Below are positions 1 to 64,000 of a DNA stretch of 64,000 bases, piece by piece. The notes beneath the pieces were generated by a model. The model saw nothing but the letters and a program-made list of their open reading frames with translations. It made no database searches and was not told the origin of the DNA. Within the stretch, counting starts at the first letter, position 1; each line of letters starts with the position of its first letter. This DNA is from Pirellulales bacterium (GTDB lineage: Bacteria; Planctomycetota; Planctomycetia; Pirellulales; Thermoguttaceae): the NCBI GenBank assembly GCA_016931995.1, contig JAFGDS010000069.1, positions 1-64,000 of the forward strand. The letters run 5' to 3'. A program made the translations under genes and the position numbers.

Positions 1-51
1 AATCACAAAATCGTGAGCGAAGGACTTCAGTCCGAAGCCACGATTCTCAAC

Positions 52-115
52 GAACCCACCGCCTTGCAGGCGGTGGTGGTTCAGTTCTTCTCCGTGTCCT
101 CCGTGTCTCCGTGGT
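52..115. repeat. Palindromic element plus phased C/T-rich repeat at the left edge
   Basis: Bases 52-82 form a near-perfect inverted repeat around the centre TTGCA, with arms CCACCGCC and GGCGGTGG. A further small palindrome, GGACTTCAGTCC, lies at 22-33. Bases 88-114 are a run of CTCCGTG-type units; the same kind of run recurs at 57564-57597. No gene is visible in 1-154. These look like members of the dispersed intergenic repeat population of this genome; their function is unknown. Confidence 0.55.
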
Positions 116-154
116 CGACCCATTGCGGGGCTTCGTGGCGGTCGGCTGTTTGGC

Positions 155-1060
155 CTATCGTGTTTCGACGATCGCGAAGTCGGCCCAGAGGAGCGGATGA
201 TCCGACGCGCCGTTGTCGATCGCGCCGGCGGCCGTGCAGCGAAGGCCGCGTGAAAAGATCCAGTCGACTCGGCCCGGAGGCGGCGCCGCGTCGTGCCGGC
301 CGATGACCTCTTCGACCCCGGGCCGCTGGGCAAGGTCTTGGATCAGCGGATCGTCTGGCGGCAGGTTCAGATCGCCCAGCAGAATGGCCGGCTTCTCCAA
401 CGCCAGAAACAGCCGGGCTACCGCGTCGAACTGGACCGAACGATCCTCGGCCGATCGCTGCGTGAGGTGCGTGAGGAGCACGCGGACCGGGCGGCCTTGG
501 TGTTCCAGCACGACCAGAATGGCGTTGCGGTGGCTCGGCTCGCGGCGGCAGGGCAGCGGGATCCGCTGCCAGCCCTGGATGGGCAGCCGCGTCAATACGG
601 CGTTGCCGAACTGCTGGACGTACCATTGCCGCGAGGCGGGCGCAAAGAGCCACGCCCGATCGAGAAGGCGGCCCAGCTCCTCCGCCTGATTGCCGCCGAC
701 GCTCGTGCCGTGGACTTCGTTGAGGCCCGCGAGGTCAACGTCGCGCAGGCACTCGGCCGAGCGCGCAAGGTCGCGGCGGCCGTCGGGACCCTTGCCGCGG
801 TGGATGTTGAACGCGGCGACGCGGAACGTCGGTCGCGCGGCGGCGACCGGTGTGAAGGTCCCTTCGATCTCGGTTCCCGCGGCGGGCCCTTCGTCGACGC
901 GGAGCGACGCGTGCCAGACCATTCCGCCGACGATGACCAGCACGGCCGAGGCGGCGACAACCCAGCGGCGGTTCCCGCGACGATGATTCTCCAAGGCGGC
1001 GTCTCCCGCAAATCCGAATGACCAAGTCTCAATGACCAACGACCGGCCGGATCTCGGCAT
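155..1060 (-). CDS. Endonuclease/exonuclease/phosphatase (EEP) family protein, membrane-anchored
   Basis: A 301-residue protein with one hydrophobic segment near residues 33-50 followed by an EEP fold. Visible landmarks are AAFNIHRGKG (about 82-91, with the metal-binding Asn of the family), a Glu in GLNEVHG, GDLNLPPDD in the second half and the C-terminal SDHPLLWADF, which carries the catalytic His. These are the DNase I/sphingomyelinase-type metal and catalytic sites, so it is a metal-dependent phosphodiesterase; the substrate (nucleic acid, lipid or inositol phosphate) cannot be told. The helix suggests anchoring with the enzyme outside the cytoplasm. The ATG at 1060 lacks a Shine-Dalgarno sequence. 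A TTG at 994 has GGGAG eight bases upstream, and the stretch before it reads through a GACCAA-type repeat, so 994 may be the true start. Divergent from the DUF4254 gene. Confidence 0.75.
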   Translation of the reverse strand: MPRSGRSLVIETWSFGFAGDAALENHRRGNRRWVVAASAVLVIVGGMVWHASLRVDEGPAAGTEIEGTFTPVAAARPTFRVAAFNIHRGKGPDGRRDLARSAECLRDVDLAGLNEVHGTSVGGNQAEELGRLLDRAWLFAPASRQWYVQQFGNAVLTRLPIQGWQRIPLPCRREPSHRNAILVVLEHQGRPVRVLLTHLTQRSAEDRSVQFDAVARLFLALEKPAILLGDLNLPPDDPLIQDLAQRPGVEEVIGRHDAAPPPGRVDWIFSRGLRCTAAGAIDNGASDHPLLWADFAIVETR

Positions 1061-1172
1061 CGCGCCCCCCGGCTGATCTTGTGGCGGAGGGGCAAAACTG
1101 CTACCCTCTCGACCTTCGCGCGCCGGCCTTCGTGGCGCCCCCGATGAAAACCCACCCAATGGAGGCATATCC

Positions 1173-1778
1173 GTGATCGACGTCAAGGCCATTACCGATC
1201 TTCAACGCGAGGCTGTCAAGCGGTGGCACGAAGACAAGATCGCGAATCCTTATGAAGATTTCCTGGCGCTGGTGTGCCGGCAGCACGAGCAGAACTACCG
1301 GCTGTGGCACGAGGAGGACGTCGCCCGGTCGCCGGAGGTGAGCGACGCGGATCTGGCCGAAATCAAGCGGCGGATCGACCGGCTCAACCAGCGGCGCAAC
1401 GACCTGATCGAACAGATGGACGACCACCTCATCGCCCAGCTTGTCGCGGAGGGCATTGGCCCCGCTCCCGGCGCTCGGCTCAACACGGAGACGCCGGCCA
1501 GCGCGATCGACCGGCTTTCGATCCTGTCGCTGCGGATCTACCACATGCAGGAGCAGGCCGCGCGGGAAGACGCCGACGCCACCCATCGGCAGAAGGCGGA
1601 GGACCGTCTGGTCATCCTGCACGAGCAGCGGCGGGATCTGTCCCGATCGCTTGCCGAGCTGTTGGGGGACGTCTTCGCCGGCCGGAAGATCCTGAAGGTC
1701 TACCGGCAAATGAAGATGTACAACGACCCGACGATGAACCCGTATCTGTACAACGCGGGCAAGGGCAAGGCGGCGTAG
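1173..1778 (+). CDS. DUF4254 domain protein
   Basis: 201 residues, nearly all helical by composition. It opens with MIDVKAITDLQ and contains NPYEDFLALVC and a charged, coiled-coil-like region around residues 45-75 (IKRRIDRLNQRRNDLIEQM). This matches my recollection of DUF4254, a planctomycete-enriched family of unknown function. The start is an ATG whose frame covers the whole conserved N-terminus; a GGAGG lies about ten bases upstream. There is no signal peptide or membrane segment, so it is probably cytoplasmic. It is transcribed toward the PEP-CTERM gene, with a strong stem-loop in the convergent gap. No biochemical role can be assigned. Confidence 0.8.
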   Translation: MIDVKAITDLQREAVKRWHEDKIANPYEDFLALVCRQHEQNYRLWHEEDVARSPEVSDADLAEIKRRIDRLNQRRNDLIEQMDDHLIAQLVAEGIGPAPGARLNTETPASAIDRLSILSLRIYHMQEQAAREDADATHRQKAEDRLVILHEQRRDLSRSLAELLGDVFAGRKILKVYRQMKMYNDPTMNPYLYNAGKGKAA

Positions 1779-1849
1779 GCAGCCGCGCTCGATCCACCTT
1801 GGCCGCCATCGATCGCGAGACGGATCGGTGGGCCAAGCTCTGCCTGACA

Positions 1850-1887
1850 CCTTGGGAGTACGGCGACTTGCCGCCGCACTCCCAAGG
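1850..1887. repeat. Stem-loop in convergent gap (GACTTG-core family, copy 1)
   Basis: The 10-base arm CCTTGGGAGT pairs perfectly with ACTCCCAAGG; an inner CGGC/GCCG pairing surrounds an ACTT loop. It sits between two genes transcribed toward each other, so it could end transcription from both sides. A much longer relative lies at 3829-3894. Confidence 0.7.
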
Positions 1888-1894
1888 CACGGAC

Positions 1895-2830
1895 CTACCC
1901 TGGCCGACTGCCACGCCTGCCCGCCCGAAGGGCCAGGACCGTCAAGATGCCCGCCGCGATCGTGACGAGCACCCCCGGCTCGGGCACGGGGGCGGGAAGA
2001 AGCCCCTGCGTCATGAAGGGCATAATCATGGGCGGTGTTGAGGTGGTGGCCGTGTCCATGTGCGTCGCAGTTCCGATGAGCTCGCCCGCCGCGAATCCGC
2101 CCGGTGGCTCGTCGGAGGTGAAGAAGAACACGGACGAGAGCATTCCACCCGTGGATAGTTCGTACCACGAGAACTCCGCGCGGGCATCGGACGCGCTTGC
2201 CGAGTGCGGAAGCGCGTTGCCGACGCCAAGCCACTCGCCAAACGGGCAGGGCTGGCCGTTGAGATCCACGCCGACCACCGTTAAGCCATCCTCGGGAATG
2301 TTCTCAGGTGGGCTCCCGCCAGAACCGCCCAGGCCGTAATGACCTTGCCGCACGAGGGCGTCTCCGTCGAGAAACGCGAAGCACGTGGGGAACTCAATGG
2401 GCGGCGGGTCGCCAACAGGAACATCCGCTCCACGGACGTAGCCCATCGACCGCGAGCCCAATGCCGACATCCGAATGCGATCCACCGAATGCTCTATGTT
2501 GGGCGCGGCGCCCTGAAAATCGCCGACGATCTGGAAGAAGTAGACGTAGGGGGCGTCGCTGCCCTGGTCGCCGCCGGAAGGACCCAGCGCGCGGAAGTAC
2601 GTGGGGTCGATGCCGCAGGCGGCCCAGTCGTCGGTCCAATTGTCGTCTTCCGTCTGATAAACCGCGAAACTGACCGCCAGGTAGTCGCCCGGCGCGAACG
2701 TCGCCGGCGGCGCCATCACGGTATGGCCGGTGAACGCGGGCAGGAACCCCGCCGCCGAGGTGGAAATCATCGCGGCGACCAGCGTTATCGCCGCGACGCC
2801 GCAAGCCGCGGAGCGTGGGAAGGCGTTCAT
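1895..2830 (-). CDS. PEP-CTERM sorting-domain protein
   Basis: 311 residues. A signal peptide covers roughly residues 1-27 (hydrophobic core VAAITLVAAMIS). The C-terminus has VPEPGVLVTIAAGIL followed by a basic tail (RAGRRGSRPG), the classic PEP-CTERM signal for export and cleavage by an exosortase. The body between is rich in Gly, Asp and aromatic residues and has no recognisable enzyme motif. A surface or exopolymer-associated role is the usual expectation. The family marks organisms with an exosortase/EPS system, but no exosortase is in this window. A second PEP-CTERM gene lies 105 bases upstream on the same strand; the two share little beyond the sorting tail. Confidence 0.8.
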   Translation of the reverse strand: MNAFPRSAACGVAAITLVAAMISTSAAGFLPAFTGHTVMAPPATFAPGDYLAVSFAVYQTEDDNWTDDWAACGIDPTYFRALGPSGGDQGSDAPYVYFFQIVGDFQGAAPNIEHSVDRIRMSALGSRSMGYVRGADVPVGDPPPIEFPTCFAFLDGDALVRQGHYGLGGSGGSPPENIPEDGLTVVGVDLNGQPCPFGEWLGVGNALPHSASASDARAEFSWYELSTGGMLSSVFFFTSDEPPGGFAAGELIGTATHMDTATTSTPPMIMPFMTQGLLPAPVPEPGVLVTIAAGILTVLALRAGRRGSRPG

Positions 2831-2880
2831 GGGTGCTCTCCTTTGTCAGTCCAAGAGTATCGAAGCATCGCCCTCGGGCG

Positions 2881-2897
2881 GATCCCGCCGCGGGATC
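2881..2897. repeat. Perfect short palindrome between the two PEP-CTERM genes
   Basis: GATCCCGC and GCGGGATC flank a single C. It lies after the stop of the frameshifted PEP-CTERM gene (2936) and before the start of the next gene (2830) on the minus strand. It could be an operator or attenuator, or chance in GC-rich DNA. Confidence 0.4.
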
Positions 2898-2935
2898 TAC
2901 CCAAGGAGAAACGGGTTAACAACAGTCCAGCGCCA

Positions 2936-3609
2936 TCAACTGGTCGGTCGCGTACCCACGCGACGTCGCTCAACAGATAGCAGGACGATTCCAAAAGCGG
3001 CCACGCCTGCAATGCTCGGCTCCGGCACGGCGAACTGAACAAGGGTTCGGCTACCATTGTCGAAAACCCACACGTGCTCCCCGTCGTGGGCTACGCCGAA
3101 TGGATCGTCAAGTCCGGTGGTCCAGGTTTCGAGGACGTCGCCGGTGCGGGTGAGTTGATAGACGACGTTGTCGGCGCCGGGTTGTTAAGAACGCCCGCGG
3201 TCAGCGTCACCCAGAGATGGCTTCCGTCCCAGGCGATCCCGCTCCGCTCGGCCAGCGGGGCGCCGAAGGCGAACGTCTTCCGAACCGAGCCGTCCGCAGG
3301 GTCCAAGGCAAAGACATGCCCCAACGCGGCGTCGGAGCCGCCGGCTGGGCCCACGAGTTTCTCAAAAGGAGCCGTCCAGAGAGATTGTCCGTCCCACGCG
3401 ATATCTCGTCCGAATTGGAATTCGTCCGGAAACTCGATCGTGTGAATTGCCTGTAGTGTCCCTGCCCATCCAAGTCCGCCCAGGGCCGACCAGATTGCCA
3501 CGAGAAACGCGAGAGCGACGATGCCGAAGTGATGTGCCCCCAGAAAAGGCTGCTTACGTTGACCTGTACGCTTCCCATCCCTCCCCAAAGCGGCGACAGA
3601 GTTCTTCAT
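2936..3609 (-). pseudogene. PEP-CTERM beta-propeller-like protein, broken by a one-base frameshift
   Basis: Starts at ATG 3609 with AGGAGG seven bases upstream. The first frame gives a signal peptide (core GIVALAFLVAIWSALGG) and two blade-like repeats, DIAWDGQSLW and GIAWDGSHLW. It continues to a stop near 3091 without a sorting tail. From about 3175 the adjacent frame carries a third copy of the repeat (GVAHDGEHVW) and a perfect PEP-CTERM tail, VPEPSIAGVAAFGIVLL plus basic residues, stopping at 2936. Restoring one C in the CCC run near 3180 (AAC CCC GGC GCC) joins the halves as NNPGADNVVYQL. So the gene is either a recent pseudogene or an assembly or sequencing error. The intact product would be about 224 residues, secreted and exosortase-processed. 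A good promoter lies upstream at 3694-3721. Confidence 0.8.
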
Positions 3610-3693
3610 GTCGACTCCTCCTGAGAACACAAGACCTCGCCAGCGGAACACAACCTACACCGCCGATGAGCACGCCAACCCCCCCAAGGCTAC

Positions 3694-3721
3694 TATATAA
3701 GCAGCTTGATAATTATGTCAA
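3694..3721 (-). promoter_or_regulatory. Sigma70-type promoter for the frameshifted PEP-CTERM gene
   Basis: On the minus strand TTGACA (3721-3716) is followed by a 16-base spacer and TATATA (3699-3694). This is a consensus -35 and a near-consensus -10, in an AT-rich island within GC-rich DNA. Transcription would begin near 3687, about 78 bases before the ATG at 3609. Confidence 0.65.
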
Positions 3722-3828
3722 GCAGATGCTCAGCTTTCTTGGGGGGTATGGCTACATCGCGTGGGTACGCCACGTGGCACGCTTCGGTGAGGCCCCGACG
3801 GGAATGCCTGCGGCGCCGTCAGGCTCTA

Positions 3829-3894
3829 GGGAGTGCGGTGACTTGTCGCCGCTTTTTTCGAGGCAAGAAAGCGGCGACAAGTCGCCGCACTCCC
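3829..3894. repeat. Long inverted repeat (GACTTGTCGCC family, copy 2)
   Basis: Two arms of about 27 bases (GGGAGTGCGG..., and its complement ending ...CCGCACTCCC) pair with one mismatch around a loop of roughly 12 bases. It lies in the 531-base gap between the PEP-CTERM gene and the plsC-like gene. Apart from this element and the minus-strand promoter, nothing gene-like is seen in 3610-4140. Copy 1 at 1850-1887 shares the core. Confidence 0.75.
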
Positions 3895-4140
3895 AAAGGA
3901 CCGTCCGGCCGCTGGGCAATTTCCACAGCCGAGGGCGGCCGTGCCACGGGGGGATCGTCACCTCATCCGTTCCATCGGGCGCGATGGAGCGCACACGTGA
4001 CAGCCCTGACTCCCCGGGGTGCCCTTCCGGAGAGGTATTTCCCTTGGCCAAGTGGCCGGTTAGGATGGTCTCTTGGTCAAAATGGTATAAATGTGGAAAG
4101 GGGAGATGACGGCTCGGTTCCCCTCGCGGGGGATGTCGGG

Positions 4141-4755
4141 ATGGAGACGACGATCACGATCAATGTGTTGGCCCTGATCGCGCGGGTGCTCAGTGGGGCG
4201 AGCGTGCGTTGGGTGGACTGCCAGCCGGACACCTGCCAGAGGGTCTACTTCGCGAACCATACAAGCCACCTGGACGCCTTGGTGCTGTGGTCGGCGCTGC
4301 CGGCCGACGTGAGGGCAAGAACGCGGCCGGTCGGGGCGAAGGACTATTGGTCGGCCGGGCGAATCCGCCGGTACTTCTCCACCCGGGTGTTCAACGCCCT
4401 GCTGATCGACCGCCAGGAGATCAAGGTGCACCAGAGCCCGGTGGACTTGATGATCCGCGAGATCGGGCACCGCGATTCGTTGATCGTGTTTCCCGAAGGG
4501 GGGCGGAGCGACGGCCGCGAGGTGGGCGAGTTCAAGAGCGGCCTGTACTACTTGTGCAAGAAGCGGCCGGACCTGGAGTGCATTCCCGTCTATTTGGACA
4601 ACATGAACCGCATTCTTCCGCGGGGGCAATTTCTGCCCGTGCCGCTGTTGAGTTGCATCACGTTCGGCCCGCCCATTTGGCTCGAAGCCGACGAATCGAA
4701 AGACGATTTTCTCCGCCGGGCCCGGCAGGCGGTTTTGCAGTTGAAGGAGAGTTAA
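4141..4755 (+). CDS. Lysophospholipid acyltransferase (PlsC family)
   Basis: 204 residues from the ATG at 4141. It contains the acyltransferase motif NHTSHLD (39-45, the catalytic HX4D) and motif III FPEGGRSDG near residue 120, which binds the glycerol phosphate. IPVYLDN matches the later conserved block. Expected reaction: transfer of an acyl group to 1-acyl-glycerol-3-phosphate to give phosphatidic acid at the inner membrane face. The next gene is a CDP-diacylglycerol synthase, the following step in phospholipid synthesis, which supports the call. The frame stays open far upstream, but the upstream part overlaps the 3829-3894 inverted repeat and lacks family similarity, so the short start is preferred. 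Confidence 0.82.
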   Translation: METTITINVLALIARVLSGASVRWVDCQPDTCQRVYFANHTSHLDALVLWSALPADVRARTRPVGAKDYWSAGRIRRYFSTRVFNALLIDRQEIKVHQSPVDLMIREIGHRDSLIVFPEGGRSDGREVGEFKSGLYYLCKKRPDLECIPVYLDNMNRILPRGQFLPVPLLSCITFGPPIWLEADESKDDFLRRARQAVLQLKES

Positions 4756-4768
4756 GCGGCGTGTCGCG

Positions 4769-4845
4769 TCATCCCGAGCGAAGCGAAGGATCTCGTCTCG
4801 CACGGAATCGCGGAGGCCAGATACTTCGCTTCTCCCAGCATGACG
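4769..4845. repeat. REP-like element, GAGCGAAGCGAAGGATC family (copy 1)
   Basis: Begins TCATCCCGAGCGAAGCGAAG, ends in CAGCATGACGG, and contains a roughly complementary TTCGCTTCTCCC arm. The two ends are imperfect inverted repeats. It fills most of the gap between the plsC-like and cdsA genes. Further copies lie at 8326, 8981, 21250, 43016, 46400, 50277, 54937 and 56610. Confidence 0.8.
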
Positions 4846-4921
4846 GCCGGGCGGGCGGCATGTCCGCGCACGCGTGGGCATGGCGCCCGAACGGGAATGG
4901 GCCTCTCAAATCGAGACGCGG

Positions 4922-5866
4922 ATGGACGGACGGACGTTGGGTTTGATCGGAAGCGTGCTGGTCCTGTTGGGCTCGGCGACGGTCGCGGTGCGCGTGTTGC
5001 GGCGCCGGCCGGACCCGGGGATCAACCCGGCGATCCTCGAAACGTTCCGCCTGCGCGTTTGGGCGTGGTGGCTGCTGTTCGCCACGGTGGCCGGCGCGTG
5101 CCTGATCGGCAAGACGGCCACGGTGATCGTTTTTGGGCTGATGTCGTTCTGGGCCCTGCGCGAGTTCATCACGCTCACGCCCACCCGGCCCGGCGACCAT
5201 CGGGCGTTGTTCTGGGTGTTTTTCCTCTTGACGCCGCTGCAATTCGTCCTCGTGGCGATGGAGAACTACGGGCTTTATAGCATTGTCATTCCCGTCTATG
5301 GATTTTTGTTCGTTCCCGTCCGGGTGGCCATGGCGGGCGATCACAAGCGGTTTCTGGAACGGGTGGCGAAGATCCAGACGGGGCTTCTGATCTGCGTCTA
5401 CTGTCTGAGCTACGCGCCGGCGTTGATGACGCTCCGCGGGAGCGAGGCCGCGCCGTTTAGCAGCGCGGGCTTGCTCCTGTACTTCGTGGTGATAGTGCAA
5501 CTGAGCGACATGCTGCAATACGTTTGGGCGCAGATTCCCAGCCGGCACGTGATCGTGCCCACCGTCAGTCCCGGGCGGACGTGGGAAGGGCTTCTGGGCG
5601 GAACGGCCAGCGTCGCGCTGGTGGGCGCGGTGCTCTGTTGGGCAACGCCGTTTCCGTTCTACGTGTCGGCGTTGCTCTCGGCGGTGATTGCCCTGATGGG
5701 CTTCGCGGGAGGGCTGACCATGTCGGCGATCAAGCGGGATCGCGGCGTCAAGGACTACGGCACCCTGGTCGAAGGCCACGGCGGCGTGCTGGACCGGATC
5801 GACTCGATTTGCTTTGCCGCGCCGGTCTTCTTCCATATTGCCCGATTGCTCATCCCGCACGCGTGA
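4922..5866 (+). CDS. cdsA: Phosphatidate cytidylyltransferase (CDP-diacylglycerol synthase)
   Basis: About 314 residues with eight or so hydrophobic segments. Near the C-terminus [13 protein letters not shown] plus [11 protein letters not shown] reproduces the CDP-diglyceride synthetase signature (S-x-x-K-R-x4-K-D ... H-G-G-x-x-D-R-x-D), whose acidic residues bind metal. It makes CDP-diacylglycerol from CTP and phosphatidic acid, the branch point for phospholipid head groups. It sits after the acyltransferase that makes its substrate. The start is uncertain: ATG 4922 precedes the first membrane helix directly; ATG 4880 and GTG 4874 are in frame but have no better ribosome binding site. Confidence 0.88.
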
Positions 5867-5883
5867 CGCACGTGCCGCCAGCC

Positions 5884-6342
5884 ATGCACGAACTCTTCAT
5901 GAAGGCGGCCCTGGCCGAGGCCGAAGCGGCGCTGGCCGAGGGCGAGGCGCCCGTCGGCGCCGCGATCGTCCACGGCAACCGCGTGATTGCCCGGGCGCAC
6001 AACCAACGCGAACAGCTTCACGACCCGACGGCCCACGCCGAGATGATCGCCATCACGCAGGCGGCCGCGGCGCTGCAAAGTTGGCGTCTGGAGGGCTGCG
6101 CGCTCTACGTGACGCTCGAACCCTGCCCCATGTGCGCGGGGGCGATCCTCCAAGCCCGCATTCCCACGGTCGTCTACGGCGCCACCGACCCGAAGGCCGG
6201 CGCCGTCCGCACGCTCTTCCGGCTGCTGGAAGATGAGCGGCTCAACCACCGCTGCCAGATCGTCTCGGGCGTGCTGGCCGAGCCGTGCGGTCGGATCCTC
6301 ACCCGATTTTTCCAGGCCCAACGCCGGCTGGGGAAGAAATAG
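5884..6342 (+). CDS. tadA: tRNA adenosine(34) deaminase
   Basis: 152 residues, full length for TadA. The zinc site is HAEM (His51, catalytic Glu53) and EPCPMCAGA (Cys81, Cys84). It converts A34 to inosine in tRNA-Arg(ACG), allowing wobble reading of CGN codons. The C-terminus [11 protein letters not shown] has the basic helix usual for tRNA binding. It lies 17 bases after cdsA, so is likely cotranscribed. It ends three bases from the convergent Dabb gene. Other cytidine-deaminase-fold enzymes (guanine deaminase, for example) are possible, but the loop sequences fit TadA best. Confidence 0.9.
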
Positions 6343-6345
6343 GCG

Positions 6346-6762
6346 TCACTCTTTCACGACGTAGTCCACGACAACCACCTTCTCCAGGTGGGGCCGGAGG
6401 ATGGCGACGAAGGCCTTGTGGGCTTCGTGCGGCAGGTAGGCGTCGCGGCCCTTGACGTCGTCAAACGTGATGAGGAAGCAGTGCGTCAGGCCCTCGGAGA
6501 GCCCTTCCTCACTGTTGTTCGTGCCCCATTCGAACGCGACGATCTCGGGGATCTTGGTTGGCAGCTTGCAGAACTCGGATTCGATGGTCTTGATCTGGTC
6601 CGGCGTGGTGCCTTCCTTGAATTGCAGCATGACGGCGTGCCGGAGCTTGCCAAGTTGCGGGTTCTTGGCCTTCGCCTTGGTCGGCCCCTGGGCCACGGTG
6701 GGCAGAATCACTCCCAGGCCGACGACCAAGGCGAGCGACACGACGAGGACGGTGCGTTTCAT
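6346..6762 (-). CDS. Secreted Dabb-domain (stress-responsive A/B barrel) protein
   Basis: 138 residues. It begins MKRTVLVVSLALVVGLGVIL, a cleavable signal peptide ending near AQG. A Dabb domain follows: LRHAVMLQFKEGTTPDQIKT, WGTNNSEEGLSEGLTH, DAYLPHEAHKAFV and VVVVDYVVKE. The domain is a dimeric alpha/beta barrel; many members have no known reaction. The conserved H-A-V-M-L-x-F-K opening and the PxHxxF-like segment are present. The exported form is common in planctomycetes. No catalytic role is claimed. Only three bases separate its stop from that of tadA. Confidence 0.85.
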   Translation of the reverse strand: MKRTVLVVSLALVVGLGVILPTVAQGPTKAKAKNPQLGKLRHAVMLQFKEGTTPDQIKTIESEFCKLPTKIPEIVAFEWGTNNSEEGLSEGLTHCFLITFDDVKGRDAYLPHEAHKAFVAILRPHLEKVVVVDYVVKE

Positions 6763-6804
6763 GGTTTGTGTCTCCAACGAACTAAAAACGTGTTTCAAAA
6801 TTGG

Positions 6805-6903
6805 GTGCCACTGCTGGCTTGTCCAGCAGTGTTTCTCCTCCGGAATCTGCCCTGTTCTGCCGCAGGATTGGCCGGGCACTGCTGGACAAGCCAGCAGTGG
6901 CAC
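6805..6903. repeat. REP-like inverted pair, CTGCTGGCTTGTCCAGCAG family (copy 1)
   Basis: The 27-base arm GTGCCACTGCTGG...CAGCAGTG at 6805-6831 is repeated in inverse orientation at 6877-6903, nearly perfectly, around a 45-base spacer. Each arm is itself a hairpin. It lies in the divergent gap between the Dabb gene and apt. Relatives are at 7668-7747, 46435-46503 and 56417-56445. Confidence 0.85.
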
Positions 6904-7096
6904 CCCCATGTCGGCCGCAACGCATTTCAAAACACGCTCCAAGAAATGGATTGCGGGACGAACGCGGTCGAGTATACCCTGCCGACGGCGGCCTGAGGAA
7001 GGTACGCCGGGCGGAAGACCCTTTCCGCCGGGCGAGGACTTCTCTATATTGGGGGGCTTACCCACGATGTCAAACTGAGTCGAGGAGCCTTTGCCC

Positions 7097-7642
7097 ATGC
7101 CTTCACCAAGCCCGTTGGCCCGCCTCGATTTGCGCGACTTCATTGGCGCGGTGCCGGATTTCCCCAAACGCGGCGTCCTGTTTCGCGACATCACGCCCCT
7201 TCTGGCCTCGCCCGAGGCGTTCGCCCAGGCGATCGACCAATTGGCCGAGCAGGTGCGGGGTAAGCAGGTCGGTCGGATCGTGGCGGCCGAGGCGCGGGGG
7301 TTTCTGCTGGCGGCGCCGTTGGCGTTGAAGCTGCGCGTGCCCTTGGTGCCCATCCGCAAGCCCGGCAAGCTGCCCGGCCGGACCGTGTCGCACTCCTACC
7401 ATCTCGAATACGGCACGGACACCCTGGAGATGCTCGCCGACGCCGTGCCGTCGGGAGCGCGGATCCTCGTGGTGGACGACCTTTTGGCCACGGGCGGAAC
7501 CGTGGACGCCTGCTGCCGGATGGTTGAAGAGGCCGGCGGGGTGGTGGTGGGTTGCGCCTTCCTGATCGAACTGGTCGGACTGGGCGGGGCGGACAAGCTG
7601 GCGCCCCGCGACGTTATCCGGCTGATCCAGTACGAGGAGTAG
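7097..7642 (+). CDS. apt: Adenine phosphoribosyltransferase
   Basis: 181 residues. The PRPP-binding loop ILVVDDLLATGGT is at about 123-136. The N-terminal DFPKRGVLFRDITPLL and EARGFLLAAPLA are diagnostic for APRT, as is the flexible-loop RKPGKLPG. It salvages adenine to AMP with PRPP in the cytoplasm. The start is ATG 7097, nine bases after GAGGAG; a TTG six bases upstream is too close to that site. The PRPP synthase (prs) is elsewhere in the window. A palindromic element follows the stop. Confidence 0.93.
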   Translation: MPSPSPLARLDLRDFIGAVPDFPKRGVLFRDITPLLASPEAFAQAIDQLAEQVRGKQVGRIVAAEARGFLLAAPLALKLRVPLVPIRKPGKLPGRTVSHSYHLEYGTDTLEMLADAVPSGARILVVDDLLATGGTVDACCRMVEEAGGVVVGCAFLIELVGLGGADKLAPRDVIRLIQYEE

Positions 7643-7667
7643 CGCCGACGGGGTATCTAGCCGGGAG

Positions 7668-7747
7668 GGCGCCACTGCTGGCTTGTCCAGCAGTGTCTCC
7701 ACGACCAGCGCTGGTAACACACTGCTGGGCAAGCCAGCAGTGGCGCC
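7668..7747. repeat. REP-like inverted pair, CTGCTGGCTTGTCCAGCAG family (copy 2)
   Basis: Arms at 7668-7695 and 7720-7747 are complementary over about 28 bases with one mismatch; the outer ends GGCGCC/GGCGCC extend the stem. It lies 25 bases after apt and could end its transcript. The rest of the 307-base gap up to 7949 shows no gene. Confidence 0.85.
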
Positions 7748-7949
7748 CGCGCACGGCTCGGCAGGAGCCTCACCCTCCCGAAGAATTCGCCACCTTGCCC
7801 AACCGGCACAACCGGACTGGCACGGCCGACACAGGCCGCAGAGTCCGCCTCTCCGGGTTCGGCCAGTGACCTTGTCCGCACGATGATGAGAAGAGCCAAG
7901 ACCATCTTGGGCCCGTCGCTTTCGAGGCAAGGTCGCGGGAGGGTGTGCC

Positions 7950-8291
7950 GTGCGCAACCGCTTCATCGTAGCAGTGGCCAGTGTGTTGCTTCTCGCGGCT
8001 GCCTGGCCGTCGGAGGCCGTCGAGTTGGGCCGGGTGCTGGGGTGGCCGCGGCGGCCGGCGCCCGCCTGGCAGGGCAATCCGCGAGCGCCTTCGCCCGAGG
8101 GCCAATCGGCCGGCATCCCCGGCCCGCATCGCTACCCCGAGTACAACCAAAGCTCGCCCTGGTACGGCTACGGATTCGGCGTGCCGACGTACAGTTGGGG
8201 CTGGTTCGGGGCGACCTACCGTCCGGCCACGAATTGCCACACCGGTTTCTACGGCGATTATTATCAATGGGGCTACCGGCGGGGGTACTAA
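7950..8291 (+). CDS. Small secreted Gly/Tyr-rich protein
   Basis: 113 residues from a GTG start with GGGAGGG about seven bases upstream. The signal peptide spans residues 1-23 (core FIVAVASVLLLAAAW, cleavage near SEA). The mature part is rich in Pro, Gly, Tyr and Trp (YGYGFGVPTYSWGW, GYRRGY at the end) and has two Cys-poor, aromatic-rich stretches. I do not recognise a family. Such short aromatic secreted proteins are common in planctomycete genomes. It is followed by two repeat elements and then the feo promoter, so it is probably monocistronic. Confidence 0.65.
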   Translation: MRNRFIVAVASVLLLAAAWPSEAVELGRVLGWPRRPAPAWQGNPRAPSPEGQSAGIPGPHRYPEYNQSSPWYGYGFGVPTYSWGWFGATYRPATNCHTGFYGDYYQWGYRRGY

Positions 8292-8325
8292 AGGTCCATC
8301 CTGGAACCGCCATCATCGTGACAGG

Positions 8326-8398
8326 TCATCCCGAGCGAAGCGAAGGATCTCGTTGGCATCGCACGAGTTAAGATGCTTCGCTTCGCTCAGCATGACGG
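8326..8398. repeat. REP-like element, GAGCGAAGCGAAGGATC family (copy 2)
   Basis: Reads TCATCCCGAGCGAAGCGAAG at the left and CTTCGCTCAGCATGACGG at the right; the ends form an imperfect inverted repeat around a variable centre. It lies 34 bases after the small secreted gene. Confidence 0.8.
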
Positions 8399-8480
8399 AG
8401 GAAGGTGGGTTCTGGAACGGGCTCCCAACGGTCATTGACGTGGCGCGACGTCGGCCGCCGGGGGGACTGCACTGAATTTT

Positions 8481-8532
8481 GTGGCACGGGCTTCCAGCCC
8501 GTGAAGGAACACGGCCAAGATGGCCGTGCCAC
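8481..8532. repeat. Palindromic element, GTGGCACGGGCTTCCAGCCC type
   Basis: The outer ends GTGGCACGG and CCGTGCCAC are complementary. An inner hairpin, GGGCTTCCAGCCC, lies on the left and GGCCAAGATGGCC on the right, giving a cruciform-like layout. It is the only copy in the window and lies upstream of the feo promoter. With the element at 8326 it accounts for most of the 8292-8600 gap. Confidence 0.7.
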
Positions 8533-8609
8533 ATTGGTTGACACGACATTTCGTATAGCCCCCCGCCGGGGGCCGGTTGGCCCTTTTTGCCGACAATCTC
8601 CGGCCGCCC

Positions 8610-8638
8610 TTGATTAGGGGACCAGAAAGAGTTAGAAT
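8610..8638 (+). promoter_or_regulatory. Sigma70-type promoter of feoA-feoB
   Basis: TTGATT (8610-8615), a 17-base spacer, and TAGAAT (8633-8638): one mismatch to each consensus hexamer with ideal spacing. The predicted start point is near 8645, immediately before a Fur-box-like palindrome at 8650-8664, and 53 bases upstream of the feoA ATG. Confidence 0.75.
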
Positions 8639-8649
8639 TTCCATGGAAG

Positions 8650-8664
8650 TGAGACTGATTCTCA
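8650..8664. promoter_or_regulatory. Fur box (iron-responsive operator)
   Basis: TGAGACTGATTCTCA matches the 7-1-7 Fur consensus TGAGAATNATTCTCA at 14 of 15 positions (the central N counted as a match). It overlaps roughly +6 to +20 of the predicted feo transcript, so Fe(II)-Fur binding would block promoter clearance. Its position directly ahead of an iron-uptake operon makes the assignment strong. No fur gene is in the window. Confidence 0.82.
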
Positions 8665-8697
8665 ATTGCGGCAAGATGACGCCCTTGGATAGACGAC

Positions 8698-8943
8698 ATG
8701 GTCGGATTCGTTCCCCTGGGTAAGCTGCGCCGTGGGCAGATCGCCGAGATTCACCGCGTCCACGGGCAACCCGAGCACGTGCATCGCCTCGAGGAATTGG
8801 GTATCCGCGCGGGCACGCGGATCGAGGTCTTTCGGCCCGGCAATCCCTGCATTGTCCGCACCGCTGGCAACAAGCTCTGCCTTCGGACCGGCGATCTGGT
8901 GGACATCCTCGTCCGACCTGCCGCGGGCGACGGCGCGATCTAG
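8698..8943 (+). CDS. feoA: FeoA family ferrous iron transport protein
   Basis: 81 residues, the usual FeoA size: an SH3-like small beta-barrel. VPLGKLRRGQIAEIHRV, HRLEELGIRAGTRIEVFRPG and RTGDLVDILV follow the family pattern (short strands, with the conserved L-x-x-L-G-I-x-x-G turn). FeoA is thought to help FeoB-dependent Fe(II) uptake at the cytoplasmic face. It is the first gene after the Fur-controlled promoter. feoB follows after 144 bases that include a repeat element. Confidence 0.88.
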   Translation: MVGFVPLGKLRRGQIAEIHRVHGQPEHVHRLEELGIRAGTRIEVFRPGNPCIVRTAGNKLCLRTGDLVDILVRPAAGDGAI

Positions 8944-8980
8944 TCGATATCGAAACGTCGATCCCAGAGTCCGGTTCCTG

Positions 8981-9054
8981 TCATCCCGAGCGAAGCGAAG
9001 GATCTCGGCGACGCCGGAAAGGAACCAGGATGCTTCGCGTCGCTCAGCATGACG
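8981..9054. repeat. REP-like element within the feo operon (GAGCGAAGCGAAGGATC family, copy 3)
   Basis: TCATCCCGAGCGAAGCGAAG opens it and GCGTCGCTCAGCATGACG closes it. It lies between feoA and feoB. The ATG at 9049 belongs to this repeat, so it is not a credible feoB start. As a stem-loop between two cotranscribed genes it could affect mRNA stability or the FeoA:FeoB ratio. Confidence 0.8.
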
Positions 9055-9087
9055 ATGGCACCCGCGTCTTGGGATAGGCTTCCGTTC

Positions 9088-11343
9088 ATGGCGTCGTCCG
9101 ATCCGCATCCGCCTTTTTCGATCGCGCTGGTCGGAAACCCCAACACGGGCAAATCGACCGTGTTCACCGCATTGGTGGGCGGGCATCAGCGGGTGGGAAA
9201 CTATCCGGGCGTAACCGTCGAGCAGAAGATCGGCCGGGCGATGATCGATGGCCGGGCGTGCCTGGTGGTGGACCTGCCCGGCGTGTACAGCTTGGCCCCG
9301 CGAAGTCGGGACGAGATGATCACGGTCGATCTCCTGCTGGGTCGCCGGGCCGGCGCGACGCTCGTGGACGCCGTGCTCTGCGTGGTCGATGCAAGCAACC
9401 TGGAACGGAATCTCTATCTCGTCAGCCAGTTGCTCGAACTAGGGCTGCCCACCGTCGTGGCCCTGAACATGGTGGACGTGGCCCGGGGGCAGGGCATCCA
9501 GATCGACGTCGAGGCCCTGCGCCAGCGCCTGCCCGTGCCCGTGGTCGAGATCCAGGCCAATCGCCGTCTGGGCATCGACGCGCTTCGGCGGGCGTTGGCG
9601 CGGCTTGGGCCCGAGGGCGCGTTGGGGCGGGGAGAGATCTTTCCGGAGACGTTCCGCCGGGCGGTCGCCGAGCTTGCGCCGCGGCTGGAGGGCCGGGGCT
9701 GCTGCCGGCGCGCGCGATGTCGCGGCCGTGTCTGCTCGCAATGGATGGCCCAGCGGCTTCTTCTGGACGTGGGTGGCTACCTGGAAGGGCATTTGGCGCC
9801 CGGGGCCGACAATCCGCTGCGCGGGGAGCTGGCCGACATCCGGGCCCGGCTCGTTGCCGGGGGCTGCCCGGTGCCGAACGTGGAGACGCAGGCTCGCTAC
9901 GCCTGGGCGAAGCAGATCCTCGAAGGTATTGTGACGATGCCCGGCCGGCGCGAGCCCACCACCAGCGACCGGCTCGACCGCGTGTTGACACATCGCCTGT
10001 GGGGAACCACGATTCTGGCCGTGGTGATGTTCCTCGTGTTCCAGGCCGTCTTCGTCTGGGCCGTGCCGGCGATGGAGCTGATCGAGAAGGGCTTCTCGGC
10101 GCTCGGCGGCGCCGTTTCGGCGGGCCTGGCCGGCACGTCGTTGGCCGGCGGCGCCATTGAAAGCCTGCTGGTCGACGGGGTGATCGGCGGCACGGGCAGC
10201 GTGTTTCAGTTTCTGCCGCAAATTCTGATCCTCTTCTTCTTCATCGCCCTGTTGGAAGACTGCGGCTACCTGGCCCGCGCGGCCTACCTCATGGACCGCC
10301 TCATGGCCCGCGTGGGTTTAAGCGGCACGGCGTTCATCCCGCTCTTGTCGTCGTTCGCCTGCGCGGTGCCGGCGATCATGGCGACGCGGGTAATCGCCAA
10401 CGAGCGGGACCGTCTCACGACGATCCTCGTGGCGCCGCTTTTGACGTGCTCCGCCCGGCTGCCCATCTACGCCTTGCTCATCGCGGCGTTCATTCCGCCG
10501 GAGGCGCGCGTGGCGGGCGTGGGCGTGCAGGGACTCACGTTGGTGGGGCTCTATCTGTTGGGAATCGTCATGGCCGTGTTGGCCGCCTTCGTGCTGAAGC
10601 GAACCGTCCTGCGGGGCGCGTCCGCGCCGTTCTTCATGGAGCTGCCCGCCTACCACTGGCCGACGCCCCGCGTGGTCGCCTTCCGCGTGTTCGAGCGGGG
10701 TTGGGTTTTCATCAGGGCGGCGGGCACGATCATCCTGTTGGTGTCGATCGCGATTTGGGCGGCGCTCTACTTTCCACACAATGCCGAGGTGGTCGAGGCG
10801 CCCTTTGCCCCCCGCCGGGCCGCCCTGGCCGACGCGTTGGCGGCCGTTGCGCCGGGCGATCCCGCGCAAGCGTCGCTCGAGCAAGGAATGGCCGAGTTGA
10901 ACGCCGAGATCCAAAGCGCCTACCAACGGCAGAGCATCCTGGGACGAATGGGTCGGGCGATCGAGCCGGTGGTCCGGCCGCTGGGCTGGGACTGGCGGAT
11001 CGGCTGCGCCGTGCTGGCGTCGTTTCCCGCCCGCGAGGCCGTGGTCGCCTCGCTGGGCGTCACGTTCCATTTGGGACCCGACGTGGAAGACCCGCTTCCG
11101 CTGGGCGAGCGGCTCCGCGCGGCCACGTGGGAGGGCGCGGACCGGCCGCTGTTCACGTTGCCGGTGGCGCTATCCGTTCTCGTCTTCTTCGCGTTGTGCA
11201 TCCAGTGCGCCGCGACGCTGGCCGTGATTGCCCGCGAGACGCGCGGTTGGCGTTGGCCCGCCTTCACCCTGGCCTACATGACCGCGTTGGCCTACCTCGG
11301 CGCGCTGATCACGTACCAGGTGGGGACGTGGTGGATGGGCTAG
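9088..11343 (+). CDS. feoB: Ferrous iron transport protein B
   Basis: 751 residues. An N-terminal G domain has the P-loop GNPNTGKST (16-24), G2/G3 region VDLPGVYSL and G4 NMVD. A helical linker is followed by two Gate domains with about ten membrane helices, including [14 protein letters not shown] and [13 protein letters not shown]. It imports Fe(II) across the inner membrane. The chosen start is ATG 9088, because ATG 9049 lies in a repeat. Odd feature: residues 205-216 read [13 protein letters not shown]-like, a Cys/Arg-rich patch that looks unlike the linker of other FeoB proteins; the neighbouring frame reads Leu/Ala-rich there (see findings). The stop shares a CTAG tetramer with the convergent trpB2 gene. 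Confidence 0.93.
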
Positions 11344-12695
11344 TCGATCTCGGGCAGCTCGGCCAGGGCGGATTCGATTTTCTCTTGCGGGTAGGCGTAG
11401 TCCTCCAGCTCGCCGCTGAAGAAGCGGTCGTACGAGCCGAGGTCGCAAAGACCGTGACCGCTGAAGTTGAACACGATGCACTCCTGGCGGTTCTCCTCGC
11501 GGCAGCGGATGGCCTCGACGATGGCCCCGCGGATGGCGTGCGAGGTCTCGGGGGCGGGAATGATGCCCTCGGTCTTGGCGAAGATCTGCGCGGCCTCGAA
11601 GCACTCGATCTGATGGAAGCTGGCCGCCTCGATCAGGCCAAGCTTCGCGCCCAAGCTGACCATGGGGGCCATGCCGTGGTAGCGCAGACCCCCGGCGTGG
11701 ATGCCCGGCGGAACGAAACTGTGGCCCAGCGTGAACATCTTCACCAGGGGCGTCAATTTTGTGGTGTCGCCGAAGTCGTAGCGATACTGCCCGCGGCTCA
11801 TCGAGGGGCACGAGCAGGGCTCGCAGGCCACGAATCGGATCGGCTTGCCGGCGATCTTGTGCCGGAGGAACGGAAACGCCAGCCCGGCGAAGTTGCTGCC
11901 GCCGCCGACGCAGCCGATCACGACGTCGGGTGAGTCGCCGGCCAACTCGAATTGCTTTTCGGCCTCCAATCCAATGACGCTTTGGTGCAACATGACGTGG
12001 TTGAGCACGCTGCCGAGCGTGTACCGCGTGCCCTCGTGCGTGACCGCCGCCTCGACCGCCTCGCTGATGGCCATGCCGAGGCTCCCCGGGCTGTCGGGAT
12101 CCAAGGCGAGCAATTGCCGTCCGGCCTCGGTCTCCGTCGAGGGGCTGGCCGTGACCTCGCTGCCCCAAAGGCGCATCATCGAGCGGCGGTACGGCTTCTG
12201 TTGGTAGCTCACCTTGACCATGAAGACCTTGCACTCCATGTCAAACAGCGCGCACGCAAACGCAAGCGCGCTGCCCCACTGCCCCGCGCCTGTCTCCGTC
12301 GTAAGCCGGTTGATCCCCTCGATCTTATTGAAGTAGGCCTGCGGGACGGCCGTGTTGGGCTTATGGCTGCCCGGCGGGCTGTGGCTCTCGTCCTTGAAGT
12401 AGATTCTCGCTGGGGTTTTTAGCGCCTGCTCCAGTCCGGTCGCCCGCACCAGCGGCGAGGGACGCCAAATGGCATAGGCGTTCTGCACGGCCTGGGGGAT
12501 CTCGATCCAACGCTCCTGGCTGACCTCCTGGGCGATAAGCCGCTTGGCGAAGATCGGTTCCAGATCGGCAGGGCCGATCGGCTGCTTCGTACCGGGGTGC
12601 AAGGGTGGTGGCACCGGCTCCGGCAGGTCGGCTTGCAGGTTATACCAGGCGGTGGGTCGTTCGCTTTGGGACAACAGGATGCGCTTGGAGTTCAT
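11340..12695 (-). CDS. trpB: Tryptophan synthase beta-like PLP enzyme (TrpB2 type)
   Basis: 451 residues, longer than classical TrpB (about 400) and fitting the TrpB2 subgroup, with its N-terminal extension ([16 protein letters not shown]). GSHKPNTA carries the PLP lysine at 112. [11 protein letters not shown] is the phosphate-binding loop and RPSPLVRA precedes the active site. TrpB2 joins indole and serine to make tryptophan; its physiological role is debated because it often lacks a TrpA partner, and none is seen here. The start is ATG 12695, with GAGAGGAC upstream; the in-frame ATG at 12713 is less well placed. The gene stands alone and its stop overlaps that of feoB. Confidence 0.88.
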
Positions 12696-12898
12696 CAAAA
12701 CAAGTCCTCTCACACGTGGGATGAGACGTACCGTGGCGGGTCGCGGCCCCTTGGGCCGTAGACCTTTTAGCGTAATCGCCGCCCGCGGCCCTGTCGACCC
12801 GACGGATCGCTTCGTCTCGGGGGGATGGCCTCGACCATTCGGGTTGTAGCGATTATTCCACCCCGATGCACGCCCCGCGGCGAAAGGCTATCCTAAAG

Positions 12899-12923
12899 GT
12901 AGGTCAGGCACAGCCTGACCTAC
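12899..12923. repeat. Hairpin GTAGGTCAGGC-ACA-GCCTGACCTAC
   Basis: A perfect 11-base stem with a 3-base loop, located between the divergent trpB2 and M28 genes. Relatives: the arms at 45671-45683 and 45838-45850, and a short form at 55105-55121. It is likely a dispersed palindrome family rather than an operator for these genes. Confidence 0.75.
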
Positions 12924-12978
12924 ACGGCTCGTCCCATCCTTCGTCTCTTCGATTTCCAAGACCGTTGTTGCACCGCTG

Positions 12979-14544
12979 ATGGGCCACTTCGTTCCACGGT
13001 ATCGAACCCGCGTGACGGGACTTTCTCTAGCCGTCCTTCTCGCGGGGCTGGTCGCGGCGACGGCCGCGGCCAAGGAGGACTCCGCGCTGGCGGCGGCGCT
13101 CGAGTCGATCCGCGCCGATCAGCTCAAGCAGCATGTCGATTATCTGGCCGACGACGCTCTCGAGGGCCGCAAACCCGGCACGCCCGGCGGACGGCAAGCC
13201 GGCGACTATCTGGCCAAACGGTTCGAGGAATTGCGTCTGGAGCCGGCGGGCGACGACGGGTCCTACTTCCAGGCGTTTCACCACGGCTACCGCAACGTGC
13301 TGGGCCTGGTGCGGGGCGCCGATCCGGGGCTGGCCGTCGAGACGGTCGTCGTCGGGGCTCACTACGACCACGTTGGTTTTGGCACGTGGCGCAACAGCCG
13401 CGCCCCAGGCGGGGGTATCCACAACGGCGCCGACGACAACGCCAGCGGCACGTCCGGACTGATCGAGCTGGCCGAAGCGCTGGCCGGAATGCCCAAGCCG
13501 CCGCGGCGATCCATCCTTCTGGCCGCTTGGGACGGGGAAGAGGAAGGGATGCTCGGCTCGCAACACTGGATCGACCACCCCACCGTCTCGCGTAACAGAA
13601 TCGTGCTCGTTCTGAACATGGACATGATCGGCCGGCTCCGGGAGAACCGCCTCCACGTGTTGGGCACCCGAAGCGGCTCGGGACTGCGGCGTCTTGTGAC
13701 CCAATGCAACCATCCCGGCTTCGACTGCACGTTCGTCTGGACCACCACGCCCAGCGCCGACCACTGGCCGTTTTTCGACGCGGGGATCCCGTTCCTCATG
13801 CTGCACACCGGGCTGCACGACGACTACCACACGCCCCGGGACGACGCCGATCGGATCGACCACGAAGGGATGCGGCGCGTGGTCCGGCTGGCCTTGCGGC
13901 TGGCGTACGACGTAGCCCAATCCGACCGGCGGTTCGCCTACCGCGACGCCGCGCGCCACGAGACGGACGACCAACGCGGTCGGCTTGCCGTGGAAACGCC
14001 GTCGCTGGCGACGCGATTGGGCGTGCAATGGCAAGAGTCGCCGGCGGCCGCCGAGGGCGTGCGATTGACGGGCGTTGTGGAGGGCTCGGCCGCCCAGCGG
14101 GCGGCGCTGCGGCCCGGCGACCGCATCGTCCGGCTCGGCCGGCAGGAGATCCACTCCGGCGACGATCTGCGCGGCGCCGTGGTGACGGCCCCACGGGAAG
14201 TTGAACTGCTCGTCTATCGTCCCGGCGAAGACGCCGTGAAACGCCTGGCCGCCGAGTTGGACGGCCAGCCGCTGCGGCTGGGCATTACCTGGCGGATCGA
14301 CGCCGCCGAGCCGGGCAGCGTCATCCTTACCCACGTCGTTTCCGGCTCGCCCGCCGCCCGTGCGGGCTTGGCGCCTGGCGACCGAATCTATCAAGTGGCC
14401 GGGCGCGACTTCGCCGACGACGCCGAGTTTGCCAAGAGGGTGGCCTCGCTTCCCGGCCCGCTCGAACTCCTCGTGGAACGCGGCGGCCGGCTGCGCACCG
14501 TCGTGGTCCGTTTGGAAAGCCCTCCCGCCAAGCAAGCCGCCTGA
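12979..14544 (+). CDS. Secreted M28 family zinc aminopeptidase with two PDZ domains
   Basis: 521 residues. The signal peptide ends near residue 31 (core SLAVLLAGLVAATAAA). The M28 domain shows the two-zinc set: GAHYDHVG (His), NGADDNASGTSG (bridging Asp), DGEEEGMLGS (catalytic Glu and zinc Glu), NMDMIGR (Asp), and a late His in HDDYHTPRDD. Two PDZ-like modules follow (around 350-430 and 435-515), with GSAAQRAALRPGDRIVRLG and GSPAARAGLAPGDRIYQVAG. It should cleave N-terminal residues from peptides in the periplasm or outside; the PDZ pair may hold substrate C-termini. It stands alone, transcribed toward a small secreted protein with a palindrome between. Confidence 0.87.
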   Translation: MGHFVPRYRTRVTGLSLAVLLAGLVAATAAAKEDSALAAALESIRADQLKQHVDYLADDALEGRKPGTPGGRQAGDYLAKRFEELRLEPAGDDGSYFQAFHHGYRNVLGLVRGADPGLAVETVVVGAHYDHVGFGTWRNSRAPGGGIHNGADDNASGTSGLIELAEALAGMPKPPRRSILLAAWDGEEEGMLGSQHWIDHPTVSRNRIVLVLNMDMIGRLRENRLHVLGTRSGSGLRRLVTQCNHPGFDCTFVWTTTPSADHWPFFDAGIPFLMLHTGLHDDYHTPRDDADRIDHEGMRRVVRLALRLAYDVAQSDRRFAYRDAARHETDDQRGRLAVETPSLATRLGVQWQESPAAAEGVRLTGVVEGSAAQRAALRPGDRIVRLGRQEIHSGDDLRGAVVTAPREVELLVYRPGEDAVKRLAAELDGQPLRLGITWRIDAAEPGSVILTHVVSGSPAARAGLAPGDRIYQVAGRDFADDAEFAKRVASLPGPLELLVERGGRLRTVVVRLESPPAKQAA

Positions 14545-14568
14545 GCCGCCGCGGGCCACTGGCGTCGT

Positions 14569-14632
14569 GTGCCACTGGCTTTGCCAGTGCCGTGCCACAC
14601 GGGAATTCGCGCACTGGCAAAGCCAGTGGCAC
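14569..14632. repeat. REP-like inverted pair, CACTGGCTTTGCCAGTG family (copy 1)
   Basis: A 22-base arm (GTGCCACTGGC...GCCAGTGC) at 14569-14590 is perfectly complementary to 14611-14632. Each arm is also a hairpin. It exactly fills the convergent gap, ending one base before the stop codon of the minus-strand gene. It is a likely bidirectional terminator. Confidence 0.88.
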
Positions 14633-15247
14633 TCAGTGTTTCGGCTTCGGATTCGAGGCTTCTTCGTGCCGGGTTCGCAGGGCGGCCAGTAGGGCGTCGA
14701 GCGTGTAGATCCGACCGGTTGGCTTGTTGAATGCCTTCCCGCCCGGCGCGTGCGCGACTTGCTTGCCGAGGTTTTTGCCCCCGCGGCTGGCGGTCATGTA
14801 CTCGATCATCTTGTAGCCGTCCGGACCGCGGATGAGGGCAAGGACGGTCTTCCGTCCATCGGGCAACTGGCTCAGGCGGTCCACGCGGTCGAACGCCAGC
14901 GGATACGGGGCGATCTGGGCGGCGAACTTCCGCCCGGCCGGCGCGCGGAACTGCCTGACCAGGAAGCTCTTGTCGGCCGGCACGCGCCCGACGATGTCCT
15001 TCCAGTCGGGCGGGAGCCATCCCGCGGCGCGCAGCAACGCGCCCAGCGGCTCGACGTCGCTTCGGGCAAGGATGTCGGTGGAGTTGACGTCGGGCAGGGT
15101 ATCGAAATGCCGTTTGACGGTCTCTTCAATCGTCGAGAACGGCGGCAATCCCACCGGTGCGACCGGCATCGAGGCCGCTTGGACGATTGGGTTCACCGCG
15201 GCCACCCCCACCCAGAACGCGATTGTACGTATGATTCGCGGTAGCAC
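14633..15247 (-). CDS. Secreted hypothetical protein
   Basis: 204 residues from a GTG start with a strong AGGAGGTG seven bases upstream. The signal peptide covers about residues 1-25 (TIAFWVGVAAVNPIVQAA). The mature part has no recognised motif. It contains a KRHFDTLPDVNSTDIL segment resembling a short helical dockerin-like stretch, then RKFAAQIAPYPLAFDRVDRL and a basic end (NPKPKH). Charged and soluble, it is probably periplasmic. It is not obviously cotranscribed with any neighbour. Confidence 0.65.
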   Translation of the reverse strand: MLPRIIRTIAFWVGVAAVNPIVQAASMPVAPVGLPPFSTIEETVKRHFDTLPDVNSTDILARSDVEPLGALLRAAGWLPPDWKDIVGRVPADKSFLVRQFRAPAGRKFAAQIAPYPLAFDRVDRLSQLPDGRKTVLALIRGPDGYKMIEYMTASRGGKNLGKQVAHAPGGKAFNKPTGRIYTLDALLAALRTRHEEASNPKPKH

Positions 15248-15331
15248 AACGCACCTCCTCTTCCAGGCCCTATTGCCGGGCCCAGTCCGAAGGATTCGCG
15301 GAAGGTTTCCTTCCCGCCAAACGGATCGGCG

Positions 15332-15353
15332 GGCCGATACGTGTTTATCGGCC
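15332..15353. repeat. Perfect stem-loop GGCCGATA-CGTGTT-TATCGGCC
   Basis: An 8-base perfect stem lies about 90 bases upstream of the minus-strand secreted gene (start 15247), inside its probable leader. The rest of the 510-base divergent gap (15248-15757) shows no gene. It could be an operator or part of a structured leader. Confidence 0.5.
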
Positions 15354-15757
15354 TTCCTCTCAACTGTAGGCCATGGAGCCGGCGGCGCGGACCGGTTCCG
15401 CGGCGATCCACGCTTCGGTGTGGTCCACCGCAGGCTCCCAATTCACGGAAACACCGCGAATTGCCAAAACAGGCAACTATTTGCAGGTCACGCATGGTAC
15501 CTATTTTACACATTAGCCCCAATTAAACACATCGCGAGAAAGGCGTGTTGCCCAGGAGCGGAATGTGTCATAAGATGACGGCGTCGGCTGCCTATTTTCA
15601 TGCCCCGGCGGATCGGGGATGGCAAACCTAGCGGAGCGTCTTTGGCGTCGGGGTGTGAACAACCTGTATCGCCGCTTTTCTGGATGACGTGCACAGCCAC
15701 GGAAGGTTTTGGGACAGGCGTGAAACGGATGGCCATTTGGTAATGGAGGTGCCGCCG

Positions 15758-16006
15758 ATGTCCAATCCCACCTTCTTTGTGCAGGAGTGCCCGACGTGTG
15801 GCCGGCGCCTGCACATCCGCGTTGAATACCTGGGCAAAAGGGTGGTGTGTCCGCACTGCCACGGCAAGCTCGAGGCGCGCGACCCGGCCGCGGGCGACGG
15901 CCGCTGCGCCAGCCCCTCGCAGAGGCTTTTGAAACGAGCGGACGATCTGCTGGACGTGGCGTCGCTGCGCCACGGGGAGTCGTCGCGCGTGTCGCACCCG
16001 CGCTAA
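15758..16006 (+). CDS. Small zinc-ribbon protein
   Basis: 82 residues from the ATG at 15758, which has GGAGGT nine bases upstream. CPTCGRRLHIRVEYLGKRVVCPHC gives two CxxC knuckles separated by 18 residues, a zinc ribbon that would occupy residues 10-35. The rest is charged and helical (RLLKRADDLLDVASLR). Zinc ribbons of this MJ0042/FYDLN-like type are common in planctomycete regulatory or adaptor proteins. No DNA-binding domain or catalytic site is visible. An upstream in-frame ATG at 15689 is less likely given the ribosome binding site. Confidence 0.7.
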   Translation: MSNPTFFVQECPTCGRRLHIRVEYLGKRVVCPHCHGKLEARDPAAGDGRCASPSQRLLKRADDLLDVASLRHGESSRVSHPR

Positions 16007-16021
16007 GGCGCATTGGGCGCC

Positions 16022-16130
16022 GCTGCGGGCTTGTCCAGCATGGCGGTGTGTGCCACTGGCGGTGTGTGCCACTGGCTCCGCCAGTGCCGTGCGATGCCGC
16101 GATTCGCGCACTGGCAAAGCCAGTGGCACT
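16022..16130. repeat. Chimeric REP-like element, two families joined
   Basis: Bases 16067-16088 and 16109-16130 are the 22-base inverted pair of the CACTGGC...GCCAGTG family, with 2-3 mismatches. Directly before them, 16022-16040 (GCTGCGGGCTTGTCCAGCA) is a decayed arm of the CTGCTGGCTTGTCCAGCAG family. A 16-base duplication, GTGTGTGCCACTGGC-like, sits at the junction. It fills the convergent gap between the zinc-ribbon gene and the next. Confidence 0.78.
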
Positions 16131-16146
16131 CAAACGCTCGCGAGCA

Positions 16147-17601
16147 TCACCGGCGCGGGGCCATCCGCGACACCGTGGGCGCGGGGGTCGCGTCCGCATC
16201 GTCCTCGGGCGCGGTTTCGGCTTCCATCCGGTCGTATGGCCGAAAGACGCGCTGGTCGTAGATGGCCAGGGCGTGCACCGCGCCGAGCCGGGCGGCGATT
16301 TCGCGAGCGCTGGCCCCCGGAAGATTTGTGTTCGTGCCGCGCCGGTCGCCGAGCAGTTGAACGAGTCGGGCCACCGAGCGGACGATGGCTGGGTCCCGCA
16401 GACGGTCCTCGGGCAGGGAGAAGGCCAGCCACCGGAGGACGTGCCCGGTCGAGCGAAGCTGTTCGACCGTCGTGCCGCCTTGCCCCCGGTACGCGAAGAA
16501 ACCCGGATGCCACGTTCCATCGGGGTTCTGCAATTCCAGGACGTATTTCTGGAACTCCTCGACATACGCCTTCGCCCGGGCGAACGGTCCGTCCAGGGGT
16601 TTGCCCTGCTTCAGCCGGCGGTCGACGGCGTAGCTCAGGGCCAAGAGGCGGTGGGTTCCGCCATCGGGCGCGGTGTCGCCGGAGCGGGTTAACTCTTCCT
16701 GAATCATCCGCGCGATCGACCACTGCTCGCCGAGGTCGTTGGACCACGTGGCATCGGTCGGCACGTACCGGGCCAGACCGATCAGTTTGAGCGAGAGGTC
16801 CGCGCCGCCGCGGCACGAGAGCTTTTCCCACGCCACGAGGTCGTCCACCGCGCCGACCTTTTCGCCGGCGCGGATGGGATACTCGCGCGGCACCCGGGCC
16901 AAGGCCAGCGCGGCCAAGAACTGTCCGGGGTGTTCCTGCAAACCGTAGCCGATCTCGGGCGCGATCCGGCCGTCGACGGTCCGCAGCAGCTTGTAGCCGG
17001 CGCAGGGGTAGTTCCAGCAGAGGCACGTGACGCTGTTGATCGGGCCGCCCGATTCACCCGCCCGGCGGACTTCCCCCTCGCAGCCGAACGCCAGACAGAC
17101 GTGCATCACGTTGGCGGGCGTGTTGTCGCGGGTGTTGAAGGGCTGTTGGGCGTAAGCGGCCACGCGCTGGCGAAGCGCGTCGCGCAGGGCCGTCAACTCC
17201 GGCGATAGCGGCGGCCGCGGCGTCCTTTGGGGCGGCTCGGGTGGGGACGCCGCCGACTGTTCTCGGCTCGGCTGGACATCCCGATCGGCAGGCGCCGGCG
17301 GCGCGCCTTCGCCGGACGGGGCCAACGCCTTCTTCATCGCGTCCCTCACCGCGTCCGCGCCGGGGGCGCCGGCCGCGGCGGGCGGCTGCGATTGGGCGGG
17401 CTTGGCCTCGGCCGGATCGGGCTGGGTCGGGGCGTTTTGCGGCGCGGCCAGAAGCGGTGGATTGAGATCCAAAAGGACCGGCCCGGGCTCCGGGGCCGGC
17501 GGGGGCGCGTTGCCCGCGCCCACGAGGAATATCGCCACGGCCACTAGGGCGCACGCCGGCGCGGTACGGACGCCAACTGGGAAACGTCTCGACACGTTCA
17601 T
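16147..17601 (-). CDS. Secreted protein with predicted alpha/alpha-toroid domain
   Basis: About 484 residues. A signal peptide (core ALVAVAIFLVGAG) is followed by a 100-residue Pro/Ala-rich linker. The C-terminal domain has helical repeats; LQNPDGTWHPGFFAY and STGHVLRWLAFSLPED resemble the QW-type turns of terpene-cyclase/prenyltransferase toroids. Several Cys (CLAFGC, CLCW, NYPC) suggest disulphides. No catalytic DXDD is seen, so a binding or scaffold role is as likely as an enzyme. The ATG at 17601 directly abuts AGGAGG; the GTG at 17595 has ideal spacing and may be the real start. It lies 31 bases after the GxDxY-repeat gene, so the two form an operon. Confidence 0.65.
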   Translation of the reverse strand: MNVSRRFPVGVRTAPACALVAVAIFLVGAGNAPPPAPEPGPVLLDLNPPLLAAPQNAPTQPDPAEAKPAQSQPPAAAGAPGADAVRDAMKKALAPSGEGAPPAPADRDVQPSREQSAASPPEPPQRTPRPPLSPELTALRDALRQRVAAYAQQPFNTRDNTPANVMHVCLAFGCEGEVRRAGESGGPINSVTCLCWNYPCAGYKLLRTVDGRIAPEIGYGLQEHPGQFLAALALARVPREYPIRAGEKVGAVDDLVAWEKLSCRGGADLSLKLIGLARYVPTDATWSNDLGEQWSIARMIQEELTRSGDTAPDGGTHRLLALSYAVDRRLKQGKPLDGPFARAKAYVEEFQKYVLELQNPDGTWHPGFFAYRGQGGTTVEQLRSTGHVLRWLAFSLPEDRLRDPAIVRSVARLVQLLGDRRGTNTNLPGASAREIAARLGAVHALAIYDQRVFRPYDRMEAETAPEDDADATPAPTVSRMAPRR

Positions 17602-17632
17602 CCTCCTGATTTCCCACCGGCAGCGCGGAGGC

Positions 17633-19912
17633 TCACGAGCCGCGAATCCGCACGGCCTTTTGGCGCTGCGCGGTGGCTTCCGGTTCGCTTTCGGTTTCAT
17701 CCTGCTTGGGACGGTCGATCAGGAATCCGCCGGAGCTGCTGCGTTGCACGTAGCTGTTGTTGCTTGCCCCGCAACCGTATTGGTCCTTGCCGCCGTAATC
17801 GACGACGAAGCTGAAATTGCCGCCGCAATAGGGCAGATCGTGGTACGAGATGCTTGGCGACGCGCGGCCCTGGCCGTAGCCCCGGTAGACGTCGTCGCCG
17901 TTGTAGTCGTAGAGGATGCCCAATCCTGCTTGGGCGCCGTTGCCCTGCGTGCCGCCGCCGGTGGCCAGATACTGGTCGTTTCCGGCGAAATCGCACAGCA
18001 CGCCCACGGCCACGTCCCAGGCGAAGCCCACGCCCATGATCGTGCCGTTGTAGGTGTCGTCGCCTGCGTCGTCGAAGAGAAAGCCCAACGCGTAGTGGCA
18101 ACCGAAGCCGTTGCTGAAACGTTGGAATCGCTGTTCGGTCCGCGGGCTGCCGTTGTAGGCCGTCCGCGTGGCGCCGAGGCGCTGGTCGTTGCCACCGAAA
18201 TCGCGGGCGAACCCGATGCCCAACCAGTATCCGCCGCCGTGGGAGATGTAATCGAACTCGTAGATATCGTCGCCGCCGCCGTCGAGGATGACGCCGATCC
18301 CGCCGTTGGCCACCTGGCGGATTCCCGCCCCGACGCCCTGCGACCAGCCTTCATAGCCCGGCGTTTCCTCGTAGGAGTCATAGTAGGCGCCGCCCGCGAA
18401 GTAGTGATCCGCGCCATCCATGTCGTCGAGCACGGCGAATCCAAGCGGGCCGCCGAATCCTTGAGCCCACATGGCCGCGTGGTAGCGGTCGTTGCCTTGC
18501 CGGTCGATCAAGATCCCCAGCCCTCCGATCGCCTGGCCCTGAATGCGGCGCACACCGACGTACGTGTCCTCGCCCGCCAGATCCGCGAGGATCCCGACGC
18601 CGCCCAGGCACGAGCCCTGGGCCACGTCCTGGGCCTCGTAGGCGTCGTCGCCGGCCGCGTCCACCAGGAGCGACACGCCCAGCACGGCGCCGCCCTGGAT
18701 GCCCGGCTTTTTGCCGCGGTAGACGTCGTCGCCGGATAGGTCGATCACGATGAAGACGGGCCGAGCCAGCGAGCAGGTTCCCTCGTAGTACGTATCCTTA
18801 CCGCCCAGATCGACCACCACGTTGACGCCCCGCATCTCGTCCAGTTGATACGTGTTCGCCTCGGGCCCGCCGATAAGGATGTCGCCCGCGGGCGTTTCGA
18901 TCCGCCGGACGACCCGCCCGGTGACGCCCTCCGTCTTGACGGAGCCCTCGGTCGAGAGCGCGCGAAGCTGCTTGAGAAACGCGGGATCGAGAAGCGGCAC
19001 GAGCGCGGCGGCCGCCGAGTGCATCGCGTCGCGGTCGAGCTTCTCCAGCAGATCGCACATGTACCGGCCGGAACCGCGGTCGGAAAGCGTATGGCCGACG
19101 TTGCCGTTGCGCGTGAGCGACGCGTGCAGCCCGCGGGCCAGGCGGTCAATCTCCGCCGGGGTCAACGGGGCCAGCGCCGCGGCGTAGCGGATCTGCGCGG
19201 CGGCCAGGGCGCCCTCGAGCGTTTCCAGGGCTTCGTCGGCCGATTGGGGCGACGCGATCGTCCGCGGGGCGGGCTTTTGCAGATCGATCTTTTCGGCGGC
19301 GATAGTCAGGGCCTGATCCAGCCCGCGGTGGTCGCCCAACAGGGCCTTGTGCAAGAGCCGCGTGAACTCCTCGGCCTCGGTCGGGGCTCTCAGAACGTTC
19401 CGCAACATGTGGTCGAACCACTTCAACCGGCAGTTGCCGGTCACTTCGGAGCCCGTGCGCGGCCCGGCCGTGCTGTCGAGCTTTTGGCGGCAATAGTCCT
19501 GAAACCGGGCGAAGGTCGCTTCGATCTGCCGCCGCTTCAGGCCGCGGATGATTTCGTCGGGCAGGAGCGCCACGATGCCGGGCGCCAAGGGATCGCCCAG
19601 CAAGCCCGCGTCCTCTTCCTTGTCCGACGGGGCCGATTTGCCCTGGTCGCCGGAATCGGCTGGCCCCTTGGGGTGGGCCGGCTTCGACTTCCCCTCTTCC
19701 GCCGTCGATTCCCCGGGCGCCGCGGGCTCCTCGCCGGTATCGAGGTCTTCCGGGCCGTGGACCCCGCCCTCGCGGGCGCCCGCCGAGGGCACGTCGTCGG
19801 GTGGCTCGGGGGCGTCGGCAACAGCGATCATGTCGGGCAGTGCAAAGGCAAGCCAAGCGAGCATCACGATCCATACACCGCGAAGCCGCCAATCCCGTGG
19901 ACTGCCGCTCAT
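17633..19912 (-). CDS. Secreted protein with twelve GxDxY repeats (predicted solenoid)
   Basis: 759 residues. A signal peptide (core IVMLAWLAFALPDM) and a Glu/Pro/Lys-rich linker (about 35-105) lead to a helical domain (about 110-345). The second half holds twelve copies of a unit containing D-x-x-G-x-D-x-Y: DLSGDDVY, DAAGDDAY, DLAGEDTY, DRQGNDRY, DGGGDDIY, DDAGDDTY, DFAGNDQY and others. They are spaced about 27-45 residues apart, often with QG before a G-x-G-I/V-L strand. The layout resembles a beta-solenoid with acidic, possibly calcium-binding turns, but it is not the RTX GGxGxDxLx nonapeptide. I know of no named domain for it. The C-terminus is basic. It heads an operon with the downstream toroid-like secreted protein. 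Confidence 0.75.
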   Translation of the reverse strand: MSGSPRDWRLRGVWIVMLAWLAFALPDMIAVADAPEPPDDVPSAGAREGGVHGPEDLDTGEEPAAPGESTAEEGKSKPAHPKGPADSGDQGKSAPSDKEEDAGLLGDPLAPGIVALLPDEIIRGLKRRQIEATFARFQDYCRQKLDSTAGPRTGSEVTGNCRLKWFDHMLRNVLRAPTEAEEFTRLLHKALLGDHRGLDQALTIAAEKIDLQKPAPRTIASPQSADEALETLEGALAAAQIRYAAALAPLTPAEIDRLARGLHASLTRNGNVGHTLSDRGSGRYMCDLLEKLDRDAMHSAAAALVPLLDPAFLKQLRALSTEGSVKTEGVTGRVVRRIETPAGDILIGGPEANTYQLDEMRGVNVVVDLGGKDTYYEGTCSLARPVFIVIDLSGDDVYRGKKPGIQGGAVLGVSLLVDAAGDDAYEAQDVAQGSCLGGVGILADLAGEDTYVGVRRIQGQAIGGLGILIDRQGNDRYHAAMWAQGFGGPLGFAVLDDMDGADHYFAGGAYYDSYEETPGYEGWSQGVGAGIRQVANGGIGVILDGGGDDIYEFDYISHGGGYWLGIGFARDFGGNDQRLGATRTAYNGSPRTEQRFQRFSNGFGCHYALGFLFDDAGDDTYNGTIMGVGFAWDVAVGVLCDFAGNDQYLATGGGTQGNGAQAGLGILYDYNGDDVYRGYGQGRASPSISYHDLPYCGGNFSFVVDYGGKDQYGCGASNNSYVQRSSSGGFLIDRPKQDETESEPEATAQRQKAVRIRGS

Positions 19913-20144
19913 TCTGGATCTCCTGTCAAGCCGCGAAGGGGCGTCAAAGGCGGGTGGATGGGGGGTTTATCGAGGTTCTTGCGCGCGGAACAAGAAGGCT
20001 GCCTGTCGCAATTCGGCCGGATTGGGAGGGAATCTTGAACACCTCGGGTGGGACCCCACCAGCTTCGCCAGTCTCCGGTCGGTGGGATTGGCGTGGTGGT
20101 TCGTGCACGTGCGCGACAAGCCCAGGGGGAAACACGCCACCCGA

Positions 20145-21227
20145 TTATCCCCCGCTGGGCCGGGCGGTCCGACGCAGCGCCGCCACGCAAATCTCCTGTC
20201 GATTGTGCTCGAGCTGCCGAGCGCGGACTACGTTATAGCCCCAGGAGCGAATCCGGTCCAGATAGCTTGGCGCCTCGTCCGCCAGGTCCCATTCGATTAG
20301 TTTCAGGGTCAACAAGAGCCCGTGAACGCGATTCTCCGGATTGGTGACGATGTGCCCGACCACGTCCAACGTGTACGTGGGGGCCACGTTCATGTCCGCC
20401 GTGATCCAGCGGATCTTGCGGAACTCCCGCCGACGCACGGCGGCGGCGCGGCGACGGATGTGCGTGAAATTTGGATCCGCCAAGACCGCCGGGTGCATCG
20501 CGGCGGGATCGATCCCGACCACGCGATACCCGCGGGCCAACAGGGCCTGGCTGGCCCCACCCGGCGCGCTGCCAATCTCCGCCACCCGCGCCCCGGGCCG
20601 AATCGGCAGTCGCGACCAGCGGAGCCCCTCTTCCATTTTCAGCCAGGCGCGGCTGACCGTGCCCTCGGGCATCGCCAGGGGCAGCATCCCGCCGGGCCAG
20701 CGCGAGGCGAACGACCGGGCGCGATGGTGGCCCACCCACCACGCGTCCGGTTCGACCAACACGCAATCCAACACCGCCTGACCGCGCTGGGCCGGCAGGG
20801 AAACGTCCGCGGCCGTGGCGTTCAACTCGTCCGGGCAAGGGCACGCCGCGCGGATGGCCGCGGCGGCCTCCGCCACGGACTCGGCCAGCGTCGGCGGACG
20901 AACGTGCCCACCCGGCGGGCATTCGTCGCGCGCCCAGACGTGCACCCGCGTGACCGGCCGCTCGCCGAGCACCCGCCACGCCGCCTCCGCCCGCTCGGCA
21001 AGCGTCGCCCCGGTGGCCTTACCCAACGAAAACGAATGCGCCCGGGCGAACACGCAGCGAAACGCGAAGTCGTCCGGCAGGCGGTGGCCCTCGGGCAGCT
21101 TGAACGTGACGAACCCGGGACGCGAAAAGGCCAGGCGGAATTCCGGCCAGCGTCGGGCCACTTCGGCCTTCAACGCCGGCTCCGCGCCCACTTGGCACGT
21201 GGTCATCAAGAAGCGGGAAGGTTCCAT
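20145..21227 (-). CDS. rlmM: SAM-dependent methyltransferase, RlmM-like (FtsJ fold)
   Basis: 360 residues, starting at ATG 21227. The C-terminal half is an FtsJ/RrmJ-type Rossmann domain: RVAEIGSAPGGASQALL (214-230, SAM site), GIDPA, ITADMN and LLLTLKLIEW. Together with Lys197 in WLKMEE this supplies the likely K-D-K-E catalytic set of 2'-O-methyltransferases. The N-terminal half is THUMP-like in position and length. E. coli RlmM (YgdE) methylates C2498 of 23S rRNA and has the same order. The gene is embedded among envelope genes with a REP-like element upstream at 21250. A methyltransferase for another RNA remains possible. Confidence 0.78.
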   Translation of the reverse strand: MEPSRFLMTTCQVGAEPALKAEVARRWPEFRLAFSRPGFVTFKLPEGHRLPDDFAFRCVFARAHSFSLGKATGATLAERAEAAWRVLGERPVTRVHVWARDECPPGGHVRPPTLAESVAEAAAAIRAACPCPDELNATAADVSLPAQRGQAVLDCVLVEPDAWWVGHHRARSFASRWPGGMLPLAMPEGTVSRAWLKMEEGLRWSRLPIRPGARVAEIGSAPGGASQALLARGYRVVGIDPAAMHPAVLADPNFTHIRRRAAAVRRREFRKIRWITADMNVAPTYTLDVVGHIVTNPENRVHGLLLTLKLIEWDLADEAPSYLDRIRSWGYNVVRARQLEHNRQEICVAALRRTARPSGG

Positions 21228-21249
21228 GTCTGTCTTTCGGGTTGCCGGG

Positions 21250-21316
21250 TCATCCTGAGCGAAGCGAAGGATCTCGTACGCAATCCGGGGGGATTCTTCG
21301 CTTCGCTCGGAATGAC
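21250..21316. repeat. REP-like element, GAGCGAAGCGAAGGATC family (copy 4)
   Basis: TCATCCTGAGCGAAGCGAAG at the left and TTCGCTTCGCTCGGAATGAC at the right form an inverted pair with few mismatches around a 20-base centre. It lies between the rlmM-like gene and the toroid gene on the minus strand. Confidence 0.82.
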
Positions 21317-21439
21317 AATGAGGGATCACAATGACGGACGCGGGGATTGAGTAGGTTACTTTGCGGCGCCGGACCGGGCAACCGGCCGCTTGCGGCTTCA
21401 CCACGAACAACGCCGGCCAGAATTTCCAGAGAAGACGCG

Positions 21440-22939
21440 CTATGGCTCGGCGGCGCCGTCTGGCCCGGGGGCAAGGACGACCGGGCGGTACAACGGCAGG
21501 TGGCGGTAGTAGACCTCGAGGATCATGGCGGCCATGGCCGTGTTGTACAGCCGCCCGCCCTTGTCGCCGTGCTGGTCGGGAAAGTGCCAACTGCCCGACT
21601 CGAGCCCCTCGGCCGACTGCGACCGGACCAGATGGTCCCGCATGGCGACGTTCCATTTTTCCCACGCGGTCCCCTCCCAATGGCAGAGCACCTGAGTGGC
21701 GTAGTAGTTGTAGTACACGTCCGTGGCCGAGGGGCCCCAGTCGGCAAGATACGCCACGCCGCGTTCCAGTTCTGGCCGGTCGCGCCGCCAGCCGGTGTAC
21801 ATCCGGCACAAGAGGCCGATGGCCGTCGTACTGTGCCGGGGTTGCGGCGCCATGTAGCCGTACTGCGCGCCGTACTCGGCGGCGACGCCGTCGAGAAACT
21901 GATCGGCTAGCGGGAAGACGGGCGTCGGCACGTCGAGCCGCGCGGCTTGCGCGCTTTTCAGGGCCATGAGCTGCCAGCCGGTGACGGTCGTGTCGCCCGG
22001 CTCGCCGGGGGTATAGCGCCATCCGCCACCCTTTTTGTCTTGGGCGAAGACGATGAAGTCGATCGCCTTTTGCGCGATGCCGCGCAGGGCGGGATCGTGG
22101 GTCATCGCGTAGCCTTCGCACAAGGCCAACGCGGCCAGCCCTTGGGCGTACATCGTGCCCTCGCGGAGATCGGCCCCTTGTGGCCCGAGCACGGCCTGGC
22201 GATTCAGGTAGTAGAATCCCCGTCCCACCACGTCCTGATGTTCGCCGCCGGCATGGGTGTAGCCGGCGCCGAGAAACGGCAGCAGGACCAGGGCCGTGGC
22301 CGCGGTGGTGCTCGGTTCGGTGCCGGGGTTCTGGTAGCCCACGCGTTGGGATTCCTTCGGATGATAGAAGGTCCAGCTTCCGTCCTCGTGTTGCTGGGCG
22401 GCGAGCCACCGCAGGGCCCGCTCGACGGCGTTTTCGCTCTCGGGACTGCTTCCGCGCTCTTGCCCCAGTTGAGCCCGACCGGCCGGGGTCCTGCCCTCGA
22501 GGCCACCTGGCGTGCCCGTTGGCATGTCTTGCCACAACCGCGCCGGATCGACGCCCAGAGGATGGTCGGCCGCCGCGGCCGGGGTCGGCGAGATCGGCCC
22601 GATGGGCGGCAACTCGACCTCGGCGGTGGCGGGCACGTCGCGGCCGTCTTCCCAGGCATGCCGGTCGCCCTTGTCCAGGGCAGGTTCTTGCGGCAGCGAG
22701 CTCTCCAGCTTGACCGGCTCGTCCGTGCCCTCGAACGTCAAGCCCACGAAGCCGCCGGGCAGCGGCGTCGCCTGCACCACCAGCGCCAGGATCACTAAAA
22801 GAACCGCGTGGAAGACCATGCTCGCCACAAACCCGGAGACCCGTCGTCGCCGCAGGGCACTCCGCCGGGGCCGCGGGGGCTCGGCGGGCGTTGGCGGCTC
22901 GGGCGGCCGATCGGGGGTTCGGGGGGGAGTATCGAGCAT
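21440..22939 (-). CDS. TonB-like anchor fused to squalene-cyclase-like (toroid) domain
   Basis: 499 residues. A Pro/Arg-rich cytoplasmic start (about 1-33) and one membrane helix (about 34-57, GFVASMVFHAVLLVILALVV) give a TonB/GspL-like topology. After an extracytoplasmic linker, the domain from about 165 on has alpha/alpha-toroid repeats with QW-like turns: QQHEDGSWTFY, KKGGGWRYTPGEPGD, and SGSWHFPDQHGDKGGRLYNTAMA. These resemble squalene-hopene cyclase and prenyltransferase repeats, but there is no DXDD acid motif. This arrangement is frequent in planctomycetes and its function is unknown. The start is the ATG at 22939, at the head of an apparent unit. Envelope location is inferred from the helix. 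Confidence 0.75.
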   Translation of the reverse strand: MLDTPPRTPDRPPEPPTPAEPPRPRRSALRRRRVSGFVASMVFHAVLLVILALVVQATPLPGGFVGLTFEGTDEPVKLESSLPQEPALDKGDRHAWEDGRDVPATAEVELPPIGPISPTPAAAADHPLGVDPARLWQDMPTGTPGGLEGRTPAGRAQLGQERGSSPESENAVERALRWLAAQQHEDGSWTFYHPKESQRVGYQNPGTEPSTTAATALVLLPFLGAGYTHAGGEHQDVVGRGFYYLNRQAVLGPQGADLREGTMYAQGLAALALCEGYAMTHDPALRGIAQKAIDFIVFAQDKKGGGWRYTPGEPGDTTVTGWQLMALKSAQAARLDVPTPVFPLADQFLDGVAAEYGAQYGYMAPQPRHSTTAIGLLCRMYTGWRRDRPELERGVAYLADWGPSATDVYYNYYATQVLCHWEGTAWEKWNVAMRDHLVRSQSAEGLESGSWHFPDQHGDKGGRLYNTAMAAMILEVYYRHLPLYRPVVLAPGPDGAAEP

Positions 22940-23093
22940 CCTCCAAGTATAGCCTCCCGGCCTGCCCGGACCCTAACCCAGGTTGCCAGGTTTCCGCGCC
23001 GGACTGGTTGACGGGCAAGGACTTACGCCCTTGCGCCGGCGATCGGGCCGATCTTTCGATAAGGTTCCGGAGACCACCCTTCTCGTGGTCTTC

Positions 23094-24359
23094 TCACGGC
23101 ACAACCGTGGTCAGGGCCACGCGGTCTTCCAGGTTGGGGCGGAAGACGGTCAGCAGCAGCAGCGGCAAAAACCAGGCCATGTGGTAGACGCCTGCCCCGG
23201 GATCGTACCAGAACGACACGCCCAGCATGACGGCGGCCGAGCAGCTCAGGAGCGTGCCGAGATTCTTTTGGGCCGGCCAGAGCAACAGGCTCAACGAGCC
23301 AATCGCGAACGCCACGACCACGGGGATCCGGTAGACCGGCTCGTGAAAGGACCAGAAACCTACCAGCGGGTCTTTCAACACGGCGCGGGCGCCGAACATC
23401 GTCAAGACGTGACTGGAGAACGCGGCGGCGTCGGGCGAGATGAGAAAAAGCGATCCCACGAGAACCGCCAGCGCCGCGATCGCGCCCAACAGAAATCGCA
23501 CCGCGCCGCGGCGCCAATAAAAACCCAGAAACAGCGGCACGAGGAAAAGCGGATAGGCAATCAGCCCGGCGGCCAAACCCAGCAGCACGCCGGCCACCAT
23601 CGGGCGGCGGTAGGCCTCGATCGTCCAGACCAACAGGGCCGCGGGAACGACGTGGTCCACCCGGGAGGTCATCTGGCTGGTGTACGGCAGCAGCAGGTAC
23701 AAGACCGCCGCGGCCATGCCGGTGTGCAGGTTGTCGAAGTGGCGATAACCCACGAGCACAATGCCGACGACAATGGCCAGATGGCCGAGGATCACGGTCG
23801 TTCGCGTGGCCACGGCCCGGACCAAAGCGCGATGCGGCAGCGGCGCGGGATCTTCCCCCTGACTGGGCACGAAGGCGGTGTTGGAGTACGTGGAAAACAC
23901 CTGGAAGGGCGGGTAGCCGGGGGCGAGCTCGGCGGCCTCGTCGGGCGCGAGCTGGCCGGCCAGGAGCCGGTCCATGCGGACCGCGCCCTGGCGGTCGCTC
24001 TGGGTCAAGTGCGTCGTGATAACGTTCGACAGGAGGAAGACCAGCAGGGCGACGCCGGTGAACACGAGTCCGTCCACCGAAAGATTCGGCTCCAACAGCG
24101 GGCGACGGACCATCACGGGATCGATCACTAGGCGAACGAGGTAGGCCATTCCCACGGCGGCGAGCCACGCGTAGCCCAGCCGTTGCTGTTGATACGCCAC
24201 GAGAAGCAGCCCCGGGGCAAACGCGATCAATCCGATCAAATCCGCGTTGCGGACGCTCCAGAAGCGGCGGAACTTGAAGTAGATCCCGATCGTCATCAGC
24301 GACGAGAGATACACCCAGGTCGTCGGGTCGAGATCGTATTGGAAGAGGACGCGCCGCAT
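23094..24359 (-). CDS. Polytopic membrane protein of unknown function
   Basis: 421 residues with roughly ten to twelve hydrophobic segments (for example LIGLIAFAPGLLLVAY, GLVFTGVALLVFLLSNVI, VLLGLAAGLIAYPLFLVPLFLGFYW). A soluble loop (about 125-175) carries YPPFQVFSTYSNTAFVPSQ. The layout recalls GT87/PMT-like lipid-linked glycosyltransferases of the GT-C fold. However, I cannot see the early acidic motif of that fold with confidence, so function is left open. The adjacent toroid gene starts at 22939 on the same strand, 155 bases downstream. Confidence 0.65.
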   Translation of the reverse strand: MRRVLFQYDLDPTTWVYLSSLMTIGIYFKFRRFWSVRNADLIGLIAFAPGLLLVAYQQQRLGYAWLAAVGMAYLVRLVIDPVMVRRPLLEPNLSVDGLVFTGVALLVFLLSNVITTHLTQSDRQGAVRMDRLLAGQLAPDEAAELAPGYPPFQVFSTYSNTAFVPSQGEDPAPLPHRALVRAVATRTTVILGHLAIVVGIVLVGYRHFDNLHTGMAAAVLYLLLPYTSQMTSRVDHVVPAALLVWTIEAYRRPMVAGVLLGLAAGLIAYPLFLVPLFLGFYWRRGAVRFLLGAIAALAVLVGSLFLISPDAAAFSSHVLTMFGARAVLKDPLVGFWSFHEPVYRIPVVVAFAIGSLSLLLWPAQKNLGTLLSCSAAVMLGVSFWYDPGAGVYHMAWFLPLLLLTVFRPNLEDRVALTTVVP

Positions 24360-24514
24360 GAAAAGCCACGTGCCGGGTTTGCGCCGGCGAGGGCGCGGGA
24401 CACGATCCTTGGTCGCCGGATCACAACCCTAAGGATACCCCGCCCAGTGCTGTTGGCAAGCGCCCCTGGGCGCGCCGGGCGGGCCGCCGGCCGACTCAGC
24501 CGCCTCGTTGCGGC

Positions 24515-26143
24515 TTATCGTCCCATCCAAGCGGGCATTTGCTGGGCCGGGGGTAGCGTGACGACCCACGCGCGGTGGACGCCCTCCAAGGCGAGCACCT
24601 CGGCCAGGGCCTCGGCCGGCGGCTGGCTATCCAGCGCCAACACGCCCACCGCGTCGCCACCCGGCCGGTTCGCCTTCCGCCCGACCGACATTTGGGCGAT
24701 GTTGATCCGGTGGGCGCCGAAAATGCTGCCCACCTTTCCAATCACGCCCGGCGTGTCGCGGTGCAGGAAGAACATGAGGATGCCGTCCAGATAGCTTTCC
24801 AGGTCGCAGCCGGCCGTCTGGACCAGCCGGGGCATGTTGTTGCCAAAGAGCGTGCCGGAGGCCATCGACGTCTGGTCGCCGCGGACCACCTCGGCGGTGA
24901 TCATCGAGCTGAAGCTGCCCAGGTCGCTGGTCCGCTCCTCCACAAGCTCGATTCCGCGCTCCTGCAGGAGCCACGAGGCGTTGACGATATTCACCTCGGT
25001 GTCCATCGCGTGCTCCAGCAGCCCCGCCGCGAACGCCGACGAGAGCAGCCGGGTGTCTCTCTTGGCCACCTCGCCCCGGTAGCGGAGGCGGCACCGGTGC
25101 GGCGGGTTGTGGTCCGTCTGCGCCAGCAGCAGCCCGAGCCGGTAGGCCACGTTCAGGTGCGCCCGCAGCCCCTCGAGCGTCTTGGCGTCCAGCGGCGACA
25201 TGTTAACGGCTTGTCGGATCGCGCCGGTGGTGAAGTAGTCGATCAAGAGCCCCGCCGCCTCGACGGCCACGCTGGTTTGCGCCTCTTCGGTGCTGGCGCC
25301 CAAATGCGGCGTGCACAGAACGCCGGGCATTCCAAAAAGCGGGCTTTTGGTGCAGGGTTCCGTGGCGTACACGTCGAGAGCCACGCCGGCCAGATGCCCG
25401 CTCTTGAGCCCCTCGGCCAGGGCCGCTTCATCGTAGATGCCGCCCCGTGCGCAATTGATTAGGCGCGCGCCGCGGCGCATCATGCGGATCTCGGCGGCGC
25501 CCACCAGGTTGCGGGTTTCGTTGGTCAGCGGCGTGTGGACGGTTAGGAAGTCCACGAGCGGAAAGAGCTCCCTCGCCGAATCGACCGCCTCGATGCCCAA
25601 CTCCTTGGCCCGCGCCGCCGAAAGGAACGGGTCGTAGCCAAAGACCTTCATCTCCAGCGCGATCGCCCGCGAGGCCACGGCCTGCCCCACGCGGCCCAGG
25701 CCGACGATCCCCAGCGTCTTGCCGGCCAACTGCGTGCCCATGAACGACTTGCGGTCCCACCGGCCCTCGAGCAGGCTGGCGTAGGCCGGCGCGATGCCGC
25801 GGCTCATGCCCAGCATCAGGGCGATCGTGTGCTCGGCCGTGGAGATGGTGTTTCCGCCGGGCGTGTTCATCACGATGATGCCCAGCCGGGTGGCGGCGTC
25901 CTTGTCGATGTTGTCGGTGCCCACGCCCGCGCGGGCAATGGCCCTCAGGCGGGTGTTGCCCGAAAGCACGTCGGCGGTGATCTTCACGCCGCTTCGGCAA
26001 ATGGCGCCGTCGGCCTCGGCCAAGGCCTTGCGGAGCTGCTCGCCGGCGAGTCCGGTGCGGACCTCGTATTCGAGGTCGCAGGCCGAATCCAGCAGGCTCA
26101 GCCCGTCTTGCGACAACTCATCCAGGACAAGGATTCTTGGCAT
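24515..26143 (-). CDS. serA: D-3-phosphoglycerate dehydrogenase
   Basis: 542 residues, the long (type I) SerA. The substrate domain is followed by an NAD-binding GIVGLGRVGQAVASRA, then NCARGGIYDEAAL and TPHLGAST, which hold the catalytic Arg, Glu and His. An intervening domain (about 320-450) and a C-terminal ACT domain (LHRDTPGVIGKVGSIFGAHRINIAQMSVG split across 455-490) follow. It catalyses the first step of serine synthesis from 3-phosphoglycerate; the ACT domain suggests serine feedback. The start is ATG 26143 (MPRILVLDEL). It is divergent from a lipoate ligase. Serine also feeds cysK, found elsewhere in the window. Confidence 0.94.
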   Translation of the reverse strand: MPRILVLDELSQDGLSLLDSACDLEYEVRTGLAGEQLRKALAEADGAICRSGVKITADVLSGNTRLRAIARAGVGTDNIDKDAATRLGIIVMNTPGGNTISTAEHTIALMLGMSRGIAPAYASLLEGRWDRKSFMGTQLAGKTLGIVGLGRVGQAVASRAIALEMKVFGYDPFLSAARAKELGIEAVDSARELFPLVDFLTVHTPLTNETRNLVGAAEIRMMRRGARLINCARGGIYDEAALAEGLKSGHLAGVALDVYATEPCTKSPLFGMPGVLCTPHLGASTEEAQTSVAVEAAGLLIDYFTTGAIRQAVNMSPLDAKTLEGLRAHLNVAYRLGLLLAQTDHNPPHRCRLRYRGEVAKRDTRLLSSAFAAGLLEHAMDTEVNIVNASWLLQERGIELVEERTSDLGSFSSMITAEVVRGDQTSMASGTLFGNNMPRLVQTAGCDLESYLDGILMFFLHRDTPGVIGKVGSIFGAHRINIAQMSVGRKANRPGGDAVGVLALDSQPPAEALAEVLALEGVHRAWVVTLPPAQQMPAWMGR

Positions 26144-26305
26144 AATCGGTTCAATCCGCATGGTTGAGGGTGGAACGCGCGCGAGGTAAAATGACGGATT
26201 TGTGCCGCGGCAAGTGTAACACGCTTTCAGGCGGCGCGTCCGCAGGGCCAATTCTGCCATAATCGCGCGACTTTTCAATCGCCCACCCAAGCTGGCGGTT
26301 CACGC

Positions 26306-27070
26306 ATGTCCCAACAGGACGTTTGCCGGCTGTTGATCGATCCCCCAGCATCGGGCGGCTGGAACATGGCCGTGGACGAGGCGATGCTGGAGTCGGCGGG
26401 AGAGCGGGCCTGCTGCGTCTGGCGGTTTTACCAATGGGCCGAGCCCACGCTGTCGCTGGGTTACTTCCAGGCGGCCTCGGAGCGCCAGTGCCATCCCGCC
26501 AGTGGCTCCTGTCCCCTGGTCCGCCGCGCCAGCGGCGGCGGGGCGTTGGTGCACGACGAGGAGTTGACCTACAGCCTTGCCCTGCCCCTGGACCATCGGC
26601 TTGCCCGCGGATCGCGTCGCGACCTTTATCTAGGCGTTCACCGCATAATTATTCATGTGGCCAAGCGATGGGGGGTCGAGGTAGCACTGGCGAAGGAGGA
26701 GGCGTCGGCCGCGGGGCGGCCTTTTTTGTGTTTCCAGCGTCGCGCGCCGGGCGATGTACTCTGTGGAGCCCACAAGATCGCCGGCAGCGCCCAGCGGCGG
26801 ACCCCGCGCGCGATCCTCCAACACGGGAGCCTGCTCCTGGCCCGGTCCGCCGCGGCCCCGGAATTGCCGGGCTTGGTGGATCTCGCGGGCCGGAGCGTGG
26901 AGATACCGCTTCTGGTGGAGACGTGGTTGGCCGAGATGGCCCAACAGTGGGGTCTGAAGCTGGCATCGGACGGACTCGACGCGCGGGAACAGGCTCGGGC
27001 GAGGATGTTGGTCGAGACGAAGTACGCCGAGCCGGGGTGGACGTTCGACCGGCGTCGGCCCGACCGCTAG
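26306..27070 (+). CDS. Lipoate--protein ligase family protein
   Basis: 254 residues with the BPL/LPL fold. Landmarks are NMAVDEAML at the N-terminus, RRASGGGALVHDEELTYSLALP (the RRxSGGGxVxHD lipoate signature), and CGAHKIAGSAQRRTPRAILQHGSLLL, containing the catalytic lysine region KIAGSAQ. It would attach lipoate or octanoate to acyl carriers such as E2 or GcvH. The size fits the small LplA/LipM-type group; whether it uses free lipoate, octanoyl-ACP or an amidotransferase route is not decidable here. No lipA or lipB is nearby. Confidence 0.83.
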   Translation: MSQQDVCRLLIDPPASGGWNMAVDEAMLESAGERACCVWRFYQWAEPTLSLGYFQAASERQCHPASGSCPLVRRASGGGALVHDEELTYSLALPLDHRLARGSRRDLYLGVHRIIIHVAKRWGVEVALAKEEASAAGRPFLCFQRRAPGDVLCGAHKIAGSAQRRTPRAILQHGSLLLARSAAAPELPGLVDLAGRSVEIPLLVETWLAEMAQQWGLKLASDGLDAREQARARMLVETKYAEPGWTFDRRRPDR

Positions 27071-27148
27071 ACCGCGAGGGGCGGCGTTCCCGCCCCAGGC
27101 TGGGCGGGCTGTGGGACCGACGGCCGTGGCGTAAAGTCCAAGTTCGTT

Positions 27149-27177
27149 TTGACTTTCGCCGCGCAAGTTGTTAGTAT
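27149..27177 (+). promoter_or_regulatory. Sigma70-type promoter of the FHA gene cluster
   Basis: TTGACT (27149-27154), a 17-base spacer, then TAGTAT (27172-27177). The predicted start near 27184 leaves a leader of about 240 bases before the FHA gene. Apart from this promoter, no gene is seen in 27071-27426. Confidence 0.6.
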
Positions 27178-27426
27178 CGAAAATGATGGGTTGTGTTCCG
27201 CGACGGCGTGTCGCGGCGATTCCCGCCGGGGGGCGGTCCAGAGAAGAGAGCGCTCGGACCGGGTGAAAGAACACCGAAACGGGGAGCTTCTTGAATTGAG
27301 CTGACGGCAGCTTTCGGCCGCTGGGCAAGAGCGCCCGGGCGGCGCCCGGTCTTCACAGAGGTTTCGCGCGGTTGCGATCTTATTGACACGTTGTCGATGG
27401 ATCTGCTCTGTGAAGTGGGGATGGTG

Positions 27427-28095
27427 ATGGAAGTCAAACTTGTGGTGCTCGAGGGAAAGCAGGCCGGACAGGTCGTGCCGGTTGCCGCGCCCAAGTTCTT
27501 CATCGGCCGATCCGAGGAATGCCAGCTTCGGCCCAACAGCGATCTGATCAGCCGGCATCATTGCGGCATTTTCACCGAGGAGGGCGTGGTCACCGTTCGC
27601 GACTTCAACAGCAAGAATGGCACGTTCCTCAACGGCGTCCAGGTGCACGGCGAGCAGGAACTCCGGTCGGGCGATAAACTGACCGTTGGCCCTCTGGAGT
27701 TTGAGGTTCACATTGAAGTGGCTCTCGCGGGTCAGAAGAAGTCGCCGGTGAAGAGCGTCGAAGAAGCCGCGGCCAGGACCGTGGCGACGGCCGGAGCCCG
27801 GCCAGCCACCGGTGACGACGACATGGACATCAGCGACTGGCTCGGCGGCCAGGACGACGGCGGCGAAACACAAACGATGGACGCGTCGCAAGCCGGTACC
27901 GTCGCCGTGAACACGGCCGGGACGGTTTCCGAGTTCAAACCGGAGGCCGCCGAGCCCGAGGAACATGCCGACGAGAAGGAGAAGAAAGACGCCAAGCGGA
28001 AAGTGACCGGCCCGCAAGGGCTCAAACGGCCCAAGGCAGCGGACAGCCAATCGGCCGCGGCCGACACGCTCCGGCACTTTCTCCGCCGCAGATGA
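27427..28095 (+). CDS. FHA domain protein with acidic/basic tail
   Basis: 222 residues from ATG 27427. An FHA domain covers about 1-95: FFIGRSEECQLRP, ISRHHCGIF and FNSKNGTFLNG include the Arg, Ser-x-x-His and Asn-Gly residues that read phosphothreonine. The rest is low-complexity: acidic (GDDDMDISDWLGGQDDGGE), then Lys-rich (EKEKKDAKRK), then RHFLRRR. It is likely an adaptor in Ser/Thr-kinase signalling, which is abundant in planctomycetes. No kinase is in the window. An alternative start at 27421 differs by two codons. Two small genes follow on the same strand, 73 bases and 218 bases further on. Confidence 0.85.
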   Translation: MEVKLVVLEGKQAGQVVPVAAPKFFIGRSEECQLRPNSDLISRHHCGIFTEEGVVTVRDFNSKNGTFLNGVQVHGEQELRSGDKLTVGPLEFEVHIEVALAGQKKSPVKSVEEAAARTVATAGARPATGDDDMDISDWLGGQDDGGETQTMDASQAGTVAVNTAGTVSEFKPEAAEPEEHADEKEKKDAKRKVTGPQGLKRPKAADSQSAAADTLRHFLRRR

Positions 28096-28168
28096 GTCCC
28101 GCCGGCGGCGGCCTCTGTCCCGCCGCCACGCAACGCTTTTTTGACGGAACCGTCGAGGAGAGGCATCG

Positions 28169-28429
28169 GTGAAGGCTGTCGGTCAACCCCGAAAGAGCGC
28201 CGCGCTTCTGGGCATCGCCTTTGACGCCGACGACGGTCAGACGCGACTGACTCGCGGCAAGAATTTCGCCTTGGTGGGCGGGTCGGAAGAAACCCACGCC
28301 GTGATGCAGGAGACGGCGGTGAAGATCAACGAGCACGTCGATCGATCGGGCAAACGGCTCGAAGACGTGTCGACCGCCGAGTTGCGCGACATCTGCCAAG
28401 CCGTGCACGAATCCCACCGGCGGCTATAA
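28169..28429 (+). CDS. Small conserved-looking hypothetical protein
   Basis: 86 residues from a GTG start with GAGGAGAGG six bases upstream. LLGIAFDADDGQTRLTRG is a strand-turn-strand stretch, followed by two helices (AVMQETAVKINEHVDRSG and TAELRDICQAVHE). No signal peptide, membrane segment or Cys motif. The good ribosome site, the coding-like composition and the position 73 bases after the FHA gene argue that it is real. I cannot name the family. Confidence 0.62.
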   Translation: MKAVGQPRKSAALLGIAFDADDGQTRLTRGKNFALVGGSEETHAVMQETAVKINEHVDRSGKRLEDVSTAELRDICQAVHESHRRL

Positions 28430-28647
28430 GAACCGACCGGGTCTCGTCTTTTCCGGGCCGATCTGGCCCGCAGGGCCCCTACAACCGGCACTGCCGCGCA
28501 GCCGGATCGAGCCGCCCTATCCGTTGATATTGCCACATTTACCCAAATTGCGCAACAGGTCAACTTTGACCGATTCCGGGACGATTTCCTATTCCAACAG
28601 GGGTATGTTATTTCACGTGATCGACGGTTCCAGTTGGGGGTTTGTCC

Positions 28648-29178
28648 GTGGCCAAGACCAAGACCAAGACCAAGGCAAGGAGCGCCACGACCACAAGGAC
28701 ACGGAAGACCGGCGGTACCGCAACCAAAAAGCCCGCGAAACCCGCGGCCAAAAAGCCCGCTTCGACCGCCAAGAAGGCGCCTCGGGGCACGGCGAGTGCC
28801 CAGCGCAAAGCCGCCGCCGCGGCGGCCGAGGCGACGGTCACCCTCGACCGCCGCGCCACCCGCGACCGCCGCGGCGCCGAACGGCGTCAGCGCGCCGAGC
28901 CGGTGGCCGTCGAGCGGCGGAAGATCGAGCGGCGGGTGAAGGTCAACCGTCGCCGGCAGATTGACCCCACCACGTGCGAGCGCGACTACACGAACGAGGA
29001 AATCGAGTTCATGAACGCGCTGGACGCGTACAAGCGCACCAGTGGGCGGATGTTTCCGACGTGCAGCGAGGTGCTCGAGGTCATCCGAAAACTGGGCTAC
29101 GAGAAGTCGTCGGACGCCGCCGGCCCCTCGCCCAGCTCCGCCGACGTTCACCCGGCGATGGCCCCGCGCCAGGTCTGA
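28648..29178 (+). CDS. Histone H1-like Lys/Ala-rich protein with C-terminal helical domain
   Basis: About 176 residues from GTG 28648, seven bases after GGGGG; a TTG at 28642 is an alternative. The first 55 residues are a Lys/Ala/Thr/Pro tail ([13 protein letters not shown]), like eukaryotic H1 and bacterial Hc1/HupN tails. An Arg-rich stretch follows ([28 protein letters not shown]). The C-terminal 70 residues form a folded, mostly helical domain with [21 protein letters not shown] and [14 protein letters not shown]. The very high positive charge points to binding of DNA or another polyanion. The C-terminal domain looks like a planctomycete-specific module. No regulator role can be shown from sequence. 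Confidence 0.72.
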
Positions 29179-29426
29179 TTGGCCAGGACGTCGGTGTTCA
29201 GGCTTGCCACCCCCCATTTGTTGTGGTGAGTCCATTGCATGATCCGCCGCGTGCCGGGCCGCGAAACGGAACCGGCGGGACGTTTCGATCGCGCGGTCCA
29301 AACCGGTCTTGTCGCGCCAGGCCGGTTTGGCTACTCTTCCGCGACGCGTTTGACGGTGGCCAGCTAGGCGACCACGGCGGGCCGTCAGCCTCCCCCACCC
29401 CGGTTTCCAACGCGAGGCGTTTGACC

Positions 29427-30191
29427 GTGCACGAGCCGCGATTCCCGATCCCTCCGGGCGAGCTTCGGAGGACTTGTCTCGCGCCCACGGCGGGTATCGT
29501 GGGGTTGTGTCTGCTGTTGTCCGGGTGTGGCGCGTTGGCGGCGCGGGGCCGCAACGCGGAAGGCGTTCGCCGATTCGAGCAGGCTCAGTATCAGGACGCT
29601 CTCGCGCAGTTCCAACAGGCCGTGTACGCCGATCCAAACCACGCCGACGGCTACTACAATCTGGCTTCCGTCTACCACCGACTCGGGACGCTTTACCACC
29701 GGCAATCGGATTACGACCAGGCGGAGAGCTACTACAACCAGTGTCTCAACCGCGACGGCAACCACTCGGAGTGTTACCGGGGCTTGGCGGTCATGCTTGT
29801 GGAACGCAATCGCAACGAAGAGGCCTCCCGGCTCTTGGAAGGCTGGGCGACCCGGAACCCGACGTCGGCGGAACCCAAGGTGGAGTTGGCCCGGCTCTTG
29901 GAGGAGGGGGGCAAGAACGACGACGCGAGAGAGCGGTTGACCGAGGCCCTGGTCGCGGAACCGAACCACGCGCGGGCGTTGGCCGCTTTGGGGCGTCTCC
30001 AGGAGAAGAACGGCCAGTCCAACCAGGCCTTGGCCCTCTACCAGCGTTCGCTCGCGACAAATCCCTATCAACCGGACGTGGCCGCGCGGATTGCCGCCCT
30101 GCACGCGGTCGTTCCGGCCGTCGCCACGCCCGAGACGCCAGCCGGCGGAGACACCCGGACCGTCGCCCGCGGCACGGGTACCCTACGGTAG
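29427..30191 (+). CDS. TPR-repeat lipoprotein
   Basis: 254 residues from GTG 29427. The signal is of lipoprotein type: GIVGLCLLLSGC, with the lipobox LSGC at about residue 35. Five or so tetratricopeptide repeats follow: ALAQFQQAVYADPNHADGYY, QAESYYNQCLNRDGNHSE, ARERLTEALVAEPNHARALA, and ALALYQRSLATNPYQPD. Such proteins act as scaffolds in the periplasm or on the outer membrane. The C-terminal 25 residues are Ala/Thr/Pro rich. It precedes another exported protein by 97 bases. The partner complex is not identifiable from context. Confidence 0.8.
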   Translation: MHEPRFPIPPGELRRTCLAPTAGIVGLCLLLSGCGALAARGRNAEGVRRFEQAQYQDALAQFQQAVYADPNHADGYYNLASVYHRLGTLYHRQSDYDQAESYYNQCLNRDGNHSECYRGLAVMLVERNRNEEASRLLEGWATRNPTSAEPKVELARLLEEGGKNDDARERLTEALVAEPNHARALAALGRLQEKNGQSNQALALYQRSLATNPYQPDVAARIAALHAVVPAVATPETPAGGDTRTVARGTGTLR

Positions 30192-30288
30192 GCGTCTTCC
30201 GGCAATTCACCCGTCATCGACCTGGCGGCGAAGCCAGAACACGTCGCTTTTCGCGTTTTCTTTTCCGATCGTTCGGAGGGCTCGTGCC

Positions 30289-30762
30289 ATGCGGCATATC
30301 TTGAGCGCAGGCGTCGCGTTGCTGCTGATTCCGACGGTGGTGGGGCCATCTGTCGCGGCCGACGGATTGCGGCCCGTGAGCATGATGCACCGTTACGGAA
30401 TCGAAGTGAACCTGGATCGATTCCCGCAGAGCGATCCGCAGACGACGATCCGCTCGGTGATCAAGGCGACCAAGGCCGGCCAGGTGGAGTACATGCTGGC
30501 CCATTTGATTTCGCCGAGCCAGGTGGACGACAAGCTGCACGGCGACGCCGAGGCGATGCGGAAGCTGGCCGCGAAGGCCACGCCGGAGAAATCGGCCAAG
30601 ATGGTGGCCGCGTTGTCGCGGCAGTTGACCGAGGGCACGTGGACCATCGAGGAGGAACGGGCCTGGTCTCGCGTGGAGGGTCTGCCCACGCTGTCGCTGG
30701 AAAAGATCGGCGACCATTGGTACATGCACAACACGCCCGTCAAACGTCCCTCCCAAGGGTGA
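30289..30762 (+). CDS. Secreted hypothetical protein
   Basis: 157 residues; ATG 30289 with GGAGGG eight bases before. A signal peptide covers residues 1-24 (core LSAGVALLLIPTVVG, cleavage after VAA). The mature domain starts DGLRPVSMMHRYGIEVNLDRFPQ and includes helical segments (MRKLAAKATPEKSAKMVAALSRQ) and a closing strand pair (WSRVEGLPTLSLEKIGDHWYMHN), like a small alpha+beta NTF2-like fold. No active-site residues are claimed. It is followed by a palindromic pair and a convergent M16 peptidase gene. Confidence 0.65.
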   Translation: MRHILSAGVALLLIPTVVGPSVAADGLRPVSMMHRYGIEVNLDRFPQSDPQTTIRSVIKATKAGQVEYMLAHLISPSQVDDKLHGDAEAMRKLAAKATPEKSAKMVAALSRQLTEGTWTIEEERAWSRVEGLPTLSLEKIGDHWYMHNTPVKRPSQG

Positions 30763-30801
30763 GCGGCGGCGGCGAGGGGCCCCTTCCGTCGCGGCGAGCG
30801 T

Positions 30802-30862
30802 GTGCCACTGGCTCTGCCAGTGCTGAATCGCCCGTGCAGGGCACTGGCGGAGCCAGTGGCAC
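30802..30862. repeat. REP-like inverted pair, CACTGGCTTTGCCAGTG family (copy 3)
   Basis: Arms 30802-30823 (GTGCCACTGGCTCTGCCAGT...) and 30841-30862 are complementary with one or two mismatches. It fills the convergent gap between the secreted protein and the M16 peptidase, 45 bases from the latter's stop. Confidence 0.86.
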
Positions 30863-30907
30863 TCAAAACGGGCCTTCAACACGATTCCTCAATTCTGACG
30901 CACTACG

Positions 30908-33574
30908 CTACGGGGCGTCGGCGGGCGGCTTGGGCGAGGTCGTCACGAGGACGGAGTTGGTCAGGTATTGTTGGGCGACGCGCACGACGTCGTCGAGCGC
31001 GACCGCCTCGATCCGTTTGTCGAACGACTTGTCGTAGTCGTGGCCCAATCCCAATAGCTCGTCGACGGCGGCCTGCGCGGCTTGCTCGGCCAAGGTCGTG
31101 TTCTTTTGGGCGTGCAGGGCACGGATCATCTCGACGGCCCGCCGGAACTCGTCCTCGGGGATGTCGCCCTCGCGAGCACGGTCGATGTTCTTGCGGATCC
31201 GCGCGACCACTTCATCCACTTTGTCGGGTCCGGTCTGCGCGAAAATGGTGAAGTAACCCGGCGCGGGCCCGGTCATCTGGAACGCGTGGACCATGTAGAC
31301 CAATCCCTCGCCGCGCAGCTCGTCGTGCAGCCATCCGCCGGGGTAGTCGTAGCCGGAGAGAATTGCGTCGAGCACCGTCAAGGCCGCGTAGTCCTTCTCC
31401 TGCCGGATGCTCGCGTCGGCGTAGCCCAGAAGCACCATGCCGGTGGGCTTGCCGATCCGCTTGTGCCGGACGATCGACTTGGCGATCGCGCCCGGGCGGT
31501 CGAAGTCGATCGGAGGCGCGTCCTTGCTTTGACGAACGTGGCCGAACTGCTTTTGCACCAGTGCGAGGGCTTCATCCGGGTCCACGTCGCCAAACACGGT
31601 CACGAGCATGTTACCGGCGACGAAGTACGTGTCGTAGTACGCCTTCAAATCGGCCACCGACAAGGGTTGGATGGTCTCGGTCTTGCCGCCTTCGATCACG
31701 TGGTACGGCGACTCCGTCGGCAGGTTGTCCTGGAAGAGCTCGAAGATCTCGGCCTGGGGATTGTCCGCCCGGCGGGCGATGGCGCCCAGGGCGAGCTTTT
31801 TGACTTTTTGGAATTCGTCCTCGGGGAACGTGGGCCGCGTGAAGCACTCGGCGAACACGGCCGCGGCCTCGGGGAAGTCGTCCCGAAGCACGGTCATGTT
31901 GGCGAAGAGCGTGTTGCGGCCGGCGCCGGTGGACATCCGCCCTCCGATCGCGTCGAAGTAGTCGGCGATCTGCCGGGCGTTTCGACGGGCCGTCCCCTTG
32001 TCGAGCATCTGGCCGACCAGCGCCGCGCGGCCCGCCGTCTCGGGCGCATCCACCAGCGATCCGCCGAGCACAAATGCCTGAAGATTCACCATGGGCAGGT
32101 GCGACTGCCGCTTGACGAGCACGCGGATCCCGTTGGGGAGCTTCGCCGCGCGGATGGGCTCCTCGCCGCCCGCGGCCACGGCCTGCTCGGTTTTGGGCGC
32201 GCCGCCGGGCGGGGCGATGAGCACGCGGTTAAGCCGCTGGGGATCAAAATACCGCCGGGCGACGTCGCGGATCTGCTCGGCCGTGACCTTTTGGATATTG
32301 GCCACGTAGGTCTTGTCGAAGAGCGGATCGTGGGCGCTCATGTACCCCCGGCCCAGGCTGTCGGCCGCGTCCTGCACGGTCTGCCGGCCGAAGACGAGTT
32401 CCGCCACCTTTTGCTTCTTGGCCTTGGCCAGCTCCTCCGGCCGGACCAGATCCTCGCGAAGCCGGTAGACCGCGTCGAGAATCGCTTGCTCGGCTTGCTG
32501 CCACGTCTCCGGCCGGCTGCTGGCCAGCACGGCGAAAAAGCCGTTGACGTAATGCGGCGTGTTGCTCATCGACTGGACGGAAAGGACCAACTGCTTTTCG
32601 TACACGAGCGACTGGACCAGCCGAGAACTCTCGCCTTCGGTCAGAATGGACGAGGCCACGTCCAGGGCGTACAGATCGGGGTTCGAGAGCTGCACGGTGG
32701 GCCAGGCCAGCGCCAGGTCGTACGTGGCCCCGTCCATCTCGCGGACGGCCTCGCGGGGGCCGATCTGCCGGGGCTCCTCCACCATGGGAAGATAGGTCTC
32801 CTCCGATCGCGGCGAATCGGCGAACGCCTGGGCCACGCGATCGAGCACCTCGGGCGTTTTCACGTCGCCGACCACGACAAAAATCTGATTGTTCGGCACG
32901 TAGCGCTCGCGGTAGAAATCGACGCAGTCCTCGCGCGTCGCGCGGCGGAGCACGTCGAGGTAGCCGATCGTGGGCGTGCGGGCTGGATGGACCGTGTAGA
33001 TCGTCTCGTGCAACAGCGACCATTGCACGCGGAACCGGTTCACCTCGCCGTCGGCCAGTTCCCGTTGAACCACCTTGAACTCGCGGTCGAACGCGGCCTG
33101 ATCGAACGCGCAGTGCCGCATCTGGTCGGCCACCACGTCGATCGAATCCATCACGCGCCGGGCGGGACAGTCGATGAAATACTGCGTCACATCGGAGCTT
33201 GTCCCGGCATTGGTGGCGCCGCCAAACGCGTCGACCAGCCGTTCGGTTTCCTCGGCGGTGCGGTGGGCGGTGGCGCCGCCGGAGACCTGGTGCTCGATGA
33301 GGTGGCTCAAGCCCATGCCCAGCCATCGCCCCTCGAAGGCCCCGCCCGTGTTGCCCACGTAGCAGCGCACGGTGGCCACCGGGGCGACGTGGTTCTCCTG
33401 CACGATCACGGTCAGACCGTTGGACAATTTGGCCAGCGCGACGGCGTCGGGCAGTTGTTCGACTCGGGTGTAACGGGCCGCGGCCGGGGCCTGCGCCGGT
33501 TCGTCGCTCCGCGCCGGGCACGCCATCGCAAGGAGAACCACGGTCCAAACGGATGCGTAAGGGAGTCTGGTCAT
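30908..33574 (-). CDS. Secreted M16 family zinc metalloprotease, double domain
   Basis: 888 residues. A signal peptide (VVLLAMACPARS) precedes two M16 halves (about 40-440 and 460-880). The inverted zinc motif HLIEH is at 91-95, with the second Glu in VQRELADGEVNR about 75 residues later: a complete HxxEH...E set. The second half (LPNGIRVLVKRQSHLP ...) lacks HxxEH and would be the inactive partner, as in single-chain M16B/pitrilysin types. It likely degrades peptides in the periplasm. The gene stands alone. The two-domain form in one chain differs from the processing-peptidase heterodimers. Confidence 0.9.
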   Translation of the reverse strand: MTRLPYASVWTVVLLAMACPARSDEPAQAPAAARYTRVEQLPDAVALAKLSNGLTVIVQENHVAPVATVRCYVGNTGGAFEGRWLGMGLSHLIEHQVSGGATAHRTAEETERLVDAFGGATNAGTSSDVTQYFIDCPARRVMDSIDVVADQMRHCAFDQAAFDREFKVVQRELADGEVNRFRVQWSLLHETIYTVHPARTPTIGYLDVLRRATREDCVDFYRERYVPNNQIFVVVGDVKTPEVLDRVAQAFADSPRSEETYLPMVEEPRQIGPREAVREMDGATYDLALAWPTVQLSNPDLYALDVASSILTEGESSRLVQSLVYEKQLVLSVQSMSNTPHYVNGFFAVLASSRPETWQQAEQAILDAVYRLREDLVRPEELAKAKKQKVAELVFGRQTVQDAADSLGRGYMSAHDPLFDKTYVANIQKVTAEQIRDVARRYFDPQRLNRVLIAPPGGAPKTEQAVAAGGEEPIRAAKLPNGIRVLVKRQSHLPMVNLQAFVLGGSLVDAPETAGRAALVGQMLDKGTARRNARQIADYFDAIGGRMSTGAGRNTLFANMTVLRDDFPEAAAVFAECFTRPTFPEDEFQKVKKLALGAIARRADNPQAEIFELFQDNLPTESPYHVIEGGKTETIQPLSVADLKAYYDTYFVAGNMLVTVFGDVDPDEALALVQKQFGHVRQSKDAPPIDFDRPGAIAKSIVRHKRIGKPTGMVLLGYADASIRQEKDYAALTVLDAILSGYDYPGGWLHDELRGEGLVYMVHAFQMTGPAPGYFTIFAQTGPDKVDEVVARIRKNIDRAREGDIPEDEFRRAVEMIRALHAQKNTTLAEQAAQAAVDELLGLGHDYDKSFDKRIEAVALDDVVRVAQQYLTNSVLVTTSPKPPADAP

Positions 33575-33714
33575 CGAAGAAACCTCGCCAGTGGGAAGGG
33601 GGGCGGCGCGAATCTCTTGCCTAGACTACCAGATCGGCCCGCGTTGCGGTAGGGGTTTTGCGCAAAGCACTTAGCGTTCCGGCGGAATGGTCAGGTCAAT
33701 CGAGGCGGCGGCCG

Positions 33715-33743
33715 TTGTCCGCGCCGTGGGCAAGGGGTAGAAT
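33715..33743 (+). promoter_or_regulatory. Candidate sigma70 promoter of the Pro-rich lipoprotein gene
   Basis: TTGTCC (33715-33720), 17 bases, TAGAAT (33738-33743). The start would be near 33750, about 99 bases before the ATG at 33849. The -35 hexamer is weaker than the -10. Confidence 0.5.
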
Positions 33744-33848
33744 CGGTTTTTGATGATCGGGGGCCCCTCGGCCGAGACGGGCGGCGCGGGCGGGCCGATC
33801 CCGCACGAGACACGCCTTCCCGTCAACCTAAGAAAGGAGCGAGACGTC

Positions 33849-34283
33849 ATGTCTACGCGCACACGGTTCTTGGCCCTTGGGCTGGGGTTGGCCGCGGTGT
33901 GGCTGGTCGTTCCCATGCTCGGCTGCAAGCCCGCCGAGTCGAAGAAGACGCCCGCGCCGCCGGCCGAGAGTGGGACCACGGTGCCTGACGAGAAACCGGT
34001 CGACGAGCCACCGGTGGTCGATCAGGAGCCGACTCCGCCGCCGGAGGTCACGCCGCCGGAGCCGACGCCCGAGCCGACGCCCGAAGCCACGCCGGCCGAG
34101 CCCCCGCCGTCCGTCGAGCCGCCGGCCGATCCGGCCCCGTCCGTCGAGCCGCCGGCCGATCCGGCCCCGTCCGTCGAGCCGCCGGTTGACCCCATTCCGC
34201 CGGTTGACCCCATTCCCCCGGCTAACCCCATTCCCCCGGCCGATCCCGTGCCGCCGGCGGAAACCCCGAAGCTGCCCACCTGA
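33849..34283 (+). CDS. Pro/Glu-rich repeat lipoprotein
   Basis: 144 residues; ATG 33849 with AAGGAGCG eleven bases upstream. A lipoprotein signal (LGLGLAAVWLVVPMLGC) ends at Cys26. The whole mature part is low complexity: PPEVTPPEPTPEPTPEATP, then three 10-residue units (PSVEPPADPA) and several PIPPVD/PIPPAN units. There is no folded domain. It is likely an extended wall-spanning or spacer lipoprotein; Pro-rich chains of this kind often bridge outer membrane and cell body. The repeats are also conserved as DNA, so copy number may vary between strains. Confidence 0.68.
   Translation: MSTRTRFLALGLGLAAVWLVVPMLGCKPAESKKTPAPPAESGTTVPDEKPVDEPPVVDQEPTPPPEVTPPEPTPEPTPEATPAEPPPSVEPPADPAPSVEPPADPAPSVEPPVDPIPPVDPIPPANPIPPADPVPPAETPKLPT
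34107..34193 (+). repeat. Tandem 30-base coding repeat, about three copies
   Basis: Two perfect copies (34107-34136 and 34137-34166) and a diverging third (from 34167) of a 30-base unit coding for PSVEPPADPA. A second run of 18-base units (PIPPVD-type) follows to about 34255. Both are in frame, so unit gain or loss would not disrupt the lipoprotein. Confidence 0.85.
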
Positions 34284-34322
34284 GCCACGCGCTGCCACGA
34301 GTATCCCACGGTCATCCCTTTC

Positions 34323-34349
34323 CTCCCCTCTCCCGCCGGGCGGGAGAGG
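34323..34349. repeat. Stem-loop CCCCTCTCCCGCC/GGCGGGAGAGGGG
   Basis: A perfect 13-base stem with a one-base centre in the convergent gap between the Pro-rich lipoprotein and PilZ genes, followed by TCGGGGATGAG. A sister element lies at 46343-46365 with the same flank (GGGGGTGAGG). It is a likely terminator. Confidence 0.8.
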
Positions 34350-34449
34350 GGTCGGGGATGAGCGTGTCGGCGCGTGCGACGAACGTCCTTTCGGGACGCG
34401 TCTGCGGCAGGAACGCCTGCACGATGCCCTCGCCCTAGGTCAAACGGGA

Positions 34450-34896
34450 TCAGGACGCCAGACGCTCGACAAACGTCGCCCCGATCTCGAAGCAATTCGG
34501 CGCGAGTCGCTGGCAGCGGGCCACCTCGACGACGCATTGGCACGTCGGCGGCAACACGGCCTGGAAGGCCGGATCGGGCAGAAGCATCCGCATCCGCTCC
34601 AAGGGAAAGAGCTGGCAGCTATGCAGGAAGGCCAGTCCCCCGCGCGAGACGTCCTTCGTGTAGATCTTGTGCCACTCGACGGTCCTCGGCAGCGCGGCGA
34701 ACGTTGGCCGATGCTCGAGCGCCCCCAGGCTGTGCAGGGTCCGCCGGGCAAAGCGGCGCTTGTCCTCGACGATGGCGCCGACGGCGTCCACGTCCTGGAA
34801 ATAGTCGGCCATGGATCGGGGTAGTTTGATCTCGCAGCGGAGACGCTTCACGAGCTCAAGGACGGCGCCCGGGCCGCCGTGATCGCCTTCCAACAT
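34450..34896 (-). CDS. PilZ domain protein (c-di-GMP receptor)
   Basis: 148 residues from ATG 34896 with GGAG eight bases upstream. A helical N-terminus of about 45 residues precedes a PilZ core. RRFARRTLHSL supplies the RxxxR motif and TKDVSRGGLAF the D/N-x-S-x-x-G motif; together these bind cyclic di-GMP in PilZ domains. Strands VVEVARCQRL and IGATFVERL complete the barrel. The gene overlaps the end of the HD-GYP gene by 49 bases, so translation is probably coupled: receptor and phosphodiesterase form a local c-di-GMP module. The output target is unknown. Confidence 0.75.
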   Translation of the reverse strand: MLEGDHGGPGAVLELVKRLRCEIKLPRSMADYFQDVDAVGAIVEDKRRFARRTLHSLGALEHRPTFAALPRTVEWHKIYTKDVSRGGLAFLHSCQLFPLERMRMLLPDPAFQAVLPPTCQCVVEVARCQRLAPNCFEIGATFVERLAS

Positions 34897-35846
34897 CGGA
34901 CCATCTCCTTGTCGAGCGACGCCTCGGCTTCGTCGTCGAGAATATCGAGCGCCTGGTGCACGGGCTTCTGTTTTCGGTAGGGCGTGTCGGAAGTCAATGC
35001 GCAATACACGTCGGCCACCGCGCAGAGCCGCGCCCAGGGATGGATCTCGTCGCCGACCACACCGACCGGGTAACCCGACCCGTCGCACCGTTCGTGGTGC
35101 TGGTAGACCATCATCGCCTGGGGCCAGCTTAGCTCTCCGCGCCGCATGAGATCGCGAAAGCCCGTCGTGGGATGGTTCTGGATTTCTTTGCGTTGTCGGG
35201 CGTTCAAGGGACCGGGCTTCTTGAGGATGCTCAGCACGACGTGTCGCTTGCCGACGTCGTGCAACAGCGCGCCCACGGCAAGCGACTGCAACTCACCGGG
35301 GTCACGAATGCCCAGACCCTGCGCCAGAAGCAACGAGCAGGCCGCCACGTTGAGCGAATGCGTGTAGAGTTGGTTGTCGTAGTCCAATAGCCCGAGCAGA
35401 TCCTGCACCACCACGTCGCCGCGGCAGATCAACCCGGTCATCCGCTGCGCGAGGCCGTTGGCCATGCCCACGAAGGCGTCCAGGCTGCTGTCGCCCAAGA
35501 CCCTGTGGAAGGCGGTCCTGCCGAAATCGTGCAAAACCCGAAACCGCCGCTCCGGGGCCAACCGCTCGTTCCGGCAAACCTTGTCGGCGATCGTCTGGTG
35601 TGAACCGTCTCGATCCGCTAAGCTCAGGTACAAGGTCTTGGTCCCGCGTTGGGCGAGTCGATCCAAGTCCGATTGCTTCACCGGATGGGCCCGGTCCCGG
35701 TACAATATCAGGGCCTTGCTCCTCTCCTGCTCGATGTAGAGATCGACCTGAAGGAAGTCGATCAGCGCGCGGAGCGATTCGATCGAGACCGGGATGAGGT
35801 CCGGGGACGCCTTCGAGATGGTGGACGCGTCGTCGGTGGCGGGCAT
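34848..35846 (-). CDS. HD-GYP domain c-di-GMP phosphodiesterase-like protein
   Basis: About 332 residues from ATG 35846 (an upstream ATG at 35966 would overlap the divergent SDR gene). The N-terminal 130 residues are a DUF3391-like sensory region (FLQVDLYIEQERSKALILYR). The catalytic part has HSLNVAA, LLHDVGKRHV (HD) and HHERCDGSGYPVG (HHERxDGxGYP). ADVYCALTSDTPYR is also typical. It should hydrolyse cyclic di-GMP, lowering its level. No receiver domain is present. It is coupled to the overlapping PilZ gene. Confidence 0.85.
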   Translation of the reverse strand: MPATDDASTISKASPDLIPVSIESLRALIDFLQVDLYIEQERSKALILYRDRAHPVKQSDLDRLAQRGTKTLYLSLADRDGSHQTIADKVCRNERLAPERRFRVLHDFGRTAFHRVLGDSSLDAFVGMANGLAQRMTGLICRGDVVVQDLLGLLDYDNQLYTHSLNVAACSLLLAQGLGIRDPGELQSLAVGALLHDVGKRHVVLSILKKPGPLNARQRKEIQNHPTTGFRDLMRRGELSWPQAMMVYQHHERCDGSGYPVGVVGDEIHPWARLCAVADVYCALTSDTPYRKQKPVHQALDILDDEAEASLDKEMVRCWKAITAARAPSLSS

Positions 35847-35964
35847 GCGTCGTCGCGCCGGGATTCCAAGTGCCTGGGGAGCCTCGGAAAAGATAGGGTG
35901 GCCGGCCGTGGCCGTCAAAGCGGCGGTCCGGCCAGGATAGTCCCAATGGAGGGGGTGTTGAGCC

Positions 35965-36906
35965 ATGCCAGGTAGACCATTGCACGTTGTGACGGGTGCG
36001 CTGGGTTATTCGGGCAAGTGCATCGCGAGGCGGTTGCTCGAGCTGGGCCACCGCGTGCGGACGTTGACCGGCTCGCCCGGACGCCCGAACCCCTTCAGCG
36101 ACGCCTTGGAAATTCACCCCTTCCACTTCGACCAGCCCGAGCGCCTCGTCGAGTCGCTCGCCGGCGCGGACGTGCTCTACAACACGTATTGGGTCCGCTT
36201 CAACCACCGCGAGTTCACGCACGCCGACGCCGTGCGCAACACGCTTGTGCTGTTTGACGCGGCCCGGCGCGCCGGGGTCCGCCGCGTCGTCCACGTCAGC
36301 ATTGCCAACCCCTCGGAAGATTCGCCGTTGGAATACTACCGCGGCAAGGCGCGGCTCGAGCGCGCCCTGGTCGATTCGGGGTTGTCGTACGCCATCCTCC
36401 GCCCGACCGTACTCTTCGGCAAGGAGGATATCCTGGTGAACAACATCGCTTGGAACGTCCGGCGGTTTGCCGTGCTGCCGGTTTTTGGCGGTGGTCAGTA
36501 CCGGATCCAGCCGGTCCACGTGGACGACCTGGCCCGGCTGGCCGTAGAGCAGGGCGCCGCGAGCGAGAACGTCATCCTCGACGCGGTTGGGCCGGAGACG
36601 TTCACCTACCGCCAGTTGCTGCTCACCCTGGCGGAAATCCTCGGCAAGCGGCGATGGATCGTGCCCGTGCCGGCCAGCGTCGGCTATCTCGGTTGCGTCG
36701 CGTTGGGCAAGCTGCTGGGCGACGTGATCCTCACGCGGGACGAGGTTCGCGGACTGATGGCGGGCTTGCTGGCCGTCGACTCGCCGCCGACCGGCACGGT
36801 TCTCCTAACCGACTGGGCCCGCCGGCGCGCCTCGACCCTCGGCCTGCGTTGGGCCAGCGAGTTGGCCCGGCGCCGCAACCGCCGCGAGGCCTACGACCGC
36901 CTTTGA
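35965..36906 (+). CDS. NAD(P)-binding atypical SDR / NDUFA9-like protein
   Basis: 313 residues with a Rossmann start VVTGALGYSGKCIARRLLE (GxxGxxG, about 9-15). It also has SIANPSEDSPLEYYRGKARLE (the YxxxK catalytic pair of SDRs replaced by a YYRGKA arrangement) and LRPTVLFG. This fits the atypical SDR a5 group near complex-I NDUFA9/TMR proteins rather than sugar epimerases. A later hydrophobic stretch (VGYLGCVALGKLLGDVIL) may touch the membrane. Substrate unknown. It stands alone, with stop codons 37 bases from the convergent Pal-like gene. Confidence 0.78.
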   Translation: MPGRPLHVVTGALGYSGKCIARRLLELGHRVRTLTGSPGRPNPFSDALEIHPFHFDQPERLVESLAGADVLYNTYWVRFNHREFTHADAVRNTLVLFDAARRAGVRRVVHVSIANPSEDSPLEYYRGKARLERALVDSGLSYAILRPTVLFGKEDILVNNIAWNVRRFAVLPVFGGGQYRIQPVHVDDLARLAVEQGAASENVILDAVGPETFTYRQLLLTLAEILGKRRWIVPVPASVGYLGCVALGKLLGDVILTRDEVRGLMAGLLAVDSPPTGTVLLTDWARRRASTLGLRWASELARRRNRREAYDRL

Positions 36907-36943
36907 CCGGTCCGAAGCCGAGCCCGCCTCGAGCATACGCCGA

Positions 36944-37837
36944 TCAGTACACGGTCGGGATCGTCTCGGTCCAGCCGACAACCGGGACGTTGGGGGCCAT
37001 GACGAACAATTCGACGCGGCGGTTGGCGCGGCGGTTCTGCTCGGAGCTGTTGGGGGCGATTGGCTGGTGGGAGCCGAACCCCGCCACGCCCATCTGGTCT
37101 TGCGCCACGCCCAGCTCGCGCAGCCGCCGGGCGACAGCCAGCGCCCGGGCGGTGCTCAGGTGCAGATTGGTGGGGAATTGCTCGCGGGCCGACCGTTTGG
37201 CGATCGCCCGGTCGTCCGTATGGCCCACCACCATCACGCGCAAGCCCTCCGCCTCGGCCCTCTTTAGCGTCTTGGCCAGATCGGCGAGGACCTTTTCCGC
37301 GCCGGGTTTCAGGTCGTCCTGGCCGCTGTCGAAAAGAATGTCCGTGTCCAGCTTGGCGATGCCGGTCCGCGGGTCGAACTTCAGTTCCGGGTGTTCGCGG
37401 GAGATGGCGGCCAACTGTCCACCCACGGCGGGCGGCACCAGCATCGGTCCGCCGCGGAGTTGCTCCTTGATGGCCTCGTGCTGCCGGCGGAAATCGGCCA
37501 GCCGTTGGCCGTCGCTCCCCACGCCGTCGTCGATCAGGGCCAGCTCCTCCTCCGTCCGCCGGAGTTGGTTTTCGATGTTGCGGCCGTGGATCTTGAGGTT
37601 TTCGATCTCGGCGAGCTGGGCCCGGTTTTGTTCGGACAGGGCCCGGTTCTGGGTTGTCAGGGCGTCAACCCGGCTTTGCGGCGCGAGACATCCGCCCGAC
37701 GCGAGCGCCAAGAGACCCAGGACGGCCACTGCGGGAGCGTGCCCCAGAGCGCGCGTCGCCCAGGGCGAGCGACCCGCGCGCATCGCGCCGCGAACAACCA
37801 GGCGCGCGCCAAGTGATTGGGCGTCAGACCGGCCCAT
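36944..37837 (-). CDS. OmpA/Pal-like peptidoglycan-associated lipoprotein
   Basis: About 297 residues from ATG 37837 (AGGAGTC nine bases upstream). A lipobox ASGGC at residue 50 ends a long signal region. A coiled coil follows (about 60-120, QNRALSEQNRAQLAEIENL). The C-terminal OmpA domain starts LDTDILFDSGQDDLKPGAEKV and has VVGHTDDRAIAKRSAREQFPTNLHLSTARALAV and GFGSHQPIAPNSSEQNRRANRRVELF, with the conserved peptidoglycan-binding TD...N..LS..RA and NRRVE positions. It would tie the outer membrane to peptidoglycan. The unusually long segment before the lipobox (50 residues) may mean the start is further in. Confidence 0.85.
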   Translation of the reverse strand: MGRSDAQSLGARLVVRGAMRAGRSPWATRALGHAPAVAVLGLLALASGGCLAPQSRVDALTTQNRALSEQNRAQLAEIENLKIHGRNIENQLRRTEEELALIDDGVGSDGQRLADFRRQHEAIKEQLRGGPMLVPPAVGGQLAAISREHPELKFDPRTGIAKLDTDILFDSGQDDLKPGAEKVLADLAKTLKRAEAEGLRVMVVGHTDDRAIAKRSAREQFPTNLHLSTARALAVARRLRELGVAQDQMGVAGFGSHQPIAPNSSEQNRRANRRVELFVMAPNVPVVGWTETIPTVY

Positions 37838-37886
37838 GATTCGACTCCTTTCGAATCGGTTTGCTTCCATGCCGGATCACGCGGCG

Positions 37887-38972
37887 TTAGCTAATCAGAT
37901 CCATGAGCCAACTGTTCACGCGATACGTGCCGCCCCAGCTCCACATATTCCACATGAGATCGACCATGAACATGCCGACGACGACGAGGATCACGGTGCA
38001 TCCGGCGAGGCTGAGGATATTCCAGGCGGAATAGGGCGCCTCGGGCAGGACCGCGGCCGGCGGGCCGGCGGCCGCCTGGGCGCTCATCGCGGCGTAGTCG
38101 CGCGACGCGGCCAGCACCGGACTGTCCATCACGGGCGCCGCCGCGCGCCCCCGCGCCGCGGGCACCGGGGCGATCGGCTCCAGTTCCTCAACCACGTCGG
38201 CGTCGAGCATGGCTGGCAGCCCCTCGGGGGCCAGGTCCTCCTCGCTTTCCAGCGCAATCACCTGCGAGCCGCTCTGGTCGTCTTCGCCGGCCTCGTCCAG
38301 GGGCGTCAGCAGGAAGTCGCCCTCCGTGTTCAGGGCGGTGGGCGCTTCCGAGTCGGCCGCTTCCTCGAGCGAAAGGACTTCGTCCTCGCCGAGTTGAAGC
38401 GATTCGTGGCCGCTGCCCACCAGGTCGAGCGGCTCTTCCAGCGAGAGCCCGCTGTCGGCCGGATCGACCAGCGAGATCCCGCTGTCGCCGCCGATGGTGA
38501 TGTCGCTGCCCGCGCCGCTGCCGCCGAGCACCAGATCGTCGTCGTCCAGCTCGTCGCCCGCCAATTCCAGCCCCGAGGAACTGCCGGTCGAGGAATCGAC
38601 CGACAAGTCCAATTGGCTGTCGCCCAGCGTCAGGTCGAGATCCTCGAAGCCCGAGAGGGACGAGCCCAGGTCGCTCTTCGTTTCGTGGAACAGCGCCTCG
38701 TCGGGCGGAGGACCGATCACCGTGCCGGAGGAGCCGGAATCGGAATGGCCCAACTCGACCTCGCTCAGCAGAACGTCCTCGTCAGACGACGTGTCCGGCG
38801 AGGCGGGCGGGCCCTGGGCGGCCAGGACGTCGATTTCCTCGGCGCGGAATTTCCAGTCGGCCCCGTCGCGATAGCCGTGCAACTCCTGCCGCTCGCGCAT
38901 CGCGTTGATCTCGGCCGGGCTCACGCCCAGGACTTCGGCGGCCTTCTCGACGTTGTAAAACTTAGTGGGCAT
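37887..38972 (-). CDS. Membrane-anchored excisionase-type HTH protein with acidic linker
   Basis: 361 residues. An N-terminal MerR/excisionase-like helix-turn-helix (NVEKAAEVLGVSPAEINAMRE, then GADWKFRAEEIDVLAAQ) spans about 1-52. About 240 residues of Asp/Ser/Gly-rich linker follow (DLDLTLGDSQLDLSVDSSTG, GEDEVLSLEEAADSE). One membrane helix (about 319-341, LAGCTVILVVVGMFMVDLMW) and a short tail close it. This topology (cytoplasmic DNA-binding head, membrane tail) suggests a ToxR-like membrane-tethered regulator or a nucleoid tether. The linker might instead be a phosphorylation or binding region. It is 5 bases downstream of a small secreted gene on the same strand, so cotranscribed. Confidence 0.75.
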   Translation of the reverse strand: MPTKFYNVEKAAEVLGVSPAEINAMRERQELHGYRDGADWKFRAEEIDVLAAQGPPASPDTSSDEDVLLSEVELGHSDSGSSGTVIGPPPDEALFHETKSDLGSSLSGFEDLDLTLGDSQLDLSVDSSTGSSSGLELAGDELDDDDLVLGGSGAGSDITIGGDSGISLVDPADSGLSLEEPLDLVGSGHESLQLGEDEVLSLEEAADSEAPTALNTEGDFLLTPLDEAGEDDQSGSQVIALESEEDLAPEGLPAMLDADVVEELEPIAPVPAARGRAAAPVMDSPVLAASRDYAAMSAQAAAGPPAAVLPEAPYSAWNILSLAGCTVILVVVGMFMVDLMWNMWSWGGTYRVNSWLMDLIS

Positions 38973-38977
38973 TCAGG

Positions 38978-39331
38978 TTACCTCTGTTCCGCCAACGCTT
39001 GAATCTCCCGGGGCAAGGGCGCCTTGCCGTTGAAGTCGGACATCTGCAGATCCCAGTGGATGTTGCGCACGCTCCGCAAGGTGATCCCGCCCGTGACGAG
39101 GTCGATGTGATATACACTGATCACGCGCCCGCGAGGATCGATCACCGTTACTTGCTGATACTTCTGTTCGACCGTCGTGCTGAAGGCCACGAGTCCGTCG
39201 CGCGCGGCGGCCACCTCGATCGGATTGCCGCGTTCCGTCGACCCTTGCGGCGCCCGACCACCGACCTCGGCCACCGTCGAGCCCAACAGAACCACTCCAA
39301 CCAAAAGGACACCCAGCACGAAGGTCTTCAT
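38978..39331 (-). CDS. Small exported hypothetical protein
   Basis: 117 residues from ATG 39331 with GAGGTGCG nine bases upstream. A signal peptide or anchor (MKTFVLGVLLVGVVLLGSTV) is followed by a beta-rich domain with DGLVAFSTTVEQKYQQVTVI, VISVYHIDLVTGGITLRSVR and IHWDLQMSDFNGKAPLP. No Cys and no known motif. The stop is 5 bases before the start of the HTH-membrane gene, so the two are almost certainly an operon; the protein may be the extracytoplasmic partner of that regulator. Confidence 0.72.
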   Translation of the reverse strand: MKTFVLGVLLVGVVLLGSTVAEVGGRAPQGSTERGNPIEVAAARDGLVAFSTTVEQKYQQVTVIDPRGRVISVYHIDLVTGGITLRSVRNIHWDLQMSDFNGKAPLPREIQALAEQR

Positions 39332-39572
39332 GACGCACCTCGAGAGGGATTCAAGAGGGCTGGGGATCCTAGATTCCATTCTAGGTACCCTGGGCCTCCA
39401 TTTCAAGCAAACTCGTCCCCAGAGAAGGGGGCGAAGAAGTGTATCGACAGGTGTCCGGGGGTGCAAGGGCAGCTTGAAGGTCCGGGCGCGACCCTTTTCC
39501 CAAACCGGGGTGGCGCCTAGAATTGGCGCGCCTGCGATAGGCTGTCCCGGCCGGTCACCCCGCGCTGATCTC

Positions 39573-40265
39573 ATGCCCACCCAACCCGAAAACGCGATCG
39601 TCGGAGCGCTCCTGAGTGGAGGTCTCGACAGCTCTATCCTTGTGGGGGACCTTCTCCGGAGGGGGAATCGGGTGCAACCGTTCTTCATCCGATCGGGGTT
39701 GACCTGGGAGCAGGGCGAGTTGACGGCGTCCGAGCAGTTTCTCAACGCCCTGGCCACGGACCGAATTGAGCCGCTGGTGGTGTTCGAGATGCCCCTGTGG
39801 GACCTGCACGGCGACCATTGGAGCGTCACCGGTCGGGACGTGCCGGGGGCCGACAGCGACGACACGGCCGTCTACCTGCCCGGGCGCAACGTGCTTCTCC
39901 TGGTCAAGGCGGCCATCTGGTGCCAGCGGCGCGGCATCCGCGAGCTTGCCCTGGGCGTGCTGGGAACGAGCCCTTTCGCCGACGCCCACGGACCGTTTTT
40001 CCACCACCTCGAGGCCATGTTCGCCCGGTCGGGCGACGGCGTGGTCCGCATCGTCCGGCCGTTCTCGGGGCTGAGCAAGCGACAAGTCATGGAACTGGGA
40101 CGCGATTTGCCGTTACAATGGACGTTCTCCTGCATTGCGCCGGTTGAAGGGCTGCACTGCGGGCGGTGCAACAAGTGCGCGGAGCGGATCAAGGCGTTCC
40201 GATCCGTCGGCATGGCCGACCCGACCCAATACGCCGACGCCGCTCGCCCCGCGGCCACCCACTAA
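39573..40265 (+). CDS. queC: 7-cyano-7-deazaguanine (preQ0) synthase
   Basis: 230 residues. The ATP pyrophosphatase loop SGGLDS is at 15-20, VYLPGRN at 100-106, and a zinc site of four Cys (C187, C196, C199, C202) at the C-terminus, as in QueC/ExsB. It makes preQ0 from CDG using ATP and ammonia, in the queuosine route. A queD-like gene follows after 21 bases. queE, which makes CDG, is not in the window. The insertion around residues 75-95 (LHGDHWSVTGRDVPG) is slightly longer than in E. coli. The start chosen is ATG 39573. Confidence 0.87.
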   Translation: MPTQPENAIVGALLSGGLDSSILVGDLLRRGNRVQPFFIRSGLTWEQGELTASEQFLNALATDRIEPLVVFEMPLWDLHGDHWSVTGRDVPGADSDDTAVYLPGRNVLLLVKAAIWCQRRGIRELALGVLGTSPFADAHGPFFHHLEAMFARSGDGVVRIVRPFSGLSKRQVMELGRDLPLQWTFSCIAPVEGLHCGRCNKCAERIKAFRSVGMADPTQYADAARPAATH

Positions 40266-40286
40266 AAACGCTTGCCTACTCACCCC

Positions 40287-40706
40287 ATGTTTCAGGTCAC
40301 CCGAGAGATCGACTTCTGCTACGGCCACCGCCTCCTGGATTATCAGGGCAAATGCGCGCGGCTGCACGGGCACAACGGACGCGTGCTCATCACAATCCAA
40401 ACCGCGATGCTCGACCCGCAAGGGATGGTCGTCGACTTCAACGAAATCAAGCGGTCCGTGGCCGGCTGGATCGACGAACACCTGGACCACCGCATGATCC
40501 TCCGGCGGGACGATCCGGCGGTGGCTCCGCTGGAGCAGTGGGGCGAACGCCCGTACCTGCTCGACGTGAACCCCACGGCCGAGAATCTCGCCCGACTCAT
40601 CTTCGAGCAGGCCCGAAGGGAGGGGCTTCCCGTGGTCGAGGTCCGGCTTTGGGAGACTCCGCAATGCCAGGCCGTTTTCGCGCCGGCTGACGGCGATGGG
40701 GCGTGA
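40287..40706 (+). CDS. queD: 6-carboxy-5,6,7,8-tetrahydropterin synthase (QueD)
   Basis: 139 residues. Zinc ligands are His14 (FCYGHRL) and His27/His29 in LHGHNGR; the catalytic Cys23 precedes them (CARLHGH). VVDFNEIK and DHRMIL with the late NPTAENLA and VEVRLWETPQCQAVF match the T-fold family. It converts dihydroneopterin triphosphate to CPH4, the second step of queuosine synthesis, feeding QueE and QueC. It lies 21 bases after queC and is likely cotranscribed. An upstream TTG (40272) is in frame but less likely. Confidence 0.86.
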   Translation: MFQVTREIDFCYGHRLLDYQGKCARLHGHNGRVLITIQTAMLDPQGMVVDFNEIKRSVAGWIDEHLDHRMILRRDDPAVAPLEQWGERPYLLDVNPTAENLARLIFEQARREGLPVVEVRLWETPQCQAVFAPADGDGA

Positions 40707-40750
40707 ACGCGGCTGCGCGGAGTTTGTTCCGGCGCCTCGTAACCGTTCAC

Positions 40751-40833
40751 AGGGGACTGTCCCGATTTTCGCGGCGCAGAGGACTCGGCTCTTTGGAGAT
40801 GGGTGAATCGCCGCGAAAATGGGACTGTCCCCT
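40751..40833. repeat. Long inverted repeat, AGGGGACTGTCCC...ATTTTCGCGGCG
   Basis: The left arm (about 40751-40775) and the inverted right arm (40809-40833) match at about 23 of 25 positions, with one extra base in the left arm. It fills the convergent gap between queD and prs. The GGGACTGTCCC core is itself a palindrome. It is a likely bidirectional terminator or REP-like element; only copy in the window. Confidence 0.85.
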
Positions 40834-40844
40834 TCCAGCTACCC

Positions 40845-41789
40845 TTACGGGAAGAGCCGGCTGACCGATTCGTTGCGGTGGATCCGTTTGATGGCTTCGC
40901 CCAGCAGGGGCGCGACGGTGAGGACCTCGATCTTGTCGATCGCGCGATCCTCGGCCAGGGGCACCGTGTCGGTTACGACAACCCGCTCGACCGGCGCGGC
41001 CTGGATCCGTTCCAGGGCGGCCCCGGCGAAGATGCCGTGCGTGGCGCCGAGGTAGATCGCCCGGGCCCCGGCGCGATGGACCATCTCCGCGGCGCCGCAG
41101 ATCGAGCCGGCCGTGCTGATCATGTCATCGAAGATCAGCGCGACCTTGCCGTCGATCGGGCCGCCGATCAGATTCGCCGTTTTCGTCTTGTCCGCGCCCG
41201 TGCGCCGCTTGTCGACGATCGCCAACTGGCCGTCCAGGGCGCTGACGTGCGTCAAGGCCCGTTTGATGCTGCCTTCGTCCGGGCTGATGATCGCAAGCTC
41301 ATCCTTCGAGAGATTCATCTTGCGGAAGTACTCGTCCAGGACGGGGGCGGCGTAGAGATGATCCACGGGAATGTCGAAGAAGCCCTGGATCTGTGCGGCG
41401 TGCAAATCCATGGCCAGCACGCGGTCGGCCCCGGCGCGGGTGATGAGGTTGGCCACGAGCTTGGCCGTGATGGGGACGCGCCCCGCGTCCTTGCGATCCT
41501 GCCGGGCGTAGCCGAAATAGGGTATCACCGCGGTGATCCGGTCCGCGCTGGCCCGCTTGAAGCTCTCGATCATGATCAAGAGCTCCATCAGGTTTTCGTT
41601 CACCGGAGGGCCGGTCGGCTGCACGAGGAAGACGTCGCGTCCGCGGACGTCTTCCTCGATCTTGCAGGAGATCTCGCCGTCGGGAAAATTGCCCACGCTG
41701 ATCCGCCCCAACGGCAGCGCGAGATACTCGCACACCCGCTTGGCCAGGGCGGGATTCGCCCGACCGCTAAAGACCTTCAAGTCGTTCAT
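40845..41789 (-). CDS. prs: Ribose-phosphate pyrophosphokinase (PRPP synthetase)
   Basis: 314 residues from ATG 41789. [12 protein letters not shown] and [18 protein letters not shown] match the ATP-binding start, [24 protein letters not shown] the flexible loop, [22 protein letters not shown] the PRPP synthase signature, and [14 protein letters not shown] the PRPP-binding loop. It forms PRPP from ribose-5-phosphate and ATP, for nucleotide, His and Trp synthesis and for apt in this window. Size and motifs are those of class I enzymes. Divergent from argB; stop 138 bases from queD with an inverted repeat between. Confidence 0.95.
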
Positions 41790-41931
41790 GCCCGATGGAT
41801 GTCCTTTCGATTCCCATTGCCGACGGCCCAAACTTCTATCTTGCCAAGAAACCCGCTTGGGTTCCAGGGGGTGCCCAGCTTGGGGGGACTCGGGGTTCGG
41901 GACTTGGGAAACGGGAGCGCAGCGCCACGTT

Positions 41932-41959
41932 CCGACCTCCGAATTCCGACTTCCGACCT
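41932..41959. repeat. Short direct repeats TTCCGACCTCCGAATTCCGAC type
   Basis: Four phased CCGA-containing units (CCGACCTCCGAATTCCGACT, then TCCGACC) lie in the prs-argB divergent gap. It is a low-complexity dispersed repeat; no gene is seen in 41790-42086 beyond this and the argB promoter. Confidence 0.45.
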
Positions 41960-42003
41960 GGGGAGCAGCCGTTTGCGGCTTCGCAACGGGAGAGCCGGCG
42001 TGG

Positions 42004-42031
42004 TTGACACCCGCCAGCGCCTCTCTAAAAT
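42004..42031 (+). promoter_or_regulatory. Sigma70-type promoter of argB
   Basis: TTGACA (42004-42009, perfect), a 16-base spacer, TAAAAT (42026-42031, one mismatch). The start point near 42038 lies after the in-frame ATG at 42030, which therefore cannot be the argB start. This supports the GTG at 42087. The leader would be about 49 bases. Confidence 0.75.
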
Positions 42032-42086
42032 GAGGGGTTTGTCCCTTCCAAGCCCATCACCCCCCTTTGCGCCCCGGACCGCGCCC

Positions 42087-42965
42087 GTGCACGAAGCCAT
42101 CGAGAAAGCCAACGTTCTGATCGAGGCCCTCCAGTGGATCCGCGAGTTCCGCGACAAGATCACCGTGATCAAGCTCGGCGGCAGCGTGATGGAAGACCCC
42201 CGGGCGATGGGGCACCTGCTGCTCGACGTGGTCTTCATGGAGACGGTCGGCATGAGGCCGGTGATCGTCCACGGCGGGGGCGCGGAGATCAGCCGGGCGA
42301 TGACCGACGCCGGCATCGAGCCGCGATTCGTCCAGGGCCGACGCTACACCGACGACGCCACGCTGGCCATTGTCGAGCGGGTGCTCGGCTACCAGATCAA
42401 CGAACGCCTGGCCGCGCAGATTGAAGAACTGGGCGGCCGGGCGAAGCCGCTGAACTTCCGCACGCAAAACGTGCTTTTCGGCGAGCGGATCGCGTTGGCC
42501 GACGACGCGGGCGAGCCCGTCGACCTGGGCCACGTCGGCCGCGTCACCCGGGTCGATGCCGACGCGATCGTTCGCCTGTGTTGCGAAGGCGTCGTGCCGG
42601 TCATCCCATCGCTGTGTTTGGACGAGAACGGCGACAAATTGAACGTCAACGCCGACACGGCGGCCAACACCGTGGCCGAACGGCTCCACGCCGAGAAGCT
42701 TGTGTTCCTAAGCGACGTCAACGGCGTGCGCCGCGACCGCGAGGACCCCGATTCCCTGGTGCACACGCTCAGCGTGGCGGAAGCCCGAGAGCTGATCAAC
42801 TCCGGCGCGATCGAGGCCGGCATGATTCCCAAGGTGCAGGCGTGCCTCGACACCGTCCAGCGCGGCGTCCGCAAGGTCCACATCATCGACGGCCGCTTGC
42901 GCCATTCGCTTTTGCTGGAAATCTACACGAGCAAGGGCGTGGGGACGGAAATTATACGGAAGTAA
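42087..42965 (+). CDS. argB: Acetylglutamate kinase
   Basis: 292 residues from GTG 42087 ([15 protein letters not shown], the family start). KLGGS at 29-33 and [15 protein letters not shown] are the nucleotide and substrate loops; [14 protein letters not shown] and GGMIPK-type [11 protein letters not shown] complete the signature. It phosphorylates N-acetylglutamate in arginine synthesis. The N-terminal helix ([20 protein letters not shown]) is of the type that permits hexamers with arginine feedback. argD, which acts two steps later, follows after 241 bases containing repeat elements; the intermediate argC is not here. Confidence 0.92.
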
Positions 42966-43015
42966 GAGGACAAGGAAACGGTTGTCGTGAGTGAACCGCC
43001 GTGTCCGGCGGCGTG

Positions 43016-43140
43016 TCATCCCGAGCGCGGTGAAGGATCTCGAACGAGCGAAATCGACGAGATCCTTCGCTGCGCTCGGGATGACGCACAAGCCAGATCC
43101 TTCGCTCAGGATGACGAACGACCGCTCAGGATGACGAACG
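43016..43140. repeat. Composite REP-like element between argB and argD
   Basis: A full copy of the GAGCGAAGCGAAGGATC family at 43016-43086 (TCATCCCGAGCGCGGTGAAG ... CTTCGCTGCGCTCGGGATGA) is followed by truncated pieces. The end unit CGCTCAGGATGACGAACGAC then occurs twice in tandem (about 43102-43141). This shows local duplication of one element end. It lies inside the presumed argB-argD transcript. Confidence 0.78.
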
Positions 43141-43170
43141 ACGTGGGCAGGCCCCACGGGCAGCGAACTT

Positions 43171-43194
43171 GTAGGAGGCGACTCCCGTCGCCGA
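43171..43194. repeat. Hairpin GTAGGAGGCGACTCCCGTCGCCGA, overlapping the argD ribosome site
   Basis: GGAGGCGACTCC contains a short stem (GGAG/CTCC) and GGCGACTCCCGTCGCC a larger one. The downstream edge runs into GAGGGAGGATTATC, the ribosome-binding region of argD. The same 22-base core recurs at 56371-56394. Folding could modulate argD translation. Confidence 0.6.
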
Positions 43195-43206
43195 GGGAGG
43201 ATTATC

Positions 43207-44409
43207 GTGGACCCCAACGTCCCGCTCAATTCGGAAGACACGATCAAGCTGTTCGACCAATACGTCATTCCCAACTACGGCCGCTACCCGCTGGCGCTCG
43301 TGCGCGGCGAGGGCTCGTTCGTCTGGGACGCCGAGGGAAACCGCTATCTCGACCTGTTTCCCGGCTGGGGGTGCAACCTGCTGGGGCACTGCCCGCCGCG
43401 CGTGGTCGAGGCCGTTCGCGACCAACTCGGCCGGCTCATCCACGTGCCCAACACGTGGCACACCGAGGCCCAAGGCCAATGGGCGAAGATGCTCTCCGAG
43501 CGGAGCTTCGGCGGCAAGGCGTTCTTCTGCAACTCGGGCACGGAGGCCAACGAGGCGGCCATCAAGCTTGCCCGGCTGCACACGCCCAAGTCGCGTTACA
43601 AGATCATCACCTTCTCCGGCGGTTTCCACGGCCGGACGCTCGGCAGCACGTCGGCCACGGCGCAACCGAAGTACCACGAGGGGCTCGGCCCGCTCGTGGC
43701 CGGATTCGTCTATGCCCCCTACGGCGACCTGGACGAGACCGCGCGGCTGGTGGACAACGAGACGGCCGCCATCATGGTCGAGCCGATCCAGGGCGAGGGC
43801 GGCGTGGTCATCCCGCCCGACGGCTTCCTGGCCGGCCTGCGGCGCCTGGCCGACGAGAACGATCTATTGCTGATCTTCGACGAGGTGCAAAGCGGCTTCG
43901 GGCGCACGGGCGACTGGTTCGCCTACCAGCATTTCGGCGTCACGCCCGACGTGATGACGCTGGCCAAGGCCCTGTGCGGCGGGCTGGCCGGCGCGGCCAT
44001 GCTCACCACGGCCGAGATCGCCCCGAGCCTGCGGCCGGGCATGCACGCCGCCACGTTCGGCGGCAATCCGATCGCCGCCCGGGCGGGTATCGCCGCCATC
44101 GAGATGATCGAGGAAGAGAATCTGCTGGAAAACGCCCGCCGGGTGAGCGAAGTCTTCCGCCAGCGGCTCGAACCGCTCGCCGCGGACTGCAATCTGGTCG
44201 AGGAGGTCCGCGTGCTGGGCCTGATGATCGGGATCGAGCTGGCGGTCGAGGGCGGTCCGTTGGTCAAGGCGTGCATGGACCGCGGACTCTTGATAAACTG
44301 CACGCACGGCACCGTTTTGCGGCTGCTGCCGGCAATGATCCTGACCGAGGAGCAAGCGGCCGAGGGCTGCGACGTGCTCGTCGACGCGATCCGGAGTCAC
44401 ACCGCATAA
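43207..44409 (+). CDS. argD: Acetylornithine aminotransferase (class III aminotransferase)
   Basis: 400 residues from GTG 43207 with GGGAGG eight bases upstream. PLP-binding Lys254 is in TLAKALCGG; Asp225 lies in [29 protein letters not shown] and GGFHGRTLG are typical of ArgD. It converts N-acetylglutamate semialdehyde to N-acetylornithine; it may also act on succinyldiaminopimelate in lysine synthesis. Being next to argB supports the arginine role. The UroD-family gene follows after 22 bases and may be cotranscribed. Confidence 0.9.
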
Positions 44410-44431
44410 CGTCCAGTTGAGAGGAGACCGC

Positions 44432-45670
44432 ATGACGCCGCGCGAGCGCGTGTTGGCTGCACTGAATCATCAAGAGCCGGATCGGGTGCCCATCGACTTT
44501 GGCGGGCATCGTTCGTCGGGCATCGCGGCCCTGGCGTATCCGAAGCTCCGCGCGGCCTTGGGCCTTGCGCCGCGGCCCATCCGCGTGTACGACCCGATCC
44601 AGCAGTTGGCCGTGATCGACGAGGACGTGCTTGAGCGATTCGGGGTGGACGCGATCGAGTTGGGCCGCGGATTCGCCACGCGGGACGAGGATTGGGTGGA
44701 TTGGCCGCTGCCCGACGGCACGCCCGCCCAGATGCCCGCCTGGACCAAGCCCGAGCGCCAAGGCAATGCCTGGGTCCTGCGGAGCCGCGGCGGCCGCGTG
44801 TTGGCCAAGATGCCCGACGGGGCGATCTACTTCGAGCAGTGCTATTGGCCCTTCCTGGAGGAGAAGGACGAGGATTTCGACCGGCTGGGCGACTATTTCG
44901 GCGAGATGATGTGGTCGGGCATCGCCTCGCCGCCCGGGCCGCTGGTCGAAGGCCCCGACGGCGACAAAATTCTCGTCGAGGGCGCCCGCCGGCTCCGCGA
45001 GCAAACCGATCGTGCCATTATCGGACTTTTCGGCGGCAATCTCCTCGAGCTGGGCCAGTGGTTCTACCGCATGGACCGCTTCCTCATGCTTCTGGCGGCC
45101 GATCCCGACCGCGCTGACAAATTCCTCGAACGGCTCGTCGAGGTCCACCTGGCCAATCTGGAACGCTACCTGAGTCTGGTCGGCCCCTATATCGACATCA
45201 TTGCCTTTGGCGACGATCTGGGGATGCAAAACGGTCCGCAGATGTCCCGGGCGATGTACGAGCGGTTGTTCAAGCCGCGGCACGCGCGGATGTGGCGCCG
45301 GGCGAAGGAACTGGCCGACGTCAAGGTGATGCTCCACTGTTGCGGCGGCGTGCGGCCGCTTATGCCGGACCTGATCGAGGCGGGCCTCGACGCGATCAAT
45401 CCCGTTCAAATCACCTGCGCCGGCATGGACCCGGCGGGCCTCAAGGCCGACTTCGGCCGCGACATCACCTTCTGGGGTGGCGGCTGCGACACCCGGCACG
45501 TCCTCTCCCACGCCGCGCCCGAGGCCATCCGCGAGCACGTCCGCGGCCTCGTGTCGATTCTCCATCCCGGCGGAGGCTTCGTCTTCCAACAGGTCCACAA
45601 CGTCCTGGCCGACGTGCCCCCGCAAAACGTCATCGCGATGTTCGACGCGGTGCGGGAGGATAGGCTGTAG
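44432..45670 (+). CDS. Uroporphyrinogen decarboxylase family protein (methyltransferase-like)
   Basis: 412 residues from ATG 44432 with AGAGGAGA upstream. MTPRERVLAALNHQEPDRVPIDFGG is the usual opening of the UroD/MtaA/CmuA superfamily. Later GDDLGMQNGPQMS, LHCCGGVRPLMPDLIEAGLDAINPVQ and GGGCDTRHVL fit methyl-corrinoid methyltransferases: HxCG and the late Cys would bind zinc. HemE itself (about 350 residues) lacks this Cys pattern. It may move methyl groups between corrinoid proteins and a thiol such as tetrahydrofolate or coenzyme; the substrate is unknown and no corrinoid protein is adjacent. Confidence 0.82.
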   Translation: MTPRERVLAALNHQEPDRVPIDFGGHRSSGIAALAYPKLRAALGLAPRPIRVYDPIQQLAVIDEDVLERFGVDAIELGRGFATRDEDWVDWPLPDGTPAQMPAWTKPERQGNAWVLRSRGGRVLAKMPDGAIYFEQCYWPFLEEKDEDFDRLGDYFGEMMWSGIASPPGPLVEGPDGDKILVEGARRLREQTDRAIIGLFGGNLLELGQWFYRMDRFLMLLAADPDRADKFLERLVEVHLANLERYLSLVGPYIDIIAFGDDLGMQNGPQMSRAMYERLFKPRHARMWRRAKELADVKVMLHCCGGVRPLMPDLIEAGLDAINPVQITCAGMDPAGLKADFGRDITFWGGGCDTRHVLSHAAPEAIREHVRGLVSILHPGGGFVFQQVHNVLADVPPQNVIAMFDAVREDRL

Positions 45671-45850
45671 CCGTAGGTCAGGCCGCGCCTGACAACACCC
45701 CCAAACCGTATTCCTTGCGCGCGTTGTGCCGTGCGTCACAATCGTCTCTCCGCGTCTCTGCGTCTCCGCGCGAGATTGTCTGACTCCGATGATTTCGCGC
45801 GGAGACGCAGAGACGCGGAGAGGTCATTCCGAATTCAGCCTGACCTACGG
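45671..45850. repeat. Nested palindromes: outer GTAGGTCAGGC pair enclosing a 28-base hairpin pair
   Basis: Outer arms CCGTAGGTCAGGC (45671-45683) and GCCTGACCTACGG (45838-45850) are perfectly complementary. Inside, 45746-45773 (CTCTCCGCGTCTCTGCGTCT...) and 45795-45822 are a perfect 28-base inverted pair, related to the one at 63267-63335. The right outer arm includes the TAG stop of the next (minus-strand) gene. The element fills a convergent gap. Confidence 0.85.
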
Positions 45851-46324
45851 ATGACGCGGCGTGCATTTGGCCGCCTGGATATGAAGCCAGGCCAGATACC
45901 AGAAGATCGCCCCGTACACGGCCAGGACGGGAAGGTACATCTTCCCGGAAAGCCACATTGGCACGCCGACATTGAGCGCTAGCGCCGCCACGAACACGAC
46001 CCAAATGAGAGTCTTGATCGTGACGCTCCGCCACGGCGTCGCCGCGCGGTAGGTCAATACGATCGTGACGACGAACAGGGCCGCGTGGATCGCCTGGGCG
46101 AGCGTCCGCCAGTCGCGCGTGCCGGCCTCCAGCCGCCGCGCAAGGAAGAAAAGCGCTGCCAACAAGCCGAAGACGCACAGGTCGGCCACCGAGCGGAAAT
46201 GCCGCGCGAGATTCGGGTTTTTTCCCCGGCAATGGCCGCACACCCAAACGCCGCTCTCGCCGGCTTCGGGGGTGAAGGTCTTGCGACACGCGCGACAGCG
46301 AATGGCGACGGCTTGCTCGTTCAT
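45845..46324 (-). CDS. Zinc-ribbon membrane protein
   Basis: 159 residues from ATG 46324 (an upstream ATG at 46381 would translate a palindromic element and is rejected). The N-terminal zinc ribbon has CRACRKTF and CGHCRGKN (CxxC pairs, about residues 9-35). Four membrane helices follow (SVADLCVFGLLAALFFLA, AIHAALFVVTIVLTY, TLIWVVFVAALALNVGVPM, VLAVYGAIFWYLAWL). The function is unknown; zinc-ribbon-TM proteins often sit beside signalling or transport genes. The last residues (PRHP-stop) come from a repeat arm at 45838-45850. Confidence 0.7.
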   Translation of the reverse strand: MNEQAVAIRCRACRKTFTPEAGESGVWVCGHCRGKNPNLARHFRSVADLCVFGLLAALFFLARRLEAGTRDWRTLAQAIHAALFVVTIVLTYRAATPWRSVTIKTLIWVVFVAALALNVGVPMWLSGKMYLPVLAVYGAIFWYLAWLHIQAAKCTPRHP

Positions 46325-46342
46325 GCGGCGTTCCAACATGCT

Positions 46343-46432
46343 CCCCTCTCCCTTTGGGAGAGGGGCCGGGGGTGAGGGCATGGATTATGCACTTGGCCAA
46401 CGAGATCCTTCGCTTCGCTCAGGATGACGATC
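46343..46432. repeat. Two elements: CCCCTCTCCC stem-loop and a half copy of the GGATCCTTCGC family
   Basis: 46343-46365 is the perfect stem CCCCTCTCCC-TTT-GGGAGAGGGG with the flank CCGGGGGTGAGGG, matching 34323-34349. 46400-46432 (CGAGATCCTTCGCTTCGCTC, ending AGGATGACG) is the right half of the GAGCGAAGCGAAGGATC family. Both lie between the zinc-ribbon membrane gene and dxs. Confidence 0.78.
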
Positions 46433-46434
46433 GG

Positions 46435-46503
46435 GTGGCACTGCTGGCTTGTCCAGCAGTGCCGTGTCGCCTTCGCACTGCTGGACAAGCCAGCAGTGGC
46501 GCC
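46435..46503. repeat. REP-like inverted pair, CTGCTGGCTTGTCCAGCAG family (copy 3)
   Basis: Arms 46435-46462 and 46475-46503 are complementary over about 27 bases with the hallmark CTGCTGG/CCAGCAG hairpins. It ends six bases before the dxs stop at 46509, so it probably forms the 3' end of the dxs transcript. Confidence 0.85.
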
Positions 46504-46508
46504 CCGCG

Positions 46509-48416
46509 TCACGTCTGGTCGGCGGCGTCGACCAGCGCGGCCTTCGCGGCGGCCTCGTGGCAGGCGCGGACGATGCCCGGCGCGTCCAGACCCAGGTCGG
46601 CCAGCAGCTCGCGGCGGCTGCCGTGTTCGATGAATCGGTCGGGCACGCCCAGCCGATGGATGTGGCTGCTGGGATAGCCGGCGTCGCCGACCGCCTCGAG
46701 CACGGCGCTTCCGAATCCGCCCATCAGGGTGCCTTCTTCCACGGTGAGCACGAACCGGGCCGCGCGGACCGCCTCGAGGATCGTGTCCACGTCCAGCGGC
46801 TTGACGAACCGCGCGTTGATCACGGCAACGCTCACGTCCTCGGCGGCCAGCATCTCGGCGGCGGCAAGGCAATCGGGCAGAACGGCGCCACAGGCGAGGA
46901 TGAGCCCGTCCGTGCCCGGCCGGATCGGCTCCGCCCGGCCCAGCTCGATCGGCGCCACGTCGCGCGGGACGGACTGCGCAACGGCCTTCGGGTAGCGGAT
47001 CGCGGTCGGATGCTCGCAGGCCAGGGCGAACGGCGCCATCCGCGCGAGGTCTTCCGCGTCGCCGGGGGCCATGACCACCACGTTCGGAAAGGGCCGGACG
47101 AACGTGATATCGAACATCCCATGGTGCGTCGGGCCGTCGGGGCCAGTTAACCCCGCACGGTCCATCATCAGCACGACCGGCAGGTCCTGCAGGGCCACCT
47201 CCTGGAAGATCTGGTCGTACGCCCGCTGCATGAACGTGCTGTATACATCCACGATCGGGCGCATGCCCGCCTTGGCCAAGCCCGCGGCGAACGCCACGGC
47301 GTGCGATTCGCAGATGCCCACGTCGAAGAAACGGTCGGGAAACGCGTCTCGCACGGGCTCGAGCATGTTGCCCTGGCACATGGCCGCGGTGATGATCGTC
47401 ACGCGGGGGTCGGCCCGCATCGCCTCGAGCACCGCGTCGCGGACCACCTCCGTGTACGTTTTGGCCGGGTTGGTCTTGAAGGAGAGCGACCCGTTGGACC
47501 GCTCGAACGGCGCCGGCGAGTGGAACGACGTCGGGTCCTCGGCGGCCGGCTCGAAACCGTGGCCCTTCTCCGTCACCACGTGCAGCAGGACGGGCCGCTT
47601 ATAGTCGCGAGCCATGGCCAAATACTTCTGAAGCTGCGCGACGTTGTGGCCGTCGACCGGCCCGAGATAGCGGAATCCCAGTTCCTCGAAGAGCATCCCG
47701 CCCAACAAGCCCGCCTTGAAGCTGTCCTTGACCTGATTGAGAAACCGTTCGACCGGATCGCCCACCAAGGGCATTTTGGTCAGGATCCGCTGCACTTCGT
47801 TTTTCAAACCGGTATAAAACGAGGTCATCCGAAGCTGGTCGAGGTAGTCGCCCAGCGAGCCGACGCGCGGGCAGATGGACATCTTGTTGTCGTTCAATAC
47901 GACGGTCAGCTCTTTTTTGAGCCCGCCGGCGTTGTTCATCGCCTCGAAGACGATGCCCGAGGGAAACGCCCCATCGCCGATCACGGCGACGGTGTGCCGG
48001 TCGTTTCCCGGCTCGACGAGATCGTCGCCGCAACGCAGGCCCAGGGCCGTGGCCACGCTGCAGCCGGCGTGCCCGGTCATAAACAGGTCGTAGGGGCTTT
48101 CGGCCGGATTGGGATAGCCCATCAGCCCGCCCTTCGCGCGGATCGTGTCGAACCGCGGATACCGCCCGGTGAGCATTTTGTGTGGATAGATCTGGTGGCC
48201 GGTGTCCCAGATGAGCCGGTCGCGGCGGAAGTCGAAGGTGGTGTGCAGGGCAATCGCCAGTTCGATCACGCCCAAATTCGACGCGAAATGGGCGCTGCGG
48301 CGCGAGGCCACGCGGCAGAGGGCCTCGCGCATCTCGGCGGCCAGTTGGACGAGCTGTTTCGCCGAGAAACTGCCCAGGTCGCGCGGCGATTGGATCGTGG
48401 CCAAGAGTCCGTCCAT
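46509..48416 (-). CDS. dxs: 1-deoxy-D-xylulose-5-phosphate synthase
   Basis: 635 residues. The thiamine diphosphate motif is GDGAFPSGIVFEAMNN followed by LNDNKMSI. HFASNLGVIELAIALH and DRLIWDTGHQIYPHKMLTGR form the N-terminal pocket. EKGHGFEPAAEDPTSFH lies before the pyrimidine-binding domain, where YSTFMQRAYDQIFQEVALQ and MDRAGLTGPDGPTHHG are diagnostic for DXS. It condenses pyruvate and glyceraldehyde 3-phosphate, the first step of the MEP isoprenoid route. Its ATG overlaps the ispA stop by one base (TGATG), so translation is coupled in xseB-ispA-dxs. Confidence 0.95.
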   Translation of the reverse strand: MDGLLATIQSPRDLGSFSAKQLVQLAAEMREALCRVASRRSAHFASNLGVIELAIALHTTFDFRRDRLIWDTGHQIYPHKMLTGRYPRFDTIRAKGGLMGYPNPAESPYDLFMTGHAGCSVATALGLRCGDDLVEPGNDRHTVAVIGDGAFPSGIVFEAMNNAGGLKKELTVVLNDNKMSICPRVGSLGDYLDQLRMTSFYTGLKNEVQRILTKMPLVGDPVERFLNQVKDSFKAGLLGGMLFEELGFRYLGPVDGHNVAQLQKYLAMARDYKRPVLLHVVTEKGHGFEPAAEDPTSFHSPAPFERSNGSLSFKTNPAKTYTEVVRDAVLEAMRADPRVTIITAAMCQGNMLEPVRDAFPDRFFDVGICESHAVAFAAGLAKAGMRPIVDVYSTFMQRAYDQIFQEVALQDLPVVLMMDRAGLTGPDGPTHHGMFDITFVRPFPNVVVMAPGDAEDLARMAPFALACEHPTAIRYPKAVAQSVPRDVAPIELGRAEPIRPGTDGLILACGAVLPDCLAAAEMLAAEDVSVAVINARFVKPLDVDTILEAVRAARFVLTVEEGTLMGGFGSAVLEAVGDAGYPSSHIHRLGVPDRFIEHGSRRELLADLGLDAPGIVRACHEAAAKAALVDAADQT

Positions 48417-49312
48417 CAGCGATTCCTTTCCAGGACAAAACCCGCCAGGGCCTCCAGCGGCGCGGTGCCCGGACCAAAGTCCGCCAAAGCCGCGCGCGCC
48501 TCGTCGACCAACCGCCGCGCGCGGGCGCGGCTGGCGTCGATGCCCAGCACGCCGGGGAACGTCAACTTGCCGTGATCCACGTCCTTGCCCACCCGCTTGC
48601 CCAGGACCTCTCCCGCGCCCTCAACGTCCAAAAGATCGTCAACGATCTGGAAGGCCAAGCCCACCGCGCGGCTGTAGCGCGCCAGGGCGGCGTGTTGCGA
48701 GGGCTTGGCCTTGGCCACGAGCGCGCCCAGGCGGAGCGAGACGCCGAAAAGCGAGCCGGTCTTCCGCCGGTGAATGGCCTCGAGCACGGCGAGGTCGGCG
48801 CCGGGTCGCGGTCCATCCACGTCGTCGGCCTGCCCGCCCACAAGCTGCTCCGCGCCGGCGGCCTCGGCCAGCGCGGCGCAGCATGACGCCACAACCGCGG
48901 CCGGCGCGTCCATCGCGGCCAGCGTCTGGAAAGCCAGCGTCAGGAGGGCGTCGCCCGCCAGGATGGCCATGGCTTCGCCAAAAACCTTGTGGCAGGTGGG
49001 CCGGCCGCGCCGCAGATCGTCGTCGTCCATCGCTGGCAGATCGTCGTGGATGAGCGAGTAGGCGTGGACCATCTCGACCGCGCAAGCGGCCGGCATCGCT
49101 TGCGCGGACGACCCCTCGCACGCCTCGGCCGCCATGAGCACCAGCATCGGCCGCAGCCGCTTGCCCGGGGCCAACAGGCCGTAATGCATTGCCTCGCGAA
49201 GCCGCCGCGGACAACCGTCGCCCCGCGGCAGCGCGGCCTCGAGGGCCCGGTCGACCCGCGGGCGGACTCGCTCGGTATAATGGACCAGCAAATCCTGCAA
49301 GGTCTCGGTCAT
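48416..49312 (-). CDS. ispA: Polyprenyl synthetase (farnesyl/geranylgeranyl diphosphate synthase)
   Basis: 298 residues from ATG 49312. The first Asp-rich motif is DDLPAMDDDDLRRG (90-103, with the type II insertion DDxxxxD), the second is DDLLD with VDHGK. GKRLRP is the IPP-binding start. Chain length cannot be fixed from the motif by eye; the ispA slot in the xseB-ispA-dxs operon suggests farnesyl diphosphate, but GGPP is possible. The stop overlaps the dxs start, and the start is 11 bases after the xseB stop. Confidence 0.9.
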   Translation of the reverse strand: MTETLQDLLVHYTERVRPRVDRALEAALPRGDGCPRRLREAMHYGLLAPGKRLRPMLVLMAAEACEGSSAQAMPAACAVEMVHAYSLIHDDLPAMDDDDLRRGRPTCHKVFGEAMAILAGDALLTLAFQTLAAMDAPAAVVASCCAALAEAAGAEQLVGGQADDVDGPRPGADLAVLEAIHRRKTGSLFGVSLRLGALVAKAKPSQHAALARYSRAVGLAFQIVDDLLDVEGAGEVLGKRVGKDVDHGKLTFPGVLGIDASRARARRLVDEARAALADFGPGTAPLEALAGFVLERNR

Positions 49313-49322
49313 TCCCTCAATT

Positions 49323-49709
49323 TTAGAACAACTCCCCTGGCTCGTCCACGGGGGGGCCACCTTCCTGGTGGTTCGGCTCTCCATATCCCTCGGGTTTCGA
49401 CGGCGCGGAGCGCCGGCGGCTCCGCCCGGCGGCCTTTTCCTCGAGCGTGTCCGGATTCTCGGCGAGCGGGCTGGTGATCGGACGGCCCTCGGCGTCGATC
49501 CCGTCGAGGATCTCGATCCGCCGCTCCGCGCGGTTGAGAAGACCGCCGGCATGGCGCAACAGCTTGACCCCTTCCTCGTAACGAGCCAAGGAGTCCTCCA
49601 ACGGAAGTCTTCCTTCCTCCAGTTCGTGCACAATCGCCTCCAGACGCGCCAGCGCGTCTTCAAAGCTCAGCGCTTCCGGTCCTTCCGGCGATGGGGTCTT
49701 TTTAGCCAT
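49323..49709 (-). CDS. xseB: Exodeoxyribonuclease VII small subunit
   Basis: 128 residues, longer than E. coli XseB (80). The family core is LSFEDALARLEAIVHELEEG, then LEDSLARYEEGVKLLRHAG, ending with AERRIEIL (about 15-70). The remaining 55 residues are a charged, disordered tail (SRRRSAPSKPEGYGEPNH). It forms the multi-subunit small chain for XseA, which degrades single-stranded DNA. xseA is not in the window. It is the first gene of the xseB-ispA-dxs operon. Confidence 0.88.
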   Translation of the reverse strand: MAKKTPSPEGPEALSFEDALARLEAIVHELEEGRLPLEDSLARYEEGVKLLRHAGGLLNRAERRIEILDGIDAEGRPITSPLAENPDTLEEKAAGRSRRRSAPSKPEGYGEPNHQEGGPPVDEPGELF

Positions 49710-49752
49710 GGAACGATTATCCCTTGAGATGTTGTGAACTTGGCCGCGTTTC

Positions 49753-49774
49753 GCACTGGCATAGCCGGTGCCAC
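49753..49774. repeat. Single degenerate arm of the CACTGGC...GCCAGTG family
   Basis: GCACTGGCATAGCCGGTGCC-type hairpin 44 bases upstream of xseB (minus strand start 49709). No second arm is found, so this is a half or decayed copy. Confidence 0.6.
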
Positions 49775-49829
49775 TCTACGCCGTTAACCCTTCCACGGCT
49801 ATCATGAAAGCCCTATTGTTTGGTGCGTT

Positions 49830-50062
49830 TCGCGGGCCGTTACCCCGAAGGGGTTTCCTAGGTTAGCCCAGGGTTGCGGCGCGAGCCGCTACCCTGGGTC
49901 AACGGGCCACAAGATTTCGTTCAACCCTGAAAGGGTTGCACAAGGCGTCGGCCACGAAATCCCGTTGGGGTTTCTCGCGGGGTCGGCCTCGCGACCCCAG
50001 GGTAGCCGCCTTCGGCGTCAACCCTGTGCTAACCTCCGGAGCCCCTTCGGGGCAAATGTCCG
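49830..50062. repeat. Composite palindromic element, CCCAGGGTTGCGGCG / AACCCTGAAAGGG type
   Basis: About 230 bases of clustered imperfect palindromes: TTAGCCCAGGGTTGC and CTACCCTGGG pair across GCGAGCCG; GTTCAACCCTGAAAGGGTTG contains a self-complementary core (AACCCTGAAAGGGTT); CGACCCCAGGGTAGCCGCC with CGGCGTCAACCCTG and GAGCCCCTTCGGGGC (a hairpin) end it. It dominates the 699-base divergent gap (49710-50408), where no gene is visible. Confidence 0.7.
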
Positions 50063-50276
50063 GCATCGCGTCTGTCAGTTGTCCAAGAACACGGCGTGGA
50101 GTGGCACACGTGCGGGAGCCTCGCCCTCTGGGAAACCGCACTGCTGGACAAGCCGTCAGCGGCACACCCTGCTACCCTTGTACCCGATTCTCCCCCCGGG
50201 ACAAGTAGGGAGGTTGTCGAAGCCGTGGCGTTTGTTTCTACTGGGAGAGAGGGTTTTCACCGTCATTCCCGTCCTT

Positions 50277-50339
50277 GTCATTCTGATCGCAGCGAAGAAT
50301 CCGGCGCGACGAGCCCCTTCGCTTTGCTCAGGGTGACGG
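50277..50339. repeat. Degenerate GAGCGAAGCGAAGGATC family element
   Basis: GTCCTTGTCATTCTGATCGC and CGCTTTGCTCAGGGTGACGG are decayed ends of the family. It ends about 70 bases before the start of the TIM-barrel gene. Confidence 0.6.
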
Positions 50340-50408
50340 TGGTCGGCGTTTTCCAAATCGACTCGGACTTGCTTTTTGCCCCCTTCCACCGTAACGAGGA
50401 GAACCGCC

Positions 50409-51242
50409 GTGGGCCGTCTTTTTGTGGGCGTCAACATGGAGTTCGTTCGGCACGACGACAAGTCGTTCGAGTGGGGGGTCGAGAAAGCCGCCGAGCTGGG
50501 CTTCGATTATGTCGAGCCCATGGTCCATTGGGGACGCGAGCTTTTGAGCGAGGCCGGCTACTTCCACAGCGTCTCGATGCTCGACGATCCGTATCGCGTC
50601 CGCCGCGCGTGCGAGCGGGCCGGCGTGAAAGTCTCCGCCCTGTCGGCCCACTGCCCGTTGTGCAAGCCGGAAATCAGCGTCGAGTATCTTAAGCAGGCAG
50701 TCCGCTTCGCCGTCGAGTGCGGCACGTCGATCGTCAATACCGACGAGGGCCCCAAGCCCACGTGGACCACGGTCGAGGAAGACCACGTCCTGATGCGCTA
50801 CACGCTTGCCGAGGCGGCGGCCGCGGCCGAGCCCCGCGGCATTCGCCTTGGCCTGGAGATGCACCAACAATACAGCCGCACCCCGGCCGGGCTCGACCGA
50901 ATTTTCGGGTTGGTCGATTCGCCGGCGATCGGGATCAACTTCGACACGGGCAACTCGTACATCGCCGGCGAGGACCCCGTCGCCTGGCTCCCGCACGTCA
51001 AGGATCGCCTCATCCACCTGCACGCCAAGGACATTTCGGTCGAGCAGTCGGACGCCGAGCGGGGCAAAGTGACCGGCACGCCGGTCGGCTGCGCCTGCGG
51101 CGAGGGCGTGGTCGATTGGGCCCGGGTGGTCGAAATCTGCCGCGCGTGCCCCAACGACATCGTCTTCAGTGTTGAATGCGGCGCCGTCGACCAGGCCGCC
51201 CGCAGCGTGAAGTATCTAAAAGAACTCATCGGCGAAGGGTGA
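50409..51242 (+). CDS. Sugar phosphate isomerase/epimerase-like TIM-barrel protein
   Basis: 277 residues from GTG 50409 with GAGGAG ten bases upstream. It belongs to the xylose isomerase-like (AP endonuclease 2) TIM barrel group: EKAAELGFDYVEPMVH, ACERAGVKVSALSAHCPL, RGIRLGLEMHQQYSRTPAG (Glu ligand), INFDTGNSYIAGEDPVAWL, HLHAKDISVEQ (metal His), and FSVECGAVDQAARSV. The Glu, Asp/His and final Glu would bind a divalent metal. The substrate (inosose, 2-keto sugar and others) cannot be told. The Gfo/Idh/MocA oxidoreductase at 55261 is often a functional partner of this family. Confidence 0.8.
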   Translation: MGRLFVGVNMEFVRHDDKSFEWGVEKAAELGFDYVEPMVHWGRELLSEAGYFHSVSMLDDPYRVRRACERAGVKVSALSAHCPLCKPEISVEYLKQAVRFAVECGTSIVNTDEGPKPTWTTVEEDHVLMRYTLAEAAAAAEPRGIRLGLEMHQQYSRTPAGLDRIFGLVDSPAIGINFDTGNSYIAGEDPVAWLPHVKDRLIHLHAKDISVEQSDAERGKVTGTPVGCACGEGVVDWARVVEICRACPNDIVFSVECGAVDQAARSVKYLKELIGEG

Positions 51243-51269
51243 GCGGTTGTTCGACAGCGACTCGTGATA

Positions 51270-51380
51270 GAAACCGCGGATGAACGCGGATGAGGGCGTT
51301 TGAACACGGGGAGGGCGAGGCACCCGCCGAGCCCCACCAGAGACCTCATCCGCGTTCCTCCGCGTTCATCTGCGGTTTCT
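51270..51380. repeat. Inverted GGATGAACGCGGATGA repeat pair
   Basis: The left copy (51270-51295, GAAACCGCGGATGAACGCGG) pairs with the inverted right copy (51344-51380), which carries one extra ten-base AACGCGGAGG unit. The right copy codes for the last residues of the antiporter gene and contains its TGA. Other copies: 53331-53366 and 54117-54151. Confidence 0.8.
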
Positions 51381-53196
51381 TATCGTTTCCGTCCGTCGGA
51401 TCAACAAGGCTAATAAGTTTCTGGCCGGGCTTCGGGGCGAGTCGCTCGCCGGCTGCCGCGACGCGCAGCCGCCCTGTCTCCTCGACGACGAACAACACGA
51501 CAGCCGACGGCCCGTACATCGCGCAAAATGCCTCGTAGTTAAACTCGTTGCTCAAGGACGTCGTTTTGACGACCGCGCCGGCGGCGACGCGGCCGGACAG
51601 CCGAGTGAAAGTCATGTCTTCGGCGAAGAGCACGCGGCCGATCCGCTCGTGCGGGATCCGTTCTCGACGTTCGGTTTCGACGGCGCTGGGGGCCAACTGA
51701 TACACGCCCGAGCGGCCGAAGAACTCAACGAATTCCTGCGTGGCCATGGTGTTGACCACGTCGTTGGGCGTCATGGCCGCGAGCCGCCCGAGGCTGCCCA
51801 GGTCCATTTCCTCGCGGAGGTATCCCGATAGGATATTCGCCCAGATCGTCGGCAGCCCCCGCATCCGCGCGGCGGCCAGGTTCCGCGAGTTCGTGTCGAC
51901 CAGCAGGACCTCGAAGCCTTGTCCCTGGACGGCCTCGGCGATTGCCCGCGCGGCCGGACCGGCGCCGGCGAAGAGCACGCCCTGCGGATTGGGCTGGGCG
52001 AGCTTCAGCCAGCGGGCAAGCGGCGCTGCGGTCAGGCCGTAGACGGTCACCGTGCCCACGATCACGAGGAACACGATCGGCACAAGCTGCTCGGCTTGGG
52101 CGAGCACGCGGGGCGGCAGGCGCCCTTCACCGGCCAGCGCGGCCAGCTCGAGGGCGAAGACCGACGAGACGGCGGCCGCCACGATCCCCCGCGGCGCCAG
52201 CCACGAAAGGAAGATCCGTTCCCGCCAGTTCAAGCCCGTGCGCACGGTGGCCGCCAGCACGGCCAAAGGTCGAATGGCCAGCACGGCCAGCAGGAATCCG
52301 GCGCCCGGCCAACCCAGGGCCGTGAGGTCGTCCAACTTCAACCGCGAACCGAGCACGATGAACAGCCCGGAGATCAACAGCACGCGCAAGTTCTCCTTGA
52401 ACTCGACGACGTGCTTGATCGTCACGGCCCGCTGGTTGGCCAGGAGGATCCCCAGCGCGGTAACGGCGACCAGTCCGGACTCGCGCGCGAGCATGTTCGA
52501 GGCGGTGAACGAGACGAGCACCGCGACGAGGAAGACGGCGCTTTGGAGAAAATCGGGGATTTGATAGCGTCGCAACAGCCAGACGAGCGCCGCGCCGGTC
52601 GCGGCGGCGATGCCCAGCCCCACCAGCATCGTGGCCAACAGGCCCAGGATCGTGGCCACAACGACCTGCGAGGGTCCCTCGGCGGCGACCGTGTTGAACA
52701 CGAGCACGGCCAGCACGGCCCCGATGGGATCGTTGACGATGCCTTCCCACTTGGCCACGGCGCCGACGCGTTGCACGGGCCGGACGTGCCGCAGCAGGGG
52801 GACGATGACCGTCGGCCCGGTGACCACCAGGATCGCCCCCAACAGCGCCGCCATGGGCCATTCAAAGTCCAACAGCCATGTGGCGGCCGCCGTGCCCAAG
52901 AGCCATGCCACGGCCGCCCCCACGGTGACCAGCCGAACCACGGCCCCGCCCGCCTCGCGAAGCTCGCGGAAACGGAGGCTCAATCCACCCTCGAAGAGGA
53001 TGACCGCCACGGACAGCGAAACCACGGAAAAGAGCAGCTCGCGCCCGATCAGCTCGTCCGGGTGGGCCACCGCTCCGGCGGCGAAACCCAGGAGCAACAG
53101 CAGGAGTATCGCCGGAAGCCGGAAACGCCAGGCGAGCCACTGCGCGGCGATTCCCAGCGCCAACACGCCGGTCAGGTAAAGCAGTTGCGGTTCCAT
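51346..53196 (-). CDS. Cation/H+ antiporter with TrkA-N domain (CPA1/CPA2 type)
   Basis: 616 residues. About twelve membrane helices (1-390): VAVILFEGGLSLRFRELRE, ILVVTGPTVIVPLLR and WEGIVNDPIGAVLAVLVF (the ND acidic pair of CPA-type exchangers), and WLAPRGIVAAAVSSVFALEL. A soluble NAD-binding domain (RCK/TrkA-N, GVLFAGAGPAARAIAEAV, about 408-520) and a C-terminal portion follow. It likely exchanges Na+ or K+ for H+ under NAD(H) or ligand control. The last 13 residues (NDKKPQMNAEERG) are read from an intergenic repeat arm, so the native end was probably shorter. Confidence 0.88.
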   Translation of the reverse strand: MEPQLLYLTGVLALGIAAQWLAWRFRLPAILLLLLLGFAAGAVAHPDELIGRELLFSVVSLSVAVILFEGGLSLRFRELREAGGAVVRLVTVGAAVAWLLGTAAATWLLDFEWPMAALLGAILVVTGPTVIVPLLRHVRPVQRVGAVAKWEGIVNDPIGAVLAVLVFNTVAAEGPSQVVVATILGLLATMLVGLGIAAATGAALVWLLRRYQIPDFLQSAVFLVAVLVSFTASNMLARESGLVAVTALGILLANQRAVTIKHVVEFKENLRVLLISGLFIVLGSRLKLDDLTALGWPGAGFLLAVLAIRPLAVLAATVRTGLNWRERIFLSWLAPRGIVAAAVSSVFALELAALAGEGRLPPRVLAQAEQLVPIVFLVIVGTVTVYGLTAAPLARWLKLAQPNPQGVLFAGAGPAARAIAEAVQGQGFEVLLVDTNSRNLAAARMRGLPTIWANILSGYLREEMDLGSLGRLAAMTPNDVVNTMATQEFVEFFGRSGVYQLAPSAVETERRERIPHERIGRVLFAEDMTFTRLSGRVAAGAVVKTTSLSNEFNYEAFCAMYGPSAVVLFVVEETGRLRVAAAGERLAPKPGQKLISLVDPTDGNDKKPQMNAEERG

Positions 53197-53330
53197 CCGG
53201 CCTGCCTCATTTTGGGGCGTTCGGAGACGCGCGAGCCACTTGACCCCATTCTCGCGTCCCAGTCAAGAGCCTCTCGAACCGAGCCACCCGAACGCAAGGG
53301 TAACCGGTCTTCACGCAATGAGTTACCAAG

Positions 53331-53366
53331 AGAACCGCGAATGAACGCGAATGAACGCGAATAAGG
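53331..53366. repeat. GAACCGCGAATGAACGCGAA repeat, left bracket of the nuclease-like gene
   Basis: Three phased GAATGAACGC-type units. It is the near-complement of the repeat at 54117-54151, so the PD-(D/E)XK-like gene lies inside an inverted pair. The rest of 53197-53504 shows no gene. Confidence 0.75.
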
Positions 53367-53504
53367 GTGTTTGATATTGGGAAGACGAGTCGACCGTAGG
53401 GTGGATCGATGTCGCGGACGATCGTGCAAACGAATCAGGTTGAATGGCGTGCCGCGGCTGGGTACACCGACTTGCCGCGACCGAGCCCTACCAGAAACCA
53501 CGGC

Positions 53505-54119
53505 CTACGTCCTCTGCTCATCCGATTCCTCTGCCGCCTGCCGCACCGCTCGTACCAGGCCGTCAAAGGCAATCGGTCCCTCGCGGAGACGTTGGAGGGA
53601 TCCCAGCGTGATGGAGTCTTGGCTCCGGGTTCGCTGGTTGAGCGTTTTGGCCGGCAACACGAAGAATTGCCACTGGCCAACGTTCAGGGGATCGACCGTG
53701 GTCTTGTCGCGATGAGCCAGGAGCGCAAAAACGTACACCTGCGCGTGACGCGCGGGTTGGCTGACCATCTGGTTCGTGTCCGGATTCCACGCGCGGGATG
53801 GACGGACCCTAAATACGATCTTCGACAAGGCGTCCTGATGCCAACTCTGGAGAAACGCGGCGGATTTGACCTCGATCCGCGTTCCGTTCTCTGTTTCGAG
53901 ATCGAACGCAGCCCATTCGTCCCGAACGGAAGACGTAGGAATCCCCAGCGCACGTGCGACGATGTACTCCGCAAGCCGTCCCCGTGTCGCGTTGCTCACG
54001 ACATCGGACGCCGACCAGCGCCAGAAGTCCAGAAGGTCGAAACCCAGATCGTGGCCATCCCGATGAAACGCTTCCGCCCCGCTGCGCCGTTGAGGCTGAA
54101 TGCGATAAAGACTCTTCAT
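53505..54119 (-). CDS. PD-(D/E)XK nuclease-like protein
   Basis: 204 residues from ATG 54119; an alternative ATG at 54170 would add 17 residues that run through the repeat. RLAEYIVARALG precedes AAFDLETENGTRIEVKSAAF, which reads as the D...E-x-K core of PD-(D/E)XK nucleases (Glu-Val-Lys). The Glu in RLAEY resembles the first acidic residue of many restriction-like folds. QVYVFALLAHRDKTTVD and FFVLPAKTL fit strands after the core. Target unknown: restriction, repair or mobile-element cargo are all possible. It lies directly after the HTH-EIIA gene and is bracketed by inverted repeats; composition is slightly less GC-rich than neighbours. Confidence 0.65.
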   Translation of the reverse strand: MKSLYRIQPQRRSGAEAFHRDGHDLGFDLLDFWRWSASDVVSNATRGRLAEYIVARALGIPTSSVRDEWAAFDLETENGTRIEVKSAAFLQSWHQDALSKIVFRVRPSRAWNPDTNQMVSQPARHAQVYVFALLAHRDKTTVDPLNVGQWQFFVLPAKTLNQRTRSQDSITLGSLQRLREGPIAFDGLVRAVRQAAEESDEQRT

Positions 54120-54151
54120 CTGCGTCCATCCGCGTTCATCCGCGGTTCCTT
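54117..54151. repeat. GCGTTCATCCGCGGTTCC repeat, right bracket of the nuclease-like gene
   Basis: CATCTGCGTCCATCCGCGTT continues into CATCCGCGGTTCCTT. It is the reverse complement type of 53331-53366 and lies 21 bases from the stop of the HTH-EIIA gene. It overlaps the start region of the PD-(D/E)XK-like gene. Confidence 0.75.
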
Positions 54152-54171
54152 CCCCTCGTCGCCTCGCCATT

Positions 54172-54885
54172 TCACCCCGACAAACCCTGCTCGGTCTCGA
54201 CGACGAGCCGATGCGCCTTGATCGGGTCGTCAAGTTCGCGGAGTTGATCGAGGAAGCCGGGCGCGGTCAGCACGCGGCTCAGCCGGGCAAGCGTCCGCAG
54301 GTGGCCGCGGTCGTCGGTCGAGCAGATCAGAAAGAATACATCGGTCAGGCTGCCACCGCTGCCGCCAAACGAGATGCCCCTGGGCGTGCGGCCCAGCGTG
54401 AGCAGGGCCTGGCCGAGAACGCCCGGCAGGGGCCGGCGGGGGTGCAGCAGGGCGACGCCGTTTTCCAGAGCCGTCGGGTGCATCTCCTCGCGGGAGCGGA
54501 CGGCCTCGATCATCTTCTCGGCGTCCCAGAGCATGCCCGTGCGCGCGGCCAGCTCGACCATCGCCCGGATGACCGACGCGGCGGTCTTCGCGCCCAGCGG
54601 CAGGGCTATCGCCTCCACCGGCAGCATGTCGCCCAGCGCGATCTCCGTCTCGTCGCCGGGCCGGGCCGCGCGGCCCAACATGCCTTCGACCTCGATGAGC
54701 TCTTCGTCGTCGGAAAGGCCGATCCGATGCTCCATCCAATGGTGGATTTCCGCGCGGGAGAAACGCCACTGCCCGCCCACCTTGCGCCCCGGCAGCCGCC
54801 CGCGGTCCGCCAGCCGGGCCACCTGCTGCGGCGACAGGTGCAAATGCGTCGCAAGCGTCTCGACGGTGAAATCCTGGTGCGGCAT
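54172..54885 (-). CDS. HTH-EIIA fusion (excisionase-type HTH plus PTS EIIA-Fru/Ntr domain)
   Basis: 237 residues. An excisionase/MerR-type HTH at about 5-55 (LATHLHLSPQQVARLADRGRL, VGGQWRFSRAEIHHWMEH) is fused to a PTS EIIA type 2 domain (about 85-230). REEMHPTALENGVALLHPRRP contains the phosphoacceptor His of EIIA-Fru/Ntr; GISFGGSGGSLTDVFFLICS and LRTLARLSRVL complete the fold. It suggests a phosphorelay-controlled DNA-binding protein rather than a sugar transporter part. No EI, HPr or EIIB/EIIC is nearby. It may control the divergent Gfo/Idh/MocA gene or other targets. Confidence 0.82.
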   Translation of the reverse strand: MPHQDFTVETLATHLHLSPQQVARLADRGRLPGRKVGGQWRFSRAEIHHWMEHRIGLSDDEELIEVEGMLGRAARPGDETEIALGDMLPVEAIALPLGAKTAASVIRAMVELAARTGMLWDAEKMIEAVRSREEMHPTALENGVALLHPRRPLPGVLGQALLTLGRTPRGISFGGSGGSLTDVFFLICSTDDRGHLRTLARLSRVLTAPGFLDQLRELDDPIKAHRLVVETEQGLSG

Positions 54886-54936
54886 GGAACGAGTCCGTGG
54901 TGAGCCGATGGTTTGGCGGTACCCACTGCAATCCTG

Positions 54937-55121
54937 TCATCCTGAGCGAAGCGAAGGATCTCGGTGGCGAGGGAGATTCTTCGCTGCGCTCGGAATGACG
55001 GTGTCGATTGCTTCCGACATTTCGGACCACCGGCACTGGCAGAGCCAGTGGCACACACGCGGAAAACCACGCCCTTCGCTTCGCTTGAGCGCGTGCCAGC
55101 CAATGTCAGGCGAAGCCTGAC
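54937..55121. repeat. Cluster of three repeat elements upstream of the HTH-EIIA gene
   Basis: 54937-55000 is a GAGCGAAGCGAAGGATC family copy (TCATCCTGAGCGAAGCGAAG ... CTGCGCTCGGAATGACG). 55033-55054 is a single GCACTGGCAGAGCCAGTGG arm. 55105-55121 is the GTCAGGC-GAA-GCCTGAC hairpin. These fill most of the 375-base divergent gap (54886-55260), where no gene is visible. Confidence 0.78.
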
Positions 55122-55260
55122 CCACGGGTTCATTTTCTCCCCCGGCGGCATCCTTGTCCAGTTCGTTTGGGCGGTTTGGCCCCCTTTTCAGCGCCCTCGG
55201 GGCTCTCTATAATCCTCGTTGGAGTCGTTGAACCACCAACCTGGCTAGAGGAGCGTTTCC

Positions 55261-56355
55261 ATGTCGATCGGACTGGGCATCATCGGCTGCGGGATGATCG
55301 CGGATTTTCACGCCAAGGCGATCGCCGACGTGCCGGGGGCAAAGCTCGTCGCCTGCTACGACAAGATCCCCGCCGCCGCCGACCGGCTCGCCCACGCCAC
55401 GGGCTGCCGGGCGTATTACGACCTGGACGCGATGCTGCGGGATCCCAAGATCCACGCCGTCACGATCGGCACGCCCAGCGGGGCCCACATGGAGCCCGCC
55501 GTGGCGGCCGCCCGGGCCGGCAAGCACGTCATCGTCGAGAAGCCGCTCGAAATCACCCTGCGCCGCTGCGACAAGATCATCGCCGAGTGCGACAAGGCCG
55601 GCGTCGTGCTCTCGACGATCTTCCCCTCCCGCTTCCACCAGACGAGCGTCGAGTTCAAAAAGGCGATCGACAAGGGCCGCTTCGGCCGGCTCACCGCGGG
55701 CGACGCCTACGTCAAGTGGTATCGCACCCAAGCCTACTACGACAGCGGCGCGTGGCGCGGCACGTGGGAGTTCGACGGCGGCGGCGCGCTGATGAATCAG
55801 GCCATCCACAGCGTCGATCTGCTGCTCTGGTTCATGGGACCGGTCGAGGAAGTCCGGGCGCAGACCGCCCTGTTGGCCCACGAGCGGATCGCCGTCGAGG
55901 ACCACGCCGTGGCCGCGTTGCGATTCGCCAACGGCGCGCTGGGCGTGATCGAGGCGAGCACGGCCGTCTATCCGGGCTTTCTCAAGCGGATCGAGATCCA
56001 CGGCACGGCCGGCTCCGCGGTGATGGAGGAAGAAGACTTCGTGAAGTGGGAGTTCGCCAAGAAGAAGCCGCAGGATAAGGCGGTCCACGCCAAAATGGCC
56101 AAACGCCGCGGCGGAGGAGGCGGCGCGGCCGATCCCGCGGCCATCGGCCACCACGGCCACGCCCGACAGTTCAAAAACGTGATCGCCGCGATCAATAAGG
56201 GCGTGAAACCCCTGATCGACGGACCGGAAGGACGCCGCTCGGTCGAAGTGATCCTGGCCACCTACAAGGCCGCCGAGACTGGCCGCGCGGTCCGGTTGCC
56301 GTTGTCGGGCGATCCAGCGCTCGCGGCCCGGAAGAACAAGGTGGGTAAGGGGTAA
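55261..56355 (+). CDS. Gfo/Idh/MocA family oxidoreductase
   Basis: 364 residues; ATG 55261 with AGAGGAG upstream. The Rossmann start is IGLGIIGCGMIADFHAKAIAD (GxGxxA). VIVEKPLEITLRRCDKII is the EKP signature with the catalytic Lys. WYRTQAYYDSGAWRGTWEFDGGGALMNQAIHSVDLLLWF is the substrate-binding sheet. It is an NAD(P)-dependent oxidoreductase for a sugar or polyol (inositol, glucose, xylose-like). A late KKKPQDKAVHAKMAKRRGGGGG insertion near residue 270 is unusual. It faces the HTH-EIIA gene divergently. Confidence 0.84.
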   Translation: MSIGLGIIGCGMIADFHAKAIADVPGAKLVACYDKIPAAADRLAHATGCRAYYDLDAMLRDPKIHAVTIGTPSGAHMEPAVAAARAGKHVIVEKPLEITLRRCDKIIAECDKAGVVLSTIFPSRFHQTSVEFKKAIDKGRFGRLTAGDAYVKWYRTQAYYDSGAWRGTWEFDGGGALMNQAIHSVDLLLWFMGPVEEVRAQTALLAHERIAVEDHAVAALRFANGALGVIEASTAVYPGFLKRIEIHGTAGSAVMEEEDFVKWEFAKKKPQDKAVHAKMAKRRGGGGGAADPAAIGHHGHARQFKNVIAAINKGVKPLIDGPEGRRSVEVILATYKAAETGRAVRLPLSGDPALAARKNKVGKG

Positions 56356-56370
56356 ATAGAATACCGATAT

Positions 56371-56637
56371 GTGGGAGGCGACTCCCGTCGCCGATTGAAG
56401 CCGGGTGCTCGCACGGGTGCCACTGCTGGCTTGTCCAGCAGTGGCGTTTCCAAGTCTCAGTGTGCGTGCCACTGGCTACGCCAGTGCCGGGCCGCGGAAA
56501 GGGGACCGTGGGATACCCACAACCCTCGATCACGAATTGGCCGTGGTTTTCTCACTGGCAGAGCCAGTGGCACACGCGAGAAGCGTCTCGACGCGCGCCA
56601 TGCCGACGAGATCCTTCGCTTCGCTCGGGATGACGTG
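56371..56637. repeat. Cluster of four repeat families between two genes
   Basis: In order: 56371-56394, the GGAGGCGACTCCCGTCGCC hairpin (also at 43171); 56417-56445, one CTGCTGGCTTGTCCAGCAG arm; 56466-56573, a CACTGGC/GCCAGTG inverted pair with an 65-base loop; 56610-56636, half of a GAGATCCTTCGCTTCGCTCG element. The loop of the third shares ACCCACAACCC and GAATTGGCCG-like text with the copy at 57446. Nothing gene-like is seen in 56356-56663. Confidence 0.8.
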
Positions 56638-56663
56638 ATGGCACACGTGCATCTAAATCCGCC

Positions 56664-57404
56664 ATGAAACTCACTCTGTTGGGCACGACCGGATACCATC
56701 CCAACGCCAGGCGGCACACGGCCTGTCTGCTTTTGGGCGAGGTCGGCGTGATGCTCGACGCGGGCACGGGCATGTTCCGCGCCGCGGAGCACCTGAGGGC
56801 CCCGGAGCTGGACATCTTCCTCACGCATGCCCATCTGGACCACGTCGTCGGTTTGACGTATCTGTTCAACCTGCTGCGTGCCCGGCCGCTGGATCGGGTC
56901 ACCGTCCACGCCCGGCCCGACGTGCTCTCCGCCGTGGACCGGCATCTGTTCGCCGCGGAGCTATTTCCCAAGAAGCCGCCGTACGCGTCGCGCGTGCTTG
57001 CGGGCGAGGTCGCGCTGGCCGGCGGGGGACGGTTGCGGTGGTTTCCCTTGGAGCACCAGGGCGGCGCGGTCGGCTTCCGCCTCGACTGGCCCGGCCACGC
57101 GATGGCCTACGTCACCGACACGACCGCCGATCCCGCGGCGGAGTATGTCGAAGAGATCCGCGGCGTGGATCTCTTGGTCCACGAGTGTTATTACGGCGAT
57201 GCCGACGCCGATTGGGCCAAGACGACCGGCCACAGCTCGACCACTCTGGTCACCCGCGTGGCCCGCGCCGCCGACGTGGGCCGGCTCGTGCTGGTCCACA
57301 TCAACCCCCTTCGCCTCGAAGACGACCCCATCGGCCTGCCCACTGCCCGCGCCGTGTTTCCCGGCACCCAGATCGGCGAGGACGAGATGGTCGTGGAGTT
57401 TTGA
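56664..57404 (+). CDS. MBL-fold metallo-hydrolase
   Basis: 246 residues from ATG 56664. The metallo-beta-lactamase zinc motif is THAHLDHVVG (HxHxDH, about 52-60), with DAGTGMFR before it. Later TDTTAD (Asp ligand), LLVHECYYG and VLVHINPL (final His). It resembles RNase Z-like or small hydrolase members; the TTGHSSTTLVTRVARAA helix recalls tRNase Z-type spacing but the exosite arm is absent. The substrate is unknown, so it is called an MBL hydrolase only. It ends before a CACTGGC/GCCAGTG inverted pair in the convergent gap. Confidence 0.82.
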   Translation: MKLTLLGTTGYHPNARRHTACLLLGEVGVMLDAGTGMFRAAEHLRAPELDIFLTHAHLDHVVGLTYLFNLLRARPLDRVTVHARPDVLSAVDRHLFAAELFPKKPPYASRVLAGEVALAGGGRLRWFPLEHQGGAVGFRLDWPGHAMAYVTDTTADPAAEYVEEIRGVDLLVHECYYGDADADWAKTTGHSSTTLVTRVARAADVGRLVLVHINPLRLEDDPIGLPTARAVFPGTQIGEDEMVVEF

Positions 57405-57445
57405 GGCCCCTCGTGGTTGGTGAGAAGGGGAAGTAACCGCGCCGA

Positions 57446-57597
57446 GTGCCACTGGCTATGCCAGTGCCGGGGCCAGGTCGGACGACACCCACAACCCCCG
57501 ATGGTGAATGGGCCGCGGTTCACACTGGCGGAGCCAGTGGCACTCGTGCAGGAGCCTTGCCGCCTCCGTGTTCCTCCGTGCCCTCCGTGGTGATTCT
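57446..57597. repeat. REP-like inverted pair, CACTGGC/GCCAGTG family, plus phased CCGTG run
   Basis: Arms 57446-57467 (GTGCCACTGGCTATGCCAGT) and 57522-57543 are complementary with one or two mismatches; the 54-base loop is related to that of 56466-56573. A run of CCTCCGTG-type units follows at 57564-57597, like 88-114. It lies in the convergent gap between the MBL hydrolase and the small membrane protein. Confidence 0.83.
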
Positions 57598-57602
57598 TTA
57601 AC

Positions 57603-57911
57603 TCACCACCGAGTTTGCGCCCTAATCGCCTGGCACTTCTCCCAAAACCACGCCCCGATCCACGCCAGCGCGCAGAGGGCCGCCACGGCGATGAGGCAGA
57701 CGAGCACGGTCAGGACGATCTTCCACGGCCGCGTGAAATGCGGGCTGTGCCAGAGCATGGGCAGGGCCAGCGGGCCCATCAGGACGAACAGCATCAGCAG
57801 CACCATCCACCGCGGCTCGGGCGGCGCGACCACGGGGGCCGCCCCGACTCGCGCGCCGGCGAGGGTCGGACCGACCTGTCCGGCGTTCTCCGGGGGGTGG
57901 GCTCGCTTCAT
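57603..57911 (-). CDS. Small two-helix membrane protein
   Basis: 102 residues from ATG 57911 with AGGGGGAC six bases upstream. A short N-terminal Pro/Ala-rich stretch is followed by two membrane helices (MVLLMLFVLMGPLALPMLW and VLTVLVCLIAVAALCALAWI). The C-terminus is WEKCQAIRAQTRW. No family is recognised. It follows yidC on the same strand after 54 bases and may be a cotranscribed accessory; its size and topology are like small YidC-associated or YidD-like proteins, but without the YidD motif. Confidence 0.65.
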   Translation of the reverse strand: MKRAHPPENAGQVGPTLAGARVGAAPVVAPPEPRWMVLLMLFVLMGPLALPMLWHSPHFTRPWKIVLTVLVCLIAVAALCALAWIGAWFWEKCQAIRAQTRW

Positions 57912-57965
57912 CGGTCCCCCTGCGTTTCTCATCGAGGCGCGGCGACCCCGCGCCCTGCCGCCCAC

Positions 57966-60383
57966 TCATCCCTTCCGGCCGTTGCCCTTCTTTCGCCGCG
58001 ACAAAGAGCCGTTGTCCCGATCGGGCTTGGCCGCCGGCGGGGGCGCGTCGCCGTCGTCCTTCTTGGCGACCTTGGGAAGAAGCTGTCGTTCGGCCAGGCC
58101 CCAAAGGCTCGAGGCGATGAAGTACACGCACAAACCGGCCGCGACCTTGAAGAACAAGATGCCCATGAAGAGCATCATGTACTTCATGATGTTTTGCTGC
58201 ATGGCCTGCTGCTCGTCGGCGGGCGGCGGCATGAACATTTTCTGTTGGAGGAGGAAGAGGATCACCGTGGCCAGCGGCAGCAGGTTGAAGTAAGGTCCCA
58301 GCCCGAAGATGCCCAGGCCGTTGGTGACGAATTGCGGCATGAACGCCGACCAGTCGAAGAGCATGTCCGGCGCGGCCAGGTCGGAACACCACCTGACGCT
58401 CGACCCCAATAGCGACGAGCCGCGCAGCTCGATATCCACCCTCAATCCATTGTACAGCCCCACGAAGATCGGCAACTGCACGAGCATCACCAGGCAGCCG
58501 CTTAGGGGATTGTAGCCGTGCTTGCGGAAAAGCTCCTGCTGGGCCTTGTGCCGCGCGGCGAGGTCCTTCTTGTATTTCTCCTGCAACCGGCGCATTTCCG
58601 GCTGGAGGTCCGCCATCTTCTGGGCGCCCTGCACTTGCTTCCGGCTCATCGGGAACATCGCCCCGCGCACCAGCGCCGTCAGCAGAATGATCGCCACGCC
58701 CCAGTTGAGCACCACGGAATGGAACGCATGGAGCACCTTGACCAACGGGTAGGCCACGAAATCAAACCAGCCGTAGTAAACCAGCGGGCCGAGGTTGTAC
58801 TGATCGAGAATCGCCGGCCGTTTCGGTCCCGCGAAGATCTCGAACTTGTGCGTGAGCGCCTTGCCGGGTTCCAGGCTCGCCACCACGCTCCGCAGCCGAC
58901 ACGACGTGTCGGTGATTCTCGGGTTGTCCTTGTTCACCGGCCCGACGCGAAGCGGCTGCGTGCCCGCGAACCAGATCTCCTGGGGATCGTCCTTCTTCGG
59001 CATCAACATGGAAGAAAAATACTGCGCGTCGATCCCCACGTAGTCGATCAGCTTGTTCGTGTAGGCCGGATCGAGCTTGTCGTCGGCAATGGTCGCGCAG
59101 CCGATCATCGTCGGCGTTTCACCGTCGAACGCGAAAACGAAATCGCGCAAGCCCGCCGACCAGGAACGGCCCACCTTGTTCGCATACCACCAGCCTTCAA
59201 TCGGCAGACCCGTCGGGCCGTCAAGCTGATAGGCCACGTCCCGCGACGCCTCGCCCGTGTTGCGGATCGAAACCTCGAGAACCAGGTGATACGCCCGGAA
59301 ATCGGGATTGTCGCGATCGGCCTCGGGCACGCTGGCCAGGCGATAGTTCTTGACCACTTCCAGGCCGAGCGACGGCAGCGGGCAACGGAACTCCACTTCC
59401 TCCCGCGTCGCCCGGGCGATCTCCCACGTGCCGGCGCGGAGGTTCAAGCCCTTCAACTCAAGATCGACGTACTCGGGCCGAGCGTCTTTCGGCGCGTCCT
59501 TGTCGGCGACCGTCTCGTCGAGCACGTTCTGGTCGATCCGCGCGAGCGTGAGCAGGAACGAGAGCGGGTCCGTGCCCTCGGGGCGGATCACCTCCATGGG
59601 CGGGCGGGTGAGCTGGGCCTTGAGCGTGAGCGATTGGCCGTCGCGGAGGACCTCGACCTCGACCGTCTGCTTCGGCTTCGTATGGGTCATGGCTTCGGCC
59701 AACGAGACGGCGCCCGTGACCGGCCGGCCAGCGAGCTTGGTGATAACGTCGCCCGGCTTCATCCCCGCCTTGGCCGCCGGCGTGCCCTCGCCCACCACCT
59801 GCACCGGACAACCCCTGCCCCGCTTGTCCTCCTCCATCACCACGCGGCCCAGGTAGCCGCCCTTGTAGGCGAGGAAGCCCTTCTCGTCGGTCAGGGCCGG
59901 ATAGCGAGGGCTATTCAGTTCGATCCGGGCGACCGCCGCGCCGCGATCCGTAAGCGTCACGAGCATCCGGTACGGGCCGTCCGGATCGGCCGAGCCGAGC
60001 GTGACCCAGCGCGCCGGACCCGCCACGGCCGGGACCGGCTTGTCGGGCAATGCCGCCGGCTTCGCCTCGGGGCGATCCTTGGCCGGCGCGGTCTCGGGCT
60101 CGCCCGGCTCTTCGGCCGGCTTCTCGTCGCCGGGCTGCTTCTCGTCGATGGATTGCTCGTCCTTGGCGGGCGGCTCGGCGGACGGCTTCTTCGCGTCATC
60201 GGCTGGCTTGGCGGGCTTGCCGGTCTTGTCAGGCTCGGCCTTCGCCGCCTGCTTCCCCTTGTCCGCGTCCTTCGGGGCCTCGCGGTGGAAGAAGTAGCTA
60301 TTGGCCAGGACGACGCCAAACGCCAGGACCAAAAAAAGCACGAAGTTTCCGGCCGTGGACGAGCTGGAAGGACGATCGGTCAT
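57966..60383 (-). CDS. yidC: Membrane protein insertase YidC with inserted PDZ domain
   Basis: 805 residues from ATG 60383, longer than E. coli YidC (548). TM1 is at about 12-30. A long Lys/Glu/Pro/Asp-rich linker (about 35-110) leads to a periplasmic beta-domain into which a PDZ module is inserted (about 195-275, GTPAAKAGMKPGDVITKLAG). The C-terminal Oxa1-type core has VVLNWGVAIILLTALVRGAM (with the conserved groove Arg), QEMRRLQEKYKKDL-like, and VQLPIFVGLYNGL. It inserts membrane proteins and helps SecYEG folding. The end is basic (SRRKKGNGRKG), as in ribosome-binding tails. The PDZ insertion is the unusual part. Confidence 0.9.
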   Translation of the reverse strand: MTDRPSSSSTAGNFVLFLVLAFGVVLANSYFFHREAPKDADKGKQAAKAEPDKTGKPAKPADDAKKPSAEPPAKDEQSIDEKQPGDEKPAEEPGEPETAPAKDRPEAKPAALPDKPVPAVAGPARWVTLGSADPDGPYRMLVTLTDRGAAVARIELNSPRYPALTDEKGFLAYKGGYLGRVVMEEDKRGRGCPVQVVGEGTPAAKAGMKPGDVITKLAGRPVTGAVSLAEAMTHTKPKQTVEVEVLRDGQSLTLKAQLTRPPMEVIRPEGTDPLSFLLTLARIDQNVLDETVADKDAPKDARPEYVDLELKGLNLRAGTWEIARATREEVEFRCPLPSLGLEVVKNYRLASVPEADRDNPDFRAYHLVLEVSIRNTGEASRDVAYQLDGPTGLPIEGWWYANKVGRSWSAGLRDFVFAFDGETPTMIGCATIADDKLDPAYTNKLIDYVGIDAQYFSSMLMPKKDDPQEIWFAGTQPLRVGPVNKDNPRITDTSCRLRSVVASLEPGKALTHKFEIFAGPKRPAILDQYNLGPLVYYGWFDFVAYPLVKVLHAFHSVVLNWGVAIILLTALVRGAMFPMSRKQVQGAQKMADLQPEMRRLQEKYKKDLAARHKAQQELFRKHGYNPLSGCLVMLVQLPIFVGLYNGLRVDIELRGSSLLGSSVRWCSDLAAPDMLFDWSAFMPQFVTNGLGIFGLGPYFNLLPLATVILFLLQQKMFMPPPADEQQAMQQNIMKYMMLFMGILFFKVAAGLCVYFIASSLWGLAERQLLPKVAKKDDGDAPPPAAKPDRDNGSLSRRKKGNGRKG

Positions 60384-60550
60384 GAAGCGAAAACCCCTCG
60401 GTGGTGGGTGTCGCCGCCACGGCCAACCCACTCACGGTTGCCAAGGGGCCCGGCGCGGAACACACCTGATTGGACGAACGCCGACGGGCACACCGCGACC
60501 GACGGCCAATCCCTTATTCTCTCAGGTGGGCGGAATCTTGCAATGCGGGT

Positions 60551-61303
60551 TCATTGCCCCGTGCGGAGCCGGTCGCCCAGGAAATCGTCCAGATCGGGGA
60601 TGGCATGGATTTGGGAGACCGTCTCCTCGATCGGATATTCCACCCGACGGAAGTGGACGACATTGTCGTCCAGGAGGACATAGCACGCCCGGGGGTCCCC
60701 ATCCCGCGGCTGGCCCACCGACCCGACATTCACCATCGTTTTCTCGTCGGTCAGGCGGTATTGATGGTCGATCTCGTCGGGGCCGAAAAAGCGGAAGTCC
60801 TCGGTGAACACGCCGGGCACGTGGGTGTGGCCCTGAAACGAGTGTTTCCGAAGCAAGGCGAAGATCTTCTCCATCTTGCGGCGGTTGTACGTGTCTTCGG
60901 GAAAGACGTACTCGTTCAAGGGATTGCGGACCGAGCCATGGACAAACAGCAGGTCGCCTTCCTGGTGGTTGCGGGGCAGCTCGCCGAGGAATTCCCAGCG
61001 GCGCTCGGCCTGGGCGCGGTTGCCGCCCGCGTTTTCCAGTTGGCTTCGGGTCCAAAAAATGGCCCGTTCCGCCCCCGAATTGAATCCTTCCGGATCGAAC
61101 AGGGCGCCCTGGTCGTGGTTACCCAGCAGACAGACCTCGCACCGCTCCATGATGAGGTCGATGCACTCGCAGGGATTCGGCCCGTAGCCCACAATATCGC
61201 CCAGGCAGAAAACCCGGTCGGCGCCTTGCTGGCGGATGTCGGCCAACACCGCGCTCAAGCTGGCGAGGTTGCTGTGGATGTCGCTGATGATGGCGGTTTT
61301 CAC
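60551..61303 (-). CDS. Metallophosphoesterase (YfcE/MJ0936-like family)
   Basis: 250 residues. The calcineurin-like motifs are in order: ISDIHSN (Asp8, His10), [11 protein letters not shown] (GD), [15 protein letters not shown] and QGHTHVPG (GHTH). These bind two metals. The small size and the lack of a signal peptide fit the DUF2437/YfcE-type cytoplasmic phosphodiesterases. A role in nucleotide or cAMP hydrolysis is possible but not shown. Divergent from tsaB; the 228-base gap carries stem-loops. Confidence 0.83.
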
Positions 61304-61439
61304 GCAAACCCACCTTGGGCGTTATGTAAAGGTGCAGCCATCGAGGGAGACGCGATCCCGCAAACCCCGCGCCGGGCCCTTAACAGCACAAACCTAACAA
61401 TTTATTGTGGGGGCAGAACAGGGTCAAGTCGATAGAGCG

Positions 61440-61489
61440 TCGCGGTTTCCGCGATACTGCCCCGGCGCGAATCCCCTCATTATTGGGGT
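61440..61489 (+). repeat. Two small stem-loops ahead of tsaB
   Basis: TCGCGG-TTT-CCGCGA (61440-61454) is a perfect hairpin; CCCC-TCATTATT-GGGG (61473-61488) is a second. They lie 43-92 bases before the tsaB start and could be leader structures or terminators of an unseen transcript. Confidence 0.45.
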
Positions 61490-61531
61490 CGTCCAAAGAA
61501 TACCTCACTCCTTGATCTTATTCGGCTTGCC

Positions 61532-62224
61532 GTGCATATTCTCGCCCTGGAAACCACCCAACGCCTGGCCAGCCTTGCCGCGATGGACGGCGGTAATCTG
61601 TTGGCCCAGTTGACCTTGGAACCGGATAAGCGAAGCGCCCAGTCGCTCGCCCCCGGCGTGAAACACCTTCTGGGACAGGTGGGCTGGAAGATGGCCGACG
61701 TCCGGTTGATCGGCGTTTCCATCGGGCCGGGCTCGTTCACCGGCCTGCGGATCGGGGTGACCACGGCCAAAACCTTGGCCTACGCCGCCGGCGCGGACAT
61801 CTTGGGCGTCGATACCTTGGAGGCGATCGCGGCGGCCGCGGCGGAGGGGATCGACGCCGTGTGGACCGGCGTGGACGCCCAGCGGGGACAGGCCGTCGTG
61901 GGGTCGTTTCGACGCAACCGTCAGGGTTGGTTCGAGCCGGCCGCGCCCCAGCGGCTGGTCGATCTGGCCGAGTGGGCCGCGGCGCTGCCGGCCGGAAGCG
62001 TCCTTTCGGGACCGTTTTTGGAACGCCTGACGCAGGGCCTGCCCGCCGGCGTGCAGGCGTTGCCCAAGGAGCTTTGGCCGCCGACGGCCGCCCACGTGGG
62101 CCGGCTGGCCTGGCGCCACCACGCGGCCGGCCGACGCGACAACCCGTGGAGCCTGGTCCCACGCTATTCCCGCCGCAGCGCCGCCGAGGAGAAACGCGAC
62201 GGACCGGTCGCGGACAAGGAGTGA
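61532..62224 (+). CDS. tsaB: tRNA N6-threonylcarbamoyladenosine biosynthesis protein TsaB
   Basis: 230 residues from a GTG start. LALETTQRLASLAAMDGG is the ASKHA-fold opening, and SIGPGSFTGLRIGVTTAKTLAYA is the TsaB signature. TsaB partners TsaD and TsaE to make t6A37 in ANN-decoding tRNAs. cysK follows after three bases and is likely translated from the same message. Only TsaB is seen here; tsaD and tsaE are elsewhere. It lacks the zinc His motif of TsaD, which distinguishes the two. Confidence 0.9.
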   Translation: MHILALETTQRLASLAAMDGGNLLAQLTLEPDKRSAQSLAPGVKHLLGQVGWKMADVRLIGVSIGPGSFTGLRIGVTTAKTLAYAAGADILGVDTLEAIAAAAAEGIDAVWTGVDAQRGQAVVGSFRRNRQGWFEPAAPQRLVDLAEWAAALPAGSVLSGPFLERLTQGLPAGVQALPKELWPPTAAHVGRLAWRHHAAGRRDNPWSLVPRYSRRSAAEEKRDGPVADKE

Positions 62225-62227
62225 ACC

Positions 62228-63118
62228 ATGATGCGAACCGACAACGTCCTGGATCTGATCGGCAACACGCCGCTGGTGCAACTGGCGGACGAACGGATCT
62301 TCGGCAAGGCCGAGTTTCTCAACCCCGGCGGCAGCATCAAGGACCGCGTCGCGCTGGCCATGATCGAAGGCGCCCAGCGCGACGGACGGCTCGGGCCCGA
62401 TACGATCATCTGTGAGCCGACCAGCGGCAACACGGGCATCGGCGTGGCCTTGATCGGCCGGCTCAAGGGCTATCCCGTGCGGATCGTCATGCCCGCGGGC
62501 ATGAGCGAGGAGCGCAAGAAGATCATCCGCGCGTTCGGCGCGGAGCTGATCCTCACGCCGGACGAGGAAAGCATCGGCGGGGCGGTCCGCGCGGTGCGGG
62601 AGATGGCCGCCGCCGATCCGCGGATCTTCGTGCCCCAGCAGTTCGAGAATCCCGACAACCCCCGGTGCCACTACGAGCAGACCGCCAACGAACTGTGGCG
62701 GCAGATCCACGGCGACATCGCGGCGTTCGTGGCCGGGGTGGGCAGCGGCGGCACGCTCCAGGGCGTGGGCAAGTTCCTCAAGGAGCACAAGCCCGACGTG
62801 AAGATCGTCGCCGTCGAGCCCAAGAACGTGGCGGCCCTGTTGGGTCACGAGCCCGGCCTGCACCAGATCCAAGGCATCGGCGACGGGTTCATCCCCGCCG
62901 TGCTCGACATCTCCTTGATCGACCAGGTGATCGAGGTGACTGACGAGGACGCCATCGAGACCACCCGGCAGCTCGGCCGCGACCTGGGTCTCTTGGTGGG
63001 CATCTCCTCCGGCGCGAACGTCTGGGCCGCCCGGCAGCTTGCGCGGACCGTGTCGGGCAACATCGCCACCGTGCTCCCCGACCGCGCGGAGCGCTATTTC
63101 AGCACGGCGCTGTTGTGA
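62228..63118 (+). CDS. cysK: Cysteine synthase (O-acetylserine sulfhydrylase)
   Basis: 296 residues from ATG 62228, with GGAG seven bases upstream inside the tsaB end. NPGGSIKDRVA holds the PLP Lys38; PTSGNTGIG the phosphate loop; GVGSGGTLQGVGKFL and GISSGANVWAA are typical. It makes cysteine from O-acetylserine and sulfide. It could also be the cystathionine beta-synthase-like branch, but the length and lack of a C-terminal regulatory domain favour CysK. Serine precursor supply is by serA, also in this window. Confidence 0.9.
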   Translation: MMRTDNVLDLIGNTPLVQLADERIFGKAEFLNPGGSIKDRVALAMIEGAQRDGRLGPDTIICEPTSGNTGIGVALIGRLKGYPVRIVMPAGMSEERKKIIRAFGAELILTPDEESIGGAVRAVREMAAADPRIFVPQQFENPDNPRCHYEQTANELWRQIHGDIAAFVAGVGSGGTLQGVGKFLKEHKPDVKIVAVEPKNVAALLGHEPGLHQIQGIGDGFIPAVLDISLIDQVIEVTDEDAIETTRQLGRDLGLLVGISSGANVWAARQLARTVSGNIATVLPDRAERYFSTALL

Positions 63119-63266
63119 TGGATTGGGAAGGTCGCGGCCCGCGAAAATGGTTGGGTATCTGGCGACGGGATCACGAAAACGCGAAAGGACGAAAACACGA
63201 CAAGGGAGTTGAACACAAGTAGGGTGGGCCGAGTATGGCGAGCCCCAATGGTCCCAAAGCCCAACC

Positions 63267-63335
63267 CTCCGCGTCTTGGCGTCTCCGCGCGAGGTTCTTA
63301 TTATGATTCTCGCGCGGAGACGCCAAGACGCGGAG
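63267..63335. repeat. Perfect inverted pair, CTCCGCGTCTTGGCGTCTCC type
   Basis: A 27-base arm at 63267-63293 is perfectly complementary to 63309-63335 around a 15-base AT-rich loop. It is closely related to the inner hairpin at 45746-45822. It occupies the 304-base gap between cysK and DUF4416 (63119-63422), where no gene is seen. It is a strong candidate terminator for tsaB-cysK. Confidence 0.88.
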
Positions 63336-63422
63336 AAACGTTTGTGAACGTTGAGTTATCTTTCGCGATTTCGTGTTTCAATGCTCCTTTTTTGCCACGA
63401 TTTCTTCGACACGCCTTTTGCC

Positions 63423-63971
63423 ATGGGCCAACCTTCTCCTCACCCGCCGGCGCTACTGATCTTGGCGGCGTTTAGCCGGCATGGGGAGGCGTTGGATTGG
63501 GCGAGGGATCGGGCGGTGGGGGTCTGGGGCGGCTGGGCCATGGAAAGCCCAAGGTTCGCGTTCGACAACACCGACTACTACCGGGCGACCATGGGCGAGG
63601 GGCTCCAGAAGGTCTTCTGGCTCTTCCGCGAGCCGATCGATCCGGCCGAGCTGGTCAAAATCAAGCTCTTGACGAATCGTTGGGAAGAGCAATACACCGC
63701 CCAGAGCGACTGGCCGGAGCCGCGGCCGTTGAACTTGGACCCCGGCTATCTCACGCTCGGCAAGCTGGTGCTGGCCTCGACGAAGGATTTCGCCCATCGG
63801 ATCTATCTGGACCGCGGAATCTTCGCCGAGATCACGCTATACTATCAGCATCACCGCTGGCAGCACCACGCGTACACGTTTCCCGACTACCGTCGCGAGG
63901 ACTACCAGCGGTTCTTAACCGCCTGTCGCGACCACCTGTACGAGACGATCCGCAAGGAGAACGCCCAGTGA
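63423..63971 (+). CDS. DUF4416 family protein
   Basis: 182 residues from ATG 63423 (MGQPSPHPPALLILAAFSRH). The body has FDNTDYYRATMGEGLQKVF, LNLDPGYLTLGKLVLASTKD and HRIYLDRGIFAEITLYYQ, which match my recollection of DUF4416, found in planctomycetes and deltaproteobacteria-like groups. No function is established. The stop overlaps the next gene's GTG by three bases (GTGA), so translation is coupled. Neighbouring genes in relatives often encode membrane glycosyltransferases. Confidence 0.85.
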   Translation: MGQPSPHPPALLILAAFSRHGEALDWARDRAVGVWGGWAMESPRFAFDNTDYYRATMGEGLQKVFWLFREPIDPAELVKIKLLTNRWEEQYTAQSDWPEPRPLNLDPGYLTLGKLVLASTKDFAHRIYLDRGIFAEITLYYQHHRWQHHAYTFPDYRREDYQRFLTACRDHLYETIRKENAQ

Positions 63972-64000
63972 GCTGGCTGATCGCGGGGGCGCTAGTGCCG
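63968..64000 (+). CDS. Start of a gene cut by the window edge
   Basis: GTG 63968 overlaps the DUF4416 stop (GTGA). Eleven residues are visible: VSWLIAGALVP (initial V as Met), hydrophobic from the start. That would suit a first membrane helix, possibly of an MraY/WecA-like glycosyltransferase, but 11 residues cannot support a name. Confidence 0.45.
   Translation, partial: MSWLIAGALVP

Follow-up and report, generated by a model that had tools for sequence, protein, structure and literature searches.

The sequence analysed here, hereafter the window, is a stretch of 64,000 nucleotides from a Pirellulales bacterium (assembly GCA_016931995.1, contig JAFGDS010000069.1). Three genes follow one another closely on its minus strand: P0002 (38978-39331), encoding a small exported protein of 117 residues with a predicted signal peptide and five-strand meander; P0001 (37887-38972), an open reading frame of 361 residues; and P0003 (36944-37870), encoding a Pal-like OmpA-domain lipoprotein. 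The gaps between them measure 5 nt (P0002 to P0001) and 16 nt (P0001 to P0003), so that the three genes likely form a single operon. Upstream of P0002, on the same strand, a -35-like TTGAAA (39401-39406) and a -10-like TAGAAT (39378-39383), spaced by 17 bp, may constitute its promoter. The original prediction had placed a small exported protein 5 bases from P0001 and a Pal-like lipoprotein downstream of it, and both were recovered.

P0001 consists of four parts. Residues 1-54 (38811-38972) form an HTH_17 head of the MerR/excisionase fold, as indicated by Pfam, AlphaFold2, a structure match to BldC and column statistics; residues 55-315 (38028-38810) form an acidic, disordered linker with conserved short motifs; residues 316-343 (37944-38027) form a transmembrane helix; and residues 344-361 with the stop codon (37887-37943) form a short tail, whose family consensus is WSW..PY.VNS.LMD. 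Pfam HTH_17 matches residues 5-53 above its cut-off (E 4.7e-7, 30.4 bits, cut-off 27) and is the sole Pfam domain found, and the NCBIfam excisionase model TIGR01764 scores 19.5 bits, below its cut-off of 28.8. In the AlphaFold2 model the HTH has a pLDDT of 87-96 and the helix 316-343 one of up to 95, a short low-confidence helix follows at 352-360, and the linker is mostly below 50, that is, predicted as disorder, with no coiled coil. The excisionase-type HTH and the C-terminal membrane helix of the original prediction are thus confirmed; its linker is indeed acidic and long (net charge -55, D+E 23%, S+G 24%), but comprises 261 residues rather than 240. This architecture is kept in the full-length homologues, a comparison that omits L064, which has no anchor match.

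P0002 begins with a signal-peptide-like stretch, and an A-x-A-like site lies at residues 17-45 in 50 of 53 homologues. The protein matched no Pfam or NCBIfam family above cut-off and, by sequence, no PDB entry at E up to 1; its best Foldseek E value was 0.24, so that a TolB/Pal row at E 1.4 was left unused. In P0003, a lipobox-like SGGC precedes the OmpA domain (Pfam, E 7.3e-18), and the true start may lie further in. P0003 scores 49.5 bits against the Pal model TIGR02802, below the equivalog cut-off of 125.35, yet it is the top Pal match of the genome. TolB_N (PF04052) had no matches in the window's genome and was detected in 3 of 14 control genomes.

A P0001 homologue was found in 55 of 60 relatives, the window's own genome counted, and in all 44 of those that are at least 90% complete and no more than 5% contaminated; the five without one are 73-89% complete. 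In 54 of these 55 loci, profiles of both families placed the exported gene immediately before the P0001 homologue and on its strand. In the one exception (L079, 8902-12792), the homologue has 1296 residues and an enormous acidic linker, and no exported neighbour was found. Such retention of the pair in 54 of 55 loci, and of the architecture in the homologues, ruled out a chance neighbourhood.

We also looked at the distribution of both families beyond these relatives. Among 148 genomes across the phylum, the HTH-protein profile matched 111 and the exported-protein profile 47; many of the 111 matched via the HTH alone, so this number overstates the family. Of the 47 genomes encoding the exported gene, 46 have it immediately before the HTH gene, G075 being the sole exception; 36 cases were read from listed coordinates, side by side on one strand, and ten from fetched stretches scanned with HTH profiles (G136, G142, G087, G107, G155, G100, G183, G068, G193 and G127). 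The same order holds in 35 of 35 loci from other classes, for which presence of the exported gene had been the selection criterion. Scanning the genomes of 84,980 species gave 80 named loci, the best 80 of 145 relatives, with head and tail in one frame in 75, the exported gene in 65 and both in 63; Blastopirellula marina DSM 3645 (L182) has both genes. Among the titles of these best 80 of 145, none names a phylum outside Planctomycetota except that of L132, Candidatus Nealsonbacteria, which carries a Pirellulales-type pair and is probably misbinned. The cassette is therefore retained across much of the phylum.

The pairing is not obligatory. In the sister family f21 the HTH protein is present in 12 of 12 genomes and the exported homologue in none of them, so the co-occurrence of the two genes across planctomycetes, proposed originally as a check, holds in the relatives and in most of the phylum genomes encoding the exported gene but breaks down in this family. 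The exported gene was likewise absent from all 8 f21 loci, from 7 of 7 other loci, and from 11 of the 75 named Pirellulales loci with upstream room. Five of these 11 loci, of the Mariniblastus type (L158, L168, L170, L172 and L183), have tails scoring 43-44 bits, and comparison loci with the exported gene and a similar HTH score, 3 to 6 loci each, have tail medians near 79 bits. The f21 tails are degenerate (15-54 bits), with the head kept, and four of the 11 loci retain a normal tail of 77-81 bits. The tail comparison omits L175, at a contig edge, and the truncated L112, L115, L139, L148 and L184. Tail and exported partner may thus have been lost together, a mixed pattern based on few independent events.

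These losses bear on a reading in which the genes are neighbours without physical partnership, the HTH-membrane protein acting alone and the other two genes merely sharing its promoter. The HTH proteins found without an exported gene, including the four with a normal tail, would fit such independence. The near-constant position of the exported gene in the phylum genomes speaks against it, as do the degenerate tails beside kept heads in the Mariniblastus-type loci and f21, few as the independent events are, and we consider this reading decidedly improbable.

An OmpA lipoprotein gene of the same orientation lies no more than 1.2 kb downstream in 29 of the 55 relatives' loci, five of the misses having less than 900 bp of contig remaining, and in 21 of the 35 other-class loci selected for the exported gene; none of the 8 f21 loci has the lipoprotein next door. 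The Pal-like neighbour of the original prediction is therefore a recurrent one. Upstream of the other-class cassettes and in the same direction, we found type II secretion E and F genes in 14 to 16 loci and a histidine kinase gene in 16, often with a CNNM/CorC-type gene (loci L185, L186, L188-L190, L194-L197, L199, L201-L203 and L217). Some other-class cassettes precede genes that, named by eye from sequence, resemble those for dimethyladenosine transferase, primase and sigma factors.

A MotA/TolQ/ExbB gene is found upstream, on the opposite strand, in 11 of the relatives' loci, in most of which one or two single-TM proteins come next; in the window's genome the MotA/TolQ/ExbB homologue is on a different contig. 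The gene occurs with two single-TM proteins in L034 (9112-13759), L047 (2200-6457) and L059 (1388-5802), where queC/queD-like genes stand between the cassette and this group, and Pfam gave no match for the single-TM proteins of L047 and L059. Like the Tol-Pal system, the cassette combines a single-pass protein of the inner membrane with a periplasmic beta protein and a Pal-like lipoprotein of the OmpA type, and a MotA/TolQ/ExbB gene lies near some of its copies. It differs from Tol-Pal in that the genome has no TolB_N and P0003 falls below the Pal cut-off. P0001 is also unlike TolA.

The orientation of P0001 in the membrane was considered from its hydrophobic segments and flanking charges; these counts, like those of linker charge and motifs below, omit the truncated L045 and L072. 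A single hydrophobic segment is present in 52 of 52 proteins of the relatives (set A) and in 8 of 8 f21 proteins; the 42 other-class proteins divide into 31 with one such segment, 10 with two and one with none. Lysine and arginine residues are more numerous before the membrane segment than after it in 4 of the 52 Pirellulales proteins, with the opposite in 29, so that the positive-inside rule speaks against a cytoplasmic N-terminus there. The other-class proteins are mildly in its favour, with 19 for and 10 against among the 42 examined. We kept the N-in orientation because moving 315 residues across the membrane without a signal sequence seems unlikely; a cytoplasmic head and linker are thus argued from the absent signal sequence and from the other-class charge counts.

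The linker contains DSGISL..DSGLSLE (residues 163-179), DFLLTP (219) and SGSQVIAL (234). In alignment A3 (59 rows), S234, S236, Q237, V238, I239, A240, L241, F220 and L222 of the linker are invariant, as are D36, G37 and W40 of the head; A3 derives from a genome scan keyed on the SQVI-type linker motif, so the invariance of this motif is biased. A3 covers 58 of 72 named homologues and A4 all 64, each together with the window's protein, and the smaller alignments A1 and A2 hold 43 and 38 of about 54 homologues. In set A the SQVI-type motif is present in 37 of 52 proteins, against 1 of 50 in the other classes (set B), so linker motifs differ by class. DSG-type motifs number 108 copies in the 52 proteins, compared with 1.7 in shuffles. 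The mean net charge of the linker is -69 (f21 -109, remainder -28). A random filler was ruled out, since the short motifs are conserved like the HTH and far exceed the shuffles, and the linker may instead present docking motifs on a polyanionic tether.

In the AlphaFold2 model the head folds as strand-helix-helix-wing-helix, and its closest structures by VIA-align are BldC (Z 9.6), Xis (Z 7.9) and RdfS (Z 7.6), with CbpM (3ucs) also matching at Z 6.8. Sequence searches of the PDB gave the repeat protein 8vd6 with both profiles, together with a weak KtrA row (E 0.46) for the whole-protein profile and 11 weaker rows, including RacA (E 0.95), for the HTH profile. BldC, Xis and RdfS share the head fold and are soluble DNA-binders; P0001 differs from them in its long linker, its transmembrane helix and its acidic residues at the recognition helix and wing. 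HTH-fold heads can also bind protein, as in RodZ, which binds MreB, and CbpM, which binds a J-domain. RodZ is itself a single-pass protein with a cytoplasmic HTH, of another HTH type, and has a large outer domain.

To compare head composition, 54 relatives (A), 50 other-class proteins (B) and 29 other HTH_17 domains (C) were placed on one profile. The controls are 29 of 30 HTH_17 loci from related genomes, the one left out belonging to the target family; they were selected by HTH_17 score, which over-represents high-scoring HTH_17 domains. The mean net charge of the head is -1.06 in A, -2.36 in B and +2.55 in C. Acidic residues occupy column 20 in 59% of A, 80% of B and 3% of C, column 21 in 70%, 70% and 0%, and column 36 in 100%, 76% and 0%, respectively. 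Column 24 is basic in 30% of A, 66% of B and 83% of the score-selected controls. From the model and the known layout of MerR proteins, we take columns 20 and 21 to be the start of the recognition helix and column 36 the wing. A net acidic head with acids at these positions counts against canonical DNA reading, and by this proxy the head looks unfit for ordinary DNA binding, the basic column 24 kept in two thirds of B notwithstanding. The plain DNA binding of the original prediction thus finds evidence against it in the charge of the head. An excisionase or phage origin was ruled out by the near-universal presence in the order and the constant gene company, and the annotation 'excisionase family DNA-binding protein' would mislead for P0001.

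The closest described architecture is that of RocS of Streptococcus pneumoniae, which has an N-terminal MerR-type wHTH, a long middle and a C-terminal membrane link, as P0001 does (PMC11500499). In RocS the middle domain is a coiled coil with DUF536 (PMC11500499). The main rival of the reading that we prefer is accordingly a nucleoid tether like RocS or RacA, in which the head would bind chromosomal DNA at low specificity and aid segregation in FtsZ-less bacteria, the linker would bridge the gap and the transmembrane helix would fix the protein to the membrane. The order of parts, the near-universal presence of P0001 in the order and fold matches of the head to RacA of Bacillus subtilis bound to DNA (5i44, Z 6.1) and to pSK1 Par (8csh, Z 6.0) are in its favour, and the wHTH head with a membrane link is common to P0001 and these tethers. 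However, the head is net acidic, and a linker that is so strong a polyanion would repel DNA. RocS and RacA combine an amphipathic helix with a coiled coil, whereas P0001 has a transmembrane helix and a disordered polyanionic linker without a coiled coil, HTH_17 being its only Pfam domain; it also has an acidic head and an exported partner gene. P0001 therefore departs from the closest architecture in lacking a coiled coil and perhaps in not binding DNA, and we regard the tether as possible but somewhat unlikely.

The putative promoter region contains an inverted repeat around the -10 box (39360-39394, minus strand), with arms at about 39381-39394 and 39360-39372. Of 65 regions preceding the exported gene, 60 contain an element of the form TTG[CA]A, 16-17 bp, TA[CG]AAT, whose -10 box lies within an inverted repeat and whose GGG part is a median of 62.5 bp ahead of the ATG. 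In just 18 to 20 of the 65 regions, which do not include the window's own, this repeat is the single best of the region with the -10 box at its loop. The arms covary across genomes, own-arm pairing being 6.54 versus 5.05 for swapped arms (59 distinct elements; 0 of 5000 permutations, with relatedness ignored). RNAalifold found no pairs in the promoter alignment, probably owing to MAFFT gaps inside one arm, and the arm-swap test was used instead; alignment A6 holds 47 of the 60 promoter elements. At E values up to 1, Rfam gave no matches on 36500-40500. With up to 3 mismatches allowed, the genome contains the window's element a single time; a consensus pattern matched one position in each of 2 of 36 relatives, in both immediately ahead of the cassette.

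Such a repeat, single in the genome and covarying in its arms, would suit a membrane-bound transcription factor, in which P0002 would sense the envelope and the HTH would regulate its own operon or others. ToxR/ToxS and TcpP/TcpH are membrane-bound transcription factors with a periplasmic partner, and the combination of an HTH, a transmembrane helix and an adjoining exported gene would be in keeping with this. Across 58 genomes, repeat distance correlates with exported-protein distance (0.37) and with head distance (0.18), but with exported-protein and tail distances fixed the partial correlation with the head is -0.03 and that with the recognition helix -0.10. Co-drift of repeat and HTH was thus rejected: the repeat is real, but it does not drift in step with the head and gives no evidence that this HTH binds there. 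With an acidic head and an outside tail of a mere 18 residues also against it, a regulatory role of this kind appears very doubtful.

We favour a trans-envelope scaffold, with an HTH-fold head that probably binds protein, and give this reading a probability of roughly 0.4. The three genes would encode one assembly, old in Planctomycetota. The C-terminal helix of P0001 would anchor it in the inner membrane, with linker and head reaching into the cytoplasm; secreted P0002 would meet the short outer tail of P0001; and the Pal-like lipoprotein would connect the whole to peptidoglycan and the outer membrane. In this reading the head, which keeps the MerR/excisionase fold, probably binds protein, like the heads of RodZ and CbpM, and the linker motifs would dock further clients. 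The analysis established the fold, the disorder, the transmembrane helix, the linkage of the genes, the conservation of the motifs and the acidity of the head, whereas the topology, the contact of the three proteins, protein rather than DNA binding and the scaffold role itself are inferred. The constant company of envelope genes, an acidic head whose fold is a protein-binding domain in CbpM, the conserved linker motifs, and a top Pal match in a genome without TolB_N all argue for the scaffold. On the other side, the closest folds belong to DNA-bound proteins (BldC, RacA), the operator-like, locus-specific repeat would suit a local regulator, f21 lacks the exported gene in all 12 genomes and the adjoining lipoprotein in all 8 loci, the Pirellulales positive-inside counts point the other way, and the control heads were score-selected.

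A bolder version, which we hold to be rather improbable, would make the cassette an undescribed Planctomycetota envelope machine that replaces Tol-Pal and whose MerR-fold head has traded DNA reading for protein binding; a single-copy promoter would drive it, with the covarying inverted repeat perhaps sensing DNA shape or an unknown regulator. Here the inner membrane would anchor a polyanionic brush studded with motifs and topped by the head, and P0001, the secreted meander protein and the Pal-like lipoprotein would link the cytoplasm to the outer membrane in FtsZ-less bacteria. The class Planctomycetia has lost FtsZ, and among the proteins essential in P. limnophila, 108 are phylum-specific and of unknown function (PMC10632474). 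Our search of the literature, judged by titles and abstract openings, found nothing on the P0001/P0002 pair. Its constancy across the phylum makes the cassette a strong candidate for core envelope biology. If the head binds no DNA, P0001 would clearly exemplify a MerR fold that has become a membrane-tethered protein module; if the head binds DNA, P0001 would be a nucleoid tether in a group for which the literature searched yielded none.

Elsewhere in the window, a second HTH_17 protein is encoded on the minus strand (54706-54882, within a frame of 254 residues; PF12728, E 1.3e-12), and an open reading frame at 33750-34283 encodes a lipoprotein-like protein with proline-rich SVEPPADPAP repeats.
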